A DNA stretch of 64,000 bases from NCBI RefSeq assembly GCF_003368325.1, contig NZ_CP031466.1, positions 2,108,001 through 2,172,000 of the forward strand, written 5' to 3'. Positions 1-64,000 of the stretch are shown here, piece after piece; position 1 is the stretch's first letter; each line of letters begins with the position of its first letter. Both the position numbers and the translations under genes were made by a program. This DNA comes from Paraburkholderia caffeinilytica (lineage in GTDB: Bacteria > Pseudomonadota > Gammaproteobacteria > Burkholderiales > Burkholderiaceae). The notes under the pieces are model-generated. The model was given only the letters and a program-made list of their open reading frames with translations. It had not been told where the DNA came from and searched no databases.

Positions 1-932
1 TTCAACCCGGCTTTGCCCAGTCCCCCAGCGCGCCGGGAGCAAAGCCCCTCGCCATCACCGCGGCGCATGCCTGGACCGATCCCGCTCACTCGCTGCTGCT
101 CGACGCGGCCTATGCCGGGTCGAGGATCGTCGCGGTCGGCGAGCACGGCATCGTGCTGCTGTCCGACAACGGCGGCGAGACCTATCGGCAGGCCAGCGCC
201 GTGCCCGCATCGACAACCTTGACCGCCGTCCATTTCGCCAACGCGCGGGACGGCTGGGCGGTCGGTCACTGGGGCGCGATCCTGGCAACCACGGACGGCG
301 GCGAGCACTGGACGCTGCAGCGCTCGGACCCATCGATCGATCAGCCGCTGTTCTCCGTCTATTTCAAGGATGCCGTGCATGGCTGGGCCGCCGGTCTGTG
401 GTCGCTGTTGCTGGCGACGAACGACGGCGGCAAGACATGGACCCGGGTCGCCCTGCCCGCGCCGCCGGGAGGCGGCAAGGCCGACCGCAACCTGTATCAC
501 CTGTTCGCCGACAGCCGCGGCGTGCTCTTCGTCGTGGCCGAACAAGGGCTGGTGCTGCGTTCGCGCGACGACGGCGCATCATGGGAGTACCGCGAAACGG
601 GCAACAAGGGCAGTCTGTGGGCGGGCACGGTTGCACCGGACGGTTCGGTGCTGGTCGGCGGTCTCCTTGGGCACCTTTACCGCAGCACCGACGACGGCGA
701 TACCTGGACGCCGCTCGACTCAGGATCGAGCGGTTCCATCACGGCGCTGGGCGTCGCGGGCGGCCAGGTCATCGGCGTCGGACTCGACGGCTTTGTGATC
801 AGAGGCACGCCGGACGCGGCGCATTTCGCCGCGACCCAGCGGCCCGACCGCGCGGCGCTGACAGCCGTATTGACGAACCCGCGCGGCGTGCCGATCCTGC
901 TTTCGAAGGACGGCATCCTGAAGCCCCAGTAA
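1..932 (+). CDS. YCF48/BNR-repeat beta-propeller protein, 5' end missing
   Basis: The reading frame is open back to base 3, so the gene starts before the window; only about 310 C-terminal residues are present. The protein is built of repeats of the form DGGxxW (for example TTDGGEHWTLQ, TNDGGKTWTRV, STDDGDTWTPL), each followed by GWAVG/GWAAG-like turns. This is the signature of YCF48/Hcf136-like propellers, which in non-photosynthetic bacteria are usually exported proteins that often sit next to RND-type exporters. No partner is visible because the upstream side is cut. The stop at 930-932 is followed by a 260-base gap before the permease gene. The fold assignment is firm; the biological role is unknown. 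Confidence 0.8.
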   Translation, partial: QPGFAQSPSAPGAKPLAITAAHAWTDPAHSLLLDAAYAGSRIVAVGEHGIVLLSDNGGETYRQASAVPASTTLTAVHFANARDGWAVGHWGAILATTDGGEHWTLQRSDPSIDQPLFSVYFKDAVHGWAAGLWSLLLATNDGGKTWTRVALPAPPGGGKADRNLYHLFADSRGVLFVVAEQGLVLRSRDDGASWEYRETGNKGSLWAGTVAPDGSVLVGGLLGHLYRSTDDGDTWTPLDSGSSGSITALGVAGGQVIGVGLDGFVIRGTPDAAHFAATQRPDRAALTAVLTNPRGVPILLSKDGILKPQ

Positions 933-1192
933 AGGGAGCGACTTCAGCAGCGAGGAAAAACCACGGGGAGCCCGTGCGAAATGGCTACGGTAACGGCGCC
1001 TGGCGTCGATCAGGTACGCCCCAATGCAGACACAGCGTCACGGGTTGCCAATTTGCGCTCCCGGCTGCGATTTTGGCTCCCTAAAGTGCATTGCATCGCG
1101 CACGGCAATCGGAAAGGCAACCGACCACCGTGCGCACAATCGTTCCGAACCAGAGAATCCCTTGCCCGATCACCCATTCTGGAGTCAAGCAC

Positions 1193-2641
1193 ATGACTGT
1201 CGTAGCTGAATCACCCGAGTCGACCGAGCTTCGGCAAGGTGCGTTGGGCCTCGGGTTCATCATCTTCTTTGTCATTTCCGCAGCGGGCCCGCTCGTCGCC
1301 ATCGCCGGCGGCTTCCCCATCGGCATCATGCTCGGCAACGGCGCGGGCACCCCGTCCCTGCTGATCGCCACGGTGGCGATACTGCTGGTGTTCTCCGCAG
1401 GCTACACCGCGATGGCCCGCCATATCACCAACGCAGGCGGCTTCTATGCATTCACCGCCCGTGGACTGGGCGGCACCGCCGGCGGCGCCGCGGCCCTGCT
1501 CGCGCTGCTTGGCTACAACACGATGCAGATCGGCCTCTACGGCATGTTCGGCGCCGTCGTATCGGGATTGCTAGGCAGCCGCTTCGGCATCGACGCGCCG
1601 TGGTGGGCCTGTTCGTTTGTGGCGCTGGCCAGCATTGCCGTGCTTGGCTACCGGCAAATCGATCTCTCGGCGAAGGTCTTGAGCGTGCTGGTGTTCGGCG
1701 AATATATCGTCGTACTGATCCTCGACCTGGCGATCCTGAAAGCAGGCGGCGACAGCGGGATCAACGGCGCGTCGTTCACGCCCCATGCGTTTCTCAGCGG
1801 CACCCCGGCGATCGGCCTGCTGTTCTGCTTCGCGAGCTTCATTGGCTTCGAGGCCACCACGATCTACAGCGAAGAGGCAAAGGATCCGCATCGCACGGTG
1901 CCACTGGCGACCTATATTTCGGTGTTGCTGATCGGCGTGTTTTACGCGTTCTCCGTGTGGTGCATGGTTATCGGCGCGGGCGACGGCAAGATCGTCAAAA
2001 CGCTGACGGCCCTGTCCGACCCGACGACTTTCCTCTATACGCTGTCGGATCACTACGCGAACAAAACCCTGACCACGGCGATGAGCCTCCTGTTCATCAC
2101 CAGCGTCTATGCGGGACTGCTCGCCTTTCATAACTCGGCGTCGCGCTATTTCTTTGCGGCGGGCCGCGAAGGTCTGCTGCCGAAAATGATCGGCCGCACC
2201 CATCGCATCCATCAGAGCCCTCACATCGGCTCGATCATCCAGACGGTGCTCGCCGCCGCCGTCGTGCTGGCCTTTGTCGTTGCCAGGACCGATCCGGTTC
2301 TGACGCTGTTCTCCTGGCTCACGAACGTCGCGACGCTTTGCATCATTGCGTTGATGGCGCTGTCGTCCGCGGCTGTGTTTGCATTCTTCAGACGGGTTCG
2401 TTCCGGCCCGGAAGGCCCGCTGCGCACATTCGTCGCCCCGCTCGTCGCGGGTCTGACGCTAGCCGTCGTGCTGGTTCTCGCCATCGTCAACTTTTCGGTG
2501 CTGACCGGCGCCAGCGTGGCGTTCTCCTACGCACTCACGGCGTTGCTGCCGGTCTTCGCGGTCATCGGCACGGTGCTGGCGAGAAAGCTCAAACGCCGCG
2601 ACCCCCAGGCCTTCGCCCGGCTGGGCAGTTCCAAGCTATAA
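1193..2641 (+). CDS. APC-superfamily amino acid/amine permease
   Basis: A 482-residue integral membrane protein with about 12 hydrophobic helices. The N-terminus (LGFIIFFVISAAGPLVAIAG) and the later FIGFEATTIYSEEAKDPHRT segment are typical of the amino acid-polyamine-organocation family, inner-membrane proton symporters. I start at ATG 1193, which has GGAG at 1181-1184, rather than the longer upstream opening at 1091. It lies 82 bases before a PuuB-type amine oxidase and a cupin on the same strand, so it probably imports the amine oxidised by that enzyme. Substrate cannot be told from sequence; an amino acid, ethanolamine or a polyamine are all possible. Confidence 0.85.
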   Translation: MTVVAESPESTELRQGALGLGFIIFFVISAAGPLVAIAGGFPIGIMLGNGAGTPSLLIATVAILLVFSAGYTAMARHITNAGGFYAFTARGLGGTAGGAAALLALLGYNTMQIGLYGMFGAVVSGLLGSRFGIDAPWWACSFVALASIAVLGYRQIDLSAKVLSVLVFGEYIVVLILDLAILKAGGDSGINGASFTPHAFLSGTPAIGLLFCFASFIGFEATTIYSEEAKDPHRTVPLATYISVLLIGVFYAFSVWCMVIGAGDGKIVKTLTALSDPTTFLYTLSDHYANKTLTTAMSLLFITSVYAGLLAFHNSASRYFFAAGREGLLPKMIGRTHRIHQSPHIGSIIQTVLAAAVVLAFVVARTDPVLTLFSWLTNVATLCIIALMALSSAAVFAFFRRVRSGPEGPLRTFVAPLVAGLTLAVVLVLAIVNFSVLTGASVAFSYALTALLPVFAVIGTVLARKLKRRDPQAFARLGSSKL

Positions 2642-2723
2642 CGCATCGCCTGCGCTGCCTCGTGCACACGGCAATACGTGTGCACGAGGCGGCACGTGGA
2701 TCTCATCTTACCCAGAGAAAACA

Positions 2724-4028
2724 GTGGAAATGAACAAGCTGGACTCGCTGACTTACTACGCCGCGACGAAAAAATACGATCTCAGGTTTCCTGTGCTCAA
2801 CGAAGACATCGATGCCGATGTGGTCGTGGTGGGCGGCGGCTTCTCCGGGATCAATACGGCGCTCGAACTGGCCGAACGCGGCATCACCAACATCGTCGTG
2901 CTCGAAGGCCGCTACCTCGGCTATGGCGGCACCGGGAGAAACGGCGGCCAGATCATGGCCGGCATCGGTCACGACCTCGATGCGATCAGGAAGCATGTCG
3001 GCGACGAAGGCCTGCAGCAGATCTTCAAGATCAGTAACGAAGGCGCAGGCATCATCCGGTCGCGCATCGCCAAGTACAACATCGACGCCGATTTCTGCTT
3101 TGGCTACGCCTACCTCGGTTTCAACCAGCGTCAGGAAAAGACACTGCGCGCCTGGGAACAGAGCTTCAAGGCCGTCGATCCCACGGTCGACGTGCAACTG
3201 CTGACCGGTTCGGACGTTCGCAAGGTCGTGGGCTCCGATGTCTATGGAAGCGCCCTTCTGCACATGGGCGCGGGTCATGTGCATTCGCTGAATCTTCTGC
3301 TGGGCGAAGCGCAGGCACTAACGAGCCATGGCGCGAGGATTTTCGAAAACAGCGCGGTGATCGATGTCGAGTACGGCGAGCGGGTGACGGTGCGCACGGC
3401 GATGGGATCCGTGCGCGCCTCGAAAATGCTCTGGGCGTGCAATGGCTTCCTCAACGGCATGGAACCGGAGATCTACCGCAAGACCGTCAACACCTATGCG
3501 TTCCAGCTGTGCACCGAACCGCTTTCCGATGAACTCATTCAGCGCATCAGTCCGATTCGGGGAGCGTATAGCGATATCCGGCCGGTCATCGACTACTACC
3601 GCGTCACCAATGAGAACCGTCTGCTGTTCGGCAGCGCGACGGCGCTCCTTGACTACATCCCCAGCGACCTGAAGGCGTGGAACCGCGGTCTCATGCTCAA
3701 GGTATTTCCCTATCTGAAGGACGTCAAAATCGATCTGGCGTGGGGCGGCCCGCTTTGCTGCGGCGCAAACCTGTTTCCGCAGATCGGCTCGCTGGCGGCC
3801 CATCCCAACGTGTTCTATGTGCAGGCGTATGCGGGATTCGGCGTGACCCCGAGCCACATCGTATGCCGCGTGCTTGCCGAGGGCATGAGCGAGGGGTCAC
3901 AGCGCTATGACCTGATGAGCTCGATTCCGCACCTGAACATCTTTGCCAAGGACAGCTTGCGCGCCGTCATGACCACCGGCGGAAAGGCATGGAACCAGCT
4001 TAGCGGGTTCTGGAAAGGGCGCCGCTAA
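2724..4028 (+). CDS. FAD-dependent amine oxidoreductase, PuuB-like (DAO family)
   Basis: A 434-residue soluble flavoenzyme of the DAO fold. The dinucleotide motif VVGGGFSG lies at about residues 35-42, followed by the second FAD signature GYGGTGRNGGQ at about 72-82. The layout matches gamma-glutamylputrescine oxidase PuuB: YYAATKKY near the N-terminus, a GHVHSLNL segment, and a C-terminal YAGFGVTPSH. PuuB-type enzymes oxidise an amine to an aldehyde plus ammonia and H2O2. The start is GTG 2724 or ATG 2730, and no Shine-Dalgarno clearly separates them. It stands between the permease and the cupin, probably as one operon. There is no gamma-glutamylputrescine synthetase nearby, so putrescine is not assured as substrate. 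Confidence 0.8.
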   Translation: MEMNKLDSLTYYAATKKYDLRFPVLNEDIDADVVVVGGGFSGINTALELAERGITNIVVLEGRYLGYGGTGRNGGQIMAGIGHDLDAIRKHVGDEGLQQIFKISNEGAGIIRSRIAKYNIDADFCFGYAYLGFNQRQEKTLRAWEQSFKAVDPTVDVQLLTGSDVRKVVGSDVYGSALLHMGAGHVHSLNLLLGEAQALTSHGARIFENSAVIDVEYGERVTVRTAMGSVRASKMLWACNGFLNGMEPEIYRKTVNTYAFQLCTEPLSDELIQRISPIRGAYSDIRPVIDYYRVTNENRLLFGSATALLDYIPSDLKAWNRGLMLKVFPYLKDVKIDLAWGGPLCCGANLFPQIGSLAAHPNVFYVQAYAGFGVTPSHIVCRVLAEGMSEGSQRYDLMSSIPHLNIFAKDSLRAVMTTGGKAWNQLSGFWKGRR

Positions 4029-4060
4029 TTTCTTTCACCGTAGTAAAAATGGAGAACGAC

Positions 4061-4420
4061 ATGCTTAGCATCAAATTGGGCGCACCGCCGCCGGCCCTGG
4101 ACTCGTGGGGCACAGTCGCCGACCTGGGGTCGACGATTATCGAAGGAGACGTCCTGGCGTTCGGCCACATTCACTTTGGCACCCCGACCGCGCCCGTTAG
4201 CGCCGGCTACTTCGCCTGCACGAAAGGTCAATTCGACATGGTCTACCCATTTACCGAACATGCGACCGTGATCGAAGGCGAATGCGTGCTGCGCAATGGG
4301 AATACCGGCGAATCCGTTCACTACAGGGCCGGCGATAGCTGGTTCATCGAGAAAGGCACGCCGATCTCCTGGCACATCCTGACGGACAGATTGACGAAAC
4401 ACTACCTGGCCGTGGCATAG
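4061..4420 (+). CDS. Small cupin-domain protein (DUF861/EutQ-like type)
   Basis: A single-domain cupin of 119 residues with the usual two motifs: an EHATVIEGECVLRN stretch and a YRAGDSWFIEKGTPISWHI stretch. Proteins of this type commonly accompany amine oxidase genes; their reaction is mostly unknown. I choose ATG 4061 because GGAG at 4051-4054 is well spaced for it. ATG 4049 would add MEND and has no ribosome site. It follows the PuuB-like gene by 32 bases and is the last gene of this plus-strand group before convergent transcription from the AraC gene. Confidence 0.75.
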   Translation: MLSIKLGAPPPALDSWGTVADLGSTIIEGDVLAFGHIHFGTPTAPVSAGYFACTKGQFDMVYPFTEHATVIEGECVLRNGNTGESVHYRAGDSWFIEKGTPISWHILTDRLTKHYLAVA

Positions 4421-4577
4421 CCCGGGAGGGTCGACTAGCGTCCAGTCACCGAGTGTCACTTCGGCCGATTGCGCTTGTCGACCCGACCGAGTGCAGCCGG
4501 GTTCCGCCGGTTCTCCGTCACGCCCATGACATCGGGATACAGCCCGCTATTCCCTACCCCGTCAAACGGGATTGCCC

Positions 4578-5519
4578 TTATCGCAAGCGTGAAGTTTGCG
4601 AAGGTAGCTCTCCGAACAGATCGCGATATTCCCGCGCAAAATAGCCCAGGTGAGTAAATCCCCAGCGAGCGGCGGCATCGCCTACCAGCAATTCATTCAC
4701 GCTGGTCGAGCGTAGCAAACGATGCACGGCGTTAAGCCGGATCGAACGCAGATATTCGACGGGTGTCACGTTGGCGACCCGCTGGAAACTGGTCTGCAAG
4801 GTACGGCGGCTGCAGCGCAACGCGCGGCAGAGGTCGAGCACGGTGATCGGTTGCTCGGTATTCTCCTGAAGGATGCGCTCGCAGCGGCGCACGATATCGC
4901 TGTACGTGGTGTGCGTCAGGTCGCGGTGCGCCTCGCCTGTCGCGCTGTCGAGCAGACCGAGCAGCACGCTGATCAACTCATCCTTGAAGCCCTTGGCGGC
5001 CGCCGGATGCGTGAACGCACTGGCATTGCGCTCGGCCGCGTCGAGAAACGGCGCAAGCCGCTCGCGCAACATCACGCCCTGCTCGTCCGCGAGGCGCAGC
5101 ACGTTCTGTCTCATCTGCCGCGCACACGACTCGCCAACCACCTCGCTGACCAGCTCGTCCATCACGTCGGTCGGCAAGCTGATACCGACGAAATGCATCG
5201 ACTCGGGCGTGTGAAACCGGAATTCCTCGGCTGCGCCGAGCAGCAGGAGCGCGTAGCCGTCCACCCGTTGTCCCTGGAAGGTGCCGACGAGCGGCGCATA
5301 GAGCGGAACCGCCAAAGACGATTGCCCCACAGGGGCGGTACCCTGTTGCGCGACCCGGCGATTGGTCGTCTCGCGAAAAAAGTGGAAGTCATTCGAGGAG
5401 GCCTGGACCAGCGTGCTCTGGAAACGTCCCGGTGTGATCTGGCGATACACCTGTTCCCAGCCACTCACCGCCAACGAATGATCATGCACGTCTGCGAGCG
5501 CGCTGATCTGGAATTCCAT
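4578..5519 (-). CDS. AraC-family regulator, EutR-like
   Basis: A 313-residue regulator with an N-terminal sensing domain and two C-terminal helix-turn-helices (ITVLDLCRALRCSRRTLQTSFQ and GDAAARWGFTHLGYFAREYRDLFG). The N-terminal part (VSGWEQVYRQITPGRF... FHFFRE) and the LDL..L..SRRTLQ..F pattern match EutR, the ethanolamine/B12-responsive activator. The start at 5519 is chosen because GGGGAG lies just upstream; an in-frame ATG at 5552 exists without one. It sits downstream of, and in the same direction as, the FeaB-like dehydrogenase, separated by a 361-base gap that should hold its own promoter. It probably controls the dehydrogenase or the neighbouring permease-oxidase-cupin genes, but the inducer is unknown. 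Confidence 0.78.
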   Translation of the reverse strand: MEFQISALADVHDHSLAVSGWEQVYRQITPGRFQSTLVQASSNDFHFFRETTNRRVAQQGTAPVGQSSLAVPLYAPLVGTFQGQRVDGYALLLLGAAEEFRFHTPESMHFVGISLPTDVMDELVSEVVGESCARQMRQNVLRLADEQGVMLRERLAPFLDAAERNASAFTHPAAAKGFKDELISVLLGLLDSATGEAHRDLTHTTYSDIVRRCERILQENTEQPITVLDLCRALRCSRRTLQTSFQRVANVTPVEYLRSIRLNAVHRLLRSTSVNELLVGDAAARWGFTHLGYFAREYRDLFGELPSQTSRLR

Positions 5520-5880
5520 CGTCTCCCCCTGCTCACGTTCGATATGCTGCACGATTTCCTATGTGGCGACTCCACACCCCATTCGTAGGACCAGACTGAG
5601 ACGGCACAACGAAGCCTTGAAGAGGGGTACTGATCACGCTCCGTCAATCTAGGACGACAAATTGAATCCGGAAAGACAAATCGTCCGTCAACCGCCCTGC
5701 ACTGCATCGTTATGCCGATTTGTGAGCATGCGCCGCGCCCAGTCTTTCAAAATTCATACGGCAAAGGCGTGGCGTAGCAAATCTGAAAGCCCTCTCGTGA
5801 ATTGAACGGATTGCGCTACAACCACGGCGTCTCGACATGGAAGCAGCCGGGCAGATCAGGCTCGCAATTGCGCTTGCGGC
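5520..5880. other. Gap between the AraC and aldehyde dehydrogenase genes
   Basis: There is no convincing gene here. The segment upstream of the AraC gene should contain its promoter. No hairpin with a T-run was seen after the dehydrogenase stop, and no repeats were noticed. Confidence 0.5.
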
Positions 5881-7380
5881 TCAGTGCGCGATGCACACGG
5901 ACTTGGTTTCGGTGAAGCCTTCAATGGCGTACTTGCCGAATTCGCGGCCAATGCCCGACTGTTTGTAGCCGCCGAACGGCATGCTCGGGTCGAGCGGCAC
6001 ATGCGAGTTGACCCAGACGGTGCCTGCGTCGATTTGCTGGACGAGGTTCATGACCGCGCGTAGATCGTTGCTCCACAGACTCGCGGCAAGTCCGTACGGC
6101 GAGTCGTTGGCAAGACGGATGGCCTCGACGGGGTCGTCGAACGGCACGAGCGCGAGCACGGGTCCGAACACTTCGTCGCGCACGATCGCGGCGTCGTGCG
6201 GCACGTCGGCGATCACGGTGGGCCTCACGTAATAGCCTGGTAAATCGACCGGCGTGCCGCCGGCAAGAAAACGCAAACCCGCGTCATGCGCCCGCGCGAT
6301 ATGCTGCTGCACGCGGTCACGGTGCAGCGCGGACACGAGCGGATTGACCTGCGCAGCCGGGTCGAGACCCGGGCCGATCGTCATGGCGCCCGCTATTTCC
6401 GCCAGAGCGTCTGCGATTTGCCGGTACTTGCTGCGATGCACGTAGATTCGCGAAGCGGCCGCGCACACTTGCCCCTGGTTCAGCAAGCCGCCGGCCAGCA
6501 CGCCCTGGATCGCCTGATCGACGTCGACATCGGCCAGCATCACCGCCGGGTTCTTGCCGCCGAGCTCGAGCGAAAAGCGCGTCATGTTCTGCACGGCGGC
6601 GGTGCCGACCAGTTTGCCTGTGGGTGTCGAGCCGGTGAACGAGATCTTGCTGACGCCGGGATGTGCCGCAAGTGCAGCACCGCACTCACGGCCACCCGTC
6701 ACGACATTGAACACCCCCGGCGGCACCCCCGCTTCCAGTGCCAGCTCGGCGAGCCGCAACGCGGTCAGCGGTGTCTCCGGCGAGGGTTTAATGACGATCG
6801 TGCAACCCGCGGCAAGCGCGGGCACCAGCTTCCATACGGCGATCATCAAGGGGAAATTCCACGGCACGATGGCTGCCACCACGCCGACCGGTTCCTTGCG
6901 CGTGTACGCCGTGTACCGGGCGCCGGGCGGAAACGGAATCGACACATCGAGCGTCTCGCCGGTAATCTTGGTTGCCCAGCCGGCCATGTAGCGCACGTAT
7001 TCGATCGTCGCGCCCACTTCGACCGCACGCGAGAGGTTGATCGATTTACCCTGGTTCAGGGTTTCGAGCTGGGCGAGATCTTCCGCGTTGGCCTCGAGCA
7101 GATCGGCAAAATGCAACAGAACGCGATCGCGGTCGGCCGGACGCAAACCGCTCCAGACACGCGCATCGAATGCGGCGCGCGCATTCGTGACGGCGTTGTC
7201 GACGTCGATAGCGTCGGCATCCGCAACATTGGCGAGCGGCTCGCCCGTCGCCGGATTGAAGACATCGAGCCGCCGCGCCGAATGGGCGGGCTGCGGACCG
7301 CCGTTGATAAACAGGCCAAAATCGCGCTGCACGAACGCCTTTACCGCATCGCTAACGACGACTGCATTGTTGCTATTCAT
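5881..7380 (-). CDS. Aldehyde dehydrogenase, FeaB/phenylacetaldehyde dehydrogenase-like
   Basis: A 499-residue NAD(P)-dependent aldehyde dehydrogenase of usual length. PWNF lies at about 173-176, the general-base Glu at about 272 in LELGGKNPAV, and the nucleophile Cys at about 306 in NQGQVCAAASRIY. Several stretches follow Escherichia coli FeaB closely as I recall it: GARYTAYTRKEPVGVVAAIVP, ISFTGSTPTGK, GTVWVNSH and a C-terminal ETKSVC. FeaB oxidises phenylacetaldehyde to phenylacetate after amine oxidation. A related aldehyde from the PuuB-like oxidase nearby is equally plausible. The EutR-like regulator lies downstream, whereas FeaB is normally controlled by FeaR. Confidence 0.82.
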   Translation of the reverse strand: MNSNNAVVVSDAVKAFVQRDFGLFINGGPQPAHSARRLDVFNPATGEPLANVADADAIDVDNAVTNARAAFDARVWSGLRPADRDRVLLHFADLLEANAEDLAQLETLNQGKSINLSRAVEVGATIEYVRYMAGWATKITGETLDVSIPFPPGARYTAYTRKEPVGVVAAIVPWNFPLMIAVWKLVPALAAGCTIVIKPSPETPLTALRLAELALEAGVPPGVFNVVTGGRECGAALAAHPGVSKISFTGSTPTGKLVGTAAVQNMTRFSLELGGKNPAVMLADVDVDQAIQGVLAGGLLNQGQVCAAASRIYVHRSKYRQIADALAEIAGAMTIGPGLDPAAQVNPLVSALHRDRVQQHIARAHDAGLRFLAGGTPVDLPGYYVRPTVIADVPHDAAIVRDEVFGPVLALVPFDDPVEAIRLANDSPYGLAASLWSNDLRAVMNLVQQIDAGTVWVNSHVPLDPSMPFGGYKQSGIGREFGKYAIEGFTETKSVCIAH

Positions 7381-7549
7381 AGCTTCGATCTCTCGTAGGT
7401 GATCAGAGGGGTCAGGTGCCGCCGGATAGTGCGGACAGTCAGGATGGGAGCAATGTAGTCAGACCGATCCGCACGTGGTTAGCGCAAATCGGCAGGCAAC
7501 CGGCGGTTGAGGGAAAACATCTAGAAGTCGTACAGGGGTCGCTCGCGGG

Positions 7550-8002
7550 TCAGGACTCAGCCTGGCCGTCAAGCCACAGGCAGCCTTCGAATGTCCCGCG
7601 ATCCGTGAACGGACGCTCAGGGATCAACACCGCCTCAGCGGCGTTGATCTGCAACAGCAGCGCGAAGCGTGTGCCGTCGGCATGGCCGACGATCGCGCAA
7701 TTCGCCGCGTCGATGCCGCGATTAAAGCGTGGGTCGCCGGTCAGAATGTCGATCTCGTCATGCAGACCCACGCAGCGCGCGGCGTCCACGATGTTCCAGC
7801 AATCCGGCAGACGCAGCAGGATGTCCGAGACATCCTCTTCGCGCGAGATCACCGCCGGAAGTGCTCCCCGACAACGCCTGAACCAGCCGTCTACGCCGTC
7901 CGGTTCGACTCGCAACGCGGCGACCGCATAGAGCAACATTGGCAACTCTGCATCGCCGGCGAGTTCCGTGCCGGCGAAGTCCATGCCCGAGGCGTTCATC
8001 AT
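7550..8002 (-). CDS. Uncharacterised 150-aa protein in LuxR operon
   Basis: I do not recognise this protein. It has no signal peptide, membrane segment or clear metal-binding motif. The composition looks like a soluble globular protein, with two cysteines close together in the middle (LPDCWNIVDAARCVGLHDE). The start codons ATG-ATG at 8002/7999 lie only 16 bases after the stop of the LuxR-type gene, with GGAG in the gap, so the two are almost certainly cotranscribed. This coupling is the main reason to accept it as a gene. A function tied to the LuxR signal is an inference. Confidence 0.55.
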   Translation of the reverse strand: MMNASGMDFAGTELAGDAELPMLLYAVAALRVEPDGVDGWFRRCRGALPAVISREEDVSDILLRLPDCWNIVDAARCVGLHDEIDILTGDPRFNRGIDAANCAIVGHADGTRFALLLQINAAEAVLIPERPFTDRGTFEGCLWLDGQAES

Positions 8003-8018
8003 GGGTGTATACGCTCCA

Positions 8019-8726
8019 TCACAGGAACAGTGCGCCGATCAGTTCGGTCCGGCTCGACACACCAAGCTTGCGGAACATATGCAGCAAATGGGTCTTGACG
8101 GTCGGCTGCGCGAGCGCGAGATCGCTGGCGATCTGCTTGTTCGACATCCCGTTGCGGACTCGCCGGGCGATCTGCTGTTCGCGATGCGTCAAGGCAGGCA
8201 GGCCGCCGGTGTGCGCACGCATCGGACGTTCGCGGCGCAACAGCGACACCAGCGCCGCTTCGAGCAGCGGCTGCACGGCGCGCGCGCGGCTCAGTTCATC
8301 GGCGTTGAACGCTTCAGCGGGCGCCATGCGTAACAGCGAAAACGCAGCGACGGTGCGCGCATTGTCGCGCAGCAACACCTCCATCACGTCGACCACCTGG
8401 TGCGGCTGGAGGAACCGCTTCCAGTAAATGGACCGGTCACGCGCAGGCTCCGGCAATGCACCGGTCAACGTCAACACGCTGTGCGTCTGACGCGCACAGT
8501 ACGACGGATGCAGCGGATCGAGCGTGCAATAGCGCTGCAGGTAAGCGCGATGCATCGTTTCGGCCAGACCGAACAGCTCGAAGCCCGAAGGTTCGTTGTC
8601 CGTTCCGACCGAATAGAAAACCGTGGCCGAAGGCCGAACCAACCCCGCCAACGCCGCGACCGCCGCGCCGAGCGCGGTACCGTATGCGCTCGAAGAGACG
8701 GGATCGTCTCGGCTCCTATCCAGCAT
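8019..8726 (-). CDS. LuxR-family transcriptional regulator
   Basis: A 235-residue protein with a typical C-terminal LuxR helix-turn-helix: LTHREQQIARRVRNGMSNKQIASDLALAQPTVKTHLLHMFRKLGVSSRTELIGALF. The N-terminal about 160 residues do not look like a phosphoreceiver; they could bind a small ligand, but no acyl-homoserine-lactone pocket signature is clear. It is divergent from the SDR gene at 8946 and shares a 219-base intergenic region with it, so it may control that gene. A small unknown gene follows it in the same transcript. Confidence 0.8.
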   Translation of the reverse strand: MLDRSRDDPVSSSAYGTALGAAVAALAGLVRPSATVFYSVGTDNEPSGFELFGLAETMHRAYLQRYCTLDPLHPSYCARQTHSVLTLTGALPEPARDRSIYWKRFLQPHQVVDVMEVLLRDNARTVAAFSLLRMAPAEAFNADELSRARAVQPLLEAALVSLLRRERPMRAHTGGLPALTHREQQIARRVRNGMSNKQIASDLALAQPTVKTHLLHMFRKLGVSSRTELIGALFL

Positions 8727-8945
8727 GCGCGATCTCCCGGGTCGAAGGCTCGCAATCAGTGTAGGAATGAACCGGCGAACCCGTTAGCCGAAATCGGCAA
8801 ATCCGAACGCCGTATCGGCGGCCTTGCGCGCGGCTGCGGCGGCACGCCATTCAGCGGGGCCTTGTCATCCTTTTGCCTGATCCCGCCGCACGGTACGCAC
8901 GTCTAGACTCGGTATCCCTCTCCATCGCTCAAACAAGGAACCGTT

Positions 8946-9740
8946 ATGTCTGAGATGTCCGAGCAACGCACTGTCGTCATCACGGGCGCAGGAACCGGCA
9001 TCGGCGAGGCCTGCGCGAGGCTGTTTGCCGCGCAAGGCGCGCGCGTCGCGCTGGTCGGCCGGCGCCGCGAGCCGCTCGAGCGCGTCGCGCGCGAAACCAG
9101 CGGCCTCGTGCTGGAGGGCGACGCGGCCAGTTCAGCGGACTGGGCTCGCTTCATCGCGCAGATCGCCGCGAACGGCGCTCACATCGACGCGCTCGTCGCC
9201 TGTGCCGGCGGCTTCGGTTCCGGCAATGCGACCGACACCGACGATGCGGCGTGGGCCGCCGCCATGCGCGCGAATCTGGACACCGCGTTCGTGAGCGCGC
9301 GCGCCTGCCTGCCCCAGCTGATCGCGCGTCGTGGCGCGATCGTACTGGTCGCCTCGATCGCGTCGCTGGCCGCCGGGCCTGCCGTGTGTGGATACACCAC
9401 CGCCAAGCACGCGCTGATCGGTCTGACACGCTCGCTCGCGCGCGACTACGGCCCGCTCGGCGTGTGCGTCAACGCGGTCTGCCCCGGTTGGGTGCGCACG
9501 CCGATGGCCGATGCGGAGATGCAGCCGCTCATCGAGCGCTATGGCGAGACGCTCGATGCCGCCTATCGGCGCGTGTGCGCCGACGTGCCGCTGCGCCGGC
9601 CTGCCGACGCGGAGGAGATCGCCGCCGTGTGCGACTTTCTCGTTTCGCCGGCCGCGTCGATCGTGACGGGCGCCACTCTTGTCGCCGATGGCGGCTCATC
9701 GATCGTCGATGTGCCGACGCTGGCGTTCGACCCTCTGTGA
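8946..9740 (+). CDS. Short-chain dehydrogenase/reductase (SDR), classical
   Basis: A 264-residue classical SDR with the NAD(P)-binding TGAGTGIG at 13-20, a CAGG variant of the NNAG motif at about 86-89, and catalytic Ser near 137-140, Tyr 150 and Lys 154 (GYTTAKHA). A C-terminal PGWVRTPM loop and a DGG near the end complete the pattern. It presumably oxidises a secondary alcohol or reduces a ketone in the cytoplasm; the substrate is unknown. It is divergent from the LuxR gene, and its stop lies 4 bases from the convergent end of the next SDR, so the two SDRs meet tail to tail. Confidence 0.85.
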   Translation: MSEMSEQRTVVITGAGTGIGEACARLFAAQGARVALVGRRREPLERVARETSGLVLEGDAASSADWARFIAQIAANGAHIDALVACAGGFGSGNATDTDDAAWAAAMRANLDTAFVSARACLPQLIARRGAIVLVASIASLAAGPAVCGYTTAKHALIGLTRSLARDYGPLGVCVNAVCPGWVRTPMADAEMQPLIERYGETLDAAYRRVCADVPLRRPADAEEIAAVCDFLVSPAASIVTGATLVADGGSSIVDVPTLAFDPL

Positions 9741-9744
9741 TGCC

Positions 9745-10584
9745 TTAGGCGAGCGCGGCGGTGCACTCGGGGAGGGTCGCGCCGCCATCGACGACGATGG
9801 TCTGACCGGTAATGTACGAAGCCGCGTCGGACGCGAGGAACAGCATCGCCGCGGCGATATCCGACGGTTCGCCGAGCCGCCCGAGCGGTATTGCGCGTTC
9901 GATCCGCCCGTTCAATTCGCCATCGCCGAGATTGTCCATGGCCGGCGTGCGGATCATGCCTGGCTCGACGCCGTTCACCGTGATCCGGTGCTTCGCCAGT
10001 TCGAGCGCTGCAGCCCGGATGAAGCCGTTCACGCCCGCCTTCGATGCGGCATAGTGCGCGAGACCGGGATACGCGACCCGTGGCCCCGTTACCGAGGAGG
10101 TCGCCAGCACCCGGCCGCCGCCCTGCCGGATGAACGACGGCACAGCGGCCTGCGTCAGCCAGAACAGCGCGGCAAGATTCACCGACAGGGTGCGTTCGAG
10201 GATCGCGGGTGTGATGTCGCGAAATGCGGTCAGCGGAAAATACGCGGCGTTATGCACCACCACGTCGAGGCGCCGATGCCCGGATTCGATCCCGGCCACC
10301 AGCCTCTCGATCTGTTCCCGCTCGCCCATATCGGCCTCGTAGGGATGGGCACGGCCACCTGCCGCGGTGATGTATGCCACGGCATCGCGGGCCGCTTCGA
10401 TACGCAGATCAGCAATCGCGACCTCCGCGCCGCACGCGGCAAAGGCCTCGGCAATGCCACGGCCTATGCCCTGCGCGCCCCCCGTGACAAGCACGACCTT
10501 ACCGCTGAAATCGGGCCTGCCGGGCAATTGCGCTATCGCCTGCAAATCAGCCTGCGTCATGGATATGCCTGGTGCTTGCGTCAT
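9745..10584 (-). CDS. Short-chain dehydrogenase/reductase (SDR), second copy
   Basis: A 279-residue SDR with TGGAQGIG at 34-41, HNAA at about 111-114, Ser 163/164, Tyr 178 and Lys 182 (HYAASKAGV), and the GQTIVVDGG ending of the family. The start ATG at 10584 overlaps the TGA of the upstream MoaF-family gene (ATGA), so translation is probably coupled; the frame stays open further upstream only because it runs into that gene. Pairing with MoaF hints at a shared catabolic job, but no substrate can be assigned. Confidence 0.85.
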   Translation of the reverse strand: MTQAPGISMTQADLQAIAQLPGRPDFSGKVVLVTGGAQGIGRGIAEAFAACGAEVAIADLRIEAARDAVAYITAAGGRAHPYEADMGEREQIERLVAGIESGHRRLDVVVHNAAYFPLTAFRDITPAILERTLSVNLAALFWLTQAAVPSFIRQGGGRVLATSSVTGPRVAYPGLAHYAASKAGVNGFIRAAALELAKHRITVNGVEPGMIRTPAMDNLGDGELNGRIERAIPLGRLGEPSDIAAAMLFLASDAASYITGQTIVVDGGATLPECTAALA

Positions 10585-11528
10585 TGCGGATACCGTGTCG
10601 TGTTCAGAATCCGCGCGTGCGCGCCGACCGGAAAATTCGACACCGCGTCGAAGCGGTTTCCCTTGTAGCCAAAAATCTTGCCGTCGGTCCTGAGGCGGTC
10701 GAGGTCGATCATCACGACGCCCAGGGTTGGAATGATTTTCTCGCGCCACACGAACAGGTACAGATTCGTGTCGATGGCGAAATAGTGGCAGCGGTCGACA
10801 TCGGCAAGACCTTGTTCGACGCCGGACAGACACTGCCACGCGTAGAAGTTCTCGTTGAGATACACGTGTTCGTAGCGCTCGGTTGCGCTATACGTGTAGA
10901 GATTGCGCATGCCGATCAGTTCGCCGGTGGGACGATGCAACGCCTCGGCGGCGAGCGGGTCCGCCGGCGCGGCGGCCTGCCCCCGCGGCGCGGACGCTGA
11001 CGTCTGGCCCGGCGCGATCGTACCGTGCCTGAACTGGACGCGCACACTGGTCAACTCGTCGCCCTGTTCGACACGCGTAAAAGGAGCAACCCGCGTTTGC
11101 GCCTCGCTCGGAAGCGTGCCGACGACAGACGTGCACAAACCGCGATTCAGGTCGAGCACAAAGCTGCTCGACGATGGCGTGGCGGCGATATCTCCCGCAC
11201 TGTCACCGCCTTCTGTGGAAGCGGCACTTTGCGGCGCGTGCGAATCGACCACCCCGGCTTCGCCGACGAAATCGACCAGATAAATACCGCTGCGTAGCGA
11301 TGTCGCGCGATAGCGATGTTCGCCGCTTGAACCACGCCGCTGGCCTGCCAGAACATGCGAGCGCAACACACCGGCCGTTGCGAACTCCAGTTCGAGCGTA
11401 GGGTGGTCAGCGAACGCGAGTCGCAGTGTCTTGCCGACGAGATCGTCAAGCGCCGGCAGAATGTGGCTGTCGGGCGCGAAACCGTCAGCAAGTTCACCGA
11501 CCTGGATAAAAACGGGTTGTGATGCCAT
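10581..11528 (-). CDS. MoaF-family protein
   Basis: A 315-residue protein that matches the two-domain MoaF family. The N-terminal half has the TLRLAFADHPTLELEF and GIYLVDFV strands. The C-terminal half has TGELIGMRNLYTYS, YEHVYLNENFYAWQCLSG and YLFVWREKIIPTLGVV. MoaF was named from the Klebsiella monoamine regulon; its biochemistry is unsettled and it is not an established molybdenum cofactor enzyme. A poorly conserved Ser/Ala-rich stretch separates the halves (about residues 95-120 and 175-200). It is translationally coupled to the downstream SDR. The nearby amine oxidase and aldehyde dehydrogenase fit a monoamine context, which is an inference. Confidence 0.75.
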   Translation of the reverse strand: MASQPVFIQVGELADGFAPDSHILPALDDLVGKTLRLAFADHPTLELEFATAGVLRSHVLAGQRRGSSGEHRYRATSLRSGIYLVDFVGEAGVVDSHAPQSAASTEGGDSAGDIAATPSSSSFVLDLNRGLCTSVVGTLPSEAQTRVAPFTRVEQGDELTSVRVQFRHGTIAPGQTSASAPRGQAAAPADPLAAEALHRPTGELIGMRNLYTYSATERYEHVYLNENFYAWQCLSGVEQGLADVDRCHYFAIDTNLYLFVWREKIIPTLGVVMIDLDRLRTDGKIFGYKGNRFDAVSNFPVGAHARILNTTRYPQ

Positions 11529-11702
11529 GACTAGTGCACTCCGGTAGACGAATCGAAAGCCGCCACTTCGTCACATCACGTAGTGGCAGCACCGCGAGTC
11601 ACTCTACTGAGCTTCCGGGCATGGCGAAATCGATCAAAGGGATGATGTGACAGTGTCGCGTGCAAGTGCCCCTGAGACGAAAAAAGGCATGGCGCTCGCG
11701 GC

Positions 11703-13253
11703 TTAAGCCGCCGAGCCATCCGGTTTGAAGACCGAGACGGCATCAAGTAACAGGCGCGACTGATGTTCAAGGCTTTGAGCCGCTGCGGCGCTTTCTTCCA
11801 CCAATGCGGCGTTTTGCTGTGTGGTTTGATCGATCTGATTGATCGCGACACCAATTTGCGCTGCACCTTCGCTTTGTTCGGCGCTGGCCGAACTGATCTC
11901 GCCAATAATGCCGCTTACACGGTCGATAGCCTGAACAACGTCTCTCATTGTCGTTCCCGCCTGATCCGCGAGCACGGTGCCTTGCCTGACCTGCACGAGG
12001 CTCGCTTCAATCAACGACTTGATCTCCTTGGCCGCTTTGGCGCTGCGTTGCGCCAGGGTTCGGACTTCTCCCGCGACCACCGCGAAACCTCGCCCCTGTT
12101 CCCCGGCTCGCGCTGCCTCGACTGCCGCATTCAGTGCGAGGATGTTGGTCTGGAACGCGAGTCCGTCGATCACGCCGATAATATCTCCGATCATCTTCGA
12201 GCTTTCGTCGATACGCTTCATCGTCTCGACCACGTCCGAGACGACCTCTCCGCCTTTTCCGACCACCCCGCACGCAGCAGCCGCAAGCTCGTTCGCGAGC
12301 CTGGCGTTGTCGGCATTGTTGCGCACTGTCGCTCCAAACTGCTCCATCGTGGCAGCTGTCTGCTCGAGGGCGCTCGCCTGCTCTTCGGTGCGTTGACTCA
12401 GATCGAGATTGCCCTGCGAAATCTCCCGACTGGCGATCGATACGCTCCGCGCGTTGTCGCGGACACCTTTGACCACCACCGAGAGCTGCTCCTGCATGTT
12501 GCTCAGCGCGTTGAGAAGATCCCCGATTTCCGCGGAATAACCGGACGGAAGACGCGTACTGAGATCGCCGTCCGCAACCCGTCTGGCAGACACCACCGCC
12601 AGCTTCAACGGCTGCGTGATGCTCCTTGTAATGACATAGGAGATGAATATGCCCAGGCCGAGCGCAGTCGCGCCCAAAGCCAGCATCAAGACGACGCTGG
12701 CCGCGTTGTCAGCGGCGATGGACTTCGCGTGCGCGTCGATGTCTTTGCGCTGGTAGTCCAGGAGGGCCCGCATGGAAAGCAGGTACGCCTTGGACTGAGG
12801 AAGGAACTTCTCGTTGAGAAGAGCGATGGCCTGCGCCTCCTGCCCCTCCTTCCTGTACTGGGTGATCGCGTCACGAAGCGCAACGAATTGCTTGCGATTC
12901 GAAACGACTGCCTGAAACAGCGCGCGCTCTTCCGGGCTGCTGACTAGCGCTTCGATAGATCGGACGAACTCGTTTGCTGCCTTGCCGGCCTCGGCGGTGT
13001 CGTCGGCGAAGAAGGTCGTGAGCGACGGATCGTTGCTACGCGCAATCGCGATGGTCCGCCGCACGCCGCCGTTGACATTCGCATACCAGTCACTGACAAG
13101 CCGCTCCTTGGCAAGCGGCACGGCCATCATGGCCTCCGTCTCGCGGGCCGTGTGGTTCAGGCGCCAGATACTGTTCGAAAGTATCAGCGCCACCAGAACG
13201 AGTACAGCGGCGAAACCCGCTGCGAGACGACGCGCTATTGATAAACGGGACAT
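11703..13253 (-). CDS. Methyl-accepting chemotaxis protein
   Basis: A 516-residue transmembrane chemoreceptor. There is a first membrane helix at about 10-30 and a four-helix-bundle-like periplasmic domain (VPLAKERLVSDWY... YRKEGQEAQAIALL). A second helix at about 190-210 (VVLMLALGATALGLGIFISYV) and a HAMP segment (ARRVADGDLSTRLP) follow. The conserved signalling tip reads LAFQTNILALNAAVEAARAGEQGRGFAVVAGEVR, so it couples to CheA/CheW. The start at 13253 has AGGAG upstream; a longer frame to 13304 lacks one. No other chemotaxis gene is nearby. The ligand is unknown. Confidence 0.9.
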   Translation of the reverse strand: MSRLSIARRLAAGFAAVLVLVALILSNSIWRLNHTARETEAMMAVPLAKERLVSDWYANVNGGVRRTIAIARSNDPSLTTFFADDTAEAGKAANEFVRSIEALVSSPEERALFQAVVSNRKQFVALRDAITQYRKEGQEAQAIALLNEKFLPQSKAYLLSMRALLDYQRKDIDAHAKSIAADNAASVVLMLALGATALGLGIFISYVITRSITQPLKLAVVSARRVADGDLSTRLPSGYSAEIGDLLNALSNMQEQLSVVVKGVRDNARSVSIASREISQGNLDLSQRTEEQASALEQTAATMEQFGATVRNNADNARLANELAAAACGVVGKGGEVVSDVVETMKRIDESSKMIGDIIGVIDGLAFQTNILALNAAVEAARAGEQGRGFAVVAGEVRTLAQRSAKAAKEIKSLIEASLVQVRQGTVLADQAGTTMRDVVQAIDRVSGIIGEISSASAEQSEGAAQIGVAINQIDQTTQQNAALVEESAAAAQSLEHQSRLLLDAVSVFKPDGSAA

Positions 13254-13405
13254 CAAAGTTCTCCTGCATAGACGAACTGGCACACGTCGGGGTGGCTCCG
13301 ACACGCGTGCCGCGCGCTGTGGCCCCTATCGATAGCAGATCCGCGGAAGCGGCGTCGCCCCCTATTTCGAGCACAGACACCGCAAGTGAAATCCGGGCGC
13401 CGCCG

Positions 13406-14716
13406 CTATGCGTTCGCGACGATCAGCCGGCGCTCCGTCCGAAACCAGGCGACCATCGCGCCAATGCCCAGGATTGCCAGGCACACAATCGGTACGATCA
13501 TCGGGCCGAACGCGGTCCCGCTGCTTTTCCCGACAATTGGCATCAGGTTCTGACTGAAGAAGCCGCCAAGATTTCCGATCGAGTTGATTGCCGCGACGCT
13601 TGCCGCCGCACGCGCCCCGGAGAAATAGCGCGGCGGCATCGACCAGAAACACGGATAGAGCAGCGGAATGCACGAGCCGCCGAGCACGAGTGCGATGAAG
13701 CGCAGCGGCGTGGTGGGCAACAGAAGACTGCATGTGAACCCCAGCACGCCGAGGCCCGCAACCCATGCCATTGCCTTGAGAACGCCTTTCGCGCGACGCA
13801 GTTTCGCCGGCAGATAGAGCAGCAACAGCACCGCAATGCCCCAGGGCAACATGCTCAGAAAGCCGTTGGTGGTGCTCGACACGCCGAACGATTTGACCAG
13901 CGTCGGCAGCCAGTAGGTCACGCCATACAACGACGTCGACATCAGCATGTAGGTTGCGGCGAACAGGAGGACACGAAGATCCGTCAGCGCCTTCCACGGG
14001 TGCTCGTGCGCCGCATCCGCCGGACTCTCGCGTTCAAGTGCGGCGAGCGCGACCTGCTTTTCACGCGGGTTGAGAAAGCGTGCCTCGTGAAGCGAAGCCG
14101 GCAGCAATCTGAAGGCGGCGATAGCCACCAGAACAGCCGGCAGACCCGTGGCGATGAACACCCACTGCCAGCCCTCGAGCCCGCCGGCACCGTTCAGGCT
14201 CAACAACCATCCGCCCAGCAGCGATCCGAGCATGTTGGCAAGCGCGCTGCCCAGCGTAAATACACCGAGAACCCGCGCGCGGTAGCTCTGCGGAAACCAG
14301 AGCGTGAGGTAGTAGATCACGCCGGGATAGAAACCCGCTTCGGCCACACCCAAAGCGAAGCGCAGCACGCAGAAGACCGTCATGGAGGTCGTGAACCCCA
14401 TCAATACGGTGATCGCCCCCCAGGTCAGCATGATGCGGGCGAGCCATACGCGGGCGCCGAACCGATGCAAAGCAAGCGTGCTCGGCACTTCGAAGAGCAG
14501 ATAGCCAATGAAGAAGAGCGAGGAAGCGAGCCCGAACGCGGCCTCGGTCAACCCAAGGCTGTGTGCCATCTGCAGCTTGGCGAAGCTGACATTCTGCCGG
14601 TCGATGAACGAAATCAGGAACATCACGACCAGGATCGGCATAAGGCGCCACGCCATTTTCGACATGACGTGCCTCTCCTCGACAGACGGCAGATTAAGGG
14701 CGGTACTTACGCTCAC
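13406..14716 (-). CDS. MFS transporter, anion:cation symporter (ACS)-like
   Basis: A 436-residue major facilitator with about 12 membrane helices. ISFIDRQNVSFAKLQM in helix 1 and the GVAEAGFYPGVIYYLTLWFP segment are typical of the ACS branch that carries organic anions such as tartrate, phthalate or glucarate. It ends about 150 bases from the chemoreceptor start and begins 117 bases downstream of a periplasmic binding protein in the same direction, so the two are likely cotranscribed. A binding protein with an MFS carrier and no ABC permease is an odd pair. The divergent TctDE-like system probably regulates both. Confidence 0.85.
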   Translation of the reverse strand: MSVSTALNLPSVEERHVMSKMAWRLMPILVVMFLISFIDRQNVSFAKLQMAHSLGLTEAAFGLASSLFFIGYLLFEVPSTLALHRFGARVWLARIMLTWGAITVLMGFTTSMTVFCVLRFALGVAEAGFYPGVIYYLTLWFPQSYRARVLGVFTLGSALANMLGSLLGGWLLSLNGAGGLEGWQWVFIATGLPAVLVAIAAFRLLPASLHEARFLNPREKQVALAALERESPADAAHEHPWKALTDLRVLLFAATYMLMSTSLYGVTYWLPTLVKSFGVSSTTNGFLSMLPWGIAVLLLLYLPAKLRRAKGVLKAMAWVAGLGVLGFTCSLLLPTTPLRFIALVLGGSCIPLLYPCFWSMPPRYFSGARAAASVAAINSIGNLGGFFSQNLMPIVGKSSGTAFGPMIVPIVCLAILGIGAMVAWFRTERRLIVANA

Positions 14717-14832
14717 TACAGACTCCTTTCAGATCTCAATTGCGTGCGAATCGTCGGCGACAGGCGAACACATATTCGGCCTTCGCATGACGGCACAGGT
14801 TGCGCACCCGTTCTGGTGCGCGAGGTTTGTTT

Positions 14833-15888
14833 TCACGACGAACCGTAGTCTTCCAGCATTGGCGCGAACATCTCGCTCCAGATGCGCGGCCTTGCCTTGA
14901 TCGTGCCGACCATGTAGAGAAAATCCACATAGTTCATCAACTGACTGGGGCGCACGGAAAAACGGGTTTCCGGGGCCGAGAGCATCTGCATCACGTCGTC
15001 GACCGACACCTTCATGCTCGACGCGGCAACGTAGATGGCAGCAGCGGCACGGCGATCTTCCGCGATGACGCGGTTCGCCTCGTCGAGCGCGTCAAGAAAC
15101 GCGGCGGCAATCGCCGGCTCCGTGTCGACCAGACTTTTGGGCGCGAACACCACGTCGAGTGTGAGCGGGCCCAGTACCTCGATCGAGTCGACGACACGAT
15201 GAATGCCCGGCTCACGCAGCTCCAGGTACGAAAACGGCGGCGACGTGAAGTGCGCCGAAATTCCGTTTTCACGCCGGATGAGCGACTGCATCGCCTGAGG
15301 GTGTTGCAGGTTGACCGTGATCGAGTCGAGCTGTGCGAAGTGCTGCGGCCCGAGGACCTTGCTGGCAACCATTTGCAACACCACCGCGGAGAGCGATGTC
15401 CTGATGCCGGGCACGGCGATTTTGTCGGAAGACGAGAAGTCGCGGAGCGACGAGATCGATGGATTGTTGGTATTGAGCGAGAGAGACGTCGTGCTCAACC
15501 CGCTGATCCCGATCACCTCGACGTTCGGGATTCCCCGGGCGCGTGCCCAGAGCTCGATGAAGCCCGGAGCGCCGGCACCTGCAAAATCGAGCGTTCCGGC
15601 CATCATCGCATCGTTGACGGAATTTCCTCCGTCGAGCAACACCCATTCGGCGGCGATCGAGCGTAGTCCACGCCTTGCCGCATGCTTCTCGAACAGACGC
15701 TGCTGTTCCATGACAAGAAGCGGCAAATAAAGTATCCCGTAGCCCTTGGAGATGCGCACGGCGCGTGTCCGCGACAGCACGAGCGCGGGCGCTGCCGCTG
15801 CGGCAAGACCGGCGACGGTCAGCGCGCGGCGCCTGCGAAAATGACTCACGCGGTCCATGATGGGCCGTCGGCGGATAGCCATGCGCAA
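14833..15888 (-). CDS. Periplasmic substrate-binding protein, NMT1/TauA-like
   Basis: A 351-residue exported binding protein. The N-terminus has a basic cluster (FRRRRALTVAGLAAAAAPALVLS), suggesting Sec or Tat export. The mature part resembles the nitrate/sulfonate/taurine family: GYGILYLPLLVMEQQRLFEKHA at the start, GGNSVNDAMMAGTLDFAGAG in the middle, and DDVMQMLSAP near the end. ATG 15888 and ATG 15858 are both possible starts and neither has a strong ribosome site. It lies upstream of an MFS carrier and divergent from a response regulator. No ATP-binding or permease component is present in the window, so it may feed a distant ABC system or act as a sensor co-receptor; both are inferences. 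Confidence 0.78.
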   Translation of the reverse strand: MRMAIRRRPIMDRVSHFRRRRALTVAGLAAAAAPALVLSRTRAVRISKGYGILYLPLLVMEQQRLFEKHAARRGLRSIAAEWVLLDGGNSVNDAMMAGTLDFAGAGAPGFIELWARARGIPNVEVIGISGLSTTSLSLNTNNPSISSLRDFSSSDKIAVPGIRTSLSAVVLQMVASKVLGPQHFAQLDSITVNLQHPQAMQSLIRRENGISAHFTSPPFSYLELREPGIHRVVDSIEVLGPLTLDVVFAPKSLVDTEPAIAAAFLDALDEANRVIAEDRRAAAAIYVAASSMKVSVDDVMQMLSAPETRFSVRPSQLMNYVDFLYMVGTIKARPRIWSEMFAPMLEDYGSS

Positions 15889-16119
15889 AGTACCGGCCTG
15901 TCAGCTGGGGACGCGTTGCGGCGATCATGTCCTGTCCATGAGCTCCTGTACGAACTCACTCCCCTTGTTGCGCCCCGCCGCATTGCGTCTCCTCTGCTCT
16001 TGTCGCCACGCCGCACCGCCAAACCATTTTTGGTGTTTGTACAGCTTAGCGGTCGAGTCTGAGAAAATACTGACAAATCCCGTCCGGGAAAACCCGAAAT
16101 CGAACTGAAGGGCAGCGTC

Positions 16120-16785
16120 ATGCGGATTCTTGTAGTTGAGGACGATGCGGAAATCGGTGCGGCAATCCGCAGCCGCCTGACCCGGATCGGCCACGCCGTG
16201 GATCTTGAAACAGACGGCGCAACGGGGTACGGATTGCTGGCCGTCGAGCGGTTTGATCTCGCCGTCCTGGACGTTATGCTGCCGTCGATGGACGGCTTTA
16301 GCATCCTGCGTCGCATGAGGGCGGAAGGCATTTCCACGCCCGTGCTGCTGGTGACCGCCCGCTCCGCCATCGACGATCGCGTGAGCGGCCTCGGCCTCGG
16401 CGCCGACGACTATCTCGTCAAACCGTTCGACTACCGCGAACTCGAAGCACGCGTGCAGGTATTACTGCGCCGCAATAGCGGCCATGCGAACGACGTAGTG
16501 AGGATCGGCTCCCTCGCGATCGATCGTAGCAGCCGGCTCGCGGAGCTGGACGGTCAGCCGCTTTCGTTGTCGCGTCAGGAATTCGCGCTGCTCGAGATCC
16601 TCGCGAGCCGGCCGCAGCGGGTATTTTCCAAGGAGGAATTGCTGAACCAGCTGTTCCGCTACGGCAAGGAGCCGACCGCCAATGCGGTCGAGCAATACGT
16701 GACCCGCGTGCGCAAGAAAATTCAGGGAAGCTCGGTCGAGATACGTACCGCACGGGGCATGGGGTATCAGATTGCAACAACTTGA
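16120..16785 (+). CDS. OmpR/TctD-type response regulator
   Basis: A 221-residue two-domain response regulator. The receiver has acidic residues at 8-9, the phosphoacceptor Asp 51 in LAVLDVMLPSMDG, and Lys 101 in LVKPFDYRE. The C-terminal winged helix contains SRQEFALLEILASRPQRVFSKEELLNQLF and an AVEQYVTRVRKKI recognition helix. The gene overlaps the histidine kinase gene by 14 bases, an arrangement typical of TctD/TctE pairs that control organic-acid uptake. The divergent binding protein and MFS genes are the likely targets, through the 231-base region 15889-16119. Confidence 0.9.
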   Translation: MRILVVEDDAEIGAAIRSRLTRIGHAVDLETDGATGYGLLAVERFDLAVLDVMLPSMDGFSILRRMRAEGISTPVLLVTARSAIDDRVSGLGLGADDYLVKPFDYRELEARVQVLLRRNSGHANDVVRIGSLAIDRSSRLAELDGQPLSLSRQEFALLEILASRPQRVFSKEELLNQLFRYGKEPTANAVEQYVTRVRKKIQGSSVEIRTARGMGYQIATT

Positions 16786-18205
16786 CTGGTTTCCGAAGAC
16801 GCTATTCGGGCGAACCTTGCTCTTTATCGCACTGGTGGTCGCTTCGGGAGCCGTGGCGCTTGCCGCGATCGCGCGTTATTACGCGAGCGTTGCCGCCGAG
16901 CGCGCCTACGACCAGCTGCTTTCGGGTGCCGCGATTCAGGTCGCCGAAAATCTCTACGTTCAAGGCGGTGTGCTCGCGCTCAACCCGCCGGTGGCGGCCC
17001 TGTCGACGCTGTCGGGATACGATCTTGTTTATTACAAAGCGGTGGATTCACGCGGACTGGTGGTCGCCGGCTATGCCGATCTCAACAACCCCGCGACACT
17101 GAAGATGGCCCAGCAAGGTCCGGTTTTCGCCAACGGGATCTATCAGGATCAACGCATCAGAATGGCGACCATCGCCCGCTACATGCCCGAGGAGACCACG
17201 CCTGGATGGGCAGTCGTCACCGTGGCGCAAACCACTCGCGCGAGGCAACAGCTCACCAACGAAATGAGTCTGAAAGTATGGACGCTCATTCTGCTCATGA
17301 GCATTCTGGCGGTCGGCGCGAGCGGGCTCGCCATCAAGCATGGACTAAGGCCGCTGGCAGAGGTGGAAGCGATCATCGCATCGCGTGACCCAACGGACCT
17401 CAGACCCGTGGCCGTCAACACACCAAGCGAAATCAACGCGATTATCGGCGCGATCAATGTCCTCATGCAGCGCCTCGCGCAACGACTTTCGTCGATGCAG
17501 CGTCTCATTGCCGACGCGGCCCACCAGATGCGCACACCGCTCGCACGTCTCGATGCGCAAATCGAACTGCTGAGCACCGAGACGGATACGGCTCGTTTCG
17601 AAGCACGTTTATCGGCGTTGCGCGCCACGTCCTCGGATGTCGGCCGGCTCACCAATCAATTATTGAATCACGCCATGGTGATTCATCGCTCGGAAGTCGT
17701 TGCCTTGCAACCCGTCGAATTGAATGCGCTCGTCAAGGAGGTACTGGGACGCACGATTCCGCTTGCCGATGAACGCGATGTCGCGGTTGCGTTCGAAAGT
17801 GACGCGGCGTGCACGTACATTTCCGGAGACCGTATCAGCTTGCAGGAAGCGCTTTCGAATGTGCTTCACAATGCGCTTCTTCATGGCGCCGCGGACGAGA
17901 TCGTTGTGTCGATCACCACCTCCGGCACAACGGTGGCACTGACCGTGAACGACAACGGCTGCGGTATTGCGCCGGAACATTGGGAATCCGCGCTCCGTCC
18001 GTTCGTCAGGCTTGGGCCCGATGGCGCCGATCGGCGTACAGGGTCCGGCTTGGGACTGGCAATCGTTCAGGAGGTGATGAGGGTCCACGGCGGCAACGTT
18101 ATTTTCTCTTTCCCGGCCTCAGGTGGATTCGCCGTGACCTTGAAGTTTCCGCACACAGCCGTTCATACCGGCGACGCGTTCGCTTCACCACTCAGCGACA
18201 GGTAA
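16772..18205 (+). CDS. TctE-type sensor histidine kinase
   Basis: A 477-residue inner-membrane kinase starting at TTG 16772 inside the end of the regulator gene. It has a first membrane helix at about 12-34, a periplasmic domain of the TctE/QseC N-terminal type to about 168, and a second helix at about 169-188. The H box follows (ADAAHQMRTPLARL, His 251). The ATP-binding domain has an N box (ALSNVLHNALLHG) and G boxes (DNGCGI, GSGLGLAIV). It presumably phosphorylates the adjacent regulator in response to a periplasmic carboxylate. The solitary binding protein divergent to it might present that ligand, which is inference. Confidence 0.9.
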   Translation: MQQLDWFPKTLFGRTLLFIALVVASGAVALAAIARYYASVAAERAYDQLLSGAAIQVAENLYVQGGVLALNPPVAALSTLSGYDLVYYKAVDSRGLVVAGYADLNNPATLKMAQQGPVFANGIYQDQRIRMATIARYMPEETTPGWAVVTVAQTTRARQQLTNEMSLKVWTLILLMSILAVGASGLAIKHGLRPLAEVEAIIASRDPTDLRPVAVNTPSEINAIIGAINVLMQRLAQRLSSMQRLIADAAHQMRTPLARLDAQIELLSTETDTARFEARLSALRATSSDVGRLTNQLLNHAMVIHRSEVVALQPVELNALVKEVLGRTIPLADERDVAVAFESDAACTYISGDRISLQEALSNVLHNALLHGAADEIVVSITTSGTTVALTVNDNGCGIAPEHWESALRPFVRLGPDGADRRTGSGLGLAIVQEVMRVHGGNVIFSFPASGGFAVTLKFPHTAVHTGDAFASPLSDR

Positions 18206-18336
18206 CCCTACTCTCTACACCTTCGTATGTCGTATCCGGATCGCAATGCCGTGCGGAACGCGTCACATGCAAAGCCGCACACGGCACTCGCGATCTCCCG
18301 CCAGACATCGACGATCACACACGCCACCTATCGCCA

Positions 18337-18367
18337 GAACCGGGCTTCGCAGTCCGGAGCCCGGTTC
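18337..18367. terminator. Stem-loop between convergent genes
   Basis: A perfect 10-bp inverted repeat (arm GAACCGGGCT) with an 11-base loop lies between the kinase stop and the end of the alginate-lyase-like gene. No T-run follows on either strand, so intrinsic termination is only probable. Confidence 0.5.
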
Positions 18368-18400
18368 AACACATATAGCGAATCAATTCACGCTTACATG

Positions 18401-20617
18401 CTACGCAGCCTGCGCCAGCGTCAGGATCTGATCGGCCGACATGGCGCCACGATAGATGCGAAACTCGTCGATCGACCCGCTGAAGAACGGGTCGCCGGCA
18501 TACTGCGAGCGTCCAATCCAGTTCTGTGCAGTCGAACCGACGCGCCACGGCGCGAACACAACATCGGTCGCGCTGCCGATCACACTGCCGTTCAGATACA
18601 GCGTCGCGGTCGTGCCCGATAGCGTCACGGCCACGTGCGCCCATTGTCCCGTTGGCAGCGCTGCGTTGCCGTTGATGCCGCGCTCGCCGTGCCCGCCATT
18701 GGTCGTAATCGCAAAGCGCATGACGCCGCTGGAGTTCTTCGGCGTGAGGAACAGGTAGCGTCCCGTACCTGCGCCGAAATCGAAGATGCGGGTCCATGCG
18801 TTGCCGCCGTTCCAGAAGACCCAGGCGGCGATGGTGATGTCCGACACATCGGCGACGACGTTGTTGGGAAGGCTGACGTAGCCGCTTGAGCCGTCGAGCG
18901 ACACGGCGTTACCGGCCCGGCCCGCCACATGCGTCGCGCCGCCGACGAGCGTGCCCGTATGGCCGTTGCCCGTCGCGTCGGCGGCGCTCGTGCCGGCTGT
19001 TTCGTTGAACGTCAGATACGTATGCGGTTGCACCGCCGTCACTGCGACCACCTCTGACGAGTTTGCGCTTTCGCCGGACGCTGTCTGCGCGCTCACGACG
19101 TAATACCATGTGCCCGCCGACGGCGTGTCCGTGTACGTCGACGGATCGGTAATGCCGCTCGCAATGAGCGCGTACGATCCGCCTGAACTGGACGCGCGCT
19201 TCACGTTATAGCTCGTGCCGTTAGCGACGCCCCACCAGGACAGCACGACCTGTCCCGCGCTCGGGAACGCTGTGAGACCGCTCGGCGCAGTGGCGGGCGC
19301 GACCGCGTCGCGCGTGCAGGTGAGCGTGCCGTAGCCAAGTTGATCATAGCCGCCGCTGGATGTGCCGTAGTCGCCGCCGCCGCCTTCGGGCTGGATCGCC
19401 ATCGCGAACTTTGTCGACCATGGCGCCGCGAGACCTTTGCGATTCACGTAGTGGTTGTAGACGAGCGCCCAGCAAGGCCGGATCGTGCCCTGCGAGGCGG
19501 TTGAAAAACCCGTTTGCGTCACGTCGACATTCGAATAGGTCATGTACGGCACGGTGAGATAGGTGCCGTCGGCCTGCACAAGATTTGCCTTCGCCACGTA
19601 TTCCGCGCCGGCGAGAAAGCGGTTGTTGTCATATCCGTACAGGTCGATGCCCTGATTCCACGCCATTTCGCAGATTGCACCGCCAAGCGCGATGCCGAGC
19701 GTGTTATGCCCCTGGTCGCGGCCCGTCTCCTGCCATTGCCCGAGATAGCCGGGGTGCAGGTAATAGACCGCCTGGGCTATCGCACCGTTACCGGCCCCAT
19801 CGATAAAGTAGTTGGCCGCCTGATCGAACAGGGTGTGGTCGTCGCATAGCACACCGATTGCCATGATCGACGCCATGTTGCATAAGTCCCAGTTGGCCCA
19901 GTAGTGCGTGATGTCGGTGTTGTTGTGCCGATTGAGAAAGTCGACGTTGATGGGATAGAAGATGTTGAGCATCATCGACTGGAACGCCGCAAAGTCGGTC
20001 GCGGTCCAGCCCGAATAGCTGCGCATGATTTCGCCGGCATTCGCGAACTCGTAGCCGTAAATGCCGGCCGCGAGATCGACGTTGCTATCGCCGCCGAGGC
20101 GCTGCAACGTCGAAGACCAGGCGTTCATGATCTGCACGGCCTTGTCGGCGTAAGCCGTGTCGCCCGTTACTTTCCAGTACAGCGCGCAGGCATAGGCCGC
20201 TGCGATGTCGTTGTACAGCACGGGATAGTTTTGCGAGCCGCTGCCCCCGCGATCGACTTCGACCTGCGGGCGCGGCGACCACGACAGCCTTGTGTGGCCG
20301 TTAGCGATCAGCCGCTTCCAGCCGTCATACCAGGGGGATGCCTGCCCGGTGACTTTCTGCGCCATGCGGTCGAAGTCGGCCTGCGTATGCAGCAGCCCAG
20401 GATGAACGAATGCGCCGCTCGTCGCGATGTCCGTCGCACCGTTCGCGACATGGGCCAACGTCACACTCGAGGTGGCTGCCAGGCTTGTCGCACGACTCAC
20501 GGCCACGGCCGCAGCAGGGCTACCCCCACCACCGCAGGCCGACAGCGCGAGCGCGCCAAGACTATACAGAAAGCTTCGCCGCGAAACGCCTTTGATCTGA
20601 TCGTTGTTGCTCGTCAT
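18401..20617 (-). CDS. Exported alginate-lyase-family lipoprotein with FnIII and LamG domains
   Basis: A 738-residue multidomain protein. RRSFL at 13-17 with a following LSAC at 25-28 indicates Tat export and lipidation at Cys 28. Residues about 70-400 form an alpha/alpha toroid of the alginate lyase/PL5-like family (HYWANWDLCNMASI, ETGRDQGHNTLGIALGGAICEMA). A fibronectin III-like domain lies at about 430-525 and a concanavalin/LamG domain at about 535-735. It probably degrades a uronic-acid polysaccharide at the outer membrane or periplasm. The start at 20617 has AGGA upstream; an in-frame extension to 20698 lacks a signal. It is monocistronic, converging on the kinase gene. Confidence 0.8.
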   Translation of the reverse strand: MTSNNDQIKGVSRRSFLYSLGALALSACGGGGSPAAAVAVSRATSLAATSSVTLAHVANGATDIATSGAFVHPGLLHTQADFDRMAQKVTGQASPWYDGWKRLIANGHTRLSWSPRPQVEVDRGGSGSQNYPVLYNDIAAAYACALYWKVTGDTAYADKAVQIMNAWSSTLQRLGGDSNVDLAAGIYGYEFANAGEIMRSYSGWTATDFAAFQSMMLNIFYPINVDFLNRHNNTDITHYWANWDLCNMASIMAIGVLCDDHTLFDQAANYFIDGAGNGAIAQAVYYLHPGYLGQWQETGRDQGHNTLGIALGGAICEMAWNQGIDLYGYDNNRFLAGAEYVAKANLVQADGTYLTVPYMTYSNVDVTQTGFSTASQGTIRPCWALVYNHYVNRKGLAAPWSTKFAMAIQPEGGGGDYGTSSGGYDQLGYGTLTCTRDAVAPATAPSGLTAFPSAGQVVLSWWGVANGTSYNVKRASSSGGSYALIASGITDPSTYTDTPSAGTWYYVVSAQTASGESANSSEVVAVTAVQPHTYLTFNETAGTSAADATGNGHTGTLVGGATHVAGRAGNAVSLDGSSGYVSLPNNVVADVSDITIAAWVFWNGGNAWTRIFDFGAGTGRYLFLTPKNSSGVMRFAITTNGGHGERGINGNAALPTGQWAHVAVTLSGTTATLYLNGSVIGSATDVVFAPWRVGSTAQNWIGRSQYAGDPFFSGSIDEFRIYRGAMSADQILTLAQAA

Positions 20618-21104
20618 ATCGTCCTTTTGCTTTTTGAGTGGTGGGTGAACCTCGATCCGAAGGCGGGATACCGACCGGCGATCGCGTCGCCATGCCATGG
20701 AATACGTCGGCGAATACTATTCGCAAACGTTTGCCTTCGTAGCCGGCATGAGCATGACCGGCCCCACCTTGTTATCGGACGGAGATGCCTCCCCGCGCAA
20801 TGAAAATAGCGTACGGATATGCTGAATATTTCGTAAGGAAAAGCTGACTGTGTTTGCGAGGCGCAGTTTGCGTTTGAGCGCGCCATGTGCGTATGCGACG
20901 TCCGAGGACGGTGGTCAAAGCGGAGGCGCTCGCGCCATCAACTCATCCGCTTGAAAAGTCACTACGCCGATGCCGGCCGTGTGTTGGCCGGCCGGCGAAG
21001 GAAGCTGCACGCCGTTAAGCGAGAAGGCGCACGCGTGCCGTTCGACACGAGTGCGCCATCCCTTCATCGCCGGACCGCCAATTAGCAGGGACTAGCCGTC
21101 CCGC
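20618..21104. other. Gap between porin end and lyase start
   Basis: There is no convincing gene; a 66-codon plus-strand frame near 20885 has arginine-rich, shadow-like composition. The segment should contain the promoter of the lyase gene and the 3' region of the porin transcript, including the GC-rich hairpin at 20972-20992. Confidence 0.45.
20972..20992 (-). terminator. GC-rich stem-loop downstream of porin
   Basis: A perfect 7-bp inverted repeat, GCCGGCC with GGCCGGC and a 7-base loop, lies about 110 bases after the porin stop. It has no T-run, so it could be a factor-dependent or weak terminator. Confidence 0.35.
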
Positions 21105-22256
21105 TCAGAACTTGTGGCGCAGTGCGACCCGCAAGACGAATTGCGAGTTTGTCGACGACAAGTCGGCGGCGCCCGGAACATAGGCGGAGTCGAGAACCGT
21201 GCCGGTCTTGTCGCCGCCCACGCGCTGGTATGCGCCCTGAGCATAGACGTCCGTACGCTTCGACAGATTATAGTCAGCCATCAGGCCCACTGACTGGTAG
21301 TTCGGGTGCAGCGTTCCACTCGTCGCATTGAAGCTCGTTCGCGTATAGCTGTATACAGCCCCGACATAGAACGCCGGCGTGAACTGGTACTTCGCATTGA
21401 CTTCGAAGTTGTCGAATCTGAGGGACGACAGGGTCGCACCGTTAGCCGGCGTAATCGTGCCGACGTAGCCGGAACTCTGTGGCTGGCTAACGTTCGTATT
21501 CGTATAAGCGAACCCGAGGGTGGCGCTGCCGAACGTGTAGTTGACACCCGCGCCGAACACACGCAGACGTGTGGCGACAAAGTTCTCGTCTCCGCCGTTG
21601 TTGATTGCGCCACCCGAGCTCGCCGACGGGTTGTTCGCCTGAAGATAGGCTGCGGCCAGCAGCAGCCCGCCGTTCACGTATTGCGCTCCAACGCTGTACT
21701 GACGATTGTTCGCGAAGTTCGTGTCGTTGCTGAAGCTATAGGTTCCGCCGAACTGGAATCCGGCAAGCGTCGGACTCGTGTACTTGACCGTGTTGTTGAC
21801 CCGGAACGTGTTGTCCGTATTGTCGTTGTCGTACGGATGGGAGAACAGATAGCCGCCCCAGTTTCCGTTCGCCGTGGTCTGCGCGAGATAGTCGACCAGC
21901 GAATCGTATTGCCGCCCGAGTGTGACCGTACCGTACGTGTCTTGCGCGAGACCGACGTAGGCCTGTCGACCGAATGCGAGGCCACCCTGGCCCAGCTTGC
22001 CGTTGTTCACGTTGAAGCCGCTCTCGATCTGAAAGACCGTCTTGAGGCCGCCGCCCAGATCCTCGGCGCCTTTCAGCCCCCAACGGCTCCCCTGCACATA
22101 GCCGCTTTGCAGTTGATACGCGTGTCCCGTTCCAGCGTTGTTCGTGTAGTTAATGCCTTCGTCGATCACGCCGTATAACGTGACCGTATTCTGCGCAAAA
22201 ACCGGTACCGAAAGCGTCATCGTCAATGCCGACGCCAGCAGCTTTATATTTCGCAT
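21105..22256 (-). CDS. Gram-negative trimeric porin (Burkholderia OpcP/OmpC-like)
   Basis: A 383-residue outer-membrane porin with a Sec signal peptide (MRNIKLLASALTMTLSVPVFA) and the mature start QNTVTLYGVIDEGINY. It has alternating beta strands and ends in a terminal aromatic (LRVALRHKF), the beta-barrel assembly signal. RWGLKGAEDLGGGLKTVFQIESGF and the FGRQAYVGL motif are diagnostic of the betaproteobacterial general porin family. I use the ATG at 22256 because it directly begins the signal peptide; an in-frame ATG at 22298 would add 14 residues. It sits alone, with a long AT-rich upstream region where its promoter must lie. Confidence 0.93.
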   Translation of the reverse strand: MRNIKLLASALTMTLSVPVFAQNTVTLYGVIDEGINYTNNAGTGHAYQLQSGYVQGSRWGLKGAEDLGGGLKTVFQIESGFNVNNGKLGQGGLAFGRQAYVGLAQDTYGTVTLGRQYDSLVDYLAQTTANGNWGGYLFSHPYDNDNTDNTFRVNNTVKYTSPTLAGFQFGGTYSFSNDTNFANNRQYSVGAQYVNGGLLLAAAYLQANNPSASSGGAINNGGDENFVATRLRVFGAGVNYTFGSATLGFAYTNTNVSQPQSSGYVGTITPANGATLSSLRFDNFEVNAKYQFTPAFYVGAVYSYTRTSFNATSGTLHPNYQSVGLMADYNLSKRTDVYAQGAYQRVGGDKTGTVLDSAYVPGAADLSSTNSQFVLRVALRHKF

Positions 22257-22992
22257 AGTAAAGACCCCAAACAGGAATATTGGATTTATGATTAACACCG
22301 ACTTAACCGCAATGACCGCTCATTGATCCGGTCAGTAACGGAAGCCTTCTCCACCACTCTCCGGCACTGCTCCGCCAAAGACATTTCTTCCGTCAAATGC
22401 CTGTTGCGCAGCTTTTACCCAATCTTACGAATAGGCGGATCGGAGCTTATCAAGCCAAATTTTCATATCCAGCTATGTTTTCTCCATGCTTTGCCCTACT
22501 TCTGGTTATGCAAAATATTTCGCCCATCCCAGGACATTCCCTATAACAGGGTTCCTCATTAAATATTCAAAGACCTGGTTGAAACTCCGCTTTTTTTCCG
22601 TCAACCCCTGATGACGCTGACGTTGCGCAGAACTTCCGGCTGAAGCGCCTCTTCGGCCACCACGACACACTCGGCCTTGCATTACCAAAAGTAGGGAAAA
22701 GCAGGCAGAAAATGTAGCTGGATCGATCAAATTGGCTTGATACGCTGCATCTCATGCATCAAGCGGAGGCGGGCAGCACTCGGTCGGCATAATTGTTCTT
22801 TTATGCGACGAATCATCTTCTGCTGTTCGCCCGGCAGCCTTGCAGCTTTCATAGTCGACAGCGGTATCCCGTTGCGTGCTGAAGCTTGCCGGGGATGTTC
22901 AGTCAGACGCGATCCTGACCCCTGGTGTGGGGTGAGTCTGGAAGACAAGGTCGCGGGCTTGATTTCTTGAACTCGCCAGTTGGGAATACAGA
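22257..22992. other. Long AT-rich gap between porin and proV
   Basis: No supported gene was found; short frames here lack ribosome sites and family features. The region is visibly more AT-rich than its surroundings. It carries two 66-bp imperfect inverted arms (22446-22511 and 22679-22744), and it must hold the divergent promoters for the porin and the proVWX operon. Confidence 0.55.
22446..22744. repeat. 66-bp inverted repeat pair flanking a 167-bp core
   Basis: The arm at 22446-22511 aligns without gaps to the reverse complement of 22679-22744. Shared blocks include TATCAAGCCAA, ATCCAGCTA, TTTTCT, TGCTTT, CCCTACTT and TGGT; roughly three quarters of positions match by eye. The similarity stops at ATGCAA on the inner side. 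The shape is that of a degenerate miniature transposable element or an inverted duplication. No target-site duplication is evident. Confidence 0.7.
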
Positions 22993-24282
22993 ATGAACCC
23001 TAACCTGACATTTGCGCCGGGAGATATGTTGAGCCCGGGCACAATGGAAGCGGAAGACGTTGCAGCGGCAGTCGAACCTGTCGCGGTTTCCGGGACCGGC
23101 ATTCTTACGGTTAAAAACCTGTCGAAAATCTTCGGGCCGAAGCCCGAGCGTGCCGCCGAGCTGATAAAGCAAGGTCTTGGCCGCAACGAGATTTTCGAGC
23201 AGACCGGCAACATGGTGGCGGTCAACGACGTCAGCCTCAGCGTCAAGGCGGGCGAGATCTTTGTTGTCATGGGTCTCTCGGGTTCCGGCAAGTCAACGCT
23301 GGTTCGATTGCTCAACCGGCTGATCGAGCCGACGTCCGGCCAGGTCATTCTCGAAGGCCGCGACATTGCGCCCATGTCCACGCTGGAATTGCGTGACGTG
23401 CGCCGCAGGAAGATGGCGATGGTGTTTCAGTCATTCGCGCTTCTGCCGAACCGTACGGTCCTGGACAACATCGCGTACGGACTCGAAGTTGCCGGCATCA
23501 AGAAGGCGCAGCGTTACGAAATCGCGCGTACCGCGCTCACGCGAGTCGGTCTCGGCTCGTACGAAAAGCTGCTGCCCAGCGAGCTATCCGGCGGCATGCA
23601 GCAGCGAGTGGGCCTCGCACGTGCGCTCGCCGTCAATCCCGCAGTCCTCCTGATGGACGAAGCGTTCTCGGCGCTGGACCCGCTGATCCGCTTCGAAATG
23701 CAGAGCGAGCTTCTGCGGCTTCAGAAAGAAGAGCAGCGGACAATCGTCTTCATTTCGCACGACATCGAAGAAGCCATCAAGATTGGCGGCCGGATCGGCA
23801 TCATGAAGGATGGCTGCCTGATCCAGGTCGGCACGCCTGCTGAACTCATCCAGTCGCCCGCGGACGCGTACGTGCGGGACTTCTTCCGCAACGTCGATGT
23901 TTCCCGGTTCCTCAAGGCATCCAGCCTGATGACAAAGATCGAGCGGGGTCTCATTTCCTGCGACGTCGGCACATCGTCGGAACGTTACCTCAATCCGCTC
24001 ATCGATAGCGGTGTCGAATGCGGCTATGTCTGCGACGAATCGGGCCGATATCAGGGCTGCGTCACGCCAGCTTCCCTGCATAAGTCCGGTACGCGCCCCG
24101 TGCGCGACGCCCTGCTCCCAGACGTGAATGCGGTTTCGCTGGACGCGGACCTGCATCAACTGGCCGCTGTTGCGTTGAGCCAGGATCACGACGTGCCCGT
24201 TACCGACACGGCAGGCAAGCTCGCAGGCGTGGTGTCCTGCCGGACGATACTCAAGCAGGTTATGGAACGGAGAGCAGCATGA
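22993..24282 (+). CDS. proV: Glycine betaine/proline ABC transporter ATP-binding protein
   Basis: A 429-residue ATPase of the ProV/OpuAA family. Walker A GLSGSGKST is at about 94-102, the Q loop lies in MVFQSFALLPNRTVLDNIAYGLEV, the signature LSGGMQQR is at 198-205, and Walker B LLMDEAFSALDP is at about 219-230. The N-terminal SKIFGPKPERAAELIKQGLGRNEIFEQTG is specific to ProV. A C-terminal CBS-like region (from about 290) usually senses ionic strength. It drives import of quaternary ammonium compounds with the following permease, whose ATG overlaps its stop (ATGA). It opens the betaine block. Confidence 0.95.
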   Translation: MNPNLTFAPGDMLSPGTMEAEDVAAAVEPVAVSGTGILTVKNLSKIFGPKPERAAELIKQGLGRNEIFEQTGNMVAVNDVSLSVKAGEIFVVMGLSGSGKSTLVRLLNRLIEPTSGQVILEGRDIAPMSTLELRDVRRRKMAMVFQSFALLPNRTVLDNIAYGLEVAGIKKAQRYEIARTALTRVGLGSYEKLLPSELSGGMQQRVGLARALAVNPAVLLMDEAFSALDPLIRFEMQSELLRLQKEEQRTIVFISHDIEEAIKIGGRIGIMKDGCLIQVGTPAELIQSPADAYVRDFFRNVDVSRFLKASSLMTKIERGLISCDVGTSSERYLNPLIDSGVECGYVCDESGRYQGCVTPASLHKSGTRPVRDALLPDVNAVSLDADLHQLAAVALSQDHDVPVTDTAGKLAGVVSCRTILKQVMERRAA

Positions 24283-25190
24283 ACTCGTCAGTCATCGGGA
24301 AATTTGCAGAAAACGGCGTCAATTTTCTCTTTCAGCATTTCCGGGGCGGCTTCGACGCTTTCTCCGCCTCACTGGGTGCGGTAATCAAGCTGCTGCAGGA
24401 CGGACTGGCTGCGATTCCGTTTGTTGCGATGCTCGTGATCCTCGTGGCATTTGCGTTGTGGCGGCGCGGTATCGTGTTTTCGGTCTTCGTCGGCCTGGCA
24501 CTGCTCGCCATTCAATACATGGGTCTGTGGGCCCAAACGGTTTCGACTCTGGCACTCGTTATCGCCGCGACCTTCTTTAGCCTGGTGGTAGGTGTGCCGC
24601 TCGGCATCTGGGGCGCTCGCAACAAACGGGTGGAAATGATTCTGCGCTCGCTGCTCGATTTCATGCAGACGATGCCCGCCTTCGTCTATCTGATCCCGGC
24701 GGTCATTCTGTTCGGCTTGGGACGCGTCCCGGCGGTGATTGCCACCATCGTGTTTGCCATGCCGCCGGTCGTACGCCTCACGACTCTGGGTATCCGGCAG
24801 GTGCGCGAGGAATTGCTGGAAGCGGGCCGCGCCTTCGGCAGTACGGACATGCAGCTTCTCTGGAAAATCCAGCTGCCGAATGCGCTGCCTTCAATCATGG
24901 CCGGTGTGAATCAGACCATCATGATGGCGCTTTCGATGGTCGTGGTGGCGTCGATGATCGGCGCCGGCGGACTGGGCGAGTATGTGCTGAGCGGCATTCA
25001 GCGTCTCGACATCGGAATCGGCTTCGAAGGGGGACTCGGCGTCGTGTTGCTTGCCATCGTGCTCGACCGCTTGACGGAGAGTTTTGGCGTGAAGGCGAAG
25101 AAGGCAAAGAAGGCCAAACGCGTCACGCCCGGAGTCACACCCGGCGCGGGAACGGCAAAGGCCGGCACAAACGCCGCGGCGCGAACCTGA
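24279..25190 (+). CDS. proW: Glycine betaine/proline ABC transporter permease
   Basis: A 303-residue inner-membrane permease of the ProW/OpuAB type. The transmembrane domain contains FMQTMPAFVYLIPAVILFGLGRVPAVIATIVFAMPP and the EAA-like loop EELLEAGRAFGSTDMQLLWKIQLPNALPSIMAGVNQ that contacts the ATPase. The C-terminus is a Lys/Ala-rich tail (about 270-303). It overlaps proV by 4 bases, and the binding-protein gene follows after 135 bases, so all three probably form one transporter. Confidence 0.95.
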   Translation: MNSSVIGKFAENGVNFLFQHFRGGFDAFSASLGAVIKLLQDGLAAIPFVAMLVILVAFALWRRGIVFSVFVGLALLAIQYMGLWAQTVSTLALVIAATFFSLVVGVPLGIWGARNKRVEMILRSLLDFMQTMPAFVYLIPAVILFGLGRVPAVIATIVFAMPPVVRLTTLGIRQVREELLEAGRAFGSTDMQLLWKIQLPNALPSIMAGVNQTIMMALSMVVVASMIGAGGLGEYVLSGIQRLDIGIGFEGGLGVVLLAIVLDRLTESFGVKAKKAKKAKRVTPGVTPGAGTAKAGTNAAART

Positions 25191-25325
25191 CCGGCGGTAT
25201 CGCATCGCGGCTGCGGTGCGATCGCCACAGGCAGTAGGTAGTAGGGAGTTCGGAGACCAGACACGCCAGCTATTGCAGCGGCCGTCAGATTTTCAAAAAA
25301 TTTCATTATCACGTAGGAGTACTGT

Positions 25326-26207
25326 ATGGACAGCAATGTGTTGAAGTCGCTTGTTGCGAAACTGGCGGTGTCGGCGGTCGTTACCATGGTTGCCGGTGTG
25401 GGGTCGGCGGTCGCGGCTGAACCTGTCAAGATGGCGGTCACCAACTGGGCCGACGTTCTGGCCGTGGCCAATGTGGCCAAATACGCTCTGGAGACGAGCC
25501 TCAAGCAGCCGGTGCAGTTTGTTCAGGCCGACATCGGCATCCAGTACCAGGGCGTGGCCCGCGGCGACCTCGACATCATGGTGGGCGGCTGGCTGCCGGT
25601 GACTCACGCAACGTACTACGCGAAGTACAAGAACGATATGGACGACGTCAGCGTCATCTATACCGGCGGCAAGAACGGTTGGGCTGTGCCGGCGTACATT
25701 CCCGAGTCCCAGCTCTCGTCGATTTCCGATCTGGAGAAGCCTGATGTCAAGAGCAAGCTGAACGGCACCGTCCAGGGTATCGAGCCCGGCGGCGGTCTGA
25801 TGCAGGCGTCCGAAAAGACCATCAAGGCATACGACCTGAACGGCTACAACCTGCAATCGTCGAGCGAAGCCGGCATGCTCGCAGGCGTGCAGCGCGCTTA
25901 TCAGTCGAAGCAATGGATCGTGGCCACGGTCTGGAGCCCGCATTGGCTTTTCCAGAAGTGGCAGATGCGTTATCTCAAGGATCCCAAGGGCACGCTGGGC
26001 GGCGAGGAGCAGGTTCACGCCTTCGCATCCAAACAGTTCGCCGCCAAGTTTCCGCAAGCGGACGTTTTCTTCAAGCATTTCAAGCTGACGCTCGCTGACG
26101 TCGAGGCCATCGAGTTCGAGGGCAACGCCACGAACGACTATGCGACCGCAGCGAAGAAATTCGTCGACGCGCATCCGGAAAAATTGAAGGCCTGGCTGCA
26201 GCAATAA
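25326..26207 (+). CDS. proX: Glycine betaine-type periplasmic binding protein
   Basis: A 293-residue exported protein of the OpuAC/ProX family. A signal peptide (LAVSAVVTMVAGVGSAVAA) precedes the mature sequence EPVKMAVTNWADVLAVANVAKYALE. Trp-containing segments (IMVGGWLPVTHATYYAKYK, ATVWSPHWLFQKWQMRYL) fit the aromatic cage that binds a quaternary ammonium head group. GTAGGAG lies just before ATG 25326. The ligand may be glycine betaine, proline betaine or a related sulfonium; the downstream catabolic genes suggest the substrate is degraded as well as accumulated. Confidence 0.92.
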   Translation: MDSNVLKSLVAKLAVSAVVTMVAGVGSAVAAEPVKMAVTNWADVLAVANVAKYALETSLKQPVQFVQADIGIQYQGVARGDLDIMVGGWLPVTHATYYAKYKNDMDDVSVIYTGGKNGWAVPAYIPESQLSSISDLEKPDVKSKLNGTVQGIEPGGGLMQASEKTIKAYDLNGYNLQSSSEAGMLAGVQRAYQSKQWIVATVWSPHWLFQKWQMRYLKDPKGTLGGEEQVHAFASKQFAAKFPQADVFFKHFKLTLADVEAIEFEGNATNDYATAAKKFVDAHPEKLKAWLQQ

Positions 26208-26297
26208 ATCACGTTGTTTTCGCCGTGGGCGCAGGCGTATCGGCCGCTCACGGCGTTGCATCACCCGTTTCACATGAATTAATTCCGGAGTGACCAC

Positions 26298-27593
26298 GTG
26301 AACGAGAACTCACGCTTTTTTGCTGAAACTCTCCAGAGCCGTGACCCCGTCATCGCATCAGAGATTGCGTTGGAGTTGCGTCGCCAGCAAACCCAGATTG
26401 AACTGATCGCCTCCGAGAACATTGTCTCGGCCGCGGTGATGGAAGCGCAAGGCACCGTCCTCACCAACAAATACGCGGAAGGATATCCGTCAAAACGGTA
26501 CTACGGCGGCTGTGAGCATGTGGACAGGATTGAGGCGCTGGCCATCGACCGCGTGAAAGCGCTGTTCGATGCCGAATACGCGAACGTGCAACCTCATTCG
26601 GGTGCCCAGGCCAACGGCGCGGTGATGCTCGCGCTGGTCAAACCGGGCGACACGGTGATGGGCATGTCGCTCGATGCCGGCGGACATCTGACGCATGGCG
26701 CGCGTCCCGCGCTTTCCGGCAAATGGTTCAACGCGGTCCAGTACGGCGTGAGTCCCGGAACGTACCGCATCGACTACGAGCAGGTGCGCCGGCTTGCCGA
26801 AGAGCATCGCCCCAAACTCATCATCGCGGGCTATTCGGCCTATCCGCGCGCGCTGGACTTTGCCGCGTTCCGCGAAATCGCCGATAGCGTGGGCGCATTG
26901 TTGATGGTCGACATGGCGCACATTGCCGGGATCGTCGCAGCGGGCAGACACGAAAACCCCGTTCGATTTGCGGACGTGGTGACGTCCACAACGCACAAGA
27001 CACTTCGCGGACCGCGCGGCGGCTTCATCCTCACCAACAACGGCGACCTGGCCAAAAAGATCAACTCGGCCGTATTCCCCGGCCTGCAGGGCGGTCCGCT
27101 CATGCACGTCATCGCCGGCAAGGCGGTCGCCTTCGGTGAAGCGCTTCGTCCGGAATTCACGACGTATATCGACCAGGTGCTGCGTAACGCCCAGACGCTC
27201 GGCAACGTCCTGACGTCGGGCGGCCTGAGCCTCGTCACCGGCGGGACCGACAACCATCTGTTGCTGGTCGATTTGCGCGGCAAGCGGCTCACCGGCACGC
27301 AGGCTGAAAAGGCCCTGGAGCGTGCGGGCATCACCTGCAACAAGAACGGCATTCCATTCGATACGGAGAGCCCGACAGTCACCTCGGGAATCCGCCTCGG
27401 CACGCCCGCCGGAACAACGCGAGGCTTCGGCACCGACCAGTTCGAGCAGGTCGGCCAGATGATTCTGGAGGTCCTGTCGGCGCTCGAACAGGAGCCCAAT
27501 GGCGATGACCAGGTCGAACGCGCGGTCCGCAGCCGCGTAAAAGATTTGTGCAGCCAGTTTCCGATTTACTCGCATGCTGAGGCACTCGTGTAA
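26298..27593 (+). CDS. glyA: Serine hydroxymethyltransferase
   Basis: A 431-residue PLP enzyme that interconverts glycine plus methylene-tetrahydrofolate and serine. Family landmarks are LIASENIVS at about 37-45, the GGCEHVD motif, [11 protein letters not shown], and the PLP lysine 234 in [16 protein letters not shown]. It starts at GTG 26298 after GGAG. It lies 90 bases after proX, an unusual place for a housekeeping copy. In Pseudomonas betaine catabolism a dedicated glyA turns the glycine made by successive demethylation into serine, using the released one-carbon unit; the same role is inferred here. Confidence 0.92.
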
Positions 27594-27599
27594 TCCGCC

Positions 27600-27621
27600 G
27601 GCAATTCGTCAACGAATTGCC
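27600..27621. promoter_or_regulatory. Perfect 10-bp palindrome after glyA
   Basis: Arms GGCAATTCGT and ACGAATTGCC are separated by two bases, immediately after the glyA stop and 83 bases before the next start. There is no T-run, so an operator or RNA-processing hairpin is more likely than a terminator. Confidence 0.45.
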
Positions 27622-27649
27622 AACGATTCTTGCCGGCTATCCCGGCAGC

Positions 27650-27682
27650 GCTTTGCACCTGCTTTGCACCCGCTTTGCACCT
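27650..27682 (+). repeat. 11-bp tandem repeat, three copies
   Basis: GCTTTGCACCT, GCTTTGCACCC and GCTTTGCACCT follow each other without gaps just upstream of the ribosome site (AGAGAG) of the DHDPS-family gene. They may be binding-site iterons or replication slippage. Confidence 0.75.
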
Positions 27683-27703
27683 TTCATACAAGAGAGAATT
27701 CAA

Positions 27704-28591
27704 ATGAGCTTCGAGGGAGTACACACACCCCTGGTCACGCCGTTCAAGCCGGACGGAGAAATCGACCATGATCTTCTCGGCAGGCATGCCGCCAATCTTG
27801 CCGGCCGCGTGTCGGGCCTTGGGGTCGGCGGAACGACAGGCGAGTACTATGCGCTGAGTTTCGAAGAACGGGTTCAGACGTTCAACACCGTTGCCGAGGC
27901 GGCGGGCGGCAAGACGTATCTGACTGCCGGCATCAATGCGACCACGACGAAAGAGGTCATCCGTCTGGGTCAGGAAGCGAAGCGCGCCGGTCTGTCCGCA
28001 TTGCTGCTCGCCGCTCCGTATTACGCCCAGCCGACCCAGGAAGAGCTGCTGAACCACATGCTGACGGTGGACGACAGCCTCGACATGCCCATCATGCTGT
28101 ACAACTTCCCGGCTCGCACCGGCACGGGTATCGGCGACGACGTGCTGGCCACGCTGCTCGAGCGGCCGAACTTCATCGCGATGAAGGAAAGCACCGGCGA
28201 CATTTCGCATCTGCATCATCTGGCCACGCATTTCCGTGACAAGCTGGTACTGAGCTGCGGCATGGACGACCAGGCGCTCGAGTTCTTCGTATGGGGCGCA
28301 AGGAGCTGGGTCGCCGGTGCGTCCAACTTCCTGCCCGAAGCGCACACCGCGCTCCTCGACGCATGCGTCAGGCAAGGCGACTTCGCGACGGGCCGCAAGC
28401 TGATGGCGCAACTGCTGCCGGTACTCGAACTGCTGGAGCGCAGCGGGAAATTCATCCAGTACGTTCGCTACGGATGCGAGCTGGCCGGCATGCCGGTCGG
28501 TGTTGCCCGCGCGCCGCTCGGCACGCTCACCGACGACGAGCGCAGCGCGTTTGGCCAGCTTGTTCAACCTATGTTGCGCAGCGCGCAGTAA
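27704..28591 (+). CDS. DHDPS/NAL-family lyase or aldolase
   Basis: A 295-residue class I aldolase-fold protein. The substrate-carboxylate loop GTTGE is at 43-47, Tyr 133 lies in MLYNFPARTG, and the Schiff-base lysine 161 is in IAMKESTGD. It differs from the dapA homologue at 43.7 kb, so it is unlikely to be the lysine-biosynthetic enzyme. Its place between glyA and an FAD amine oxidase suggests a catabolic reaction on a 2-oxo acid or a cyclic imine. It lacks strong resemblance to the hydroxyproline-pathway deaminase as I remember it. ATG 27704 has a purine-rich site; the next gene starts 4 bases after its stop. Confidence 0.82.
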   Translation: MSFEGVHTPLVTPFKPDGEIDHDLLGRHAANLAGRVSGLGVGGTTGEYYALSFEERVQTFNTVAEAAGGKTYLTAGINATTTKEVIRLGQEAKRAGLSALLLAAPYYAQPTQEELLNHMLTVDDSLDMPIMLYNFPARTGTGIGDDVLATLLERPNFIAMKESTGDISHLHHLATHFRDKLVLSCGMDDQALEFFVWGARSWVAGASNFLPEAHTALLDACVRQGDFATGRKLMAQLLPVLELLERSGKFIQYVRYGCELAGMPVGVARAPLGTLTDDERSAFGQLVQPMLRSAQ

Positions 28592-28595
28592 CTGC

Positions 28596-29927
28596 ATGAC
28601 CTCGAAACTGGAATTCGCGCGGTTCCCGGCGCCAGACGGCGTGAACGGCTGGTGGGAAAGTCTGCCGCCGCCCTCGCCTGCCAATACGGTGTCTTCCGGG
28701 CATCGATATGACTGGGTCGTTGTGGGCGGAGGTATTACGGGGCTGTGTGCCGCGCGGCGTCTGGCGGAGCTTGCGCCTGACGCCACGATCGCACTGGTCG
28801 AAGCGGACCGTATCGGGCGCACCACGGCGGGACGAAATTCCGGATTTTTCGTCGATTTACCCCACGACATAAGCAGTGAAAGCTACTCGCGCAGTGTGGA
28901 AGCCGACAAGGCCGATGTTCGGTTTCAACGCCACGGTATCGACTATGTGCGCTCGGCGGTCAAGCGGTACAGCATCGATTGCGACTGGCGGGACGACGGC
29001 AAGTTTCACGCTTCGGTGAACAGAAAGGGGCACGCCGCACTGACCCACTTTGCGGAAGGACTCGCTCGCATCGGCGAAGGCTTCGAGTGGCTGGACGAGG
29101 CGGCCATTGCGAGGGTGACCGGAACGGATTTCTATCAGGGTGCGCTATTTACGCCGGGTTGCAGCACGGTTCAACCCGCGGCGCTGATGCGTGGTCTCGC
29201 GGCGACGTTGCCGGAGAATGTGAAGATCTTCGAACTGAGCGCGGTAAAGGGAATTGAGGATCTGCGTCAGGGGAAGGTCCTGAGCTTCGACGGCGGCAAG
29301 ATCGTGGCGAAGCGCGTGATTCTATGCACCAACGCGTATGCGGCGACCTTCGGCGGGCATCCGAACGGTCTGCTGCCCGTCTATACGTTCGCCTCCATGA
29401 CGCGGGTCATGAACCCGGAGGAAGTCGCGAGGCTCGGCGGTACGCCGTCGTGGGCACTGATTCCCGCCGACCCCATGGGCTCGACCGTCCGCCGTCTGAT
29501 GACGGACCGCATCTGCGTTCGCAACCACTTCGCCTTTCGACCCAGCCTCGAACTTTCGCAAGCCGATCTCGCGAAGGCGAAGAGCATGCATCAACGGTCG
29601 TTCGACCGGCGCTTTCCGATGCTCAAAGACGTCGAACTGGAATACACATGGGGCGGCCCGCTGTGTCTGTCCGCGAACAACGGTGCGCTGTTTGGGCGCA
29701 GAGACGATGGCGTCTTTCAAGCGATCGGATGCAATGGCCTCGGTCTGAGCAGAGGCTCGGCATCCGGCAAGCTCATCGCCGAATATGCACTCGGCCAATC
29801 CGATGAACTCATTCGCCAGCTTTTGAATCAGCCGCATCCGCGCTCGCTGCCGGTCCGCCCGATTGCGGACGTAGCGGTTTCGGCGGCTATCTGGATGAAG
29901 GAATTTTCGGCGGGGGCCGAGCTTTAA
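28596..29927 (+). CDS. FAD-dependent amine/amino acid oxidoreductase (DAO family)
   Basis: A 443-residue flavoprotein with VVVGGGITGLCAARRLAEL at about 36-55, TTAGRNSGFFVDLPHD (second FAD motif), and a C-terminal GCNGLGLSRGSASGKLIAEYALG. It is distantly similar to the PuuB-like enzyme at 2.7 kb. Such enzymes oxidise primary or secondary amines, including N-methyl groups, which would suit dealkylation of a betaine-derived intermediate. The start at 28596 is 4 bases after the lyase stop; the longer frame from 28500 overlaps the lyase gene. The aldehyde dehydrogenase 17 bases downstream probably takes its product. Confidence 0.82.
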   Translation: MTSKLEFARFPAPDGVNGWWESLPPPSPANTVSSGHRYDWVVVGGGITGLCAARRLAELAPDATIALVEADRIGRTTAGRNSGFFVDLPHDISSESYSRSVEADKADVRFQRHGIDYVRSAVKRYSIDCDWRDDGKFHASVNRKGHAALTHFAEGLARIGEGFEWLDEAAIARVTGTDFYQGALFTPGCSTVQPAALMRGLAATLPENVKIFELSAVKGIEDLRQGKVLSFDGGKIVAKRVILCTNAYAATFGGHPNGLLPVYTFASMTRVMNPEEVARLGGTPSWALIPADPMGSTVRRLMTDRICVRNHFAFRPSLELSQADLAKAKSMHQRSFDRRFPMLKDVELEYTWGGPLCLSANNGALFGRRDDGVFQAIGCNGLGLSRGSASGKLIAEYALGQSDELIRQLLNQPHPRSLPVRPIADVAVSAAIWMKEFSAGAEL

Positions 29928-29944
29928 TTTTGTGAGGACAGGAC

Positions 29945-31438
29945 ATGACGACTTATCAGGAATGGCAGCAGAAAGCTGAAACCCTCTCACTCGACGGAAG
30001 AGCGTTTATCGCGGGGCAAAGGTGTCCGGCTGCGTCGAACGAGACGTTCCAGACACTCAATCCTTCGACGGGAAAAGTACTCGCCGATATCGCAAAGTGC
30101 GATACGAAAGACGTCGAGCGCGCGGTTGCGGCGGCGAGAGAGGCGTTCGAGTCCGGCGTGTGGTCGAAGGCAGCGCCGGCGCAGCGCAAGTCGGTGCTTC
30201 TGCGGCTCGCGCAACTGATCGAGGAAAACGCCGAGGAACTGGCGCTTCTCGAAGCACTCGAGGCGGGCAAGCCAATCAGCGAATGCATGGGACTGGATAT
30301 CCCCGAATCCGCCGCCTGTATCCGCTGGCACGCGGAAGTGACCGACAAGCGGTACGACGCACTGTCGCCGTCGGGTGCAAGCGTCGTGAGCATGATTACG
30401 CGCGAGCCGATCGGCGTCGTGGGTGCGGTGTTGCCGTGGAACTTCCCCGCGCTCATGCTGGCCTGGAAAATCGGCCCTGCGCTGTCGGTGGGCAACAGCG
30501 TCATTGTGAAACCCGCCGAGCAGACCTCGCTTTCGACACTGCGCATCGCCGACCTCGCAACGCAGGCCGGCGTGCCCGCGGGCGTCCTCAGCGTCGTAAC
30601 CGGATTTGGCGAAAGCACGGGCCAGGCCCTGGGCCGCCATGCGGATGTCGACCTGGTTGCTTTCACGGGCTCCACGGAAACCGGCAAGCGCTTCCTGCAT
30701 TACTCGGCGGACACGAACCTGAAGCGCGTCGTGCTGGAGTGCGGCGGCAAGAATCCTCAAGTGGTTCTGCCCGACGTCGCGAACCTGGACGCCGTCGCGG
30801 AGCAGGCAGTCGCCGCCGCCTTCTGGAACATGGGCGAGAACTGCAGCGCGGGCTCGCGTATTCTGGTTCCTTCGACTAGCAAAGCCGAGTTGCTCGACAA
30901 GGTCCTCGCCGTTCTGCAAGGATGGAAAACGGGCGACCCGCTCGACCCCGACGTCAAGCTCGGTTCTCTGATTGAAGAGAAGCACTATCAAAAAGTACTC
31001 GCCCACATCGAGAAAGCGAAGGCGGAAGGCGCGCGCCTCGTGTGCGGCGGCAAAGCCACGCGCACTGAAACCGGCGGATGGTTTGTCGAGCCGACCATCT
31101 TCGACAACGTCACACCGCAGATGAGCATCGCCCGCGAGGAAGTTTTCGGCCCGGTCGTCTGCTTCATCGAATACGCCGATGTCGACGAGGCTGTGCGGAT
31201 CGCCAACGACACCTGCTATGGACTCGCTGCATCGCTATGGACCGACAACGTCAACAACGCTCACAAGATAGCCGCCCGGATCAGGGCGGGTACGGTCACG
31301 GTGAACTGTTTTGGCGAGGGCGACCTGTCGACTCCTTTCGGTGGATTCAAGCAATCGGGCTTTGGCGGCCGCGATAAATCGGTCTACGCGCACGACCAGT
31401 ATTGCGAGCTGAAGACCACCTGGCTGAAACTGGACTGA
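29945..31438 (+). CDS. Aldehyde dehydrogenase, PuuC-like
   Basis: A 497-residue NAD(P)-dependent aldehyde dehydrogenase. PWNF lies at about 164-167, Glu 265 in VVLECGGKNPQ and nucleophile Cys 300 in NMGENCSAGSRILV. The N-terminal WQQKAETLSLDGRAFIAGQ and the C-terminal STPFGGFKQSGFGGRDKS followed by ELKTTWLKL resemble PuuC (gamma-glutamyl-gamma-aminobutyraldehyde dehydrogenase). In this operon it would oxidise the aldehyde formed by the preceding FAD enzyme. The actual substrate is unknown; 4-aminobutyraldehyde, betaine aldehyde and formyl-type products all remain possible. Confidence 0.88.
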   Translation: MTTYQEWQQKAETLSLDGRAFIAGQRCPAASNETFQTLNPSTGKVLADIAKCDTKDVERAVAAAREAFESGVWSKAAPAQRKSVLLRLAQLIEENAEELALLEALEAGKPISECMGLDIPESAACIRWHAEVTDKRYDALSPSGASVVSMITREPIGVVGAVLPWNFPALMLAWKIGPALSVGNSVIVKPAEQTSLSTLRIADLATQAGVPAGVLSVVTGFGESTGQALGRHADVDLVAFTGSTETGKRFLHYSADTNLKRVVLECGGKNPQVVLPDVANLDAVAEQAVAAAFWNMGENCSAGSRILVPSTSKAELLDKVLAVLQGWKTGDPLDPDVKLGSLIEEKHYQKVLAHIEKAKAEGARLVCGGKATRTETGGWFVEPTIFDNVTPQMSIAREEVFGPVVCFIEYADVDEAVRIANDTCYGLAASLWTDNVNNAHKIAARIRAGTVTVNCFGEGDLSTPFGGFKQSGFGGRDKSVYAHDQYCELKTTWLKLD

Positions 31439-31469
31439 GGCTGGACTGAGGCAATTCGATTCGAGCGGG

Positions 31470-31492
31470 AGCCCGGCCTGTCACGCCGGGCT
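31470..31492 (+). terminator. Stem-loop after aldehyde dehydrogenase
   Basis: An 8-bp perfect inverted repeat (AGCCCGGC with GCCGGGCT, 7-base loop) lies 32 bases after the stop. The T-run is weak, and it merges with the -35 box of the next promoter. It may partly separate the two transcription units. Confidence 0.45.
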
Positions 31493-31493
31493 G

Positions 31494-31522
31494 TTGACTT
31501 TCCCGACGCGGCTGCGTTTAAT
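31494..31522 (+). promoter_or_regulatory. Sigma-70-like promoter of ProC-like gene
   Basis: TTGACT and TTTAAT are separated by 17 bases, each one mismatch from consensus, placed about 30 bases before ATG 31554. Confidence 0.6.
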
Positions 31523-31553
31523 GCTGCCGCGCTTTAACGCTATGTGAGACCCA

Positions 31554-32324
31554 ATGCGACTTGGATTCATCGGGACCGGCACCATCACGCAGGCAGTCGT
31601 CACCGGATTGCTTAAGTTCGACTTTCCGTTTGACCGCATTTCGCTGTCGCCCCGCAACGCGGACACTGCTGCGGCGCTTGCCGCGCTCGATAAGCGAGTG
31701 CAGGTATGCGAAAGCAATCAGGAAGTGCTCGAGGCGTCCGACGTTGTCTGTCTTGCAGTCGTGCCGCAAATCGCTGCCGACGTATTGAGCGAACTGCATT
31801 TCGATGCGCGCCATCACGTCATCAGCTTCATCGCGGGAATGTCAATCGACGAAGTGCGCAGGCTTATCCGCGCGCACAGCAAGGTCGTTCGCGCGATACC
31901 GTTGCCGGCCGTGGCCGAGGGCAACGGAAGCACGGCTATCTGTCCCGCGGATCGCGTGGCGACATCCTTGTTCTCGGCGCTGGGGCAAGCGGTCGAAGTC
32001 GACGACGAGGCCAGATTCGACGCACTGTCGGCCGTCACGGCGACGATGGCGAGCTTCTATGCGGTGCTGGAAGCCCAGGCGTCATGGCTGGTCCGCCAAG
32101 GGCTGGATTACGATGCCGCTCGCGCATTTCTGTCGGGTTACGCTGTGGGTCTCGCACACGATACGACCCGAAGCGGGAAGTCGTTTGCGGGGCTGATCGA
32201 GCACTGCATGACGCCGGGCGGCATCAACGAACAGGTTCACAACGAACTCACGAAACGCGGTACGTATGCACATTTCGCCGACGCTCTGGACCGGGTGTTG
32301 GCGAGGATTCAAGGTCACGTATAG
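31554..32324 (+). CDS. Pyrroline-5-carboxylate reductase-like oxidoreductase
   Basis: A 256-residue NAD(P)H-dependent reductase with the Rossmann motif GFIGTGTITQAV at 4-15 and the ProC-type C-terminal dimer domain (GLIEHCMTPGGINEQVHNEL at about 220-240, the conserved TPGG). ProC reduces pyrroline-5-carboxylate to proline; paralogues in catabolic loci act on other cyclic imines or on lysine and ornithine derivatives. It has its own promoter. Its presence beside an amine oxidase and a Rieske demethylase suggests handling of a proline-type or cyclic-imine intermediate, but this is inference. Confidence 0.82.
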   Translation: MRLGFIGTGTITQAVVTGLLKFDFPFDRISLSPRNADTAAALAALDKRVQVCESNQEVLEASDVVCLAVVPQIAADVLSELHFDARHHVISFIAGMSIDEVRRLIRAHSKVVRAIPLPAVAEGNGSTAICPADRVATSLFSALGQAVEVDDEARFDALSAVTATMASFYAVLEAQASWLVRQGLDYDAARAFLSGYAVGLAHDTTRSGKSFAGLIEHCMTPGGINEQVHNELTKRGTYAHFADALDRVLARIQGHV

Positions 32325-32380
32325 CGCCGCACGCAACGCCGCATGTAAGGCGACATACGACAACGCCGCACACAACGCCG

Positions 32381-32402
32381 CCGGGGGCGACGCAGCCCCC
32401 GG
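32381..32402. terminator. Stem-loop in ProC-LysR gap
   Basis: CCGGGGGC and GCCCCCGG with a 6-base loop form a strong hairpin 57 bases after the ProC-like stop. No T-run follows. Confidence 0.45.
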
Positions 32403-32565
32403 GTTGACCTCTCTTGCCAGCGAGCAAAGAGACTCGCAAACTATTCCGGTTGAGACGCCTCGGTCTCATGACCGGGGTAGCCGCCTTGCACCGGGGCAAA
32501 TAGCGCGGCCTGGATCCGCAGTCCTCGGACAGAACCACGCGCTTGCGCGTGAAAAGGTGACAACG

Positions 32566-33570
32566 ATGCAACAGAAGCATTTATTCGCTGACAGACTCCT
32601 CGCCCAGATGCCGTCGCTACGGGCGCTGCGATGCTTCGTCACCGCGGCGCGCTACGAAAGCTTCACGCAGGCGGCGGAAGTGCTTTGCGTCACGCAGGCC
32701 GCAATCAGCAGGCAAATCAAGGAACTCGAAGATTCACTCGATGTGGCCCTGTTTGAGCGAACCGGGCGGCATATTGCGCTCACCGACGCGGGCCGCATTC
32801 TCTACAACGCGTCGTATCTGTCGATCATGAATATCGCGGAAGCGGCCGAGGCGGTGCGCCGCTCCGACAAGCGCGCGCTGACCATTTGCGTCTCGCATAC
32901 GTTCTCGGCGCTGTGGCTGTCGTTCAGGCTGCCCGCATTCCGCAAAAGGTTCCCGGATATCAGATTGGTCGTGATGGTGACCGAGCATTTCATGGAGCTG
33001 GACGAGCTCATGCAACCTGACGTCATCATCACCAAGAATCCGCCGCGCGAACCGGAGTATGAAGTCGAGCCGCTCTTCCACGACGTGGTGTATCCCGTCT
33101 GCAGCCGGCCGTTCTTCGAGCAACATTTTCGCGGGCAGTCGCTGAAGCCGCTCGACCTGCTGTCGCAGCCCACGTTGAACCTCTCGCTGCTGGGACGGGC
33201 CCAGGTGTGTGAACATGTCGACTGGCGCGTGTGGCGAAACTGGTTTCAGCAAGGCGATGGCTCCGACAGGATCAGCGAAAACGAACACTTCGAGAGCAAC
33301 GACTATCGACTCCTCGTCGCTCAGGCCGAAGCGGGCGAAGGCACCCTGCTCGGCTGGCATCATCTTGTCCATCGCCAGATCGAACAGGGCCGCCTGATCC
33401 GGCCGGTGCAGGACGCGCTCGAGTTCCACGACCGTCATCACTACCTGATCACGCACAAGAACGCGAAGCTTCGAGCGGAGTATCTGCAGTTCCGTGAATG
33501 GCTGGGTGAGGAAGTCGGCGCGATGATGCGCGAATGGCGAGGCGTCGAAGCGGCGGAAACCACCAGGTAG
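32566..33570 (+). CDS. LysR-family transcriptional regulator
   Basis: A 334-residue regulator with an N-terminal helix-turn-helix (ALRCFVTAARYESFTQAAEVLCVTQAAISRQIKELEDSLDVALFER) and a two-lobed periplasmic-binding-like effector domain, similar in type to GcvA. AAGGTGA precedes ATG 32566; the frame is open far upstream into the previous gene but without a site. The effector is unknown. It stands within the betaine block, on the same strand as the genes it may control. Confidence 0.85.
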   Translation: MQQKHLFADRLLAQMPSLRALRCFVTAARYESFTQAAEVLCVTQAAISRQIKELEDSLDVALFERTGRHIALTDAGRILYNASYLSIMNIAEAAEAVRRSDKRALTICVSHTFSALWLSFRLPAFRKRFPDIRLVVMVTEHFMELDELMQPDVIITKNPPREPEYEVEPLFHDVVYPVCSRPFFEQHFRGQSLKPLDLLSQPTLNLSLLGRAQVCEHVDWRVWRNWFQQGDGSDRISENEHFESNDYRLLVAQAEAGEGTLLGWHHLVHRQIEQGRLIRPVQDALEFHDRHHYLITHKNAKLRAEYLQFREWLGEEVGAMMREWRGVEAAETTR

Positions 33571-33669
33571 CGTGCGCCGACACCCGTTCGAACAGCATGA
33601 GCAGGTCCGTCGAAAGACGACTCTCCTTCCTCGCCGGTTTCCGGAGCGCTTCTACACCGTCAATGCAGC

Positions 33670-34716
33670 GTGAGTGCAGGCAGTCCCATGTTTAACGACC
33701 CCATTCATCACGGAACCGCCCGGCCGCTGCGCTTTGGAATCGTGCTGTTGCCCAATTTCACGCTGACCGCATTTTCCGGTTTCGTCGACCTTCTCAGACT
33801 GGCAAGCGACGAAGGCGACATGAGCAGGCCAGTCCGTTGTTCGTGGACCATCGTCGGCGAGTCTTCCACCCCCGTCCGGGCAAGCTGTGGCATCCAGGTC
33901 ACGCCGTGGACCACCTTCGAGGAAGCCAAACCCTTCGACTACGTCGTGATCGTCGGCGGGTTGCTGCACTCCGGGCCGTCCGCAAGCAAAGCCACGCTCC
34001 AGTTCATTCGCGACGCCGCGAAAACGTCCGCCACCCTGGTCGGCATTTGCACAGGGGTATTTGCCTTGATGCGGGCCGACGTGATGGACGGATATCGCAT
34101 CTGCGTGAGCTGGTTCCACTACTGGGATTTCGTCGAGCGCTTTCCGGGCCTTGACGAACGCAATCTTGTTGCGGACCGGCTGTTCGTGATCGACAGACGC
34201 CGGATTACCTGCTCGGGCGGGCGCGCCTCGATCGATGTGGCGGCGGCTATCCTGCTGCGCCATGTCGAGGCCACAGTCGTGCAGAAGGCGCTGCGCATCA
34301 TGCTTGTGGATGATGCCCAGAAAGGCAATGCCCCGCAGCCGCATCCTCCAGGACTCGAACCCGCAGCGCACCCCAAGGTCAGGCGCGCGATCCTGTTGAT
34401 GGAACAGCACATGGGTCAACCGTTGAGCCTGGGAGAACTTGCCCGCCGTCTCGAGATGTCCGTCCGGCAGCTCGAGCGTCTGTTTGCCGCGGAAACGGGA
34501 AAGTCGCCGCACGCGTACGGGCGACAGATCCGGATACGCACGGCATCATGGCTGCTGACGAGCTCTGACCGGACAGTGGCCGATATCGCGACATCCTGCG
34601 GCTTCTCCGACGCTTCGCATCTTGGCCGTGAGTTCCGAAAAGAATATGGCGAATCGCCGAATGCCTATCGCGTGGCGCGACCGCAAAGCGAGGCATCAAC
34701 GCTGGGCGCCGGGTAG
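33670..34716 (+). CDS. GlxA/GbdR-type AraC regulator with amidotransferase-like domain
   Basis: A 348-residue protein with an N-terminal DJ-1/PfpI-like domain (GIVLLPNFTLTAFSGFVDLLRLA, VIVGGLLHSG, GICTGVFALMRADVMDG) and a C-terminal AraC double helix-turn-helix (SLGELARRLEMSVRQLERLFAAETG... ADIATSCGFSDASHLGREFRKEYG). The Cys in GICTG occupies the nucleophile position but the domain normally only senses ligand. The same architecture is found in GbdR, the glycine betaine/dimethylglycine activator, and in ArgR and CdhR of Pseudomonas. The start may be GTG 33670 or ATG 33688. It is a strong candidate for the regulator of this block. Confidence 0.85.
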   Translation: MSAGSPMFNDPIHHGTARPLRFGIVLLPNFTLTAFSGFVDLLRLASDEGDMSRPVRCSWTIVGESSTPVRASCGIQVTPWTTFEEAKPFDYVVIVGGLLHSGPSASKATLQFIRDAAKTSATLVGICTGVFALMRADVMDGYRICVSWFHYWDFVERFPGLDERNLVADRLFVIDRRRITCSGGRASIDVAAAILLRHVEATVVQKALRIMLVDDAQKGNAPQPHPPGLEPAAHPKVRRAILLMEQHMGQPLSLGELARRLEMSVRQLERLFAAETGKSPHAYGRQIRIRTASWLLTSSDRTVADIATSCGFSDASHLGREFRKEYGESPNAYRVARPQSEASTLGAG

Positions 34717-34831
34717 CGCGCGGCGCTGGACCATGAACGTAGCATGCAAGCGCTCCGGCTGCCCGAACAGCGGGCAGCCGAGGCACGACAGGCAGGACTT
34801 CCTCTTTAACCGACACTGGATACGGCAGATC

Positions 34832-35251
34832 ATGACTACCGGGCACGCGCAGGATGAAATGGCTCTCTTTGGATTGAACGTCAAGAATGGGCGACGCTGT
34901 TATTCCATCGACGAGCGTGACTGGCAGCCTATGAAAATCGGAGAAACAGTGCTTCCCGGCTTTCTCTGGATTCCCGTTGCCGACGATGAGAACGGTGCGT
35001 GGAGCAGCTACTGGATGCGTCTGCAACCAGGGGCGCGGTCGTTCGAGCATCAACACGACTCGACCGAGCTGATTCTTGTTCTCGACGGAGTATTCACGGA
35101 CGACGACGGCACCGATTTCCTGCCGGGACAGACGGTGAGCTACCCGGCCGGATCGCGGCATAGCACTTTCTCGCAAGAGGGCTGTACGGTACTGGTCGTC
35201 GCGCATACCGGGTCGACGATCGTTTCTCAACCACGAGCCACGCGCCCCTGA
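34832..35251 (+). CDS. Cupin-domain protein
   Basis: A 139-residue single cupin with the metal-site motifs SFEHQHDSTELILVLDGVF and LPGQTVSYPAGSRHSTF. ATG 34832 is chosen as the first residue of the conserved-looking part; the frame is open to 34622 but that part overlaps the AraC gene. The role is unknown. Such cupins often accompany LysR or AraC regulators of catabolic operons. It lies between the AraC gene and a second LysR gene on the same strand. Confidence 0.65.
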   Translation: MTTGHAQDEMALFGLNVKNGRRCYSIDERDWQPMKIGETVLPGFLWIPVADDENGAWSSYWMRLQPGARSFEHQHDSTELILVLDGVFTDDDGTDFLPGQTVSYPAGSRHSTFSQEGCTVLVVAHTGSTIVSQPRATRP

Positions 35252-35364
35252 CCAACGGGAAGTGAATTGACCATAAGCGCCGGGCGGAAATCGTTAAAAC
35301 CGCTCGTCATGCCTATGTCGAAACGATTCATACAACGCGGCCCTATTCTGGCTGGAGGGGCGAA

Positions 35365-36294
35365 ATGAAACCGCCAACCGCACGGACCAAGGGATATCGA
35401 CGGCTTATCCCTTCGCTGACAGCGCTCGTCGAGTTCGAGGCGGTCGCGCGGCACGGGAGCTTCACGCTGGCAGCCGATGAGCTAGGGGTGACCCAGGCCG
35501 CGGTAAGCCGGCAGGTCAAATTTCTCGAGGAAACGCTCGGGACCCGGCTATTCGACCGTCTGCATCGTTCAATCAAACTCACTGAGGAAGGTGAGGCGCT
35601 GTATCTTGTCGTCGCCGAGTCGATGCAGAAAATTGCAGGCGTTTTTGACCGGCTGGCCAGCGGCCCGGTCCAACAGGAACTGGTGCTTGCGGCAACGTCT
35701 GCGTTCTCACATTTTCGCCTCCTGCCTCGGCTGGGGTCCCTCAGGAAAGCCCAGCCGAATCTTCAGCTTCGCATCTCCACGCAGATGTTCACCGCTGACC
35801 TCCGCCCCAAGGAAATTGATGTCGCCGTACGATTCGGAAACGGACGATGGGGCGATGGCACGGCAACCTTCCTTTTTGACGAAGAGGTCTTTCCTGTCTG
35901 CTCGCCGGATTGGCTGAAATCGCGAGGCGCGCCGGAATCGCTGCAGGACGTCACTCGCGCCGCCCTCATCGAGTCGGATTCCACCTCGGAAGGCTGGATG
36001 GGATGGGATGAGTGGTTTCACGCTGTGGGCGTGAGGCCGGAGCGATTGAACTTCGCGCTGCGCTGTAGTCTTTATACGGATGCAATCGAGGCCGCACGCT
36101 ACGGTCAGGGTATCGCCCTTGGCTGGGGAAGATTGGTCCACGACCTTCTCGAGGCTGGCGAACTTGTCAGGCTGCCGTCCGCTTCGCTCAAAGTGAGCGA
36201 TTCGTACTACATCGTGGTGCCGCACGGGCGCACGATTGCCCCGGAAATCGACGCTCTCATCGACTGGCTTCGGCAGGATTCCATAGAGAATTGA
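35365..36294 (+). CDS. LysR-family regulator, GcvA-like
   Basis: A 309-residue regulator. The helix-turn-helix reads ALVEFEAVARHGSFTLAADELGVTQAAVSRQVKFLEETLGTRLFDR, close to GcvA-type regulators of glycine metabolism. The effector domain contains IDVAVRFGNGRWGDGTATFLFDEEVFPVCSPDW, also typical of that group. It lies 172 bases upstream of the Rieske oxygenase gene in the same direction, with an inverted repeat in between, so it may control the oxygenase-reductase pair. Confidence 0.87.
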   Translation: MKPPTARTKGYRRLIPSLTALVEFEAVARHGSFTLAADELGVTQAAVSRQVKFLEETLGTRLFDRLHRSIKLTEEGEALYLVVAESMQKIAGVFDRLASGPVQQELVLAATSAFSHFRLLPRLGSLRKAQPNLQLRISTQMFTADLRPKEIDVAVRFGNGRWGDGTATFLFDEEVFPVCSPDWLKSRGAPESLQDVTRAALIESDSTSEGWMGWDEWFHAVGVRPERLNFALRCSLYTDAIEAARYGQGIALGWGRLVHDLLEAGELVRLPSASLKVSDSYYIVVPHGRTIAPEIDALIDWLRQDSIEN

Positions 36295-36379
36295 AGCGCC
36301 TGCAAGGCGCCGCCCATACATGCCCGGAGAAGCGGGCTCACGCATAATCTAAAGTAATGTCAGACCGAAAATAAAGCGC

Positions 36380-36401
36380 ATTGACGCTCATTTTCGTCAA
36401 T
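36380..36401. promoter_or_regulatory. Inverted repeat upstream of Rieske gene
   Basis: ATTGACG and CGTCAAT are separated by 8 bases, 66 bases before the oxygenase start. A symmetrical site of this size suits a LysR or AraC dimer. Confidence 0.45.
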
Positions 36402-36466
36402 CCAATACTCAAGTCATAGCGGGAACAATCGAAGTCCCGACCTATCCTGAACGTTGGAGAAAGACG

Positions 36467-37732
36467 ATGTCCGAAGTGCAACGCAAAACCCATGGCGAGT
36501 TAATCCGAAGCCGTCGACCCGGTCACGGCATGCCCGGCGAGCTCTTTGGCCGCCAGGATGTTTTCGAAACGGACGTCGAGGTCTTTTTCCACAAGCACTG
36601 GATCCTGGCCGGCGTCACGGCGGACGTGCCCGAACCCGGCGATGTGTCGACCGTCGATATCGGCAAGGCGTCCATCATCATCGTGCGCGACGACGATGAG
36701 AATGTCCGCACTTACCGGAACGTCTGCCGCCATCGCGGCGCACGTCTGAAAGAGGCTGGGAAGTCGACGGTCGGCATGCTGGTCTGTCCTTACCATCAGT
36801 GGACGTATGACCTCGACGGAAGCCTGCGCCACGCTGCCCACATGGGCAAGGACTTCGATCCGACCTGCCGGAGCCTGATTCCGGTGCACACGAGGATTGT
36901 CGGAACGCACATTTTCGTCTGCCTCGGTGAGAACCCGCCGGAGGACATCGCGAAGCTGGAAGAAACGATGGCGCCGCGTTTTGCGCCGTACGACCTGAAG
37001 AACACCAGGATTGCCTTCGAGCAGGAAATCATCGAGAACGGCAACTGGAAACTCGTGATGGAAAACAATCGCGAGTGTTACCACTGCCAGGCCACTCATC
37101 CGGAATTGACGGCATCTTTCCTGCCGGAAGACTTCGGCTTCTGTCCTGAGAATCTCAGCGAGGAATCGCTGCGCGCGCTGGACGAGTACAAGGCGCGCAA
37201 CGCAGCATGTCAGGCAAGCTGGGAGCAGGACGGATTTATCAGCGCCAGTGTCGAGTGGCTGGACGAAGATGCGGTCACCCAGTTCAGAACCCAGCAACTC
37301 GTCATCGCCGGCAACGGTGAATCGCAGACCATCGACACCAGGGTCGCCAGCACCAGGCTGTTTGGCAATCTCCAACGGCGCGATCTCGGCGATACGCACC
37401 TCTGGACACACAACTCGTGGACGCATGTCATGAGCGACCACGCGGTGATCAGCTACATCATTCCGCTCGCGCCAGACAAGACGCTGGTGCGCTCGAAGTG
37501 GCTGGTTCACGCAGACGCCGTCGAGGGCGTGGATTACAGGATTTCGGATCTGACCGAAGTGTGGGTTGCAACAAACCTGCAGGATAAACACCTCGTGGAG
37601 ATCACGCACGAAGGCACTCAGGACCCGGCATACTCGCCGGGCTTGTTCTCGCCTTTCACGGAAACCTACGTGGACCAGTTTTCGCGCTGGTATGCAGCCC
37701 GATTGAACGCACACGGCATCCGAGCAGAATGA
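36467..37732 (+). CDS. Rieske non-heme iron oxygenase, GbcA/stachydrine demethylase-like
   Basis: A 421-residue ring-hydroxylating-type oxygenase alpha subunit. The Rieske [2Fe-2S] ligands are Cys 87/His 89 (CRHRG) and Cys 107/His 110 (CPYHQW). The mononuclear iron site is in ENNRECYHCQATHPEL with His 206 and His 211. The sequence follows glycine betaine monooxygenase GbcA: ENGNWKLVMENNRECYHC, NSWTHVMSDHAV, KWLVHADAVEGVDY. It would remove one N-methyl group as formaldehyde, giving the dimethyl product. Electrons come from the translationally coupled reductase. Proline betaine is an alternative substrate. Confidence 0.85.
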   Translation: MSEVQRKTHGELIRSRRPGHGMPGELFGRQDVFETDVEVFFHKHWILAGVTADVPEPGDVSTVDIGKASIIIVRDDDENVRTYRNVCRHRGARLKEAGKSTVGMLVCPYHQWTYDLDGSLRHAAHMGKDFDPTCRSLIPVHTRIVGTHIFVCLGENPPEDIAKLEETMAPRFAPYDLKNTRIAFEQEIIENGNWKLVMENNRECYHCQATHPELTASFLPEDFGFCPENLSEESLRALDEYKARNAACQASWEQDGFISASVEWLDEDAVTQFRTQQLVIAGNGESQTIDTRVASTRLFGNLQRRDLGDTHLWTHNSWTHVMSDHAVISYIIPLAPDKTLVRSKWLVHADAVEGVDYRISDLTEVWVATNLQDKHLVEITHEGTQDPAYSPGLFSPFTETYVDQFSRWYAARLNAHGIRAE

Positions 37733-38904
37733 CGGCCATGAACTCTTCCGAACGAATCCTTGATGCCGGATCCGCTGCCGCTGACAGGCTGTCCAGTCCC
37801 GACACGTGGGAGAGCGGCGGCAGGCTCTGGCCGAGTAGCGAGCGGCAGGCGCTGACGTGCTGCCGCATCGTCAACGAGACGCACGACGTCAAGAGCTTCG
37901 AATTTCGCACGAGCGATGACTTGCCCGTGCGTTTCGAGCCCGGTCAGTTCATGACGGTATCGGCGAATGTGCAAGGACAATCGATCGAACGTTGCTACAC
38001 GATTTCCTCGCCGCCCACGCGTCCCTATCTGCTTTCCATCACGGTAAAGCGGGTTGCGGGAGGGATCATGTCCAACTGGCTTCATGACAACCTGACACCA
38101 GGGAGTCAGCTGAAAGCGTATGGTCCGTCCGGCACGTTCACCCCGACCGTTGCGCCTGCGCCGAAGTCGTTGTATCTGTCAGCGGGGTCGGGCGTGACGC
38201 CGCTGATGTCGATGACACGCGCGAGCATCGATCTCGGGCTCGACCGTGATATCGCGTTCGTCCACAGTGCAAGAACACCCGCCGATATCGTGTTTCGCGA
38301 GGAACTGCAAAGACTCGCGACACTCTCCCCTCGTCTGCGCCTCTTCTTCGTATGCGAGGAAATCGGCGGCGAGAAGAATTGGGCCGGTGCGACGGGCCGA
38401 TTGAGCCTCGAACTCCTGTCGGAATGGCTTCCGGATTACGCAGACCGCGAGGTGTTCACCTGCGGCCCGGCCGGCTACATGCGTGCCATAAGGGATCTGC
38501 TCCGCGAAGGCGGTCACGACCCGGCGCGTTATCACCAGGAGAGTTTCGATATCCCGGCAGGTGCCGCAGCGGTGCCAGCCGCTGCCGCTGCCGCTGCCGC
38601 TGCCCCTACCTCTACCTCGAAAGAGAACGAGGCAGCTCAGGACATCTTCACGGTCAAGCTTGCCCGCTCCGCCAGAGCGTTCACGATGAGCCAGTCGGAA
38701 ACCGTGCTGGCTGCTGCGAAAAAGGCGGGGGTCGCGATTGCCTCCTCCTGCAGTCAGGGTATGTGCGGCACCTGCAAAACCAGGGTACTCGAAGGCACAG
38801 TGGATATGCATCACAACGGCGGGATTCGCGACAGGGACGTCCAGAAGGGCTTCCGCCTTCTATGTTGCAGCCGTCCTACCTCCGATCTGGTGCTGGAACT
38901 CTGA
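37729..38904 (+). CDS. Flavin/[2Fe-2S] ferredoxin reductase, GbcB-like
   Basis: A 391-residue electron-transfer partner whose ATG overlaps the oxygenase stop (ATGA). The FAD domain carries ERCYTISSPP; the NAD(P) domain carries GSGVTPLMSM and FTCGPAGYMRAIRDLL. A C-terminal plant-type ferredoxin domain has the cluster ligands CSQGMCGTCKTR plus the final Cys of LLCCS. An Ala-rich linker followed by TSTS (about residues 280-300), encoded by a GCCGCT run, is longer than usual. Together with the oxygenase this makes a two-component N-demethylase. Confidence 0.88.
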   Translation: MTAMNSSERILDAGSAAADRLSSPDTWESGGRLWPSSERQALTCCRIVNETHDVKSFEFRTSDDLPVRFEPGQFMTVSANVQGQSIERCYTISSPPTRPYLLSITVKRVAGGIMSNWLHDNLTPGSQLKAYGPSGTFTPTVAPAPKSLYLSAGSGVTPLMSMTRASIDLGLDRDIAFVHSARTPADIVFREELQRLATLSPRLRLFFVCEEIGGEKNWAGATGRLSLELLSEWLPDYADREVFTCGPAGYMRAIRDLLREGGHDPARYHQESFDIPAGAAAVPAAAAAAAAAPTSTSKENEAAQDIFTVKLARSARAFTMSQSETVLAAAKKAGVAIASSCSQGMCGTCKTRVLEGTVDMHHNGGIRDRDVQKGFRLLCCSRPTSDLVLEL

Positions 38905-39059
38905 GCGACCATTCGATGAACCGGACAACGCCGGGCGCTGTGTGTTTTTCGGCGACAGCTGCATTCCGGGAAGGCAAGTGCCCTGCCCGATCGCCCGGCA
39001 AACGGAACACGCCGGATTCGAGTTTCATATAAAGCGAGATGATTCCCCGGAGGAATTGC

Positions 39060-40289
39060 ATGTCTGCCGACGAGACGATTGATGCGAGTACTGCCGCCAA
39101 TCTGACGCGGACGAACAACGCGTTGTTCGATGTCAGGACCCACAGGCTCGCCCGGGTGCGGGAACAACTACACAAGAACAACTGCCCCGCGATATTGCTT
39201 TACGACCCGGTGAACATCCGTTACGCAACGGACACATCGAACATGCAAATCTGGACAGGACGCAATCCGTCGCGATATGTGATGGTATTTGCCGACGGCC
39301 GCGTCATCGCGTGGGAGTTTCACAGTTGCGAGCATGTGTGGGATGGCCTGAATCTGGACCTCGAGATGCGCAGTGCTGTCGGTTGGACCTTCTTCAGCGC
39401 GGGCACCGAAGCCGGGCGCCGCGCTGACGTGTGGGGGGCGGAGATAGCCGATGCGCTGGGCAGGCGTGCACCGAACGAGCGCCGTCTGGCGGTCGACCGG
39501 CTCGACCCCATCGGCGCCGCCTGTCTGATCAGGAACGGCCTGACCCTTCTGGACGGACAGGCCATGATGGAGATGGCCCGGACGGTTAAGTCATCAGGCG
39601 AGCTCGTGCTGATCAACGAGTCCCTGCGCGCCTGCGAGAAAGGGATTGAGCGGATGCATCGCGAGCTTCGGCCGGGCATGACCGAACAGGATCTCTGGGC
39701 CAACCTTCACCACGAAAATATCCGGCACGGCGGCGAGTGGATTGAAACCCGCCTTCTCGCCTCGGGGGACCGGACCAATCCATGGATGCATGAATGCTCC
39801 TCGCGGGTTCTGCAGCGCGGCGAGTTGTTAGCGTTCGATACGGATATGGTCGGGCCGAATGGCTACTGCTCGGATATCTCCCGGACATGGACGGTAGGCC
39901 ATACCCGGCCCTCCGACGAGCAGCGCAAGCTTTATGAGGCAGCCTATTCACAAGTCCATTTCAACATGGACCTGTTGCGCCCAGGCATGACATTCCGCGA
40001 ATTCTCGGAAAAGGCCTGGAAGATACCGGAGCCATATCTGAAGAACAGATATAGCTGCGTGGCGCACGGCATCGGCATGGTCGACGAATATCCGTCCATT
40101 GCGCACCAGGTTGATTGGGAAAGCGCGGGTTATGACGGTCGGTTCGAAACCGGCATGACGCTTTGCGTCGAGAGCTACATCGGCGCGGAAGGAGGCAGCC
40201 AGGGCGTGAAACTCGAGCAGCAGGTGGTGCTCACCGAGTGCGATTGCGTGCCGCTCACCTTGTGCAGCTTTGAAACCCGCTGGCTGTGA
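39060..40289 (+). CDS. M24-fold metalloprotein closely resembling DMSP lyase DddP
   Basis: A 409-residue member of the creatinase/aminopeptidase P fold. It matches the DddP family rather than prolidases: DPVNIRYATDTSNMQIW at 49-65, then ENIRHGGEWIETRLLASGDRTNPW at 219-242, FDTDMVGPNGYCSDISRTW at 259-277 and HGIGMVDEY at 336-344. All expected metal ligands appear kept (Asp 260, 262, 272, His 336, Glu 371, 386), as is the Asp at 342 in the proposed catalytic position. DddP cleaves dimethylsulfoniopropionate to DMS and acrylate. GGAGG lies before ATG 39060. It follows the betaine demethylase genes by 155 bases. Activity on another osmolyte or loss of lyase activity is possible. Confidence 0.75.
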   Translation: MSADETIDASTAANLTRTNNALFDVRTHRLARVREQLHKNNCPAILLYDPVNIRYATDTSNMQIWTGRNPSRYVMVFADGRVIAWEFHSCEHVWDGLNLDLEMRSAVGWTFFSAGTEAGRRADVWGAEIADALGRRAPNERRLAVDRLDPIGAACLIRNGLTLLDGQAMMEMARTVKSSGELVLINESLRACEKGIERMHRELRPGMTEQDLWANLHHENIRHGGEWIETRLLASGDRTNPWMHECSSRVLQRGELLAFDTDMVGPNGYCSDISRTWTVGHTRPSDEQRKLYEAAYSQVHFNMDLLRPGMTFREFSEKAWKIPEPYLKNRYSCVAHGIGMVDEYPSIAHQVDWESAGYDGRFETGMTLCVESYIGAEGGSQGVKLEQQVVLTECDCVPLTLCSFETRWL

Positions 40290-40441
40290 GGCCGGCGCGA
40301 CGAAGGGTTCGCCCTGGTACGCGCCAAGGCCGGCTGCAAGATGCCCAACGCCGATGACTAACATATTGAAAATCAATTAAATAAACGCCGCCAACGGTCG
40401 ATAACAAGTTCAGCCGCTTCCCTTTTGCGGTTGGACTTAAC

Positions 40442-42511
40442 ATGCAGAGCTCATACAATTTTTGGCTGGTTGCAATCTCGTTCGCCGTCGCGGCGCTGGC
40501 GTCATATACAGCGCTCGATTTGACGGGCCGTATCTTCCTGCTGGCGTCGGCACGTCAGCGGCACGCGTGGCGCCTCGGCGGCGCCGCGGCACTCGGTGTC
40601 GGCATCTGGTCGATGCACTTCGTCGCCATGCTCGCCTTCTCGCTGCCGATTCCGCTCGGCTACGATTTCTCGACGACCGCTTATTCGCTTGGGCTCGCGA
40701 TCGGCGCGTCGTATCTGGCGCTGATCGTGACGACCCAGGCGCGGCTCACGCCACTGCGGCTCATCGCCGGTGGCGTGCTGATGGGCTTCGGCATTGCCGG
40801 CATGCACTACACGGGCATGGCGGCGATGCAAATGGAGCCGGGCATCCACTATCAGCCGGCCTGGTTCGCCGCTTCGCTGGCGATCGCGATCGGCGCATCG
40901 ACCGCCGCGCTGTGGATGGCGCGCGCACTCAGCAACGACGGCGAACACCACGTGTTGCGCAAACGTTTCATCGCGGCGCTGGTCATGGGCGTCGCGATCA
41001 GCGGCATGCATTACGCCGGCATGGCGGCCGCCGAGTTTCCGGCCGGCGCCGTGTGCGGCGCGGCCAAGGGCGTGAATGCCGCGTGGCTCGCGACTTCGGT
41101 GATCCTGTTCACGTTTGCGATTCTGATCGTCACGCTGATCCTGTCGCGGTTCGATGCGCGCACCAGCTTTCTGGTCAGCGCGGTGTCGAAACTGAACGGT
41201 CAGATCGTGCGGCTCGCCACGCTCGACACGCTGACGGGCCTGCCCAACCGCAGCACACTCACCGAACGCATCGACCGCGCCATCCATAGCGCGCGCCGGC
41301 GGCGCTCGCTGTTCGCCATCCTGTTCATGGATCTCGACGGCTTCAAGACCATCAACGATTCGCTCGGCCACTCGGCCGGCGACGAAGTACTGTCCGCATT
41401 CGCGCAGCGTCTTCTGCAGTGTGTGCGTGCGAGCGACACGGTCGCGCGTCTCGGCGGCGACGAATTCGTCGTGCTGTCCGAGAACCTGGCTTCACGCGAA
41501 GACGCCGGCACGATGGCCGAAGACGTGCTCGACCGGATGCGCCAGGGCGTATGGGCCGATTCGCAGCCGCTGCAGGTGATGCCGAGCATCGGCATCGCGC
41601 TCTTTCCCTACGACGGCGATACCGTCGAGACGCTGCTCAAACATGCCGACGCGGCCATGTACGAAGCCAAGCGCGCAGGCCGCGGCACCTATCGCTTCTT
41701 CGAACAAAGCATGAAAGAAGCCGCAATGCGCACGCTGCAGATTCAAAGCGCGCTGCACGAAGCGCTCACCACCGGCCATTTCTCGCTGCACTTCCAGCCG
41801 AAATTCCACGGCAGCGGCGACTCGCTGGCGGGTGCCGAAGCGCTGATCCGCCTGCACCATCCGCAGCTCGGCACGCTGACGCCGCTCGAGTTCATTCCGA
41901 TTGCCGAGCGCTCGGGCCAGATCGTACAGATCGGCTACTGGGTCCTGCGCGAGACGTGCCGGCAGATTCGCCGCTGGGTGGAGCAAGGCCTGCCGTTGAT
42001 GAAGGTGGCGATCAACCTGTCGCCGCGTCAGTTGTCGCAACCGAACCTGGTCGCGACGATGCTCGATATCGTGCAAGCCGAAGGCGTGCAATGCGCGCAG
42101 ATCATGTTCGAAATCACCGAAACCGTCGCGATGCAGGACGCGCCGAAAACCATCGAAATGATCCGCGAGTTCCAGGCAAGCGGCTTTGAGATCGCCATCG
42201 ACGATTTCGGCACCGGCTATTCCAGCCTCGCCTATCTGCAACGCTTTCGCGTCAAGCAATTGAAGATCGACCGCTTCTTCACCAACGGCCTCGACGAGCA
42301 CGGACCGGAAGGCAGTGCGATCGTTTCCGCGATCATCGCGCTCGCGCATTCGCTGGACATGGACGTGGTGGCCGAAGGGGTCGAAACCGAATCGCAGCTC
42401 GGCAAGCTCAAGTCGATGATGTGCGACGAGATGCAGGGCTTCCTGCTAGGCAAGCCGCTCACCGCCGACGACTTCGGCGAGATGCTGCGTGCAAGAACGG
42501 TGACGGCATGA
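40442..42511 (+). CDS. MHYT-GGDEF-EAL cyclic-di-GMP enzyme
   Basis: A 689-residue inner-membrane protein. An MHYT sensor of about seven helices spans 5-235, with repeated MHFV (59), MHYT (121) and MHYA (189) motifs thought to bind copper and sense O2, CO or NO. It is followed by a GGDEF domain (RLGGDEF, intact at 338-342) and an EAL domain (EAL at 466-468, plus a later DDFGTGYSSLAYL). Both catalytic signatures are intact, so synthesis, hydrolysis or both are possible. The gene is preceded by a 152-base gap and followed by a membrane protein gene on the same strand. Confidence 0.92.
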   Translation: MQSSYNFWLVAISFAVAALASYTALDLTGRIFLLASARQRHAWRLGGAAALGVGIWSMHFVAMLAFSLPIPLGYDFSTTAYSLGLAIGASYLALIVTTQARLTPLRLIAGGVLMGFGIAGMHYTGMAAMQMEPGIHYQPAWFAASLAIAIGASTAALWMARALSNDGEHHVLRKRFIAALVMGVAISGMHYAGMAAAEFPAGAVCGAAKGVNAAWLATSVILFTFAILIVTLILSRFDARTSFLVSAVSKLNGQIVRLATLDTLTGLPNRSTLTERIDRAIHSARRRRSLFAILFMDLDGFKTINDSLGHSAGDEVLSAFAQRLLQCVRASDTVARLGGDEFVVLSENLASREDAGTMAEDVLDRMRQGVWADSQPLQVMPSIGIALFPYDGDTVETLLKHADAAMYEAKRAGRGTYRFFEQSMKEAAMRTLQIQSALHEALTTGHFSLHFQPKFHGSGDSLAGAEALIRLHHPQLGTLTPLEFIPIAERSGQIVQIGYWVLRETCRQIRRWVEQGLPLMKVAINLSPRQLSQPNLVATMLDIVQAEGVQCAQIMFEITETVAMQDAPKTIEMIREFQASGFEIAIDDFGTGYSSLAYLQRFRVKQLKIDRFFTNGLDEHGPEGSAIVSAIIALAHSLDMDVVAEGVETESQLGKLKSMMCDEMQGFLLGKPLTADDFGEMLRARTVTA

Positions 42512-42633
42512 GCATGCGGATCGGTTTGAAATGCGCGGACCTTTGCGACGCGGTTCGCTCATCGCGGCGCGTCCGCTGCGCAGCCTCGTTTTACCGATAA
42601 GCAGGAACAGACAGATTGGCTGCAGGAGACTTC

Positions 42634-43440
42634 ATGAAAATTGACGTAGCGACGTTCCAGACGGTGTGGCTAATCACGTTTCTGTGCAGCGCCTTCATCA
42701 CGACAGCACTTTCGCGTATGTTTGCGCAGGTCAGCGCCTTCCGCTTCTGGTCCGTCGGCTTTTATCTGCTTGCCGCTGCCACGGCATGCTTCGCGTTGCA
42801 CAAGATCTGGCAAAGCGATCTGCTGTTGCTGGCCACCGCGACGCTGGCGTTGCAGAGCCGCATTCTGATCTGGTCGGGCACGCGCGATCTGTTCGGCGCA
42901 TCGGCACCGTGGCGCGCCGGCCTCGTCGTCACAGCCGTGTTCTGCGTGCTGTACGGGAGCGTGCTGGCATGGAACGCGCCGCTGGTGGTCCGCGCCGGCT
43001 TGCTGGCGCTGTTCTTTGCGCCGTGCCGCGCGGCAACGCTGTATGAAGTGGTCCGCCGGCGCCGTCCGCAACTCGGGCCGGCGCGCATGCTGGTCGCCGT
43101 GGGCAGCGGCATCGCGACGCTCAATGCCGTCGTGCCGCTCGTGCTCGTGCTGCTCGACCGCTCCAACATGACGCTGCTGTACGGCAATCCTCGCACCACC
43201 TCGGCGCTTTACGCCGTCGTGTTTGCAGGCGATCTGCTGCTGACCATCGGCCTGATCGTGCTGGCCTTGCACCATCTGATCGTCGAACGCGACATGCTCG
43301 CCACGCTCGACCGCGGCGCGCATGAGCTTCTCGCCGGGTCACGGGACATGCGCGGGCCGCGCGAGTCGCGGTCGCCGCGCTGCGATGCGCTCGGCCACGA
43401 CACGTCCGCGCAATGCCAGACGCTGCCGGGGCCGGTTTGA
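42634..43440 (+). CDS. Uncharacterised membrane protein
   Basis: A 268-residue protein with about six or seven hydrophobic helices and a short polar C-terminus that is arginine-rich (DMRGPRESRSPRCDALG). Its layout resembles the N-terminal membrane part of some diguanylate cyclases, but no GGDEF domain follows, so a truncated relative or a partner of the upstream MHYT protein is possible. AGGAG precedes ATG 42634. The gene ends 12 bases before an octanucleotide tandem repeat. Confidence 0.7.
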   Translation: MKIDVATFQTVWLITFLCSAFITTALSRMFAQVSAFRFWSVGFYLLAAATACFALHKIWQSDLLLLATATLALQSRILIWSGTRDLFGASAPWRAGLVVTAVFCVLYGSVLAWNAPLVVRAGLLALFFAPCRAATLYEVVRRRRPQLGPARMLVAVGSGIATLNAVVPLVLVLLDRSNMTLLYGNPRTTSALYAVVFAGDLLLTIGLIVLALHHLIVERDMLATLDRGAHELLAGSRDMRGPRESRSPRCDALGHDTSAQCQTLPGPV

Positions 43441-43452
43441 CGCAAAGCGCGG

Positions 43453-43596
43453 GCGGTTATCGGCTTATCGGCTTATCGGCTTATCGGCTTATCGGCTTAT
43501 CCGCTTATCCGCTTATCCGCTTATCCGCTTATCCGCTTATCCGCTTATCGGCTTGGCCGCTTGGCCCCTTAGCCGCTTGACCGGCTAGCCGTTTAG
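43453..43596 (+). repeat. Octanucleotide tandem repeat, 18 units
   Basis: Five perfect CGGCTTAT units (43461-43500) are followed by six perfect CCGCTTAT units (43501-43548). One diverged unit precedes them and six (CGGCTTGG, CCGCTTGG, CCCCTTAG and similar) follow. The array lies in the 272-base gap between the membrane protein and dapA. The block structure indicates recent slippage or duplication. Confidence 0.93.
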
Positions 43597-43712
43597 CCGG
43601 CCTTGCACGTCTCGCGTGCGGAGCCGGCCAACGACACGAGAATCGGCGCCGCCTGCGCGGCATCGCGCCTGGTGAGCTTGCCGTCCACCGAGGCGCCGCA
43701 ATCCATCCGCAC

Positions 43713-44639
43713 TCAAGCTGGCAATTCCGCCGCGCGCACCGCTATCCGATCAAGCCCGTCCAGTTCCCTGAGCCGCGCGACCAGCGCATCGCCGGCGCGC
43801 GTCATCGGCATGCGCAACTCGTCGCGTATCAGACCTTGCGCGGCGAGCAAGGCCTTCACCGGCGCCGGATTCGGTTCGGCGAACAGCGCCTGGATCAGCG
43901 GCGCGAGTTCATGAAAAATACGCCGTCCTTCGTCGAGCCGGCCCGCCGACAACGCACGATACAGCGCGACGAACCGCTCCGGCCGCACGTGCGCCGAGGC
44001 CGCGATCGCTCCGCTTCCACCGAGGCACAACGTGTTGAAGATCGCGATGTCCTCGCCGGTCAGCACCTGCAAGCGGCCGTCGCGAATCAGCGCGAGTGTG
44101 GTGTCGAGCGAACCGGCGCAATCCTTCACGGCCTGAATCCGCGGATGCGCGGCAAGCGTCAGGAGCGTGTCGAGTTCGAGCCGCACACCGGTTCGATAAG
44201 GAATGTCGTACAGCACGACGGGCTTGTCGCTCGCATCGGCAAGCGTCATGAAGTGCCCGACGATGCCCGCTTGCGAAGGCCGGATGTAGTACGGCGCGGC
44301 CATCAGCACACCGGCGATCGGCAGCGCGTTCAGTTGCTCGATGCGCTCCTTCATGCTCGCCGTGTGATTGCCCGACACGCCGACCAGCACCGGCAGCGCT
44401 TGTGCGTCAGCGCCGCGAGCGGCGGCGTGCGCTCGCGCTTCGTCGAGAATCGTCGCCAGCACGGCGTCCTGTTCGGCGGCGTCGAGCGCGGCCGGCTCGC
44501 CGGTCGTGCCGAGCGCGACCACCCCGGCAATGCCCGCGTCGGCATAGCGGCGCACCAGCGCGCGCAGCGCGGCGTGATCCACCTCGCCATCGGCGAAAGG
44601 TGTGATGAGCGGAACCCAGATACCCGAAAAAATAGACAT
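43713..44639 (-). CDS. dapA: 4-hydroxy-tetrahydrodipicolinate synthase family protein
   Basis: A 308-residue class I aldolase-fold enzyme. GTTGE lies at 44-48, Tyr 144 in VVLYDIPYRTG and Schiff-base Lys 172 in IQAVKDCAGS. This matches DapA, which condenses pyruvate and aspartate semialdehyde in lysine synthesis, although catabolic relatives are common in this genus. The start at 44639 follows GAGG; the frame is open to 44963 without support. It is divergent from the ATCase gene, 408 bases away. Confidence 0.8.
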   Translation of the reverse strand: MSIFSGIWVPLITPFADGEVDHAALRALVRRYADAGIAGVVALGTTGEPAALDAAEQDAVLATILDEARAHAAARGADAQALPVLVGVSGNHTASMKERIEQLNALPIAGVLMAAPYYIRPSQAGIVGHFMTLADASDKPVVLYDIPYRTGVRLELDTLLTLAAHPRIQAVKDCAGSLDTTLALIRDGRLQVLTGEDIAIFNTLCLGGSGAIAASAHVRPERFVALYRALSAGRLDEGRRIFHELAPLIQALFAEPNPAPVKALLAAQGLIRDELRMPMTRAGDALVARLRELDGLDRIAVRAAELPA

Positions 44640-44724
44640 GTCTTTACCTCGATGACGACCGTATCGATTCCAGTCAGCAGTGCGAGGGGGAAAAACAGGG
44701 AATGCCGCAGGCGGGCGTTGACCG

Positions 44725-44754
44725 GCTGTTCCGTCGCACATCTGACGGAACAGC
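44725..44754. repeat. 11-bp inverted repeat in divergent region
   Basis: GCTGTTCCGTC and GACGGAACAGC are separated by 8 bases. It lies about 85 bases upstream of dapA. It could be an operator or the end of a short unannotated transcript. Confidence 0.5.
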
Positions 44755-44969
44755 GTGCTCCGGTCAGATGAGCGGCTGTTTTTTGGCTTTGGCGCTAGCG
44801 CTCGGGAACCCCGCGCGCGCGGCCACGACGCTCGCGAAAGCGAGACGTGCGATGGTTGACGGACGGAGTCGGAGCGTTGGGCCGGAATGCATGAGACGCA
44901 GTGTAACCGCGTCCGGCGCGAGTTGGCAAAGCGGATCGGCAAACGGGTTTGCCAAACTCGCAAAACTGC

Positions 44970-44997
44970 TTGACTTCTGCGACAGGGAAACTAATAT
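44970..44997 (+). promoter_or_regulatory. Sigma-70 promoter of HTH-ATCase gene
   Basis: TTGACT and TAATAT with a 16-base spacer, about 50 bases before ATG 45048. It is close to consensus in both boxes. Confidence 0.7.
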
Positions 44998-45047
44998 ACG
45001 CACCGCGTACATAACCGGTACACAACCCATACCCGACAGGTGCCCGC

Positions 45048-46340
45048 ATGAGCGTCCCGCAACAAGCCTTCCTACGCGACGCGATGCGTCGCCTGAACAT
45101 GACCCGCGACACGTTCGCGAGCCGCATCGGCGTATCGCGCCGCGCGCTCGACACATGGCTCTTGCCGGACGATTCGCAGGAATCGCGCGCCATGCCGGAG
45201 ATCGTGGAGCGTTTCGTGTCGGAGATCGTGGTGCATGGCGAGCCGGGTGAAACCTATACGCAAAGCGTAGACTCGCAATCGCTGGCGAGCCAGATGCTGT
45301 TCGAAGGCAAGCCGCAACTGCTGTCGGTCGATCAGTTCTCGCGCGACTCGGTCGAGGCGCTGTTCCGCGTCGCCGACATCATGCAGCCGATCGCGCGGCG
45401 CCGGAAAATCTCCCGCGTGCTCGAGGGCGCGGTGCTCGGCAATCTGTTCTTCGAGGCCAGCACCCGCACCCGCGTGAGCTTCGGCGCGGCCTTCTGCCGG
45501 CTCGGCGGTTCGGTGTGCGACACCACCGGCTTCACGTTTTCGTCGATGGCCAAGGGCGAGTCGATCTACGACACCAGCCGCGTGATGAGCGGTTATGTGG
45601 ATGCGCTGGTGATCCGCCATCCGGAGCAAGGCTCGGTGGCCGAATTCGCACGCGCCACCAACGTGCCGGTGATCAACGGCGGCGACGGCCCGGGCGAGCA
45701 TCCGAGCCAGGCGCTGCTCGATCTGTACACGATCCAGCGCGAGTTCTCGCGTCTCGGCAAGATCGTCGACGGGGCGCATATCGCACTGGTCGGCGACCTG
45801 AAATATGGCCGCACGGTGCATTCGCTGGTCAAGCTGCTGGCGCTGTATCGCGGCATCAAGTTCACGCTGATCTCGCCGCCCACGCTCGAAATGCCGAGCT
45901 ACATCGTCGAGCAGATTTCGCGCAACGATCACGTGATCGAACAGACCCACGATCTGCCCGCGGGGCTGCGCGGCGCCGACGTGGTGTACGCCACGCGCAT
46001 CCAGAAAGAGCGCTTCACCGACGAATCCTTCGAAGGCTATACGCCGGATTTCCAGATCAACCAGGCGCTGATGGACAGCGTGTGCGGCCCCGACACGCTG
46101 ATCATGCACCCGCTGCCGCGCGACAGCCGGCCGGGCGCGAACGATCTGAGCGTCGACCTGAACCATGACTCGCGTCTTGCGATTTTCCGGCAGACCGACA
46201 ACGGCATTCCGGTACGGATGGCGATTTTCGCCGTGCTGCTGGGTGTGGAAAAGCTGGTTCAGCATTCGATGCGCGACGCCGCGTGGCGCCCGCCGGCATA
46301 TCTCGGTCCGGACGATGCGGTGTTTCACGGCATCGATTGA
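45048..46340 (+). CDS. pyrB: Aspartate carbamoyltransferase with N-terminal HTH-like domain
   Basis: A 430-residue protein, about 120 residues longer than ordinary PyrB. Residues 1-60 look like a small helix-turn-helix (LNMTRDTFASRIGVSRRALDTWLLP). From about 75 it is a full ATCase: carbamoyl-phosphate motif STRTRVSF at 138-145, GDGPGEHPSQALLDLYT at about 212-228, and HPLPRDSRP near the C-terminus. It would make carbamoyl-aspartate in pyrimidine synthesis, and the HTH may give it DNA binding or an oligomer contact. Its last codons recur as fragments at about 48.06 and 58.2 kb. Confidence 0.85.
   Translation: MSVPQQAFLRDAMRRLNMTRDTFASRIGVSRRALDTWLLPDDSQESRAMPEIVERFVSEIVVHGEPGETYTQSVDSQSLASQMLFEGKPQLLSVDQFSRDSVEALFRVADIMQPIARRRKISRVLEGAVLGNLFFEASTRTRVSFGAAFCRLGGSVCDTTGFTFSSMAKGESIYDTSRVMSGYVDALVIRHPEQGSVAEFARATNVPVINGGDGPGEHPSQALLDLYTIQREFSRLGKIVDGAHIALVGDLKYGRTVHSLVKLLALYRGIKFTLISPPTLEMPSYIVEQISRNDHVIEQTHDLPAGLRGADVVYATRIQKERFTDESFEGYTPDFQINQALMDSVCGPDTLIMHPLPRDSRPGANDLSVDLNHDSRLAIFRQTDNGIPVRMAIFAVLLGVEKLVQHSMRDAAWRPPAYLGPDDAVFHGID
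46309..46336 (+). repeat. Direct repeat copy 1 (3' end of ATCase gene)
   Basis: These 28 bases, encoding the end of the ATCase (DDAVFHGI), are identical to 48053-48080. A diverged third copy lies at 58194-58217. All three are followed within 60 bases by a hairpin of the GGCCTTGC type. Confidence 0.9.
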
Positions 46341-46362
46341 TCAGGATTCGATAATTGAACGA

Positions 46363-46389
46363 CGGCCTTGCAGGTTATCCGCAAGGCCG
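46363..46389 (+). terminator. Stem-loop after ATCase gene
   Basis: CGGCCTTGC and GCAAGGCCG form a 9-bp stem with a 9-base loop. It is the same stem as the two terminators at 48.1 and 58.3 kb, but here no T-run follows, so it may be a decayed terminator. Confidence 0.6.
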
Positions 46390-46575
46390 CTTCGGCGGCC
46401 GCAACCTCCATCTTCAGTACCCACCCGACTAAATCCGAACTAGACTGGTTTCGTCAGTCCCTTCCCCAACCGTAACCTCAGCAGTGTCAGTCGTCGTTAA
46501 AGAAGTCGCTTATTGCAGTGCGTCACGAATCGATTCGATTTTGGATTCACCCACATACGAACAGGACGACTTATC

Positions 46576-48039
46576 ATGGCCGACACGAGTTATATGGCGC
46601 GCAAGTCCGTCGCGGATATTGTCGCAAGCGCGGAGGGCGGCGAACGCCATCTGTCGAAGTCGCTGGGCGCGCTCAGCATCACGGCAATGGGTATCGGCGC
46701 GATCATCGGCGCCGGCATCTTTGTTCTGACCGGCACGGCCGCGGCCCATTATGCAGGGCCGAGCATCATTCTTTCGTTTGTCCTCGGCGGGATTGCCTGC
46801 GCCTTTGTCGGGCTCTGCTACTCCGAGCTGGCTGCCATGCTGCCGGTCTGCGGCAGCAGTTACACCTATACGTATGCCACGCTCGGCGAATTATTCGCGT
46901 GGGTCATCGGCTGGGATCTGATTCTCGAGTATGCAATGGGCGCGGCGACCGTTGCGGTCGGCTGGTCAGGCTACATCGTGAGCCTGTTGCACAACGTCGG
47001 GATCAACATTCCGCCCACCATGGCGGCTGCGCCCGGCACCACGGTGACGCTCGCCGACGGCAGCACGGTGGCCGGGGTCGTCAATTTGCCGGCGGTCTTC
47101 ATTATCGCCGTGCTGACCATCATGCTCGTGCTCGGCACCAAGGAGTCGGCGCGGCTCAACAACGTCATGGTGGCGATCAAACTGACCGTGGTGCTGGCAT
47201 TCATCGTCATCGGTGCCTTCTTCGTGCATCCGGCCAACTGGCATCCGTTCATTCCGCAGAATACCGGCGAATTCGGCAATTTCGGCGCGAGCGGCATTCT
47301 CCGCGGATCGGCTGTCGTGTTCTTCGCTTTCATCGGCTTCGATGCGGTGTCCACCGCGGCCCAGGAGGCGCGCAAGCCGCAGATCGACATGCCGATCGGC
47401 ATTCTGGGCTCGCTGGTGATCTGCACGCTGCTCTACATTGCGGTGGCCGGCGTGCTGACCGGACTCGTTCCGTATGCCGAGCTCAACGTCCCGGATCCGA
47501 TCGCGAAAGGTGTCGATGTGATCGGCGTCACCTGGTTTTCCGTGCTCATCAAGATCGGTGCGCTGACCGGCTTGACGACCGTGATTCTCGTGCTGCTGTA
47601 TGGCCAGAGCCGCATCTTCTTCACGATGTCACAGGACGGCCTGCTGCCGCACCTGTTCGCGGAAGTCCACCCCCGTCTGCAAACGCCTCATCTGAGCCAG
47701 ATGATGATCGGCGCCATCGTCGCGGTTGTCGCGGCGTTCACGCCGATCAACGTGTTGGGCGAGATGGTCAGCATCGGTACCCTGTTCGCGTTCATTCTCG
47801 TCTGCGGCGCCGTGATCTATCTGCGCCGCAGCGACGCGGGAGCGTTAAGGCCGTTCCGCGCGCCGGGCGTGCCGGTGATCCCGATCCTCGGGATTCTGTT
47901 TTGCCTGCTGCTGATGGTCGGGCTGCCGCTCGTCACGTGGTTGCGGCTCTTCGTCTGGCTCGTGATCGGGCTTGTCATCTACGGGGCCTACGGCCGCAAT
48001 CATTCGCGCCTCCGCCATCCGGAACAGGCGCACGATTGA
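46576..48039 (+). CDS. APC-family amino acid permease (cationic amino acid transporter type)
   Basis: A 487-residue inner-membrane transporter with about 12-14 helices. MGIGAIIGAGIFVLTG in helix 1, SYTYTYATLGELFAWVIGWDLILEYAMGAATVAVGWSGY and FFAFIGFDAVSTAAQEARKPQIDMPIGI are typical of the bacterial CAT branch. It imports amino acids by proton symport; the substrate is not readable. ATG 46576 is chosen over upstream in-frame starts because the conserved region begins there; AGGAC lies upstream. It is the only gene between direct repeat copies 1 and 2, so it looks like an inserted cargo gene. Confidence 0.88.
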   Translation: MADTSYMARKSVADIVASAEGGERHLSKSLGALSITAMGIGAIIGAGIFVLTGTAAAHYAGPSIILSFVLGGIACAFVGLCYSELAAMLPVCGSSYTYTYATLGELFAWVIGWDLILEYAMGAATVAVGWSGYIVSLLHNVGINIPPTMAAAPGTTVTLADGSTVAGVVNLPAVFIIAVLTIMLVLGTKESARLNNVMVAIKLTVVLAFIVIGAFFVHPANWHPFIPQNTGEFGNFGASGILRGSAVVFFAFIGFDAVSTAAQEARKPQIDMPIGILGSLVICTLLYIAVAGVLTGLVPYAELNVPDPIAKGVDVIGVTWFSVLIKIGALTGLTTVILVLLYGQSRIFFTMSQDGLLPHLFAEVHPRLQTPHLSQMMIGAIVAVVAAFTPINVLGEMVSIGTLFAFILVCGAVIYLRRSDAGALRPFRAPGVPVIPILGILFCLLLMVGLPLVTWLRLFVWLVIGLVIYGAYGRNHSRLRHPEQAHD

Positions 48040-48052
48040 TAGCGCGGCGCGT

Positions 48053-48083
48053 CGGACGATGCGGTGTTTCACGGCATCGACTG
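48053..48083 (+). pseudogene. ATCase 3'-end fragment, direct repeat copy 2
   Basis: Bases 48053-48080 are identical to the end of the ATCase gene. Read in frame they encode SDDAVFHGID and a stop, although no gene leads into them. They lie 13 bases after the permease stop and 43 bases before a perfect terminator of the same stem family. Confidence 0.9.
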
Positions 48084-48436
48084 AACGATTGAACGACTGA
48101 ACGACCAATTACGATTTGCCGGTGCAAAGCGGCCTTGCTGAAAACCAGCAAGGCCGCTTTTTTTTTGCCGTCACTCGAACGCCCGTCACGGGCGCTTCGT
48201 CACCCCGTCATCCGTGACTTCCGCTGGATTGTCCTGAGCGCGCGAGACACGCAAAGTGGTATCGCCGTCGAACGCATCCGGGCACGCTGCCCCGTTCCGG
48301 AGAGCGCGTCGTTCTTCGCGCACGTCGGCCCTTTTCCACAACAGGAAAAACATCATGTCCTTGCGACGCTTCCTCACTCGAACCTGCCGCGCCGCACGCG
48401 CGGCAATCGGCCACCGCAACGAACCGGGAGGCTGAA
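48084..48436. other. Gap after terminator, upstream of the second cargo module
   Basis: It contains the terminator at 48126-48166 and then about 270 bases without a supported gene. A promoter for the 48437 gene is expected but no clear -35/-10 pair was identified. Confidence 0.5.
48126..48166 (+). terminator. Strong intrinsic terminator
   Basis: A 15-bp perfect stem (left arm AAAGCGGCCTTGCTG) with a 5-base loop, followed by a run of nine T. It ends the permease transcript. Confidence 0.95.
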
Positions 48437-49555
48437 ATGGGCACCGACCATTTTGCCAACCGCTTCCGGCTGCATGCCGCAAGGGACAATGCCCTCCCTG
48501 ACGGCGCATCGCCCGGCGCACTGCTGGCCCAATTGCGCGACGAATGCGAGGCGATGGCGCGCTACGCGTTGCATCACGGCCTGCCGGTCGCGCCTGAAAC
48601 CATCGCGTTACTGAGCGCGCTGATCGACGGCACCGCGCCTGACAACCCGCCTCCCGGCGCGGCTGGCGACGCACCTCGCCACACCAACACCGCCGGCGAC
48701 GCGCCTCGCCACGCAAACACCGCCGGCGACGCGCCTCGTTACGCCGGCACCTCGCAGCACTCGCTTGCATCGATCCACCGGAAACTGGCCGCGCTCATCG
48801 CGCCGGCCACTCCGCAAGCCGTCACGCTGCTCGACGCGCAACACCGTCTCGGCCGTCCATTCGCGTGGCTCGGTCCAGTGCCGCTGATCAGGTTGCTGAC
48901 GGTCGCGGCGATTGCATTTCTGATCGCCGTGGTCGCAACCGGCCTGTCGCCCGACGTCTCCGCGGACAACGTCGAGCGCGGGTTCCTCGATTCGCACGGC
49001 ACGCAGCTGTTGTGGAATGCGCTGTTCCTGCTCTTTTGCGCGGGACTCGGCGCATCGTTCGCGACGCTGTTTCAGGCACATCGTTACATCGCCGCCTCGA
49101 CGTACGACCCGAAGTACGACGCATCTTACGGTGCGCGCCTGATTCTCGGACTCATTGCCGGGTTAATCCTCGTCGAGATGCTGCCGTCGCACCTCTTCGA
49201 TCAGGGCAGCATGCACAGCTTCGGCAAGCCCGCTCTCGCCATGCTCGGCGGTTTCTCGGCGACTGCCGTACACCGCTTGCTGCAACGGCTCGTCGACACG
49301 CTCGACACCCTCGTGCGCGGCGATCGCTCGTCCGACGCGGACGCCGCACAGCAGACGCGCCGCGCCCAGGCCGCGAGCGAACGCACGCAATGGCAGAGCG
49401 AAATCGCCGCGAGCCTGCTCGATCTCCAGCAGTCGCTCGATCATCCGGATGCCGGCGACACCGCGCGCCGGCGCCTCGCGGATCTCACCCGCGCGATGCT
49501 GGCAGGCGAGCCGGTCCGGCTATCCGCTACCTCTATTCCAAACGACCCGGAGTAA
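48437..49555 (+). CDS. Uncharacterised membrane protein with internal 10-aa repeats
   Basis: A 372-residue protein I do not recognise. A soluble N-terminus of about 150 residues holds three copies of a GDAPRHxNTA-like repeat at about 77-105. It is followed by about four membrane helices (LLTVAAIAFLIAVVATGL, LLWNALFLLFCAGLGASFATLF, LILGLIAGLILVEML, LAMLGGFSATAVHRLLQRL) and a charged, coiled-coil-like C-terminus. GGGAGG precedes ATG 48437. The next gene starts 4 bases after its stop, so the two form an operon. It is the first gene of the 48.4-58.2 kb cargo module. Confidence 0.7.
   Translation: MGTDHFANRFRLHAARDNALPDGASPGALLAQLRDECEAMARYALHHGLPVAPETIALLSALIDGTAPDNPPPGAAGDAPRHTNTAGDAPRHANTAGDAPRYAGTSQHSLASIHRKLAALIAPATPQAVTLLDAQHRLGRPFAWLGPVPLIRLLTVAAIAFLIAVVATGLSPDVSADNVERGFLDSHGTQLLWNALFLLFCAGLGASFATLFQAHRYIAASTYDPKYDASYGARLILGLIAGLILVEMLPSHLFDQGSMHSFGKPALAMLGGFSATAVHRLLQRLVDTLDTLVRGDRSSDADAAQQTRRAQAASERTQWQSEIAASLLDLQQSLDHPDAGDTARRRLADLTRAMLAGEPVRLSATSIPNDPE
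48665..48751 (+). repeat. 30-bp minisatellite within coding sequence
   Basis: Three in-frame copies (two full, one of 27 bases) begin GGCGACGC and encode GDAPRHTNTA, GDAPRHANTA and GDAPRYAGT. Confidence 0.85.
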
Positions 49556-49559
49556 CACG

Positions 49560-50363
49560 ATGCTCTTCCTCTACAACATGCCGGCCGCCTTGATGGGTGC
49601 GTTGATTGTCGGCGCGACGCTCGCCGCGGCCTTGAGCGGCTATCTGCTGTTTCGCCGCTGCTTTCCGGTTCATCTCAATGCCGAACAGCGCGGCATGACC
49701 GTGGCGATGATGTCCGCGGTGACGACCATCAATTCGCTGCTGGTCGCGTTCGCCGCCATCACGGTCTGGGGCACCTACGACGCAGCGGCCGGCACGGTCT
49801 CGTCCGAAGCCGCGTGCGCGACCGAACTCGCTCACGATCTCGCGTCGTTCGGCAAGCCGGATGCGCTCATCGCGAGGCGCGAGCTGATCGTCTATATCGA
49901 GCATGTGGTTCGGGACGAATGGCCGCAAATGCAGCAGTACGCGCGCGCGGACGCCGGGACCCAGGCCGCGTTCGACCGGATGTTCGCGACCACCAACCGG
50001 ATCGTGCCGTCGGACGATCGCGAGCGGGCACTCCTGACCGAAGTGCTTGCCCGCGTGAATGAAATGACCAAGCTTAGGGAGCATCGGCTGCAGGCACTCG
50101 ATGTCGCCATGCCGGTGACGTTGTGGGGTGTCATGCTGATCGCGAGCGCGCTCTCGCTGGTGCTGCTATACGTGTTGCCCGTGACCCGTTTTCATCTTGG
50201 ACTCGTGACCATCTGGGCAACCACGCTCGGTCTTGCGTTCTTTTTCGTGCTGGCCGTCGACCGGCCGTTCGCCGGCGAAGTCAGCGTGAGTCCGGCGCCC
50301 ATGCAGCACGCCATCGACACCCTCGCCGCTGAAGACGCGGAACATCAGGCTGCGCCGGCCTAG
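49560..50363 (+). CDS. DUF4239/bestrophin-like membrane protein
   Basis: A 267-residue protein with two N-terminal helices (about 6-28 and 45-70), a polar central domain of about 110 residues, and two C-terminal helices (about 185-230). LLVAFAAITVWGTYDAAAGTVSSEA followed by ATELAHDL is the pattern of DUF4239 proteins, whose function is not established. The start at 49560 has GGAG overlapping the end of the previous gene. It ends 50 bases from the convergent LuxR-type gene, with a bidirectional stem-loop between. Confidence 0.7.
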   Translation: MLFLYNMPAALMGALIVGATLAAALSGYLLFRRCFPVHLNAEQRGMTVAMMSAVTTINSLLVAFAAITVWGTYDAAAGTVSSEAACATELAHDLASFGKPDALIARRELIVYIEHVVRDEWPQMQQYARADAGTQAAFDRMFATTNRIVPSDDRERALLTEVLARVNEMTKLREHRLQALDVAMPVTLWGVMLIASALSLVLLYVLPVTRFHLGLVTIWATTLGLAFFFVLAVDRPFAGEVSVSPAPMQHAIDTLAAEDAEHQAAPA

Positions 50364-50368
50364 CTCGT

Positions 50369-50405
50369 CTTACATACGGCCACCTCCCCCCGGGCCGGAT
50401 GTAAG
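50369..50405. terminator. Bidirectional stem-loop between convergent genes
   Basis: Arms CTTACATACGGCC and GGCCGGATGTAAG (one mismatch) with an 11-base loop fill most of the 50-base gap between the DUF4239 gene and the regulator. Confidence 0.7.
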
Positions 50406-50413
50406 CGCGCCGT

Positions 50414-51091
50414 TTATTCATGCGTTGCACATAAGAGCGGCTGACCTTGCACGTCTTCAGGTGTCACATGACGCGCGAGCCACAGCGCCGCTTCCGTGCG
50501 GTTCGAGACCCCGATCTGCCGGAAGAGCGCGTACAGGTGATTCTTGATGGTCCCCTCCGCGACGTTGAGCACCCGGCAGATCTGCTTGTTCGACTTCCCT
50601 TCGGCCAGCAGACGCAACACCTGGCGCTGCCGTGGCGTCAGGCGCTCGAATGCCCGATCGCCGGACTGCGCTTGTGCCGGCCCCAACTCGGCACCAAGGC
50701 CGTAAGTCGGCGGAACATAGATTGCGCCCGACGCGACACGGCAGAGCGCATCGGCGAATTCGTCCGCGCTCGCATGACGCTCGACGATGCCCGAGGCGCC
50801 CGCCATCAGCGCATCGGCAATCGCCTGACGACCCACCGTGCGCACCACGAATAGCCATGGCACCGTCCCCAGGACATCCTGCAGCACCTTCGGCCAGCCT
50901 ATTCGCGCGGCACGCTCGTCCCATTCGAGCGTGACCGCGCCGACCGTTCCCGGCGGCAGGTCTTCGCGGATGCGGTAGATGTCTTCGGGACGCTGGGCCG
51001 ACCACACCTGGCAATTGCTGTCGCGTTTCCACAAGACATCGGCTACCCCCGCCACGAACAACGGCGGGCTATCGATCATCAGAACGTTCAT
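50414..51091 (-). CDS. NarL/LuxR-type regulator with degenerate receiver domain
   Basis: A 225-residue protein shaped like a NarL response regulator. The C-terminal helix-turn-helix is complete (LTPRQRQVLRLLAEGKSNKQICRVLNVAEGTIKNHLYALFRQIGVSNRTEA). The receiver-like half starts VLMIDSPPLFVAGV but keeps only one of the two acidic residues, and the phosphoacceptor strand reads GAVTLEWDERA instead of a VVLLD motif. Phosphorylation is therefore unlikely, and control may be by ligand, partner or expression level. No kinase is adjacent. It is divergent from the DUF2589 operon, and the shared 274-base region carries a perfect palindrome. Confidence 0.85.
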   Translation of the reverse strand: MNVLMIDSPPLFVAGVADVLWKRDSNCQVWSAQRPEDIYRIREDLPPGTVGAVTLEWDERAARIGWPKVLQDVLGTVPWLFVVRTVGRQAIADALMAGASGIVERHASADEFADALCRVASGAIYVPPTYGLGAELGPAQAQSGDRAFERLTPRQRQVLRLLAEGKSNKQICRVLNVAEGTIKNHLYALFRQIGVSNRTEAALWLARHVTPEDVQGQPLLCATHE

Positions 51092-51262
51092 TTACGCGTA
51101 TCCCCTCGGTAGAGAGACGCTCGGGTTCACGTTATTTGCGCCTCTTCGGCTCGCTTTTACCGCTCTTTTGAAAATGACGCACTAGTCCCGTTGATCCATG
51201 ACAAACGTTCTAATGCAAAAGGCACTCCATTTCTTTCAGAATTAATATGTCCACGACCCCTG

Positions 51263-51278
51263 CCGTCATGCATGACGG
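51263..51278. promoter_or_regulatory. Perfect 16-bp palindrome, likely operator
   Basis: CCGTCATGCATGACGG lies between the divergent regulator and DUF2589 genes, 172 bases from the former start and 88 from the latter. The size and symmetry suit a LuxR-type dimer. Confidence 0.55.
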
Positions 51279-51365
51279 ATGGCCTCTCCACAGATCCCTC
51301 CAATTTATCTAATTTGAATAAAGGCAGTGTATTCGCACTGTCACAAATTCACCATGGAGGTTTGT

Positions 51366-52034
51366 ATGGATGCCAATTTTATCGGCTCGGTCATTAATGC
51401 CTTACCAATGGACCAAATGATCGCGGGGCCATTGAAAGCAATGATTTCCGCGCAAACCCAGGCAGCGAAAAGCTATGCCGATTTTCTGATGCAGGTGTGC
51501 ATTCAGAACGGCAAGGCAGTCGCCGTGCAGTTCGACTACGACGAAACGCTGGTCGACGAGAGCGGCGTATCGAAAGGCATGGTTCAGAAGACCATGCGCA
51601 TCCCCCTGCTGGCCGCGATCGTTCATCCCATCATCGCCATCGAAGAAGGCACGATCGACTTCGAGATGGAAATCACTCAGTCGGAGAAGTCGGCGGAGTC
51701 CACGGAGGCGGGCGGGGAATTCCAGGCCAAGTTCGGCTGGGGCCCGGTCAGCGTAAGCATTTCGGGACGCGTCTCGCACAAGTCGGAGCAAACGCGCAGC
51801 ACCGACACGCGAGCCAAGTATTCGATCCACACGCAGATCAAGCGGCAGCCCCCGCCGGAAGCGCTGATGCGCGTCATCGACTTCCTGACGGACGCCGCCA
51901 CCAAACCGGTCGTGACCGAAGACAAGGCGAAAGACGTCAAGCCGCTGCCGGCCACGCCGACGGACGGCAAGCTCGCCGGCGAGACCACGCAACCGAGCAC
52001 CCAGGCGAGCGGCCAGCAGCCTGTCCATCAATAA
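51366..52034 (+). CDS. DUF2589-family protein
   Basis: A 222-residue protein of the DUF2589 type, whose function is unknown. The family start MDQMIAGPLKAMISAQTQAAKSYADFL (about 15-41) is followed by a beta-rich core (MRIPLLAAIVHPIIAIEEGTIDFEMEI) and a C-terminal segment PPEALMRVIDFLTDAATKPV. The C-terminus is low-complexity (Lys, Thr, Gln). No signal peptide or membrane helix is present, so it is cytoplasmic unless exported otherwise. A very strong ribosome site (GGAGG at 51356-51360) suggests high expression. It is the first gene of an operon of at least three genes and probably about ten. Confidence 0.8.
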   Translation: MDANFIGSVINALPMDQMIAGPLKAMISAQTQAAKSYADFLMQVCIQNGKAVAVQFDYDETLVDESGVSKGMVQKTMRIPLLAAIVHPIIAIEEGTIDFEMEITQSEKSAESTEAGGEFQAKFGWGPVSVSISGRVSHKSEQTRSTDTRAKYSIHTQIKRQPPPEALMRVIDFLTDAATKPVVTEDKAKDVKPLPATPTDGKLAGETTQPSTQASGQQPVHQ

Positions 52035-52065
52035 ACGCGACGGCCATGGACGGCGGACGGACACC

Positions 52066-52878
52066 ATGTTCAACCTCTTCAAGCGACGCCGCGGCATGCA
52101 GGCCTCACGCGGCACGCCGGCGGACGGCGTGCCGCACGACAACGCCACGCAGCGCACGGCCCCGCAGGGCGCAATCGATAGCAAGCCGGCCGCCGCGCTC
52201 GAAGCGGGCGAGCCGCCGGTTACCGCGCAAGCAGGGCCGCCTGCCTCAGCCCCGGCCTCGGCGGCGGCTGGCGATGCTCGCATGGCGACCGGCAGCGGCG
52301 AGGACGTGCCGCCCGGCGCTCCACCCTCCGGTGGAGCGCCGCCGCCGAACGCCGGCAATCCGCCGCCGCGCGGCCTCGCGCTCGACGACATCACGCGTGG
52401 CATGCAGCACGCGGCAGCCGCCGCGAACCAGTTGCTCTCGCTTCAGTACACCACCGTGCTCGATCAGTTCTTCGACCAGAACGAGGACGGCCTGCTCACG
52501 CCGCGCGCCGTCGAGGTGGCGCTCGACGCGGAGCACACGATGCCGGTGCCGCTGGTCGCGCTGGCGACGCCGCGCGGACTGGCGCTCGACAGGATGGTCG
52601 TGCACCTCACGGTGCGCGCGGACTTCACCGAAACGCTGCCGGCAGGCGGATTGGTGGGCGGCGATCAGCGCGGCCGTTTTTTCGTGACGCTCGCGCCGCC
52701 GTCGGCACGCCCGAACGCCGAGGGTCAGCAAGCTCAGCGCGACAGCCAGCACATCGACATCGAAATGCAGTTTGCGGCGCTCGACCCGCCCGAAGCGATC
52801 ATGCGCGTGATCGACGAATACACCCACCGCCTCGTGCCGCGCGCACGCCACGACGACGAGGAGAAACGCCATGCCTGA
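52066..52878 (+). CDS. Second DUF2589-like protein with long disordered N-terminus
   Basis: A 270-residue protein. Residues 1-105 are Ala/Pro/Gly-rich and probably disordered. From about 106 (LDDITRGMQHAAAAANQLLSLQYTTVLDQFF) it follows the same plan as the preceding protein: helical start, beta core (HTMPVPLVALATPRGLALDRMVVHLTVRADF), then PPEAIMRVIDEYTHRLVP. It is therefore a diverged paralogue. The middle contains DQNEDGLLTPRAVEVAL, which resembles an EF-hand-like loop, though this may be chance. It overlaps the endolysin gene by 8 bases. Confidence 0.7.
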   Translation: MFNLFKRRRGMQASRGTPADGVPHDNATQRTAPQGAIDSKPAAALEAGEPPVTAQAGPPASAPASAAAGDARMATGSGEDVPPGAPPSGGAPPPNAGNPPPRGLALDDITRGMQHAAAAANQLLSLQYTTVLDQFFDQNEDGLLTPRAVEVALDAEHTMPVPLVALATPRGLALDRMVVHLTVRADFTETLPAGGLVGGDQRGRFFVTLAPPSARPNAEGQQAQRDSQHIDIEMQFAALDPPEAIMRVIDEYTHRLVPRARHDDEEKRHA

Positions 52879-53317
52879 GCAACCCGCATCCACCGGCGCA
52901 CAAGGTATCGACCTGATCAAACAGTTCGAGGGCTTGCGCCTGACCCGCTATCTCGACGCTGTCGGCAAACCGACGATCGGCTATGGGCATCTGATTCTGC
53001 CGCACGAACGCTTCGATCGCCCGCTCACGGAGTCCGAGGCGCTGGCGCTCCTGAAGCGCGACTTGCGCAGCGCCGAACTCGCGCTGCGCAAGCTGATACG
53101 CGTCGCGATCACGCAGCAGCAATTCGATGCCTTGATGTCGTTCGTCTTCAACCTTGGCGCGGGGCGGCTGCATTCTTCGACGCTGCTGCGCTATCTGAAC
53201 GCAGGTGCAACCCGTCAAGCCGCCGACCAGTTCCTCGTCTGGAACAAAGCGGGCGGCAAGCCACTCGCGGGACTGACGCGCCGCCGCCAGGCCGAACGAA
53301 AACTGTTTATTTCCTAG
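52871..53317 (+). CDS. T4-type lysozyme/endolysin (GH24)
   Basis: A 148-residue GH24 muramidase. The catalytic region reads LIKQFEGLRLTRYLDAVGKPTIGYGH, with Glu 20 as the acid and the following Asp/Thr of the E-8aa-D/C-5aa-T triad approximately kept. QQFDALMSFVFNLGAG and a terminal RRQAERKLF are also typical. It cleaves peptidoglycan glycan strands. It has no signal peptide, and no holin, spanin or other phage gene is nearby. The start overlaps the end of the DUF2589-like gene, so it is translated as part of that operon rather than being a phage remnant on its own. Confidence 0.88.
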   Translation: MPEQPASTGAQGIDLIKQFEGLRLTRYLDAVGKPTIGYGHLILPHERFDRPLTESEALALLKRDLRSAELALRKLIRVAITQQQFDALMSFVFNLGAGRLHSSTLLRYLNAGATRQAADQFLVWNKAGGKPLAGLTRRRQAERKLFIS

Positions 53318-53339
53318 TGTCCTGACAGGAGACTTTCCG

Positions 53340-53846
53340 ATGATTTCAAACCATCACGACCGTCCGGGTCGCGGACTCAGGCCGCGTGCCGTCTGCGCAA
53401 TCGCAATCGGAGCCGCCGCCTTCTATTGCGCCACTGCGGCGCACGCGCAACAGTCTTCGCCCGCGCTTACCTGCGAGGTTGAAGTCGGGCGAATCAACCA
53501 GGCGCTGCAGTCCGCGCACCAGCCTGCGCTATGCGAGCGCTGCGGACAGCGGCTTGCCCAAACGCTCGACAGTCTTTACCGGATCGGCGTGCTGCCCACC
53601 TTCTACACGTCCGCGGACAGCGCCGGCTGGGACGACCCGCAGCGCCGGCCCGCGATGATGAGCGGCCACAGTCTCGCCGGCATTCCGGACGGCGCCGATC
53701 TGCTGGCCGACATCGACAGCGGCTTTGGGCCGCGCGGCATCCACCGGCTGCGCTACACGCCGTCGAACCAGCCTGTCGCCATCACCACGGCCGACCGCAG
53801 CGTCTCCATCCCGCTGGCGCCATGCACGCCCGGCGGCGCGCCCTGA
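53340..53846 (+). CDS. Small secreted protein, unknown
   Basis: A 168-residue protein with a Sec signal peptide (VCAIAIGAAAFYCATAAHA, cleavage near residue 36). The mature part has four cysteines close together (LTCEVEVG, PALCERCGQRL) and one near the C-terminus (LAPCTPGG), which could form disulfides. No family was recognised. GGAGA precedes ATG 53340, and it follows the endolysin by 22 bases, so it is probably cotranscribed. An accessory to the endolysin in the periplasm is conceivable but unproven. Confidence 0.6.
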   Translation: MISNHHDRPGRGLRPRAVCAIAIGAAAFYCATAAHAQQSSPALTCEVEVGRINQALQSAHQPALCERCGQRLAQTLDSLYRIGVLPTFYTSADSAGWDDPQRRPAMMSGHSLAGIPDGADLLADIDSGFGPRGIHRLRYTPSNQPVAITTADRSVSIPLAPCTPGGAP

Positions 53847-54033
53847 CACGCGCGGCGGGTATGGCGGGAACGTCGGCATGGGCCATCCTTCCTATGTCGC
53901 CGTACCGGCCTTCCGCCCTATTCATGCGAGCGCACCGCGCATCTACTCTGCAAGGGCAGTGAGACACAAGCAACGAATGCCCGACACGTAGACCCGAACG
54001 CTTAACGATCACACCCCCAACAGGAGCAATGGC

Positions 54034-55152
54034 ATGAATTCGGCAGCCGCCCATAACGATTCGTTATCCAAACTTAATGTTCAACCATGCGGATTCCAGC
54101 GCCATGGCTTGCGCACGTGGTTCAGCGCGTTTGTGCTGATCGCCGCGACCGTCTCGTGCGCAAGCGCCGCGGAGCTCGCACCGCTGCCCACGCTCGGAGC
54201 CGACCTGCAGCACACGTCTGTCTCCGGACTATCGTCCGGCGCGTTCATGGCGGCCCAGTTCGACGTTGCCTGGTCGAGCCGTCTGATCGGCGCGGGCATC
54301 GTGGCCGGCGGGGCGTTCGATTGCGCAGGCGAGTCGGCCTTCGTGGCACCCGCCGTGGCGGCGGTGACGCTGTGCATGAAGCCCGCAGGCGCCGCGCCGG
54401 CGGCGGAAGGCGCGTGGCGGGCCGCGCAACGCATCGCCAGGGCCGGCCAGATCGACGACCCGGCCAACCTTCGCGAGCAGCGCATTTACCTCTTCAGCGG
54501 CGCGAAGGATAGCGTCGTCGCGACCCGTGTGGTCGATCAGGCCAGGCGCTTCTATGAACTGGCTCAAGTACCGGAATCCAGCATCGAGTATCAACGCCAT
54601 CCCGACGCCGGCCATGCACTGATCACGAACCGCCCGGAAGACTCCCCCTGCGACGCGAACCAGAGCCCGTATATCAACAACTGTGGCTTCGAGCAATCGC
54701 ACGAAATCCTGCGCTGGATCTACGCGAGACCCAATGCGCCGTTGAATGCGCCCACGGCGCAGGCAAGCGGCCAGTTGCGCAGCTTCGATCAGCGCGAGTT
54801 CGATCCCGATCGCCGCGCGTCGCTCGCCGACGCAGCGTACGTGTATGTGCCGGCGGATTGCCTGCATGCAGCGTGCGCGGTGCATGTCGCGTTTCACGGC
54901 TGCGTGCAGAACGCCGATGCGGTCGGCCAACGATTCATGCGCGGTGCCGGCTACAACGAGATCGCCGACACCAACCGCCTGATCGTGCTCTACCCGCAGG
55001 CTGCCAAATCGGCCGTCAATCCGCTCGGTTGCTGGGACTTCTGGGGCTACACGAGTCCGGACCCGGACCATCCCGACTTCAACACTCGCGAGGCGCCGCA
55101 AATGGCCGCGGTGATGAAGATGATCGAGCGCCTGGGCGGCGCACGTCAGTGA
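54034..55152 (+). CDS. PHA depolymerase-like secreted esterase (type 2 catalytic domain)
   Basis: A 372-residue alpha/beta hydrolase with an N-terminal signal region (FSAFVLIAATVSCASAAEL). The lipase-type nucleophile is in the GLSSGAFMAAQF box at about 68-79, Asp in LFSGAKDSVVATR and His in HPDAGHALITN. The C-terminal ACAVHVAFHGCVQNADAVGQRF and NPLGCWDFWGYTSPDP are typical of extracellular short-chain-length polyhydroxyalkanoate depolymerases with the type 2 order. It would hydrolyse PHB released outside the cell. AGGAG precedes ATG 54034. A phasin-like gene follows after 63 bases. Confidence 0.8.
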   Translation: MNSAAAHNDSLSKLNVQPCGFQRHGLRTWFSAFVLIAATVSCASAAELAPLPTLGADLQHTSVSGLSSGAFMAAQFDVAWSSRLIGAGIVAGGAFDCAGESAFVAPAVAAVTLCMKPAGAAPAAEGAWRAAQRIARAGQIDDPANLREQRIYLFSGAKDSVVATRVVDQARRFYELAQVPESSIEYQRHPDAGHALITNRPEDSPCDANQSPYINNCGFEQSHEILRWIYARPNAPLNAPTAQASGQLRSFDQREFDPDRRASLADAAYVYVPADCLHAACAVHVAFHGCVQNADAVGQRFMRGAGYNEIADTNRLIVLYPQAAKSAVNPLGCWDFWGYTSPDPDHPDFNTREAPQMAAVMKMIERLGGARQ

Positions 55153-55215
55153 ATGCGGCGATTGCCAACGCCCATCGAGCCCGCACCCGAAACCCGAACC
55201 GATTAAGGACCCGTC

Positions 55216-55758
55216 ATGCTCTCGACCCTCATCACGCAGTGGGAAAACGCCAATCTCGCCGCCTTCCAGTTATTCAGCAAACTCGTTGCGCAGTCGGCCA
55301 ACCCGGCGGGACTGCCGGGCGTCACAACCGATGTCGGCGCGTGGCGTGCCTTCGTACGCACCGCCTTGCAGAGCGGTCAGCAGTACACGAGCGCGGCGCA
55401 ATCGGCATTCGATGCCGGCTGGCGCGAGCAGCGCGACCGTCTCGCGCTCTCAGGCGCTGCCGCCGCGATCAAGGAGCTGGCCGCGATCAATGCCGACCTC
55501 GCGACGCGCATCGCCCAAGGTCACGTGCAGCACACCGGTGCGCTCACCGATGCGGCCGCCCAGTATCTCGACGACCTGTCCCGCAGCCGCAACGCCACGG
55601 ATGCCGCGATGGCGTTCGGCCGGTTCGCCAACGACGTGCAGGCGCAGAGCCGGGCGCAAACGCTGCATACGTCGTCGATCGCCGGCAGCGTCTCTCCCGC
55701 CATCACGCAGTGGGTCGAGAAGCATCTCTCGGATGACAGCGCGGAGCAGGCGAAATGA
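55216..55758 (+). CDS. Phasin-like helical protein
   Basis: A 180-residue protein predicted almost entirely helical, Ala- and Gln-rich, without signal peptide or membrane helix. The segment WENANLAAFQLFSKLVAQSANP followed by amphipathic helices with heptad spacing resembles phasins, which coat PHA granules, but no diagnostic motif is present. Its place after a PHA depolymerase-like gene is the main support. Its stop overlaps the ATG of the first tandem paralogue (ATGA), so it is translationally coupled to that unknown family. Confidence 0.5.
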   Translation: MLSTLITQWENANLAAFQLFSKLVAQSANPAGLPGVTTDVGAWRAFVRTALQSGQQYTSAAQSAFDAGWREQRDRLALSGAAAAIKELAAINADLATRIAQGHVQHTGALTDAAAQYLDDLSRSRNATDAAMAFGRFANDVQAQSRAQTLHTSSIAGSVSPAITQWVEKHLSDDSAEQAK

Positions 55759-56387
55759 ACATCCATCTTCGGTTCGTCAACCGCTCGAATGACCGCGGCA
55801 ACAGCGAAGTCGTGCTGTTCCAGCGCAACGTGATTCCCGATTTCGACGAGCTAGCGATCGCATGGAAGGTGATTCGCTTCTGCGGCCGGGATGGCCTCCA
55901 TCCGTTCGTCTATTCGAGCGAGATCGAGATCGCGCTGGGCGACGAGCACGGCAACTACTCGCCGCGCATGAGCGCGCAACACGGCGAGCGTTTCGTCATC
56001 GGAACTCATCCGACCGGCCGCGCCCGGCTCGTCGCCGAACCGGCGCCGGCGAACGGCGCGGACGGCGGTCCGGACATCCAGGTCGTCAACCGGATGCCGC
56101 GCGGCGCGGTCAACGTCAACGCCTTCAGCGCGGGCAAGCTGATCGCCGCCAAGTGGGCCGTGGCGCCGGCCCAGAAGGCCGTTTTCCGCTTCACGCCGGT
56201 GCTGTGGATCGGCGTGGCGTCGCAGATCGAGGAAGGACGTGCGCTCAGTTCGGCCGTGCTGTCGAGCGACAACACGATGCTGCCCCTCGCCGGCATTGCC
56301 GCGGCCGACATCGTGATGACAGGCGGCGGCAGCGGCGCCGATGCACAGCCCTTCGCTTTCGCGCTCGAAAACGTCATGCATCTCTAG
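55755..56387 (+). CDS. Unknown family, tandem paralogue 1
   Basis: A 210-residue protein I cannot assign. It shares with the next two genes the N-terminal IHLRFVNRSNDRGNSEVVLFQRNV, then DFDELAIAWKVIRFCG, LWIGVASQIEEG and a DIVMTGGG near the C-terminus. The sequence is beta-rich, with no signal peptide, cysteine cluster or catalytic motif, which suggests a structural or binding protein. It is the most diverged of the three, with 5 extra residues. It is coupled to the phasin-like gene by an ATGA overlap. Confidence 0.7.
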   Translation: MNIHLRFVNRSNDRGNSEVVLFQRNVIPDFDELAIAWKVIRFCGRDGLHPFVYSSEIEIALGDEHGNYSPRMSAQHGERFVIGTHPTGRARLVAEPAPANGADGGPDIQVVNRMPRGAVNVNAFSAGKLIAAKWAVAPAQKAVFRFTPVLWIGVASQIEEGRALSSAVLSSDNTMLPLAGIAAADIVMTGGGSGADAQPFAFALENVMHL

Positions 56388-56520
56388 CGTCTCGCGTCGA
56401 CACGACGCCGGCATGCGGCGTCTCACCTCTTCTTTCGTTTGACGGCCCGTCCAACCGGCAGGCCGGTGGCAAGGTGCGCGGCAAACCGATTGCCGTATTT
56501 CAACCTCAAGGAGCAGGCAA

Positions 56521-57138
56521 GTGGATATTCAACTGAACTTCGTCAACCGTTCGAACGACGCTAACAACTCGAACATCGTGATCTTCCAGAAAAACGTCGC
56601 GACGGATTTCGACGAACTGGCGATCGCGTGGAAAGTGATTCGCAACTGCGGCCAGGGCGACAATCATCCGTTCAAATTTCCGATGACGATGAGCGTGAGC
56701 GCGAGCGACAGCTACGGCAACTACATGCCGCAGCAAACCGCCAGCAACGGACAGGTCTTCCAGATTGTCCGCTCGACGTCGGGCGACGTGCTCACGCTCG
56801 GAACGGAGCCGGGCAACAGCTCGGAAGTCCAGGTCCGCAACGATCTGCCGAACGGCGCCGCGAACGCGACCATTTACAAGGACGGAAGCCCGCTTGCGAC
56901 CAAGACATCGATCGCGCCGGGGCAAAAGGCCGTGTTCCAGTTCAAGCCGACATTGTGGATCGGTGTCGCGTCGCAGATCGAACAAGGTGCGTTGCTGAAT
57001 TCGGCGGTCATCTCCGACATCAACACGGAGCTTTCGCTGCTCGGCATTGCCAGCGCCGACATCGTGATGACGGGCGGCGGTCCCGGCCCGCGCTCGCTGC
57101 CGTTCACCTTCCGGCTCGAACACGTCGTGATGGCGTAA
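56521..57138 (+). CDS. Unknown family, tandem paralogue 2
   Basis: A 205-residue beta-rich protein starting at GTG 56521, with AGGAG at 56508-56512. It aligns with paralogue 3 over its whole length with no obvious gap: N-terminal NFVNRSNDANNSNIVIFQKNV, then FKPTLWIGVASQIEQG, SAVISDINTELSLLGIA and DIVMTGGGPG. The family is unknown to me. It has no export signal. Conserved asparagine-rich N-termini and a shared hydrophobic core would fit proteins that assemble with each other, which is inference. Confidence 0.72.
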   Translation: MDIQLNFVNRSNDANNSNIVIFQKNVATDFDELAIAWKVIRNCGQGDNHPFKFPMTMSVSASDSYGNYMPQQTASNGQVFQIVRSTSGDVLTLGTEPGNSSEVQVRNDLPNGAANATIYKDGSPLATKTSIAPGQKAVFQFKPTLWIGVASQIEQGALLNSAVISDINTELSLLGIASADIVMTGGGPGPRSLPFTFRLEHVVMA

Positions 57139-57219
57139 CGACGGACTTAGCGGACACGCGTCCGGCGTCGGAGGATTCGTCGTTCGACGCCGCTTCACTC
57201 CACCAGGAAAAGGTCAGTC

Positions 57220-57837
57220 ATGGACATCAAACTCAACTTCATCAACCTCTCCAACGACGTCAACAACAGTCAGATCGTGATCTTTCAGAAAAACGTCTCG
57301 ACGGATTTCGACGAGCTCGCGGTCGCATGGAAGGTCATCAGCAACTGCGGGCGCGGCGACAATCACCCGTTCGTCTTTCCGCTGCAAACCACCGTCACCG
57401 CCAGCGACGCGGACGGCAACTACATGCCGCAGAAAGTCGCGCAGAACGGCCAGATGTTCAGCGTGAGCCGCGCCGCATCCGGCAATGTGCTCGCGCTCGC
57501 CGGCGCATCGTCGAGTTCGCGCGAGATCCAGTTGCGCAACGATCTGCGCACGGGCGCCATCAGCGCCGGCGTGTTCAAGGACAACCGGCTGCTCGCGAAG
57601 AAAACCGGCATCGTGCCGGGACAGAAGGCCGTGTTCGAGTTCAAGCCGACGCTCTGGATCGGCACCGCCTCGGAGGTCGAGCAAGGCAAGGTGATGAATT
57701 CCGCCGTGATCTCCGACATCAACACCGAACTGTCGCTGCTCGGCATCGCGCGCTGCGACGTCGTGATGACGGGCGGCGGCGGCGGGACCACGGCTGTGCC
57801 GTATCAGTTCAAGCTGGCGAACATCGTCATGGGCTAA
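57220..57837 (+). CDS. Unknown family, tandem paralogue 3
   Basis: A 205-residue protein, the same length as paralogue 2 and clearly its duplicate: NFINLSNDVNNSQIVIFQKNV, then DFDELAVAWKVISNCGRGDNHPF, FKPTLWIGTASEVEQG, SAVISDINTELSLLGIARCDVVMTGGG. The middle region (about 85-125) is where the two differ most, as would be expected of an exposed or ligand-contacting face. AAAGG lies upstream of ATG 57220. A gap of 81 bases separates it from paralogue 2. Confidence 0.72.
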   Translation: MDIKLNFINLSNDVNNSQIVIFQKNVSTDFDELAVAWKVISNCGRGDNHPFVFPLQTTVTASDADGNYMPQKVAQNGQMFSVSRAASGNVLALAGASSSSREIQLRNDLRTGAISAGVFKDNRLLAKKTGIVPGQKAVFEFKPTLWIGTASEVEQGKVMNSAVISDINTELSLLGIARCDVVMTGGGGGTTAVPYQFKLANIVMG

Positions 57838-57896
57838 CCGGACGAATCGGCGGCAATTTCACTATTGGCAACCGCAATCTTCAAAGGAGATGCATC

Positions 57897-58190
57897 ATGC
57901 CGCTTCACGAAATCGATACTGAAAAACCAACAAAGGCAAAGAATTCGTTGGTCAGCGCGTACCATAAAGAGAAACAGAAAGGCCTCGGCGTCTGGATCCG
58001 CAAAGGACTTCTGAAGGGCAGCGACAACCCGGATCTTGCGTTGCTTGGCGGCCACCTCGTCGTTCGTCTTTACAGCATCGAAGACGATGAGAAGGCAAAC
58101 GAAGTGTCGGGCACCACCCACTGGATCTTCAAATCGTCGGCTGGTCATTACTACGGTGTCGTCGTCAGCGGACCGCTCGGCGAGAGCTAG
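57897..58190 (+). CDS. Small 97-aa protein at the end of the module
   Basis: A short protein with a very good ribosome site (AAAGGAG, 7 bases before ATG 57897). The N-terminal half is basic (TEKPTKAKNSLVSAYHKEKQKGLGVWIRKG), and the C-terminal half looks like a small beta fold (HLVVRLYSIEDDE, THWIFKSSAGHYYGVVVSG). No family was recognised. It follows paralogue 3 by 59 bases and is the last gene before direct repeat copy 3 and its terminator, so it closes the cargo module. Confidence 0.6.
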   Translation: MPLHEIDTEKPTKAKNSLVSAYHKEKQKGLGVWIRKGLLKGSDNPDLALLGGHLVVRLYSIEDDEKANEVSGTTHWIFKSSAGHYYGVVVSGPLGES

Positions 58191-58193
58191 ATC

Positions 58194-58217
58194 GATGCGG
58201 TCATTCACGGCATCGAT
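58194..58217 (+). pseudogene. ATCase 3'-end fragment, direct repeat copy 3
   Basis: The sequence matches the ATCase gene end with two substitutions in the first 23 bases and reads IDAVIHGID-like in frame. It begins 3 bases after the stop of the 97-aa gene and is followed by the third hairpin of the same stem family. Confidence 0.82.
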
Positions 58218-58256
58218 CGATCGCCGATCGATTGCGGCTGACTCATGCAATCAGGC

Positions 58257-58295
58257 AAAAGCGGCCTTGCTGTGAATCAGCAAGGCCGCTTTTTT
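58257..58295. terminator. Strong intrinsic terminator
   Basis: A 16-bp perfect stem (left arm AAAAGCGGCCTTGCTG) with a 5-base loop and T-run on the plus strand, and A-run on the other side. It lies between convergent genes and can serve both. The stem is nearly identical to that at 48126-48166. Confidence 0.95.
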
Positions 58296-58323
58296 ATGCC
58301 GCTGCAGCCAAGCTGCGACGCGC

Positions 58324-59412
58324 TCAACCCCACGCTTGTGACGATCTGCCCTCCACCACCGTGCATTGCAGACCCGACATGCGGCCGGCGGTGTCGATCG
58401 CCGCCTCCAGTTCGGCAAACGGATATGACTTCAACTCGACCGCTTCGAGCGGAATCTGCCCGGACGTCACGAGCGAAACCAGCGCGAGATAGTCAGCGCG
58501 CGTGTACATGAAGTGGCCGATCAATTCCCAATTGTTCAGCAGCATCTCGCTGTACGTAATTGGCAAGGCCACTTGCATGCTGCCCATCAGCACGAGCCGC
58601 CCGCCGCGGCGCAGGCTGCGCAATGCGGCGAGGGTCGCGCTTGCGTCGGTGGCCTGCCCGACCATGTCGAACGCGAGGTCCGCGCCGCCACCGCTTGCCG
58701 CGCGAATCGCTGCGATGTCTTGCGCGGCGTCGCCAGTCAACACGACGGGCACCACCCGCCCACGGCCTTGCTCGACCAACGCCTGCAGCGATTCCCGGCG
58801 CCGGCCGAGCGCGACGACCTTGCTCGCGCCGAGCGCCAACGCCGCCAGCACGGCCGCCGAGCCGAAGTAGCCGCTCGCGCCGTTGACCACCACCGTTTCG
58901 CCCGCTGACAGACGGCCGCGCCGCAAACCACCGAACGGCACCGAGAATTTGCCCAGCACCGCGAGACGAGCGGCGTCGATCTCGTCCAGTCCGTCCAGCG
59001 CGATCAGCGTCGAGGCCGGAAATTCGGCCACTTCGCGCAATGTGCCGTGCGGAAATTCAGCCAGCAGCGCAGCGCTGTCGGCGCTGATGGCGGTGAGCCC
59101 CAACAGCGCTTGCGCCGGCTCGCGCACTGTTTCGTCGGCAATCCAGTACGGATTCACAGCGACCCGCTGACCCGCGCGAAACGCCACCACGCCCTCGCCT
59201 ACCGCGACGATCCGGCCGACCCCGTTGGTGCCCGGAGAAAACGGTCTCGGCGGATACGCATACGGCAACTTCCCTTCCACATAATCGCGCGTGTAACTGA
59301 GCAACGGTACCGCCTCCATCCGCACCAGCACGGCATGGCGGCGCGGCTGCGGTTGCGTCACGTCGCGCAAGGCCAGCGGCTTGCCGGGTTCATCGAGCAT
59401 CCAGGCTTTCAT
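58324..59412 (-). CDS. Zinc-independent MDR-type alcohol dehydrogenase/quinone oxidoreductase
   Basis: A 362-residue medium-chain dehydrogenase. The N-terminal catalytic domain starts MKAWMLDEPGKPLALRDV and contains PFSPGTNGVGRIVAVGEGV. The NAD(P)-binding domain has VVVNGASGYFGSAAVLAALALGASKVVALGRR and GGADLAFDMVG. The zinc-ligand Cys of true alcohol dehydrogenases is absent from the usual GTNGVG position, so a reductase role is more likely. The start at 59412 has AAGGA upstream. It is divergent from the LysR gene, 74 bases away, which probably controls it. Confidence 0.83.
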   Translation of the reverse strand: MKAWMLDEPGKPLALRDVTQPQPRRHAVLVRMEAVPLLSYTRDYVEGKLPYAYPPRPFSPGTNGVGRIVAVGEGVVAFRAGQRVAVNPYWIADETVREPAQALLGLTAISADSAALLAEFPHGTLREVAEFPASTLIALDGLDEIDAARLAVLGKFSVPFGGLRRGRLSAGETVVVNGASGYFGSAAVLAALALGASKVVALGRRRESLQALVEQGRGRVVPVVLTGDAAQDIAAIRAASGGGADLAFDMVGQATDASATLAALRSLRRGGRLVLMGSMQVALPITYSEMLLNNWELIGHFMYTRADYLALVSLVTSGQIPLEAVELKSYPFAELEAAIDTAGRMSGLQCTVVEGRSSQAWG

Positions 59413-59486
59413 GTGAGGTTCCTTCAGTTCGTTTCGGTGCTTGAACTGTAGTAGCGCGGCACGTATTCTAGAAATCAATTACTCGC

Positions 59487-60413
59487 ATGCGACCCATCAA
59501 CATGATTGATCTCCGCGGCATCGATCTGAATCTGCTGGTTTCGCTCGACGCGCTGCTCGCCGAGTCGAACGTGACGCGTGCGGCCGACCGGCTGCATCTG
59601 ACGCAACCGGCTGTCTCCACGCAGCTCGCGCGCTTGCGCCAGATCTTCGGCGATCCGCTGCTGCTGCCCGCCGAAACCGGCCGCGGCATGACACGCACGG
59701 CCCGGGCGCTGGAGTTGATGGAGCCGCTTCATGCCGCGTTGAAGAATCTCGAAGCGGTGGTGCGCCACCAGCCTGCCTTCGATCCCCATACCGACACGCG
59801 GCGCTTCGTGATCGCCGCGCACGACAACGCCACCGCGGTGCTCGGCATGCGCCTGATGGAGCGCTTGCCGACGGCCGCGGGGCCCGGTGTGCGCGTGGCG
59901 TTCGTGATCGGCGACCAGCCCACCGCCGCGTCGCGGCTCGAAAGCGGCGAGATCGACCTGCTGCTCGGTTCCGACCGGATGATTCCGCCGTCGATGAAAA
60001 CCCGCAAGCTCTACGACGAGCATTTCGTATTCGTGCAACGCAAGGGCCACCCGCGCGGGGTCGCTCCACTCGATCTCGACGCCTACTGCGCGCTCGATCA
60101 CGTGCTGGTGTCGACCAGCGGCGGCAGTTTTCACGGCTTCATGGACGAGCATCTCGACGAACTCGGCCGCGAACGGCGCGTCGCGCTGTCGCTCCAGCAC
60201 TTCGCGCTGGTGCCCGAACTGCTGTCGAACACCGACTATGTGTCGACACTGCCGTCGCGCTTCGCCGCACGCTACGCCGACCGGCTCGACACTTTTGCGC
60301 TACCGTTCGACGCACGCGGCTTCACGTTGTACGCGGGCTGGCACCCGCGCAACCAGGCCGACCCGGCGCTCGTGTGGCTGCGGGAGAGCCTGGCCGGGTT
60401 GGCGACACCCTAG
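59487..60413 (+). CDS. LysR-family transcriptional regulator
   Basis: A 308-residue regulator with helix-turn-helix DLNLLVSLDALLAESNVTRAADRLHLTQPAVSTQLARLRQIFGDPLLL, of the NodD/NahR/LinR-like branch. The effector domain includes LESGEIDLLLGSDRMIPPSMKTRKLYDEHFVFV. Alternative starts at 59487 and 59502 (MIDLRGIDLN) are possible. The 74-base divergent region with the dehydrogenase is too short for two separate promoters, so autoregulation from a shared site is likely. Confidence 0.88.
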   Translation: MRPINMIDLRGIDLNLLVSLDALLAESNVTRAADRLHLTQPAVSTQLARLRQIFGDPLLLPAETGRGMTRTARALELMEPLHAALKNLEAVVRHQPAFDPHTDTRRFVIAAHDNATAVLGMRLMERLPTAAGPGVRVAFVIGDQPTAASRLESGEIDLLLGSDRMIPPSMKTRKLYDEHFVFVQRKGHPRGVAPLDLDAYCALDHVLVSTSGGSFHGFMDEHLDELGRERRVALSLQHFALVPELLSNTDYVSTLPSRFAARYADRLDTFALPFDARGFTLYAGWHPRNQADPALVWLRESLAGLATP

Positions 60414-60448
60414 GCGCTCGGACGGACTCCTCGTCTCACGCAAAACAG

Positions 60449-60484
60449 TCTTTCTTTTTGCACGCAGAAAGAAGGCGCCTTTCT
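60449..60484 (+). terminator. Alternative overlapping stem-loops after LysR gene
   Basis: TCTTTCT (60449-60455) can pair with AGAAAGA (60466-60472), and the same AGAAAG can instead pair with CTTTCT (60479-60484). It is most simply a terminator region, although the layout is attenuator-like. Confidence 0.45.
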
Positions 60485-60741
60485 GTATTTACATTCCTGT
60501 TCGTTAAGCGCAACGTCCGTGGTTGACGTGCGTGCGCCGCGGCGTTTGTGGTTATGCGCTCCACCATTCGGTTCGATTGATTACGCCGTGACTCGCCGCC
60601 AGGTCAGTGCGGGCCCGGTTGCGCCGCGTCGAGATACTGTTGCATTCGCAACGGCACCGAAATTGCTGGGCGCGATGAACCAGAGCGCGACGCTTCGGAT
60701 GCCGACGTGCGGTTAGCCGACGCATCGGTTCAACCGAAGCC

Positions 60742-60831
60742 CGGTTGCCCGCCCGTCGGCTACTCGTAAGTCGGCTGCTCGTAAGTCGGTAACCCGCACG
60801 TCGGTAACCCGCATGTCGGTAACCCGCATGT
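60742..60831 (+). repeat. 15-bp tandem repeat, six copies
   Basis: Six contiguous units run from CGGTTGCCCGCCCGT and CGGCTACTCGTAAGT to two identical CGGTAACCCGCATGT copies at the 3' end. The array ends 44 bases before the paoA-like start. Confidence 0.9.
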
Positions 60832-60874
60832 CGCCATGCCTGCATTGACCTTTCAATGGAGCCAGCAGACCGCC

Positions 60875-61708
60875 ATGTCCACGAAGAACGAACGTCAGGA
60901 TTCCGGCGAGGCGCCCGCCGCCACGCTACCCCAACCGTCGCGCCGCCGCTTTCTGCAATCGGCTGCCGCTGCGGCCACCGTCGGCGCGGCGCCGCATCTG
61001 CGGGCGCAAACACAGACACCCACTCCGGCCGCGCCGCCTGCGGAGGTCCGTGCACCCGTGCCGGGCCGTCCGGTCACGCTGACGATCAACGGCCGCGCTT
61101 ACACGCTGCAACTCGAACCGCGCGTGACCTTGCTCGATGCGCTGCGCGAGTACGCGGGACTGATGGGCACGAAAAAAGGCTGTGACCGCGGGCAATGCGG
61201 CGCATGCACGGTGATCGCCGACGGCCGCCGCATCAACTCCTGCCTTACCCTTGCCGTCATGCATGAGGGCGAGCACATCACGACGGTGGAAGGACTTGCC
61301 AGCAACGGCGTGCTGAGTCCGTTGCAACAGGCCTTCATCGAGCACGACGCGTTCCAGTGCGGCTACTGTACGCCCGGGCAGTTGTGTTCCGCGACTGCCC
61401 TGCTGAACGAATTCCGCAACGGCACGGCCAGCACCGTGACCGCCGACGTCCGCAGCCGCCCCCCGCAACTTTCCGACGACGAGATCCGCGAACGCATGAG
61501 CGGCAATATCTGCCGCTGCGGCGCGTACGCGAATATCGTCGCGGCGGTGCGCGCCGTGCATGAGGGCGGCGGCAAGAACGTTGCGCGCGGCAGTGGCAAT
61601 GGCAGTGGCAGTGGCAGTGGCAACGACGCCGGCAGTGGCAGTGGCAACGACGCCGGCAGTGCCATGAACAACGGCAGCGGCGGCAGCGCCAACCGCCACA
61701 ACGCCTGA
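60875..61708 (+). CDS. paoA: Periplasmic aldehyde oxidoreductase, [2Fe-2S] subunit
   Basis: A 277-residue small subunit of a PaoABC/YagTSR-type molybdoenzyme. A Tat signal (SRRRFLQSAAAAATVG) precedes the ferredoxin domain with GCDRGQCGACTV. The second cluster domain has CGYCTPGQLCSA and NICRCGAYANI. It passes electrons from the molybdenum subunit to FAD. The C-terminal about 40 residues are an unusual Gly/Ser/Asn tail made by a 24-bp DNA duplication. I start at ATG 60875 just before the Tat segment; an in-frame ATG at 60836 is possible. It is followed by paoB after 13 bases. Confidence 0.9.
   Translation: MSTKNERQDSGEAPAATLPQPSRRRFLQSAAAAATVGAAPHLRAQTQTPTPAAPPAEVRAPVPGRPVTLTINGRAYTLQLEPRVTLLDALREYAGLMGTKKGCDRGQCGACTVIADGRRINSCLTLAVMHEGEHITTVEGLASNGVLSPLQQAFIEHDAFQCGYCTPGQLCSATALLNEFRNGTASTVTADVRSRPPQLSDDEIRERMSGNICRCGAYANIVAAVRAVHEGGGKNVARGSGNGSGSGSGNDAGSGSGNDAGSAMNNGSGGSANRHNA
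61607..61654 (+). repeat. 24-bp perfect tandem duplication in paoA tail
   Basis: Two identical 24-base units, each starting GGCAGTGGCAGTGGCAACG, extend a GGCAGT hexamer run and encode GSGSGNDA twice. Confidence 0.9.
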
Positions 61709-61721
61709 CGGAGCGACCAGC

Positions 61722-62723
61722 ATGGATGCGATCTCTTACGAACGCGCCGCCGATGTCGCCGGCGCCGTGCGCGCGGCGCAGCAACCGGGTGCGGTGTTCA
61801 TCGGCGGCGGCACCAATCTGCTCGACCTGATGAAGGGCGGCGTGGCGCGGCCGATGCGGCTCATCGATATCACGCACATCGGCGGACTCGATACAGTCAC
61901 TACGCTGCCCGATGGCGGCATCCGCATCGGCGCCCTGGTGCGCAACAGCGACGCGGCCAATCACGCACTGGTGCGCGAACAATACCCGTTGCTGTCGCAA
62001 GCATTTCTGGCGGGGGCGTCGTCGCAATTGCGCAATATGGCGACCGTCGGCGGCAATCTGTTGCAACGCACCAGCTGCGGCTACTTTTACGACACCGCCT
62101 TCACGCAGTGCAATAAGCGCATGCCCGGCAGCGGTTGCGCGGCGCTCGACGGCCACAATCGCACGCACGCGATTCTCGGTGCGAGTCCGCAATGCATTGC
62201 GGTGAACCCGTCGGATATGAGCGTGGCGCTCGCCGCGCTCGACGCCGTCGTGCGCGTAAGCGGCCCCGCAGGCGAGCGGACGATTCCGTTTGCCGACTTT
62301 CATCGGCTTCCCGGCGACCGGCCCGACATCGATACGACTTTGCAGCCGGGCGAGTTGATTACCGCCGTCGATTTGCCGCCGCCTTTGTTCAGCGCGAACG
62401 CCCACTACCTGAAAGTGCGTGACCGCGCCAGTTACGCATTTGCGCTGATCTCGGTGGCCGCCGCCTTGCAGATGGACGGCGATCGCGTGAAAACCGCGCG
62501 TATCGCATTAGGCGGCGTCGCGCACAAACCGTGGCGCGCGAGCGCCGCCGAGCAGATGCTCGATGGCCGGCCGCTCACCCAGGCCACGTTGCACAACGCC
62601 GCTGCCGCCGCGCTACGCGATGCGAGGCCGCAGCATGACAATCGTTTCAAGGTGCAGCTCGCGCAACGCGCGATCGTGCGCGCCGTGAACCAGGCCGCGG
62701 GCCGAGCCGGAGGTGTCGCATGA
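61722..62723 (+). CDS. paoB: Periplasmic aldehyde oxidoreductase, FAD subunit
   Basis: A 333-residue FAD-binding subunit of the xanthine dehydrogenase family. GAVFIGGGTNLLDLMKGGV carries the FAD contact, and QLRNMATVGGNLLQRTSCGYFYD with NKRMPGSGC is the PaoB-type extension that in the E. coli enzyme holds an extra [4Fe-4S] cluster. The start at 61722 follows paoA closely, and its TGA overlaps the ATG of paoC. It works with the two neighbours in the periplasm to oxidise aldehydes to acids. Confidence 0.92.
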   Translation: MDAISYERAADVAGAVRAAQQPGAVFIGGGTNLLDLMKGGVARPMRLIDITHIGGLDTVTTLPDGGIRIGALVRNSDAANHALVREQYPLLSQAFLAGASSQLRNMATVGGNLLQRTSCGYFYDTAFTQCNKRMPGSGCAALDGHNRTHAILGASPQCIAVNPSDMSVALAALDAVVRVSGPAGERTIPFADFHRLPGDRPDIDTTLQPGELITAVDLPPPLFSANAHYLKVRDRASYAFALISVAAALQMDGDRVKTARIALGGVAHKPWRASAAEQMLDGRPLTQATLHNAAAAALRDARPQHDNRFKVQLAQRAIVRAVNQAAGRAGGVA

Positions 62724-64000
62724 ATCTGATCGGCCAACCGTTGGACCGCATTGACGGTCTGCTGAAAGTCACCGGCGAAGCGCGCTACGCCGCCGAGTTC
62801 CCCGAAGCGCGGCTCGCGCATGCCGTGCTCGTCACCAGCACGATTGCGAGCGGCACCATTGCGTCGATCGATGCGAGCCGCGCGCAGGCGTTGCCCGGCG
62901 TGCTGCTGGTGATGACGTATCAGAACGCGCCGCGTCTGCCGAATGGCGGCCGGCCCACGTTGACACCGCCGGCCGGGCGGCGCCTCTCGCTGCTGCAGGA
63001 CAACCAGATTCACTACAACAACGAGCCGGTCGCGGTGGTGGTCGCCGATACGCTGGAACATGCCACCGACGCCGCGCGTCAGCTTCGCATTGCCTACCAG
63101 GGCAGCGCCGCGACACTCGATTTCAATGAGGCGAAGCCGAACGGCCATGCGCCCGACAAACCGCAAGGCCGCACCACCGACACGCAGCGCGGCGACTTCG
63201 AGGACGGCATGCGCGGCGGCACAGTCCACGTCGCCGCCGTTTACACGACGCCGATCGAGCATCACAACCCAATGGAGCCGCACGCCACGATGGCGCACTG
63301 GGACGGCCCGCAACTCACGCTCTACGATTCGACGCAAGGCGTCAGCGGTGCGGCGCAGGCGGTCGCCAGGACATTCAGCATGCCGCCCGGCGACGTGCGC
63401 GTGATTTCGCCGTTTATCGGCGGGGGCTTCGGTTGCAAGGGATCGTCGTGGTCGCATGTGTCGTTGTGCGCGATGGCCGCAAAACAGACCGGACGCCCGG
63501 TGCGCCTCGTGCTCGAGCGGCCGCAAATGTTCGGTCCCGTCGGCGCGCGTCCGCATACCGAGCAACATCTCACGCTTGCCGCGCGGCACGACGGCACGCT
63601 GACCGCGATACGCCACGACAGTATTTCGAACACGTCGATGTTCGAAGACTGGACCGAGACCTGCTGCATGGTCACGCGCATGCTGTACACGGTGCCCAAT
63701 CAGGTGACCACGCACCGCATCGTGCCGATGAATCTGGGCACGCCGACCTTCATGCGCGCACCCGGCGAAACAACCGGCTCGTTCGCGCTCGAATCGGCGA
63801 TGGACGAACTCGCCGCGGCGTTGAAGATGGACCCGCTCGCGCTGCGTCTGAAGAATTACGCCGATGCCGATCCGCAAGAAAACAAGCCGTGGTCCGGCAA
63901 ATCCTTGCGCGAGTGCTATCAGATCGGCGCGGAGAAATTCGGCTGGTCGCGGCGCACGAGCGCACCGCGTTCGATGCGCAACGGCAACACGCTGATCGGC
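62720..64000 (+). CDS. paoC: Periplasmic aldehyde oxidoreductase, molybdenum subunit, 3' end missing
   Basis: The first 427 residues of the molybdopterin-binding subunit; the frame is open to the end of the window (the full protein is normally over 700 residues). It begins MNLIGQPLDRIDGLLKVTGEARYAAEF and includes PIEHHNPMEPHATMAHW, then FIGGGFGCKG, which contacts the molybdenum cofactor, and TPTFMRAPGETTGSFALESAMDELA. ATG 62720 overlaps the paoB stop. Cofactor maturation usually needs a PaoD/XdhC-like protein, which may lie beyond the window. Confidence 0.92.
   Translation, partial: MNLIGQPLDRIDGLLKVTGEARYAAEFPEARLAHAVLVTSTIASGTIASIDASRAQALPGVLLVMTYQNAPRLPNGGRPTLTPPAGRRLSLLQDNQIHYNNEPVAVVVADTLEHATDAARQLRIAYQGSAATLDFNEAKPNGHAPDKPQGRTTDTQRGDFEDGMRGGTVHVAAVYTTPIEHHNPMEPHATMAHWDGPQLTLYDSTQGVSGAAQAVARTFSMPPGDVRVISPFIGGGFGCKGSSWSHVSLCAMAAKQTGRPVRLVLERPQMFGPVGARPHTEQHLTLAARHDGTLTAIRHDSISNTSMFEDWTETCCMVTRMLYTVPNQVTTHRIVPMNLGTPTFMRAPGETTGSFALESAMDELAAALKMDPLALRLKNYADADPQENKPWSGKSLRECYQIGAEKFGWSRRTSAPRSMRNGNTLIG

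What the first reader, a model, noticed from the sequence alone, without database searches (positions are those of the whole stretch)
48437..58190. Ten-kb module with no recognisable counterpart: candidate undescribed system
Between repeat copies 2 and 3 lie two membrane proteins, a NarL-like regulator with a degenerate receiver, two DUF2589-type proteins, an endolysin without holin, a cysteine-containing secreted protein, a PHA depolymerase-like esterase, a phasin-like protein, three tandem paralogues of an unknown beta-rich family and a 97-aa protein. Spacing and overlaps (52871/52878, 55755/55758) show that several are cotranscribed. A working idea is a regulated assembly made of DUF2589 and paralogue proteins that leaves the cell with help from the muramidase, perhaps associated with PHA granules. 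Every functional link here is inference.
Basis: partly seen in the sequence, partly recalled or inferred. Interest (0 to 1): 0.8.

Follow-up and report, generated by a model that had tools for sequence, protein, structure and literature searches.

The report
Mobile DUF2589–lysozyme operon with PHA depolymerase
The ten-kilobase stretch is a real, conserved and patchily distributed bacterial operon in which a pair of uncharacterised proteins (DUF2589) sits next to a cell-wall-cutting enzyme and, in this lineage, a plastic-granule (PHA) depolymerase; it may open the cell in a controlled way, but that function is untested.

Summary
The genes are there as described and are not a chance collection. 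The order A to L (membrane proteins, NarL-like regulator, DUF2589 pair, GH24 lysozyme, secreted protein, PHA depolymerase, phasin-like protein, three paralogues) recurs, with some losses, in Paraburkholderia, Burkholderia and Trinickia, under purifying selection. In 299 genomes of the family the paralogues occur in 16 and DUF2589 in 33; all 16 are among the 33. A smaller core (regulator, DUF2589 pair, GH24, secreted protein) stands alone in another genus. In several other Pseudomonadota the DUF2589 pair sits beside unrelated wall hydrolases (GH24, GH19, amidase_3, N-acetylmuramidase), in others beside none that I found; in two Massilia-group genomes the pair, a GH19-like gene and a PHA depolymerase again form one run. 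That replacement is the strongest functional clue. Best reading (0.38): a regulated, holin-less device that lets a cytoplasmic wall hydrolase open the cell, with PHA-related and beta-sandwich proteins as passengers. The association is well shown; lysis, release and PHA roles are inference. The flanking repeats are copies of the 3' end of the upstream carbamoyltransferase gene, marking insertion at one site.

The parts
46309..46340 (+). repeat copy 1: the 3' end of the carbamoyltransferase-like (pyrB-like) gene
48053..48163 (+). repeat copy 2: pyrB-like tail (48053-48084) and terminator-like palindrome (48126-48160); left border of the module
   Evidence: relatives L137, L138, L140, L141 have permease then ADH without the module
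48437..49555 (+). A: 372-aa membrane protein, three TM-like segments, no Pfam family
   Evidence: found in 17 of 18 module loci that reach that far
49560..50363 (+). B: bestrophin-like membrane protein (PF14023)
   Evidence: start chosen by eye; recovered in 11 of those 18 loci
50414..51091 (-). C: NarL/LuxR-type regulator, divergent from D; receiver degenerate
   Evidence: GerE 66.2 bits, no PF00072 match; in 18 of 18 module loci and 6 of 6 g64 loci
51092..51365 (.). C-D intergenic control region, conserved blocks in 15 module loci
   Evidence: by eye, no statistic; the six g64 loci differ
51366..52034 (+). D: DUF2589 protein (first of the pair)
   Evidence: 94.7 bits PF11655; median dN/dS 0.137
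52066..52878 (+). E: DUF2589 protein (second of the pair), with a Pro-rich N-terminal extension
   Evidence: 37.1 bits PF11655
52871..53317 (+). F: GH24 lysozyme without TM-like segment; E-x8-D-x5-T kept
   Evidence: 29 of 29 sequences
53340..53846 (+). G: protein with N-terminal hydrophobic segment and cysteines; not found in 11 of 23 module loci that have F
54034..55152 (+). H: type 2 short-chain-length PHA depolymerase with hydrophobic N-terminus; GLSSG and HGC motifs
   Evidence: NF050059 377.2 bits; motifs in 21 of 21
55216..55758 (+). I: phasin-like protein, below the Phasin_2 cut-off
55755..56387 (+). J: paralogue 1 of a beta-sandwich family
56521..57138 (+). K: paralogue 2, lowest median dN/dS of the module
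   Evidence: 0.133
57220..57837 (+). L: paralogue 3; predicted beta-sandwich
   Evidence: model m8b97723b229c, mean pLDDT 85.6
57897..58190 (+). M: 97-aa protein, seen only in copies of the module at this same site (window, L003-L005)
58189..58295 (+). repeat copy 3: decayed pyrB-like tail (6 of 32 mismatches) and terminator-like palindrome; right border
   Evidence: also in L003 and L004 with 6 mismatches, not found in L005

Best explanation
The stretch is one operon that has been inserted at this site and occurs at others. Its core is a response-regulator-like protein (C), a pair of DUF2589 proteins (D, E) and a cytoplasmic-type peptidoglycan hydrolase (F). SHOWN: core and module are conserved, linked and under purifying selection, and the DUF2589 pair is repeatedly found beside different families of wall hydrolase. 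INFERRED: when C switches the operon on, perhaps in part of the population, the DUF2589 pair takes the place of a holin: it opens the inner membrane or otherwise brings the hydrolase to the wall, the wall is cut, and cell contents or a loaded payload are let out. In this lineage the payload or helper set is a PHA depolymerase, a phasin-like protein and three beta-sandwich paralogues, so that released granules could be digested outside or the paralogues delivered. Each of these inferred steps is untested.
For: Module order in 19 loci of three genera. 16 of 16 paralogue genomes have DUF2589, about 1.8 expected. GH24 within 300 nt of E in 27 of 28 genomes. Core C-D-E-F-G alone in 6 of 6 g64 loci fetched, of 12 g64 genomes. 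Replacement of the hydrolase: GH19 within 600 nt of DUF2589 in G018, G028, G064, G559 (two of them) and, by my own profile, in G1033 and G1054; GH24 about 1 kb away in G719; Amidase_3 in G438; N-acetylmuramidase PF11860 about 2 kb away on a Deltaproteobacteria plasmid; two GH24 genes around the pair in three IMG/VR records. Massilia group: regulator, PHA depolymerase 52% identical to H, 171-aa protein, DUF2589, two small genes, DUF2589, GH19-like in one run in G1033 and G1054. No small frame with two TM-like segments within 2.5 kb of the pair in 22 of 28 loci (a crude screen). The second half of D is Ser/Thr-rich (0.23 against 0.09) with beta alternation at residues 115-162 (p 0.003, best of three stretches, uncorrected), as a membrane-inserting hairpin would be.
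Against: No lysis, secretion or expression datum exists here. The DUF2589 model is poor (pLDDT 52), so the pore idea rests on sequence texture. Many DUF2589 lineages show no hydrolase that I could find: G257, G287, G357, G729, G416, G516, G647, G100, G107 by genome-wide GH24 and GH19 searches; G1062, G1070, G1036 (own profiles); other hydrolase classes were not tested there. Bacteroidota mostly pair DUF2589 with two other families (7 and 6 of 9 loci), and 9 of 14 Bacteroidota genomes have a single DUF2589 match, not a pair. The small-TM screen did not flag a 138-aa protein of L200 that looks multi-TM by eye, so it misses some. H and G carry N-terminal hydrophobic segments, so they may need no lysis to cross the inner membrane. 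A and B might supply a membrane pore themselves, but the core in g64 lacks them.
Confidence: 0.38

Rival explanations
1. Interbacterial weapon: the interchangeable wall hydrolases (and perhaps the esterase H) are effectors delivered into competitors, DUF2589 is their carrier or adaptor, and the signal-bearing protein G is the periplasmic immunity protein.
For: Hydrolase swapping is also typical of effectors (recalled). G or a G-like protein directly follows F in the window, in 6 of 6 g64 loci and in L200-L202. L200 carries a secreted RNase A-like protein, PF18431, a domain named from CdiA toxins.
Against: No VgrG, PAAR, Hcp or other secretion gene among the 37 proteins scanned with Pfam. G is not found in 11 of 23 module loci that keep F, so it cannot be an obligatory immunity protein there. 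F is well conserved (at least 64% identity, median dN/dS 0.205), unlike fast-diversifying effectors (recalled).
Confidence: 0.2
2. PHA-granule or storage module inside living cells: DUF2589 and the paralogues coat or remodel granules, H and I act on PHA, and the lysozyme only loosens the wall for export of H.
For: H and I are in 21 and 22 of 24 module loci; a Massilia group repeats H beside DUF2589.
Against: L011 and L016 keep E, F, J, K, L without H and I. The six g64 loci fetched and the GH19 loci of G018 and G028 show no H homologue nearby. I fails the phasin cut-off and the Massilia 171-aa protein has no significant similarity to I.
Confidence: 0.15
3. Extracellular particle: the beta-sandwich paralogues belong to a phage-tail-derived structure and DUF2589/F serve its release.
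For: Outside the module, 13 of 27 paralogue loci have downstream a relative of a 900-1000-aa protein and of a collar protein (own profiles; the collar family PF07484 was checked for L023 and L033). In Massilia sp. Root335 that array ends with a GH19-like frame (own profile; not reported by PF00182) and lies on the same contig as one DUF2589 gene.
Against: The module itself has neither the large protein nor a collar protein; 13 of 27 distant loci show neither beside the paralogue, one more only the large one (L046 is masked and some contigs end early). No phage relative of the paralogue.
Confidence: 0.12
4. Unrelated genes that accumulated at an insertion hot spot behind the pyrB-like gene.
For: The site is a hot spot with pyrB-tail repeats and two nested insertions, permease and module.
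Against: The same gene order occurs in other genera and with other flanks, protein distances between loci are correlated (r 0.57-0.98), and all 16 paralogue genomes have DUF2589.
Confidence: 0.03

Closest known systems
Holin/endolysin/spanin release cassettes (type 10 secretion; recalled, no paper could be opened)
   Same: lysozyme without TM-like segment, beside a regulator gene and genes that could be released
   Different: no small holin and no recognised spanin in the module; a DUF2589 pair instead, and the hydrolase family differs between lineages
Pfam DUF2589 (PF11655)
   Same: D and E are over the cut-off; two matches in 33 of 33 family genomes and in 8 of 9 of the phylum sample
   Different: no function known to me; single genes are common in Bacteroidota (9 of 14). 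The one paper found mentions Archaeoglobus AF0414-AF0417, up-regulated with lactate (one passage seen)
Type 2 short-chain-length PHA depolymerases (NF050059)
   Same: H passes the cut-off and keeps GLSSG and HGC
   Different: encoded inside a lysozyme/DUF2589 operon
P4-like satellite islands (name recalled)
   Same: L200 carries GH24, DUF2589, DUF2589, GH24, a G-like gene and, further on, an integrase, beside an ADH gene; primase, Psu-like and integrase genes lie in the record of L201
   Different: the window module has no integrase or replication gene

Membership tests
DUF2589 (PF11655) | profile match over the curated cut-off | tested here: met
   D 94.7, E 37.1 bits against 23
GH24 lysozyme (PF00959) | profile match and catalytic E-x8-D-x5-T (motif recalled) | tested here: met
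   146.2 bits; motif in 29 of 29 sequences
PHA depolymerase type 2 (NF050059) | profile match over cut-off; GxSxG box | tested here: met
   377.2 against 280; 21 of 21
Phasin (PF09361) | profile match over cut-off | tested here: not met
   19.9 against 24.9 bits
NarL/FixJ response regulator | GerE helix-turn-helix | tested here: met
   66.2 bits
NarL/FixJ response regulator | phosphorylatable receiver domain | tested here: not met
   no PF00072 match for C; by eye, one acidic residue at the pocket and E where the acceptor D is expected (residue roles recalled)
Holin/endolysin/spanin cassette (T10SS) | endolysin without signal peptide | tested here: met
   no TM-like segment in F (hydropathy only)
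Holin/endolysin/spanin cassette (T10SS) | small multi-TM holin | tested here: inconclusive
   only A (3 TM-like) and B (4 TM-like) among the window proteins, absent from the core; 22 of 28 other loci without a flagged small frame, but the screen missed one protein in L200
Holin/endolysin/spanin cassette (T10SS) | spanin | tested here: inconclusive
   G had no PHROGs match at E 0.1; no other spanin test was made
Holin/endolysin/spanin cassette (T10SS) | lysis-dependent release | not testable with these tools
   needs culture work
Integrative element | integrase | tested here: not met
   none among genes A-M and four neighbours scanned
Integrative element | target-site copies and empty sites | tested here: inconclusive
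   three pyrB-tail copies in the window; empty sites pyrB-ADH in L139, L150-L155, L162 (L139 and L162 from one genome); of the permease-only sites L137, L138, L140, L141 only L141 shows the copy, and the right-hand copy is absent in L005

The most novel reading that the evidence does not exclude
DUF2589 pairs define an undescribed class of holin-independent lysis/release systems scattered across Pseudomonadota, in which a two-protein beta-hairpin pore or translocator serves whichever wall hydrolase is plugged in (GH24, GH19, amidase, N-acetylmuramidase), and to which lineages attach cargo such as PHA depolymerase and beta-sandwich proteins for public-good or weapon release.
Probability: 0.3. 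Interest if true: 0.87.

Novelty: new variant of a known kind. Interest (0 to 1): 0.68.

Why it matters
If right, a family of unknown function found patchily in Pseudomonadota (9 of 398 genomes sampled) and Bacteroidota (14 of 247) would get a role in at least the former, wall opening without a holin, and the repeated swap of hydrolases makes the claim testable by simple expression in E. coli K-12. It would also tie regulated cell opening to PHA turnover in Burkholderiaceae and a Massilia group. Even without the mechanism, the linkage gives a defined core (regulator, DUF2589 pair, hydrolase) and separates it from its passengers.
Full report
WHAT IS THERE. The window (G000:C1:2108001-2172000 of an 8.3-Mb, three-contig genome) holds the reported genes at the reported coordinates. 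Gaps inside the run D to M are 31, -8, 22, 187, 63, -4, 133, 81 and 59 nt (from coordinates), and C is divergent. D and E are DUF2589, F is GH24 with its catalytic motif, H is a type 2 PHA depolymerase, B is bestrophin-like; I is below the phasin cut-off; A, G, J, K, L and M match no Pfam family. By hydropathy, C, D, E, F, I and J-M have no TM-like segment; A has three and B four; G and H have one near the N-terminus.

COUNTERPARTS. One scan of 84,980 named species genomes found 46 loci encoding the paralogue (records of the window's own or a very near genome may be left out). Nineteen, L003-L021, are Paraburkholderia, Burkholderia and Trinickia and carry the module in the same order as far as their contigs reach. 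One search examined 24 module loci (the window, L003-L021, L123-L125, L131; L131 and L005 are one contig by length, so 23 distinct; some other pairs may be near-identical) and six g64 loci. Of the 18 module loci that reach C to F, 18 have C, D, E and F, 17 have A and 11 have B. G is not found in 11 of the 23 loci that have F (L009, L012, L013, L014, L015, L016, L017, L018, L123, L124, L125). L011 and L016 lack H and I. Median dN/dS is 0.13-0.36 for the twelve genes, lowest for K, D and L; protein distances between loci are correlated for the gene pairs compared, r 0.57-0.98, which related loci would show to some degree in any case. Flanking genes differ between the window site, L006/L007, L008, the Burkholderia loci and the Trinickia loci (rough), so the unit has moved or been kept while its surroundings changed.

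CO-OCCURRENCE. In 299 genomes of the family (drawn evenly by the tool, own genome included), the paralogue profile hits 16 genomes, always three matches; DUF2589 hits 33, always two; all 16 are inside the 33 (1.8 expected). Among relatives, the paralogue is in 4 of 98 genomes with the own one, that is 3 of 57 others of the genus. The finding named independent occurrence as its refutation; within the family that test is passed. Outside it, the two go separate ways: 3 of 27 genomes behind L022-L048 have any DUF2589.

THE CORE. All six g64 loci fetched have C-D-E-F-G and no other module gene in about 20 kb. So the regulator, the DUF2589 pair, GH24 and the secreted protein are the core. In 27 of 28 genomes (16 module, 12 g64) the GH24 domain lies within 300 nt of E on one contig; in G282 both sit at contig ends.

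HYDROLASE SWAPPING. Of the other five DUF2589 genomes of the family, G018 and G028 have GH19 beside the pair (G028); G257, G287 and G357 have no GH24 or GH19 near it. In the phylum sample DUF2589 occurs in 9 of 398 genomes; of the eight besides the own one, G719 has GH24 about 1 kb away, G064 and G559 GH19, G438 Amidase_3, and G729, G416, G516, G647 none that I found. A Deltaproteobacteria plasmid has an N-acetylmuramidase about 2 kb downstream. One Vibrio plasmid has an annotated peptidoglycan-binding protein about 1.2 kb away on the other strand, without Pfam match; a second shows none. GH19 is rare: 14 matches in the 19 genomes searched, so a rough expectation for a match within 3 kb of a DUF2589 locus is about 0.01, against four seen; the 19 were chosen after GH19 had been seen beside DUF2589 in G028 and G559, so this is not a clean test. 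Other recurring neighbours are a 90-aa family (8 loci), a 180-aa family (4) and regulators (11 of 28 loci, a common gene class). In Bacteroidota (14 of 247 genomes, nine of them with a single match; nine loci fetched) DUF2589 goes with two other families, in 7 and 6 of 9 loci; no hydrolase was shown there, and not all neighbours were scanned.

MASSILIA GROUP. DUF2589 occurs in 7 of 62 genomes of the genus of Massilia sp. Root335. G1033 and G1054 have, on one strand, a regulator related to the Trans_reg_C protein of G028, a PHA depolymerase (52% identical to H over 326 aa), a 171-aa protein, DUF2589, two small genes, DUF2589 and a GH19-like gene (GH19 here by my own profile, 297 and 301 bits, not by Pfam). 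In Root335 (G121) the first part of that operon lies about 10 kb from two paralogues followed by a large protein, a collar-like protein, a 488-aa protein and a GH19-like frame; PF00182 did not report that frame. G1062, G1070 and G1036 have the pair without these partners within about 9 kb. The same functional set with another hydrolase and another regulator class is independent support for a link between PHA depolymerase and the core. The 171-aa protein is not detectably related to I.

MOBILITY AND THE REPEATS. Relatives show three states behind the pyrB-like gene: pyrB followed by the ADH gene (L139, L150-L155, L162; L139 and L162 come from one genome), permease-ADH (L137, L138, L140, L141) and permease-module-ADH (window, L003-L005; L142 is the L005 genome). 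The pyrB tail occurs once at the empty sites where it was found and three times in the window; L141 keeps a copy after the permease, L137, L138 and L140 do not; the right-hand copy is in the window, L003 and L004, not in L005/L131. This fits serial insertion at one site with recopied gene ends, imperfectly preserved. No integrase is in the module. M occurs only in copies at this site. In three similar IMG/VR records (not aligned with each other) GH24 stands on both sides of the DUF2589 pair; in L200 the set lies between an ADH gene and an integrase, and the record of L201 has primase, Psu-like and integrase genes.

THE PARALOGUES. They are a large family (1,795 proteins at E 0.001 or less among 7,993 candidates scored), in several cases labelled 'aromatic ring-opening dioxygenase LigA' by sources, a name nothing here supports. 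The model is a confident beta-sandwich without a confident structural relative. In 13 of 27 distant loci they stand before relatives of a 900-1000-aa protein and of a phage-tail-collar protein (Pfam for two of the collar proteins), hinting at a structural role.

MECHANISM. A hydrolase without signal needs help to reach the wall. The companion that four hydrolase families share is the DUF2589 pair, not a recognisable holin. D has a predicted long N-terminal helix (poor model) and a Ser/Thr-rich half with beta alternation. I therefore commit to a holin-less, regulated wall-opening device with passengers, at 0.38, and keep the effector reading (0.2), the storage reading (0.15) and the particle reading (0.12) open.

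LIMITS. Paper searches failed, so 'undescribed' rests on one full-text search for DUF2589 with one paper found and on absent family annotations.

Noticed in passing
window 45048-46340: A carbamoyltransferase (OTCace domains) with an N-terminal extension that looks helix-turn-helix-like (HTH_3 only E 0.17); its 3' end is an insertion hot spot.
   Followed up: partly
L200-L202: GH24 genes on both sides of a DUF2589 pair; L200 also has a secreted RNase A-like protein (PF18431), two small membrane proteins and an integrase.
   Followed up: partly
L022, L023, L025, L027, L029, L030, L033, L034, L036, L038, L041, L044, L045: A second unnamed array: beta-sandwich paralogue(s), a 900-1000-aa protein of unknown family, a phage-tail-collar-like protein, and in several a 480-aa protein that looks nitrilase-like by eye, or a glycosyltransferase (L033).
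   Followed up: partly
L183, L186, L192, L194-L198: DUF2589 followed by two conserved unknown proteins of about 230 and 190 aa, mostly Bacteroidota: a different DUF2589 operon type.
   Followed up: no
L121, L122, L135: Three genomes of g52 carry an unusual DUF2589 arrangement with long open frames; no GH24 or GH19 near it.
   Followed up: no
Archaeoglobus fulgidus AF0414-AF0417: A paper passage reports a region of DUF2589-related genes up-regulated with lactate (PMC3949148, one passage seen).
   Followed up: no
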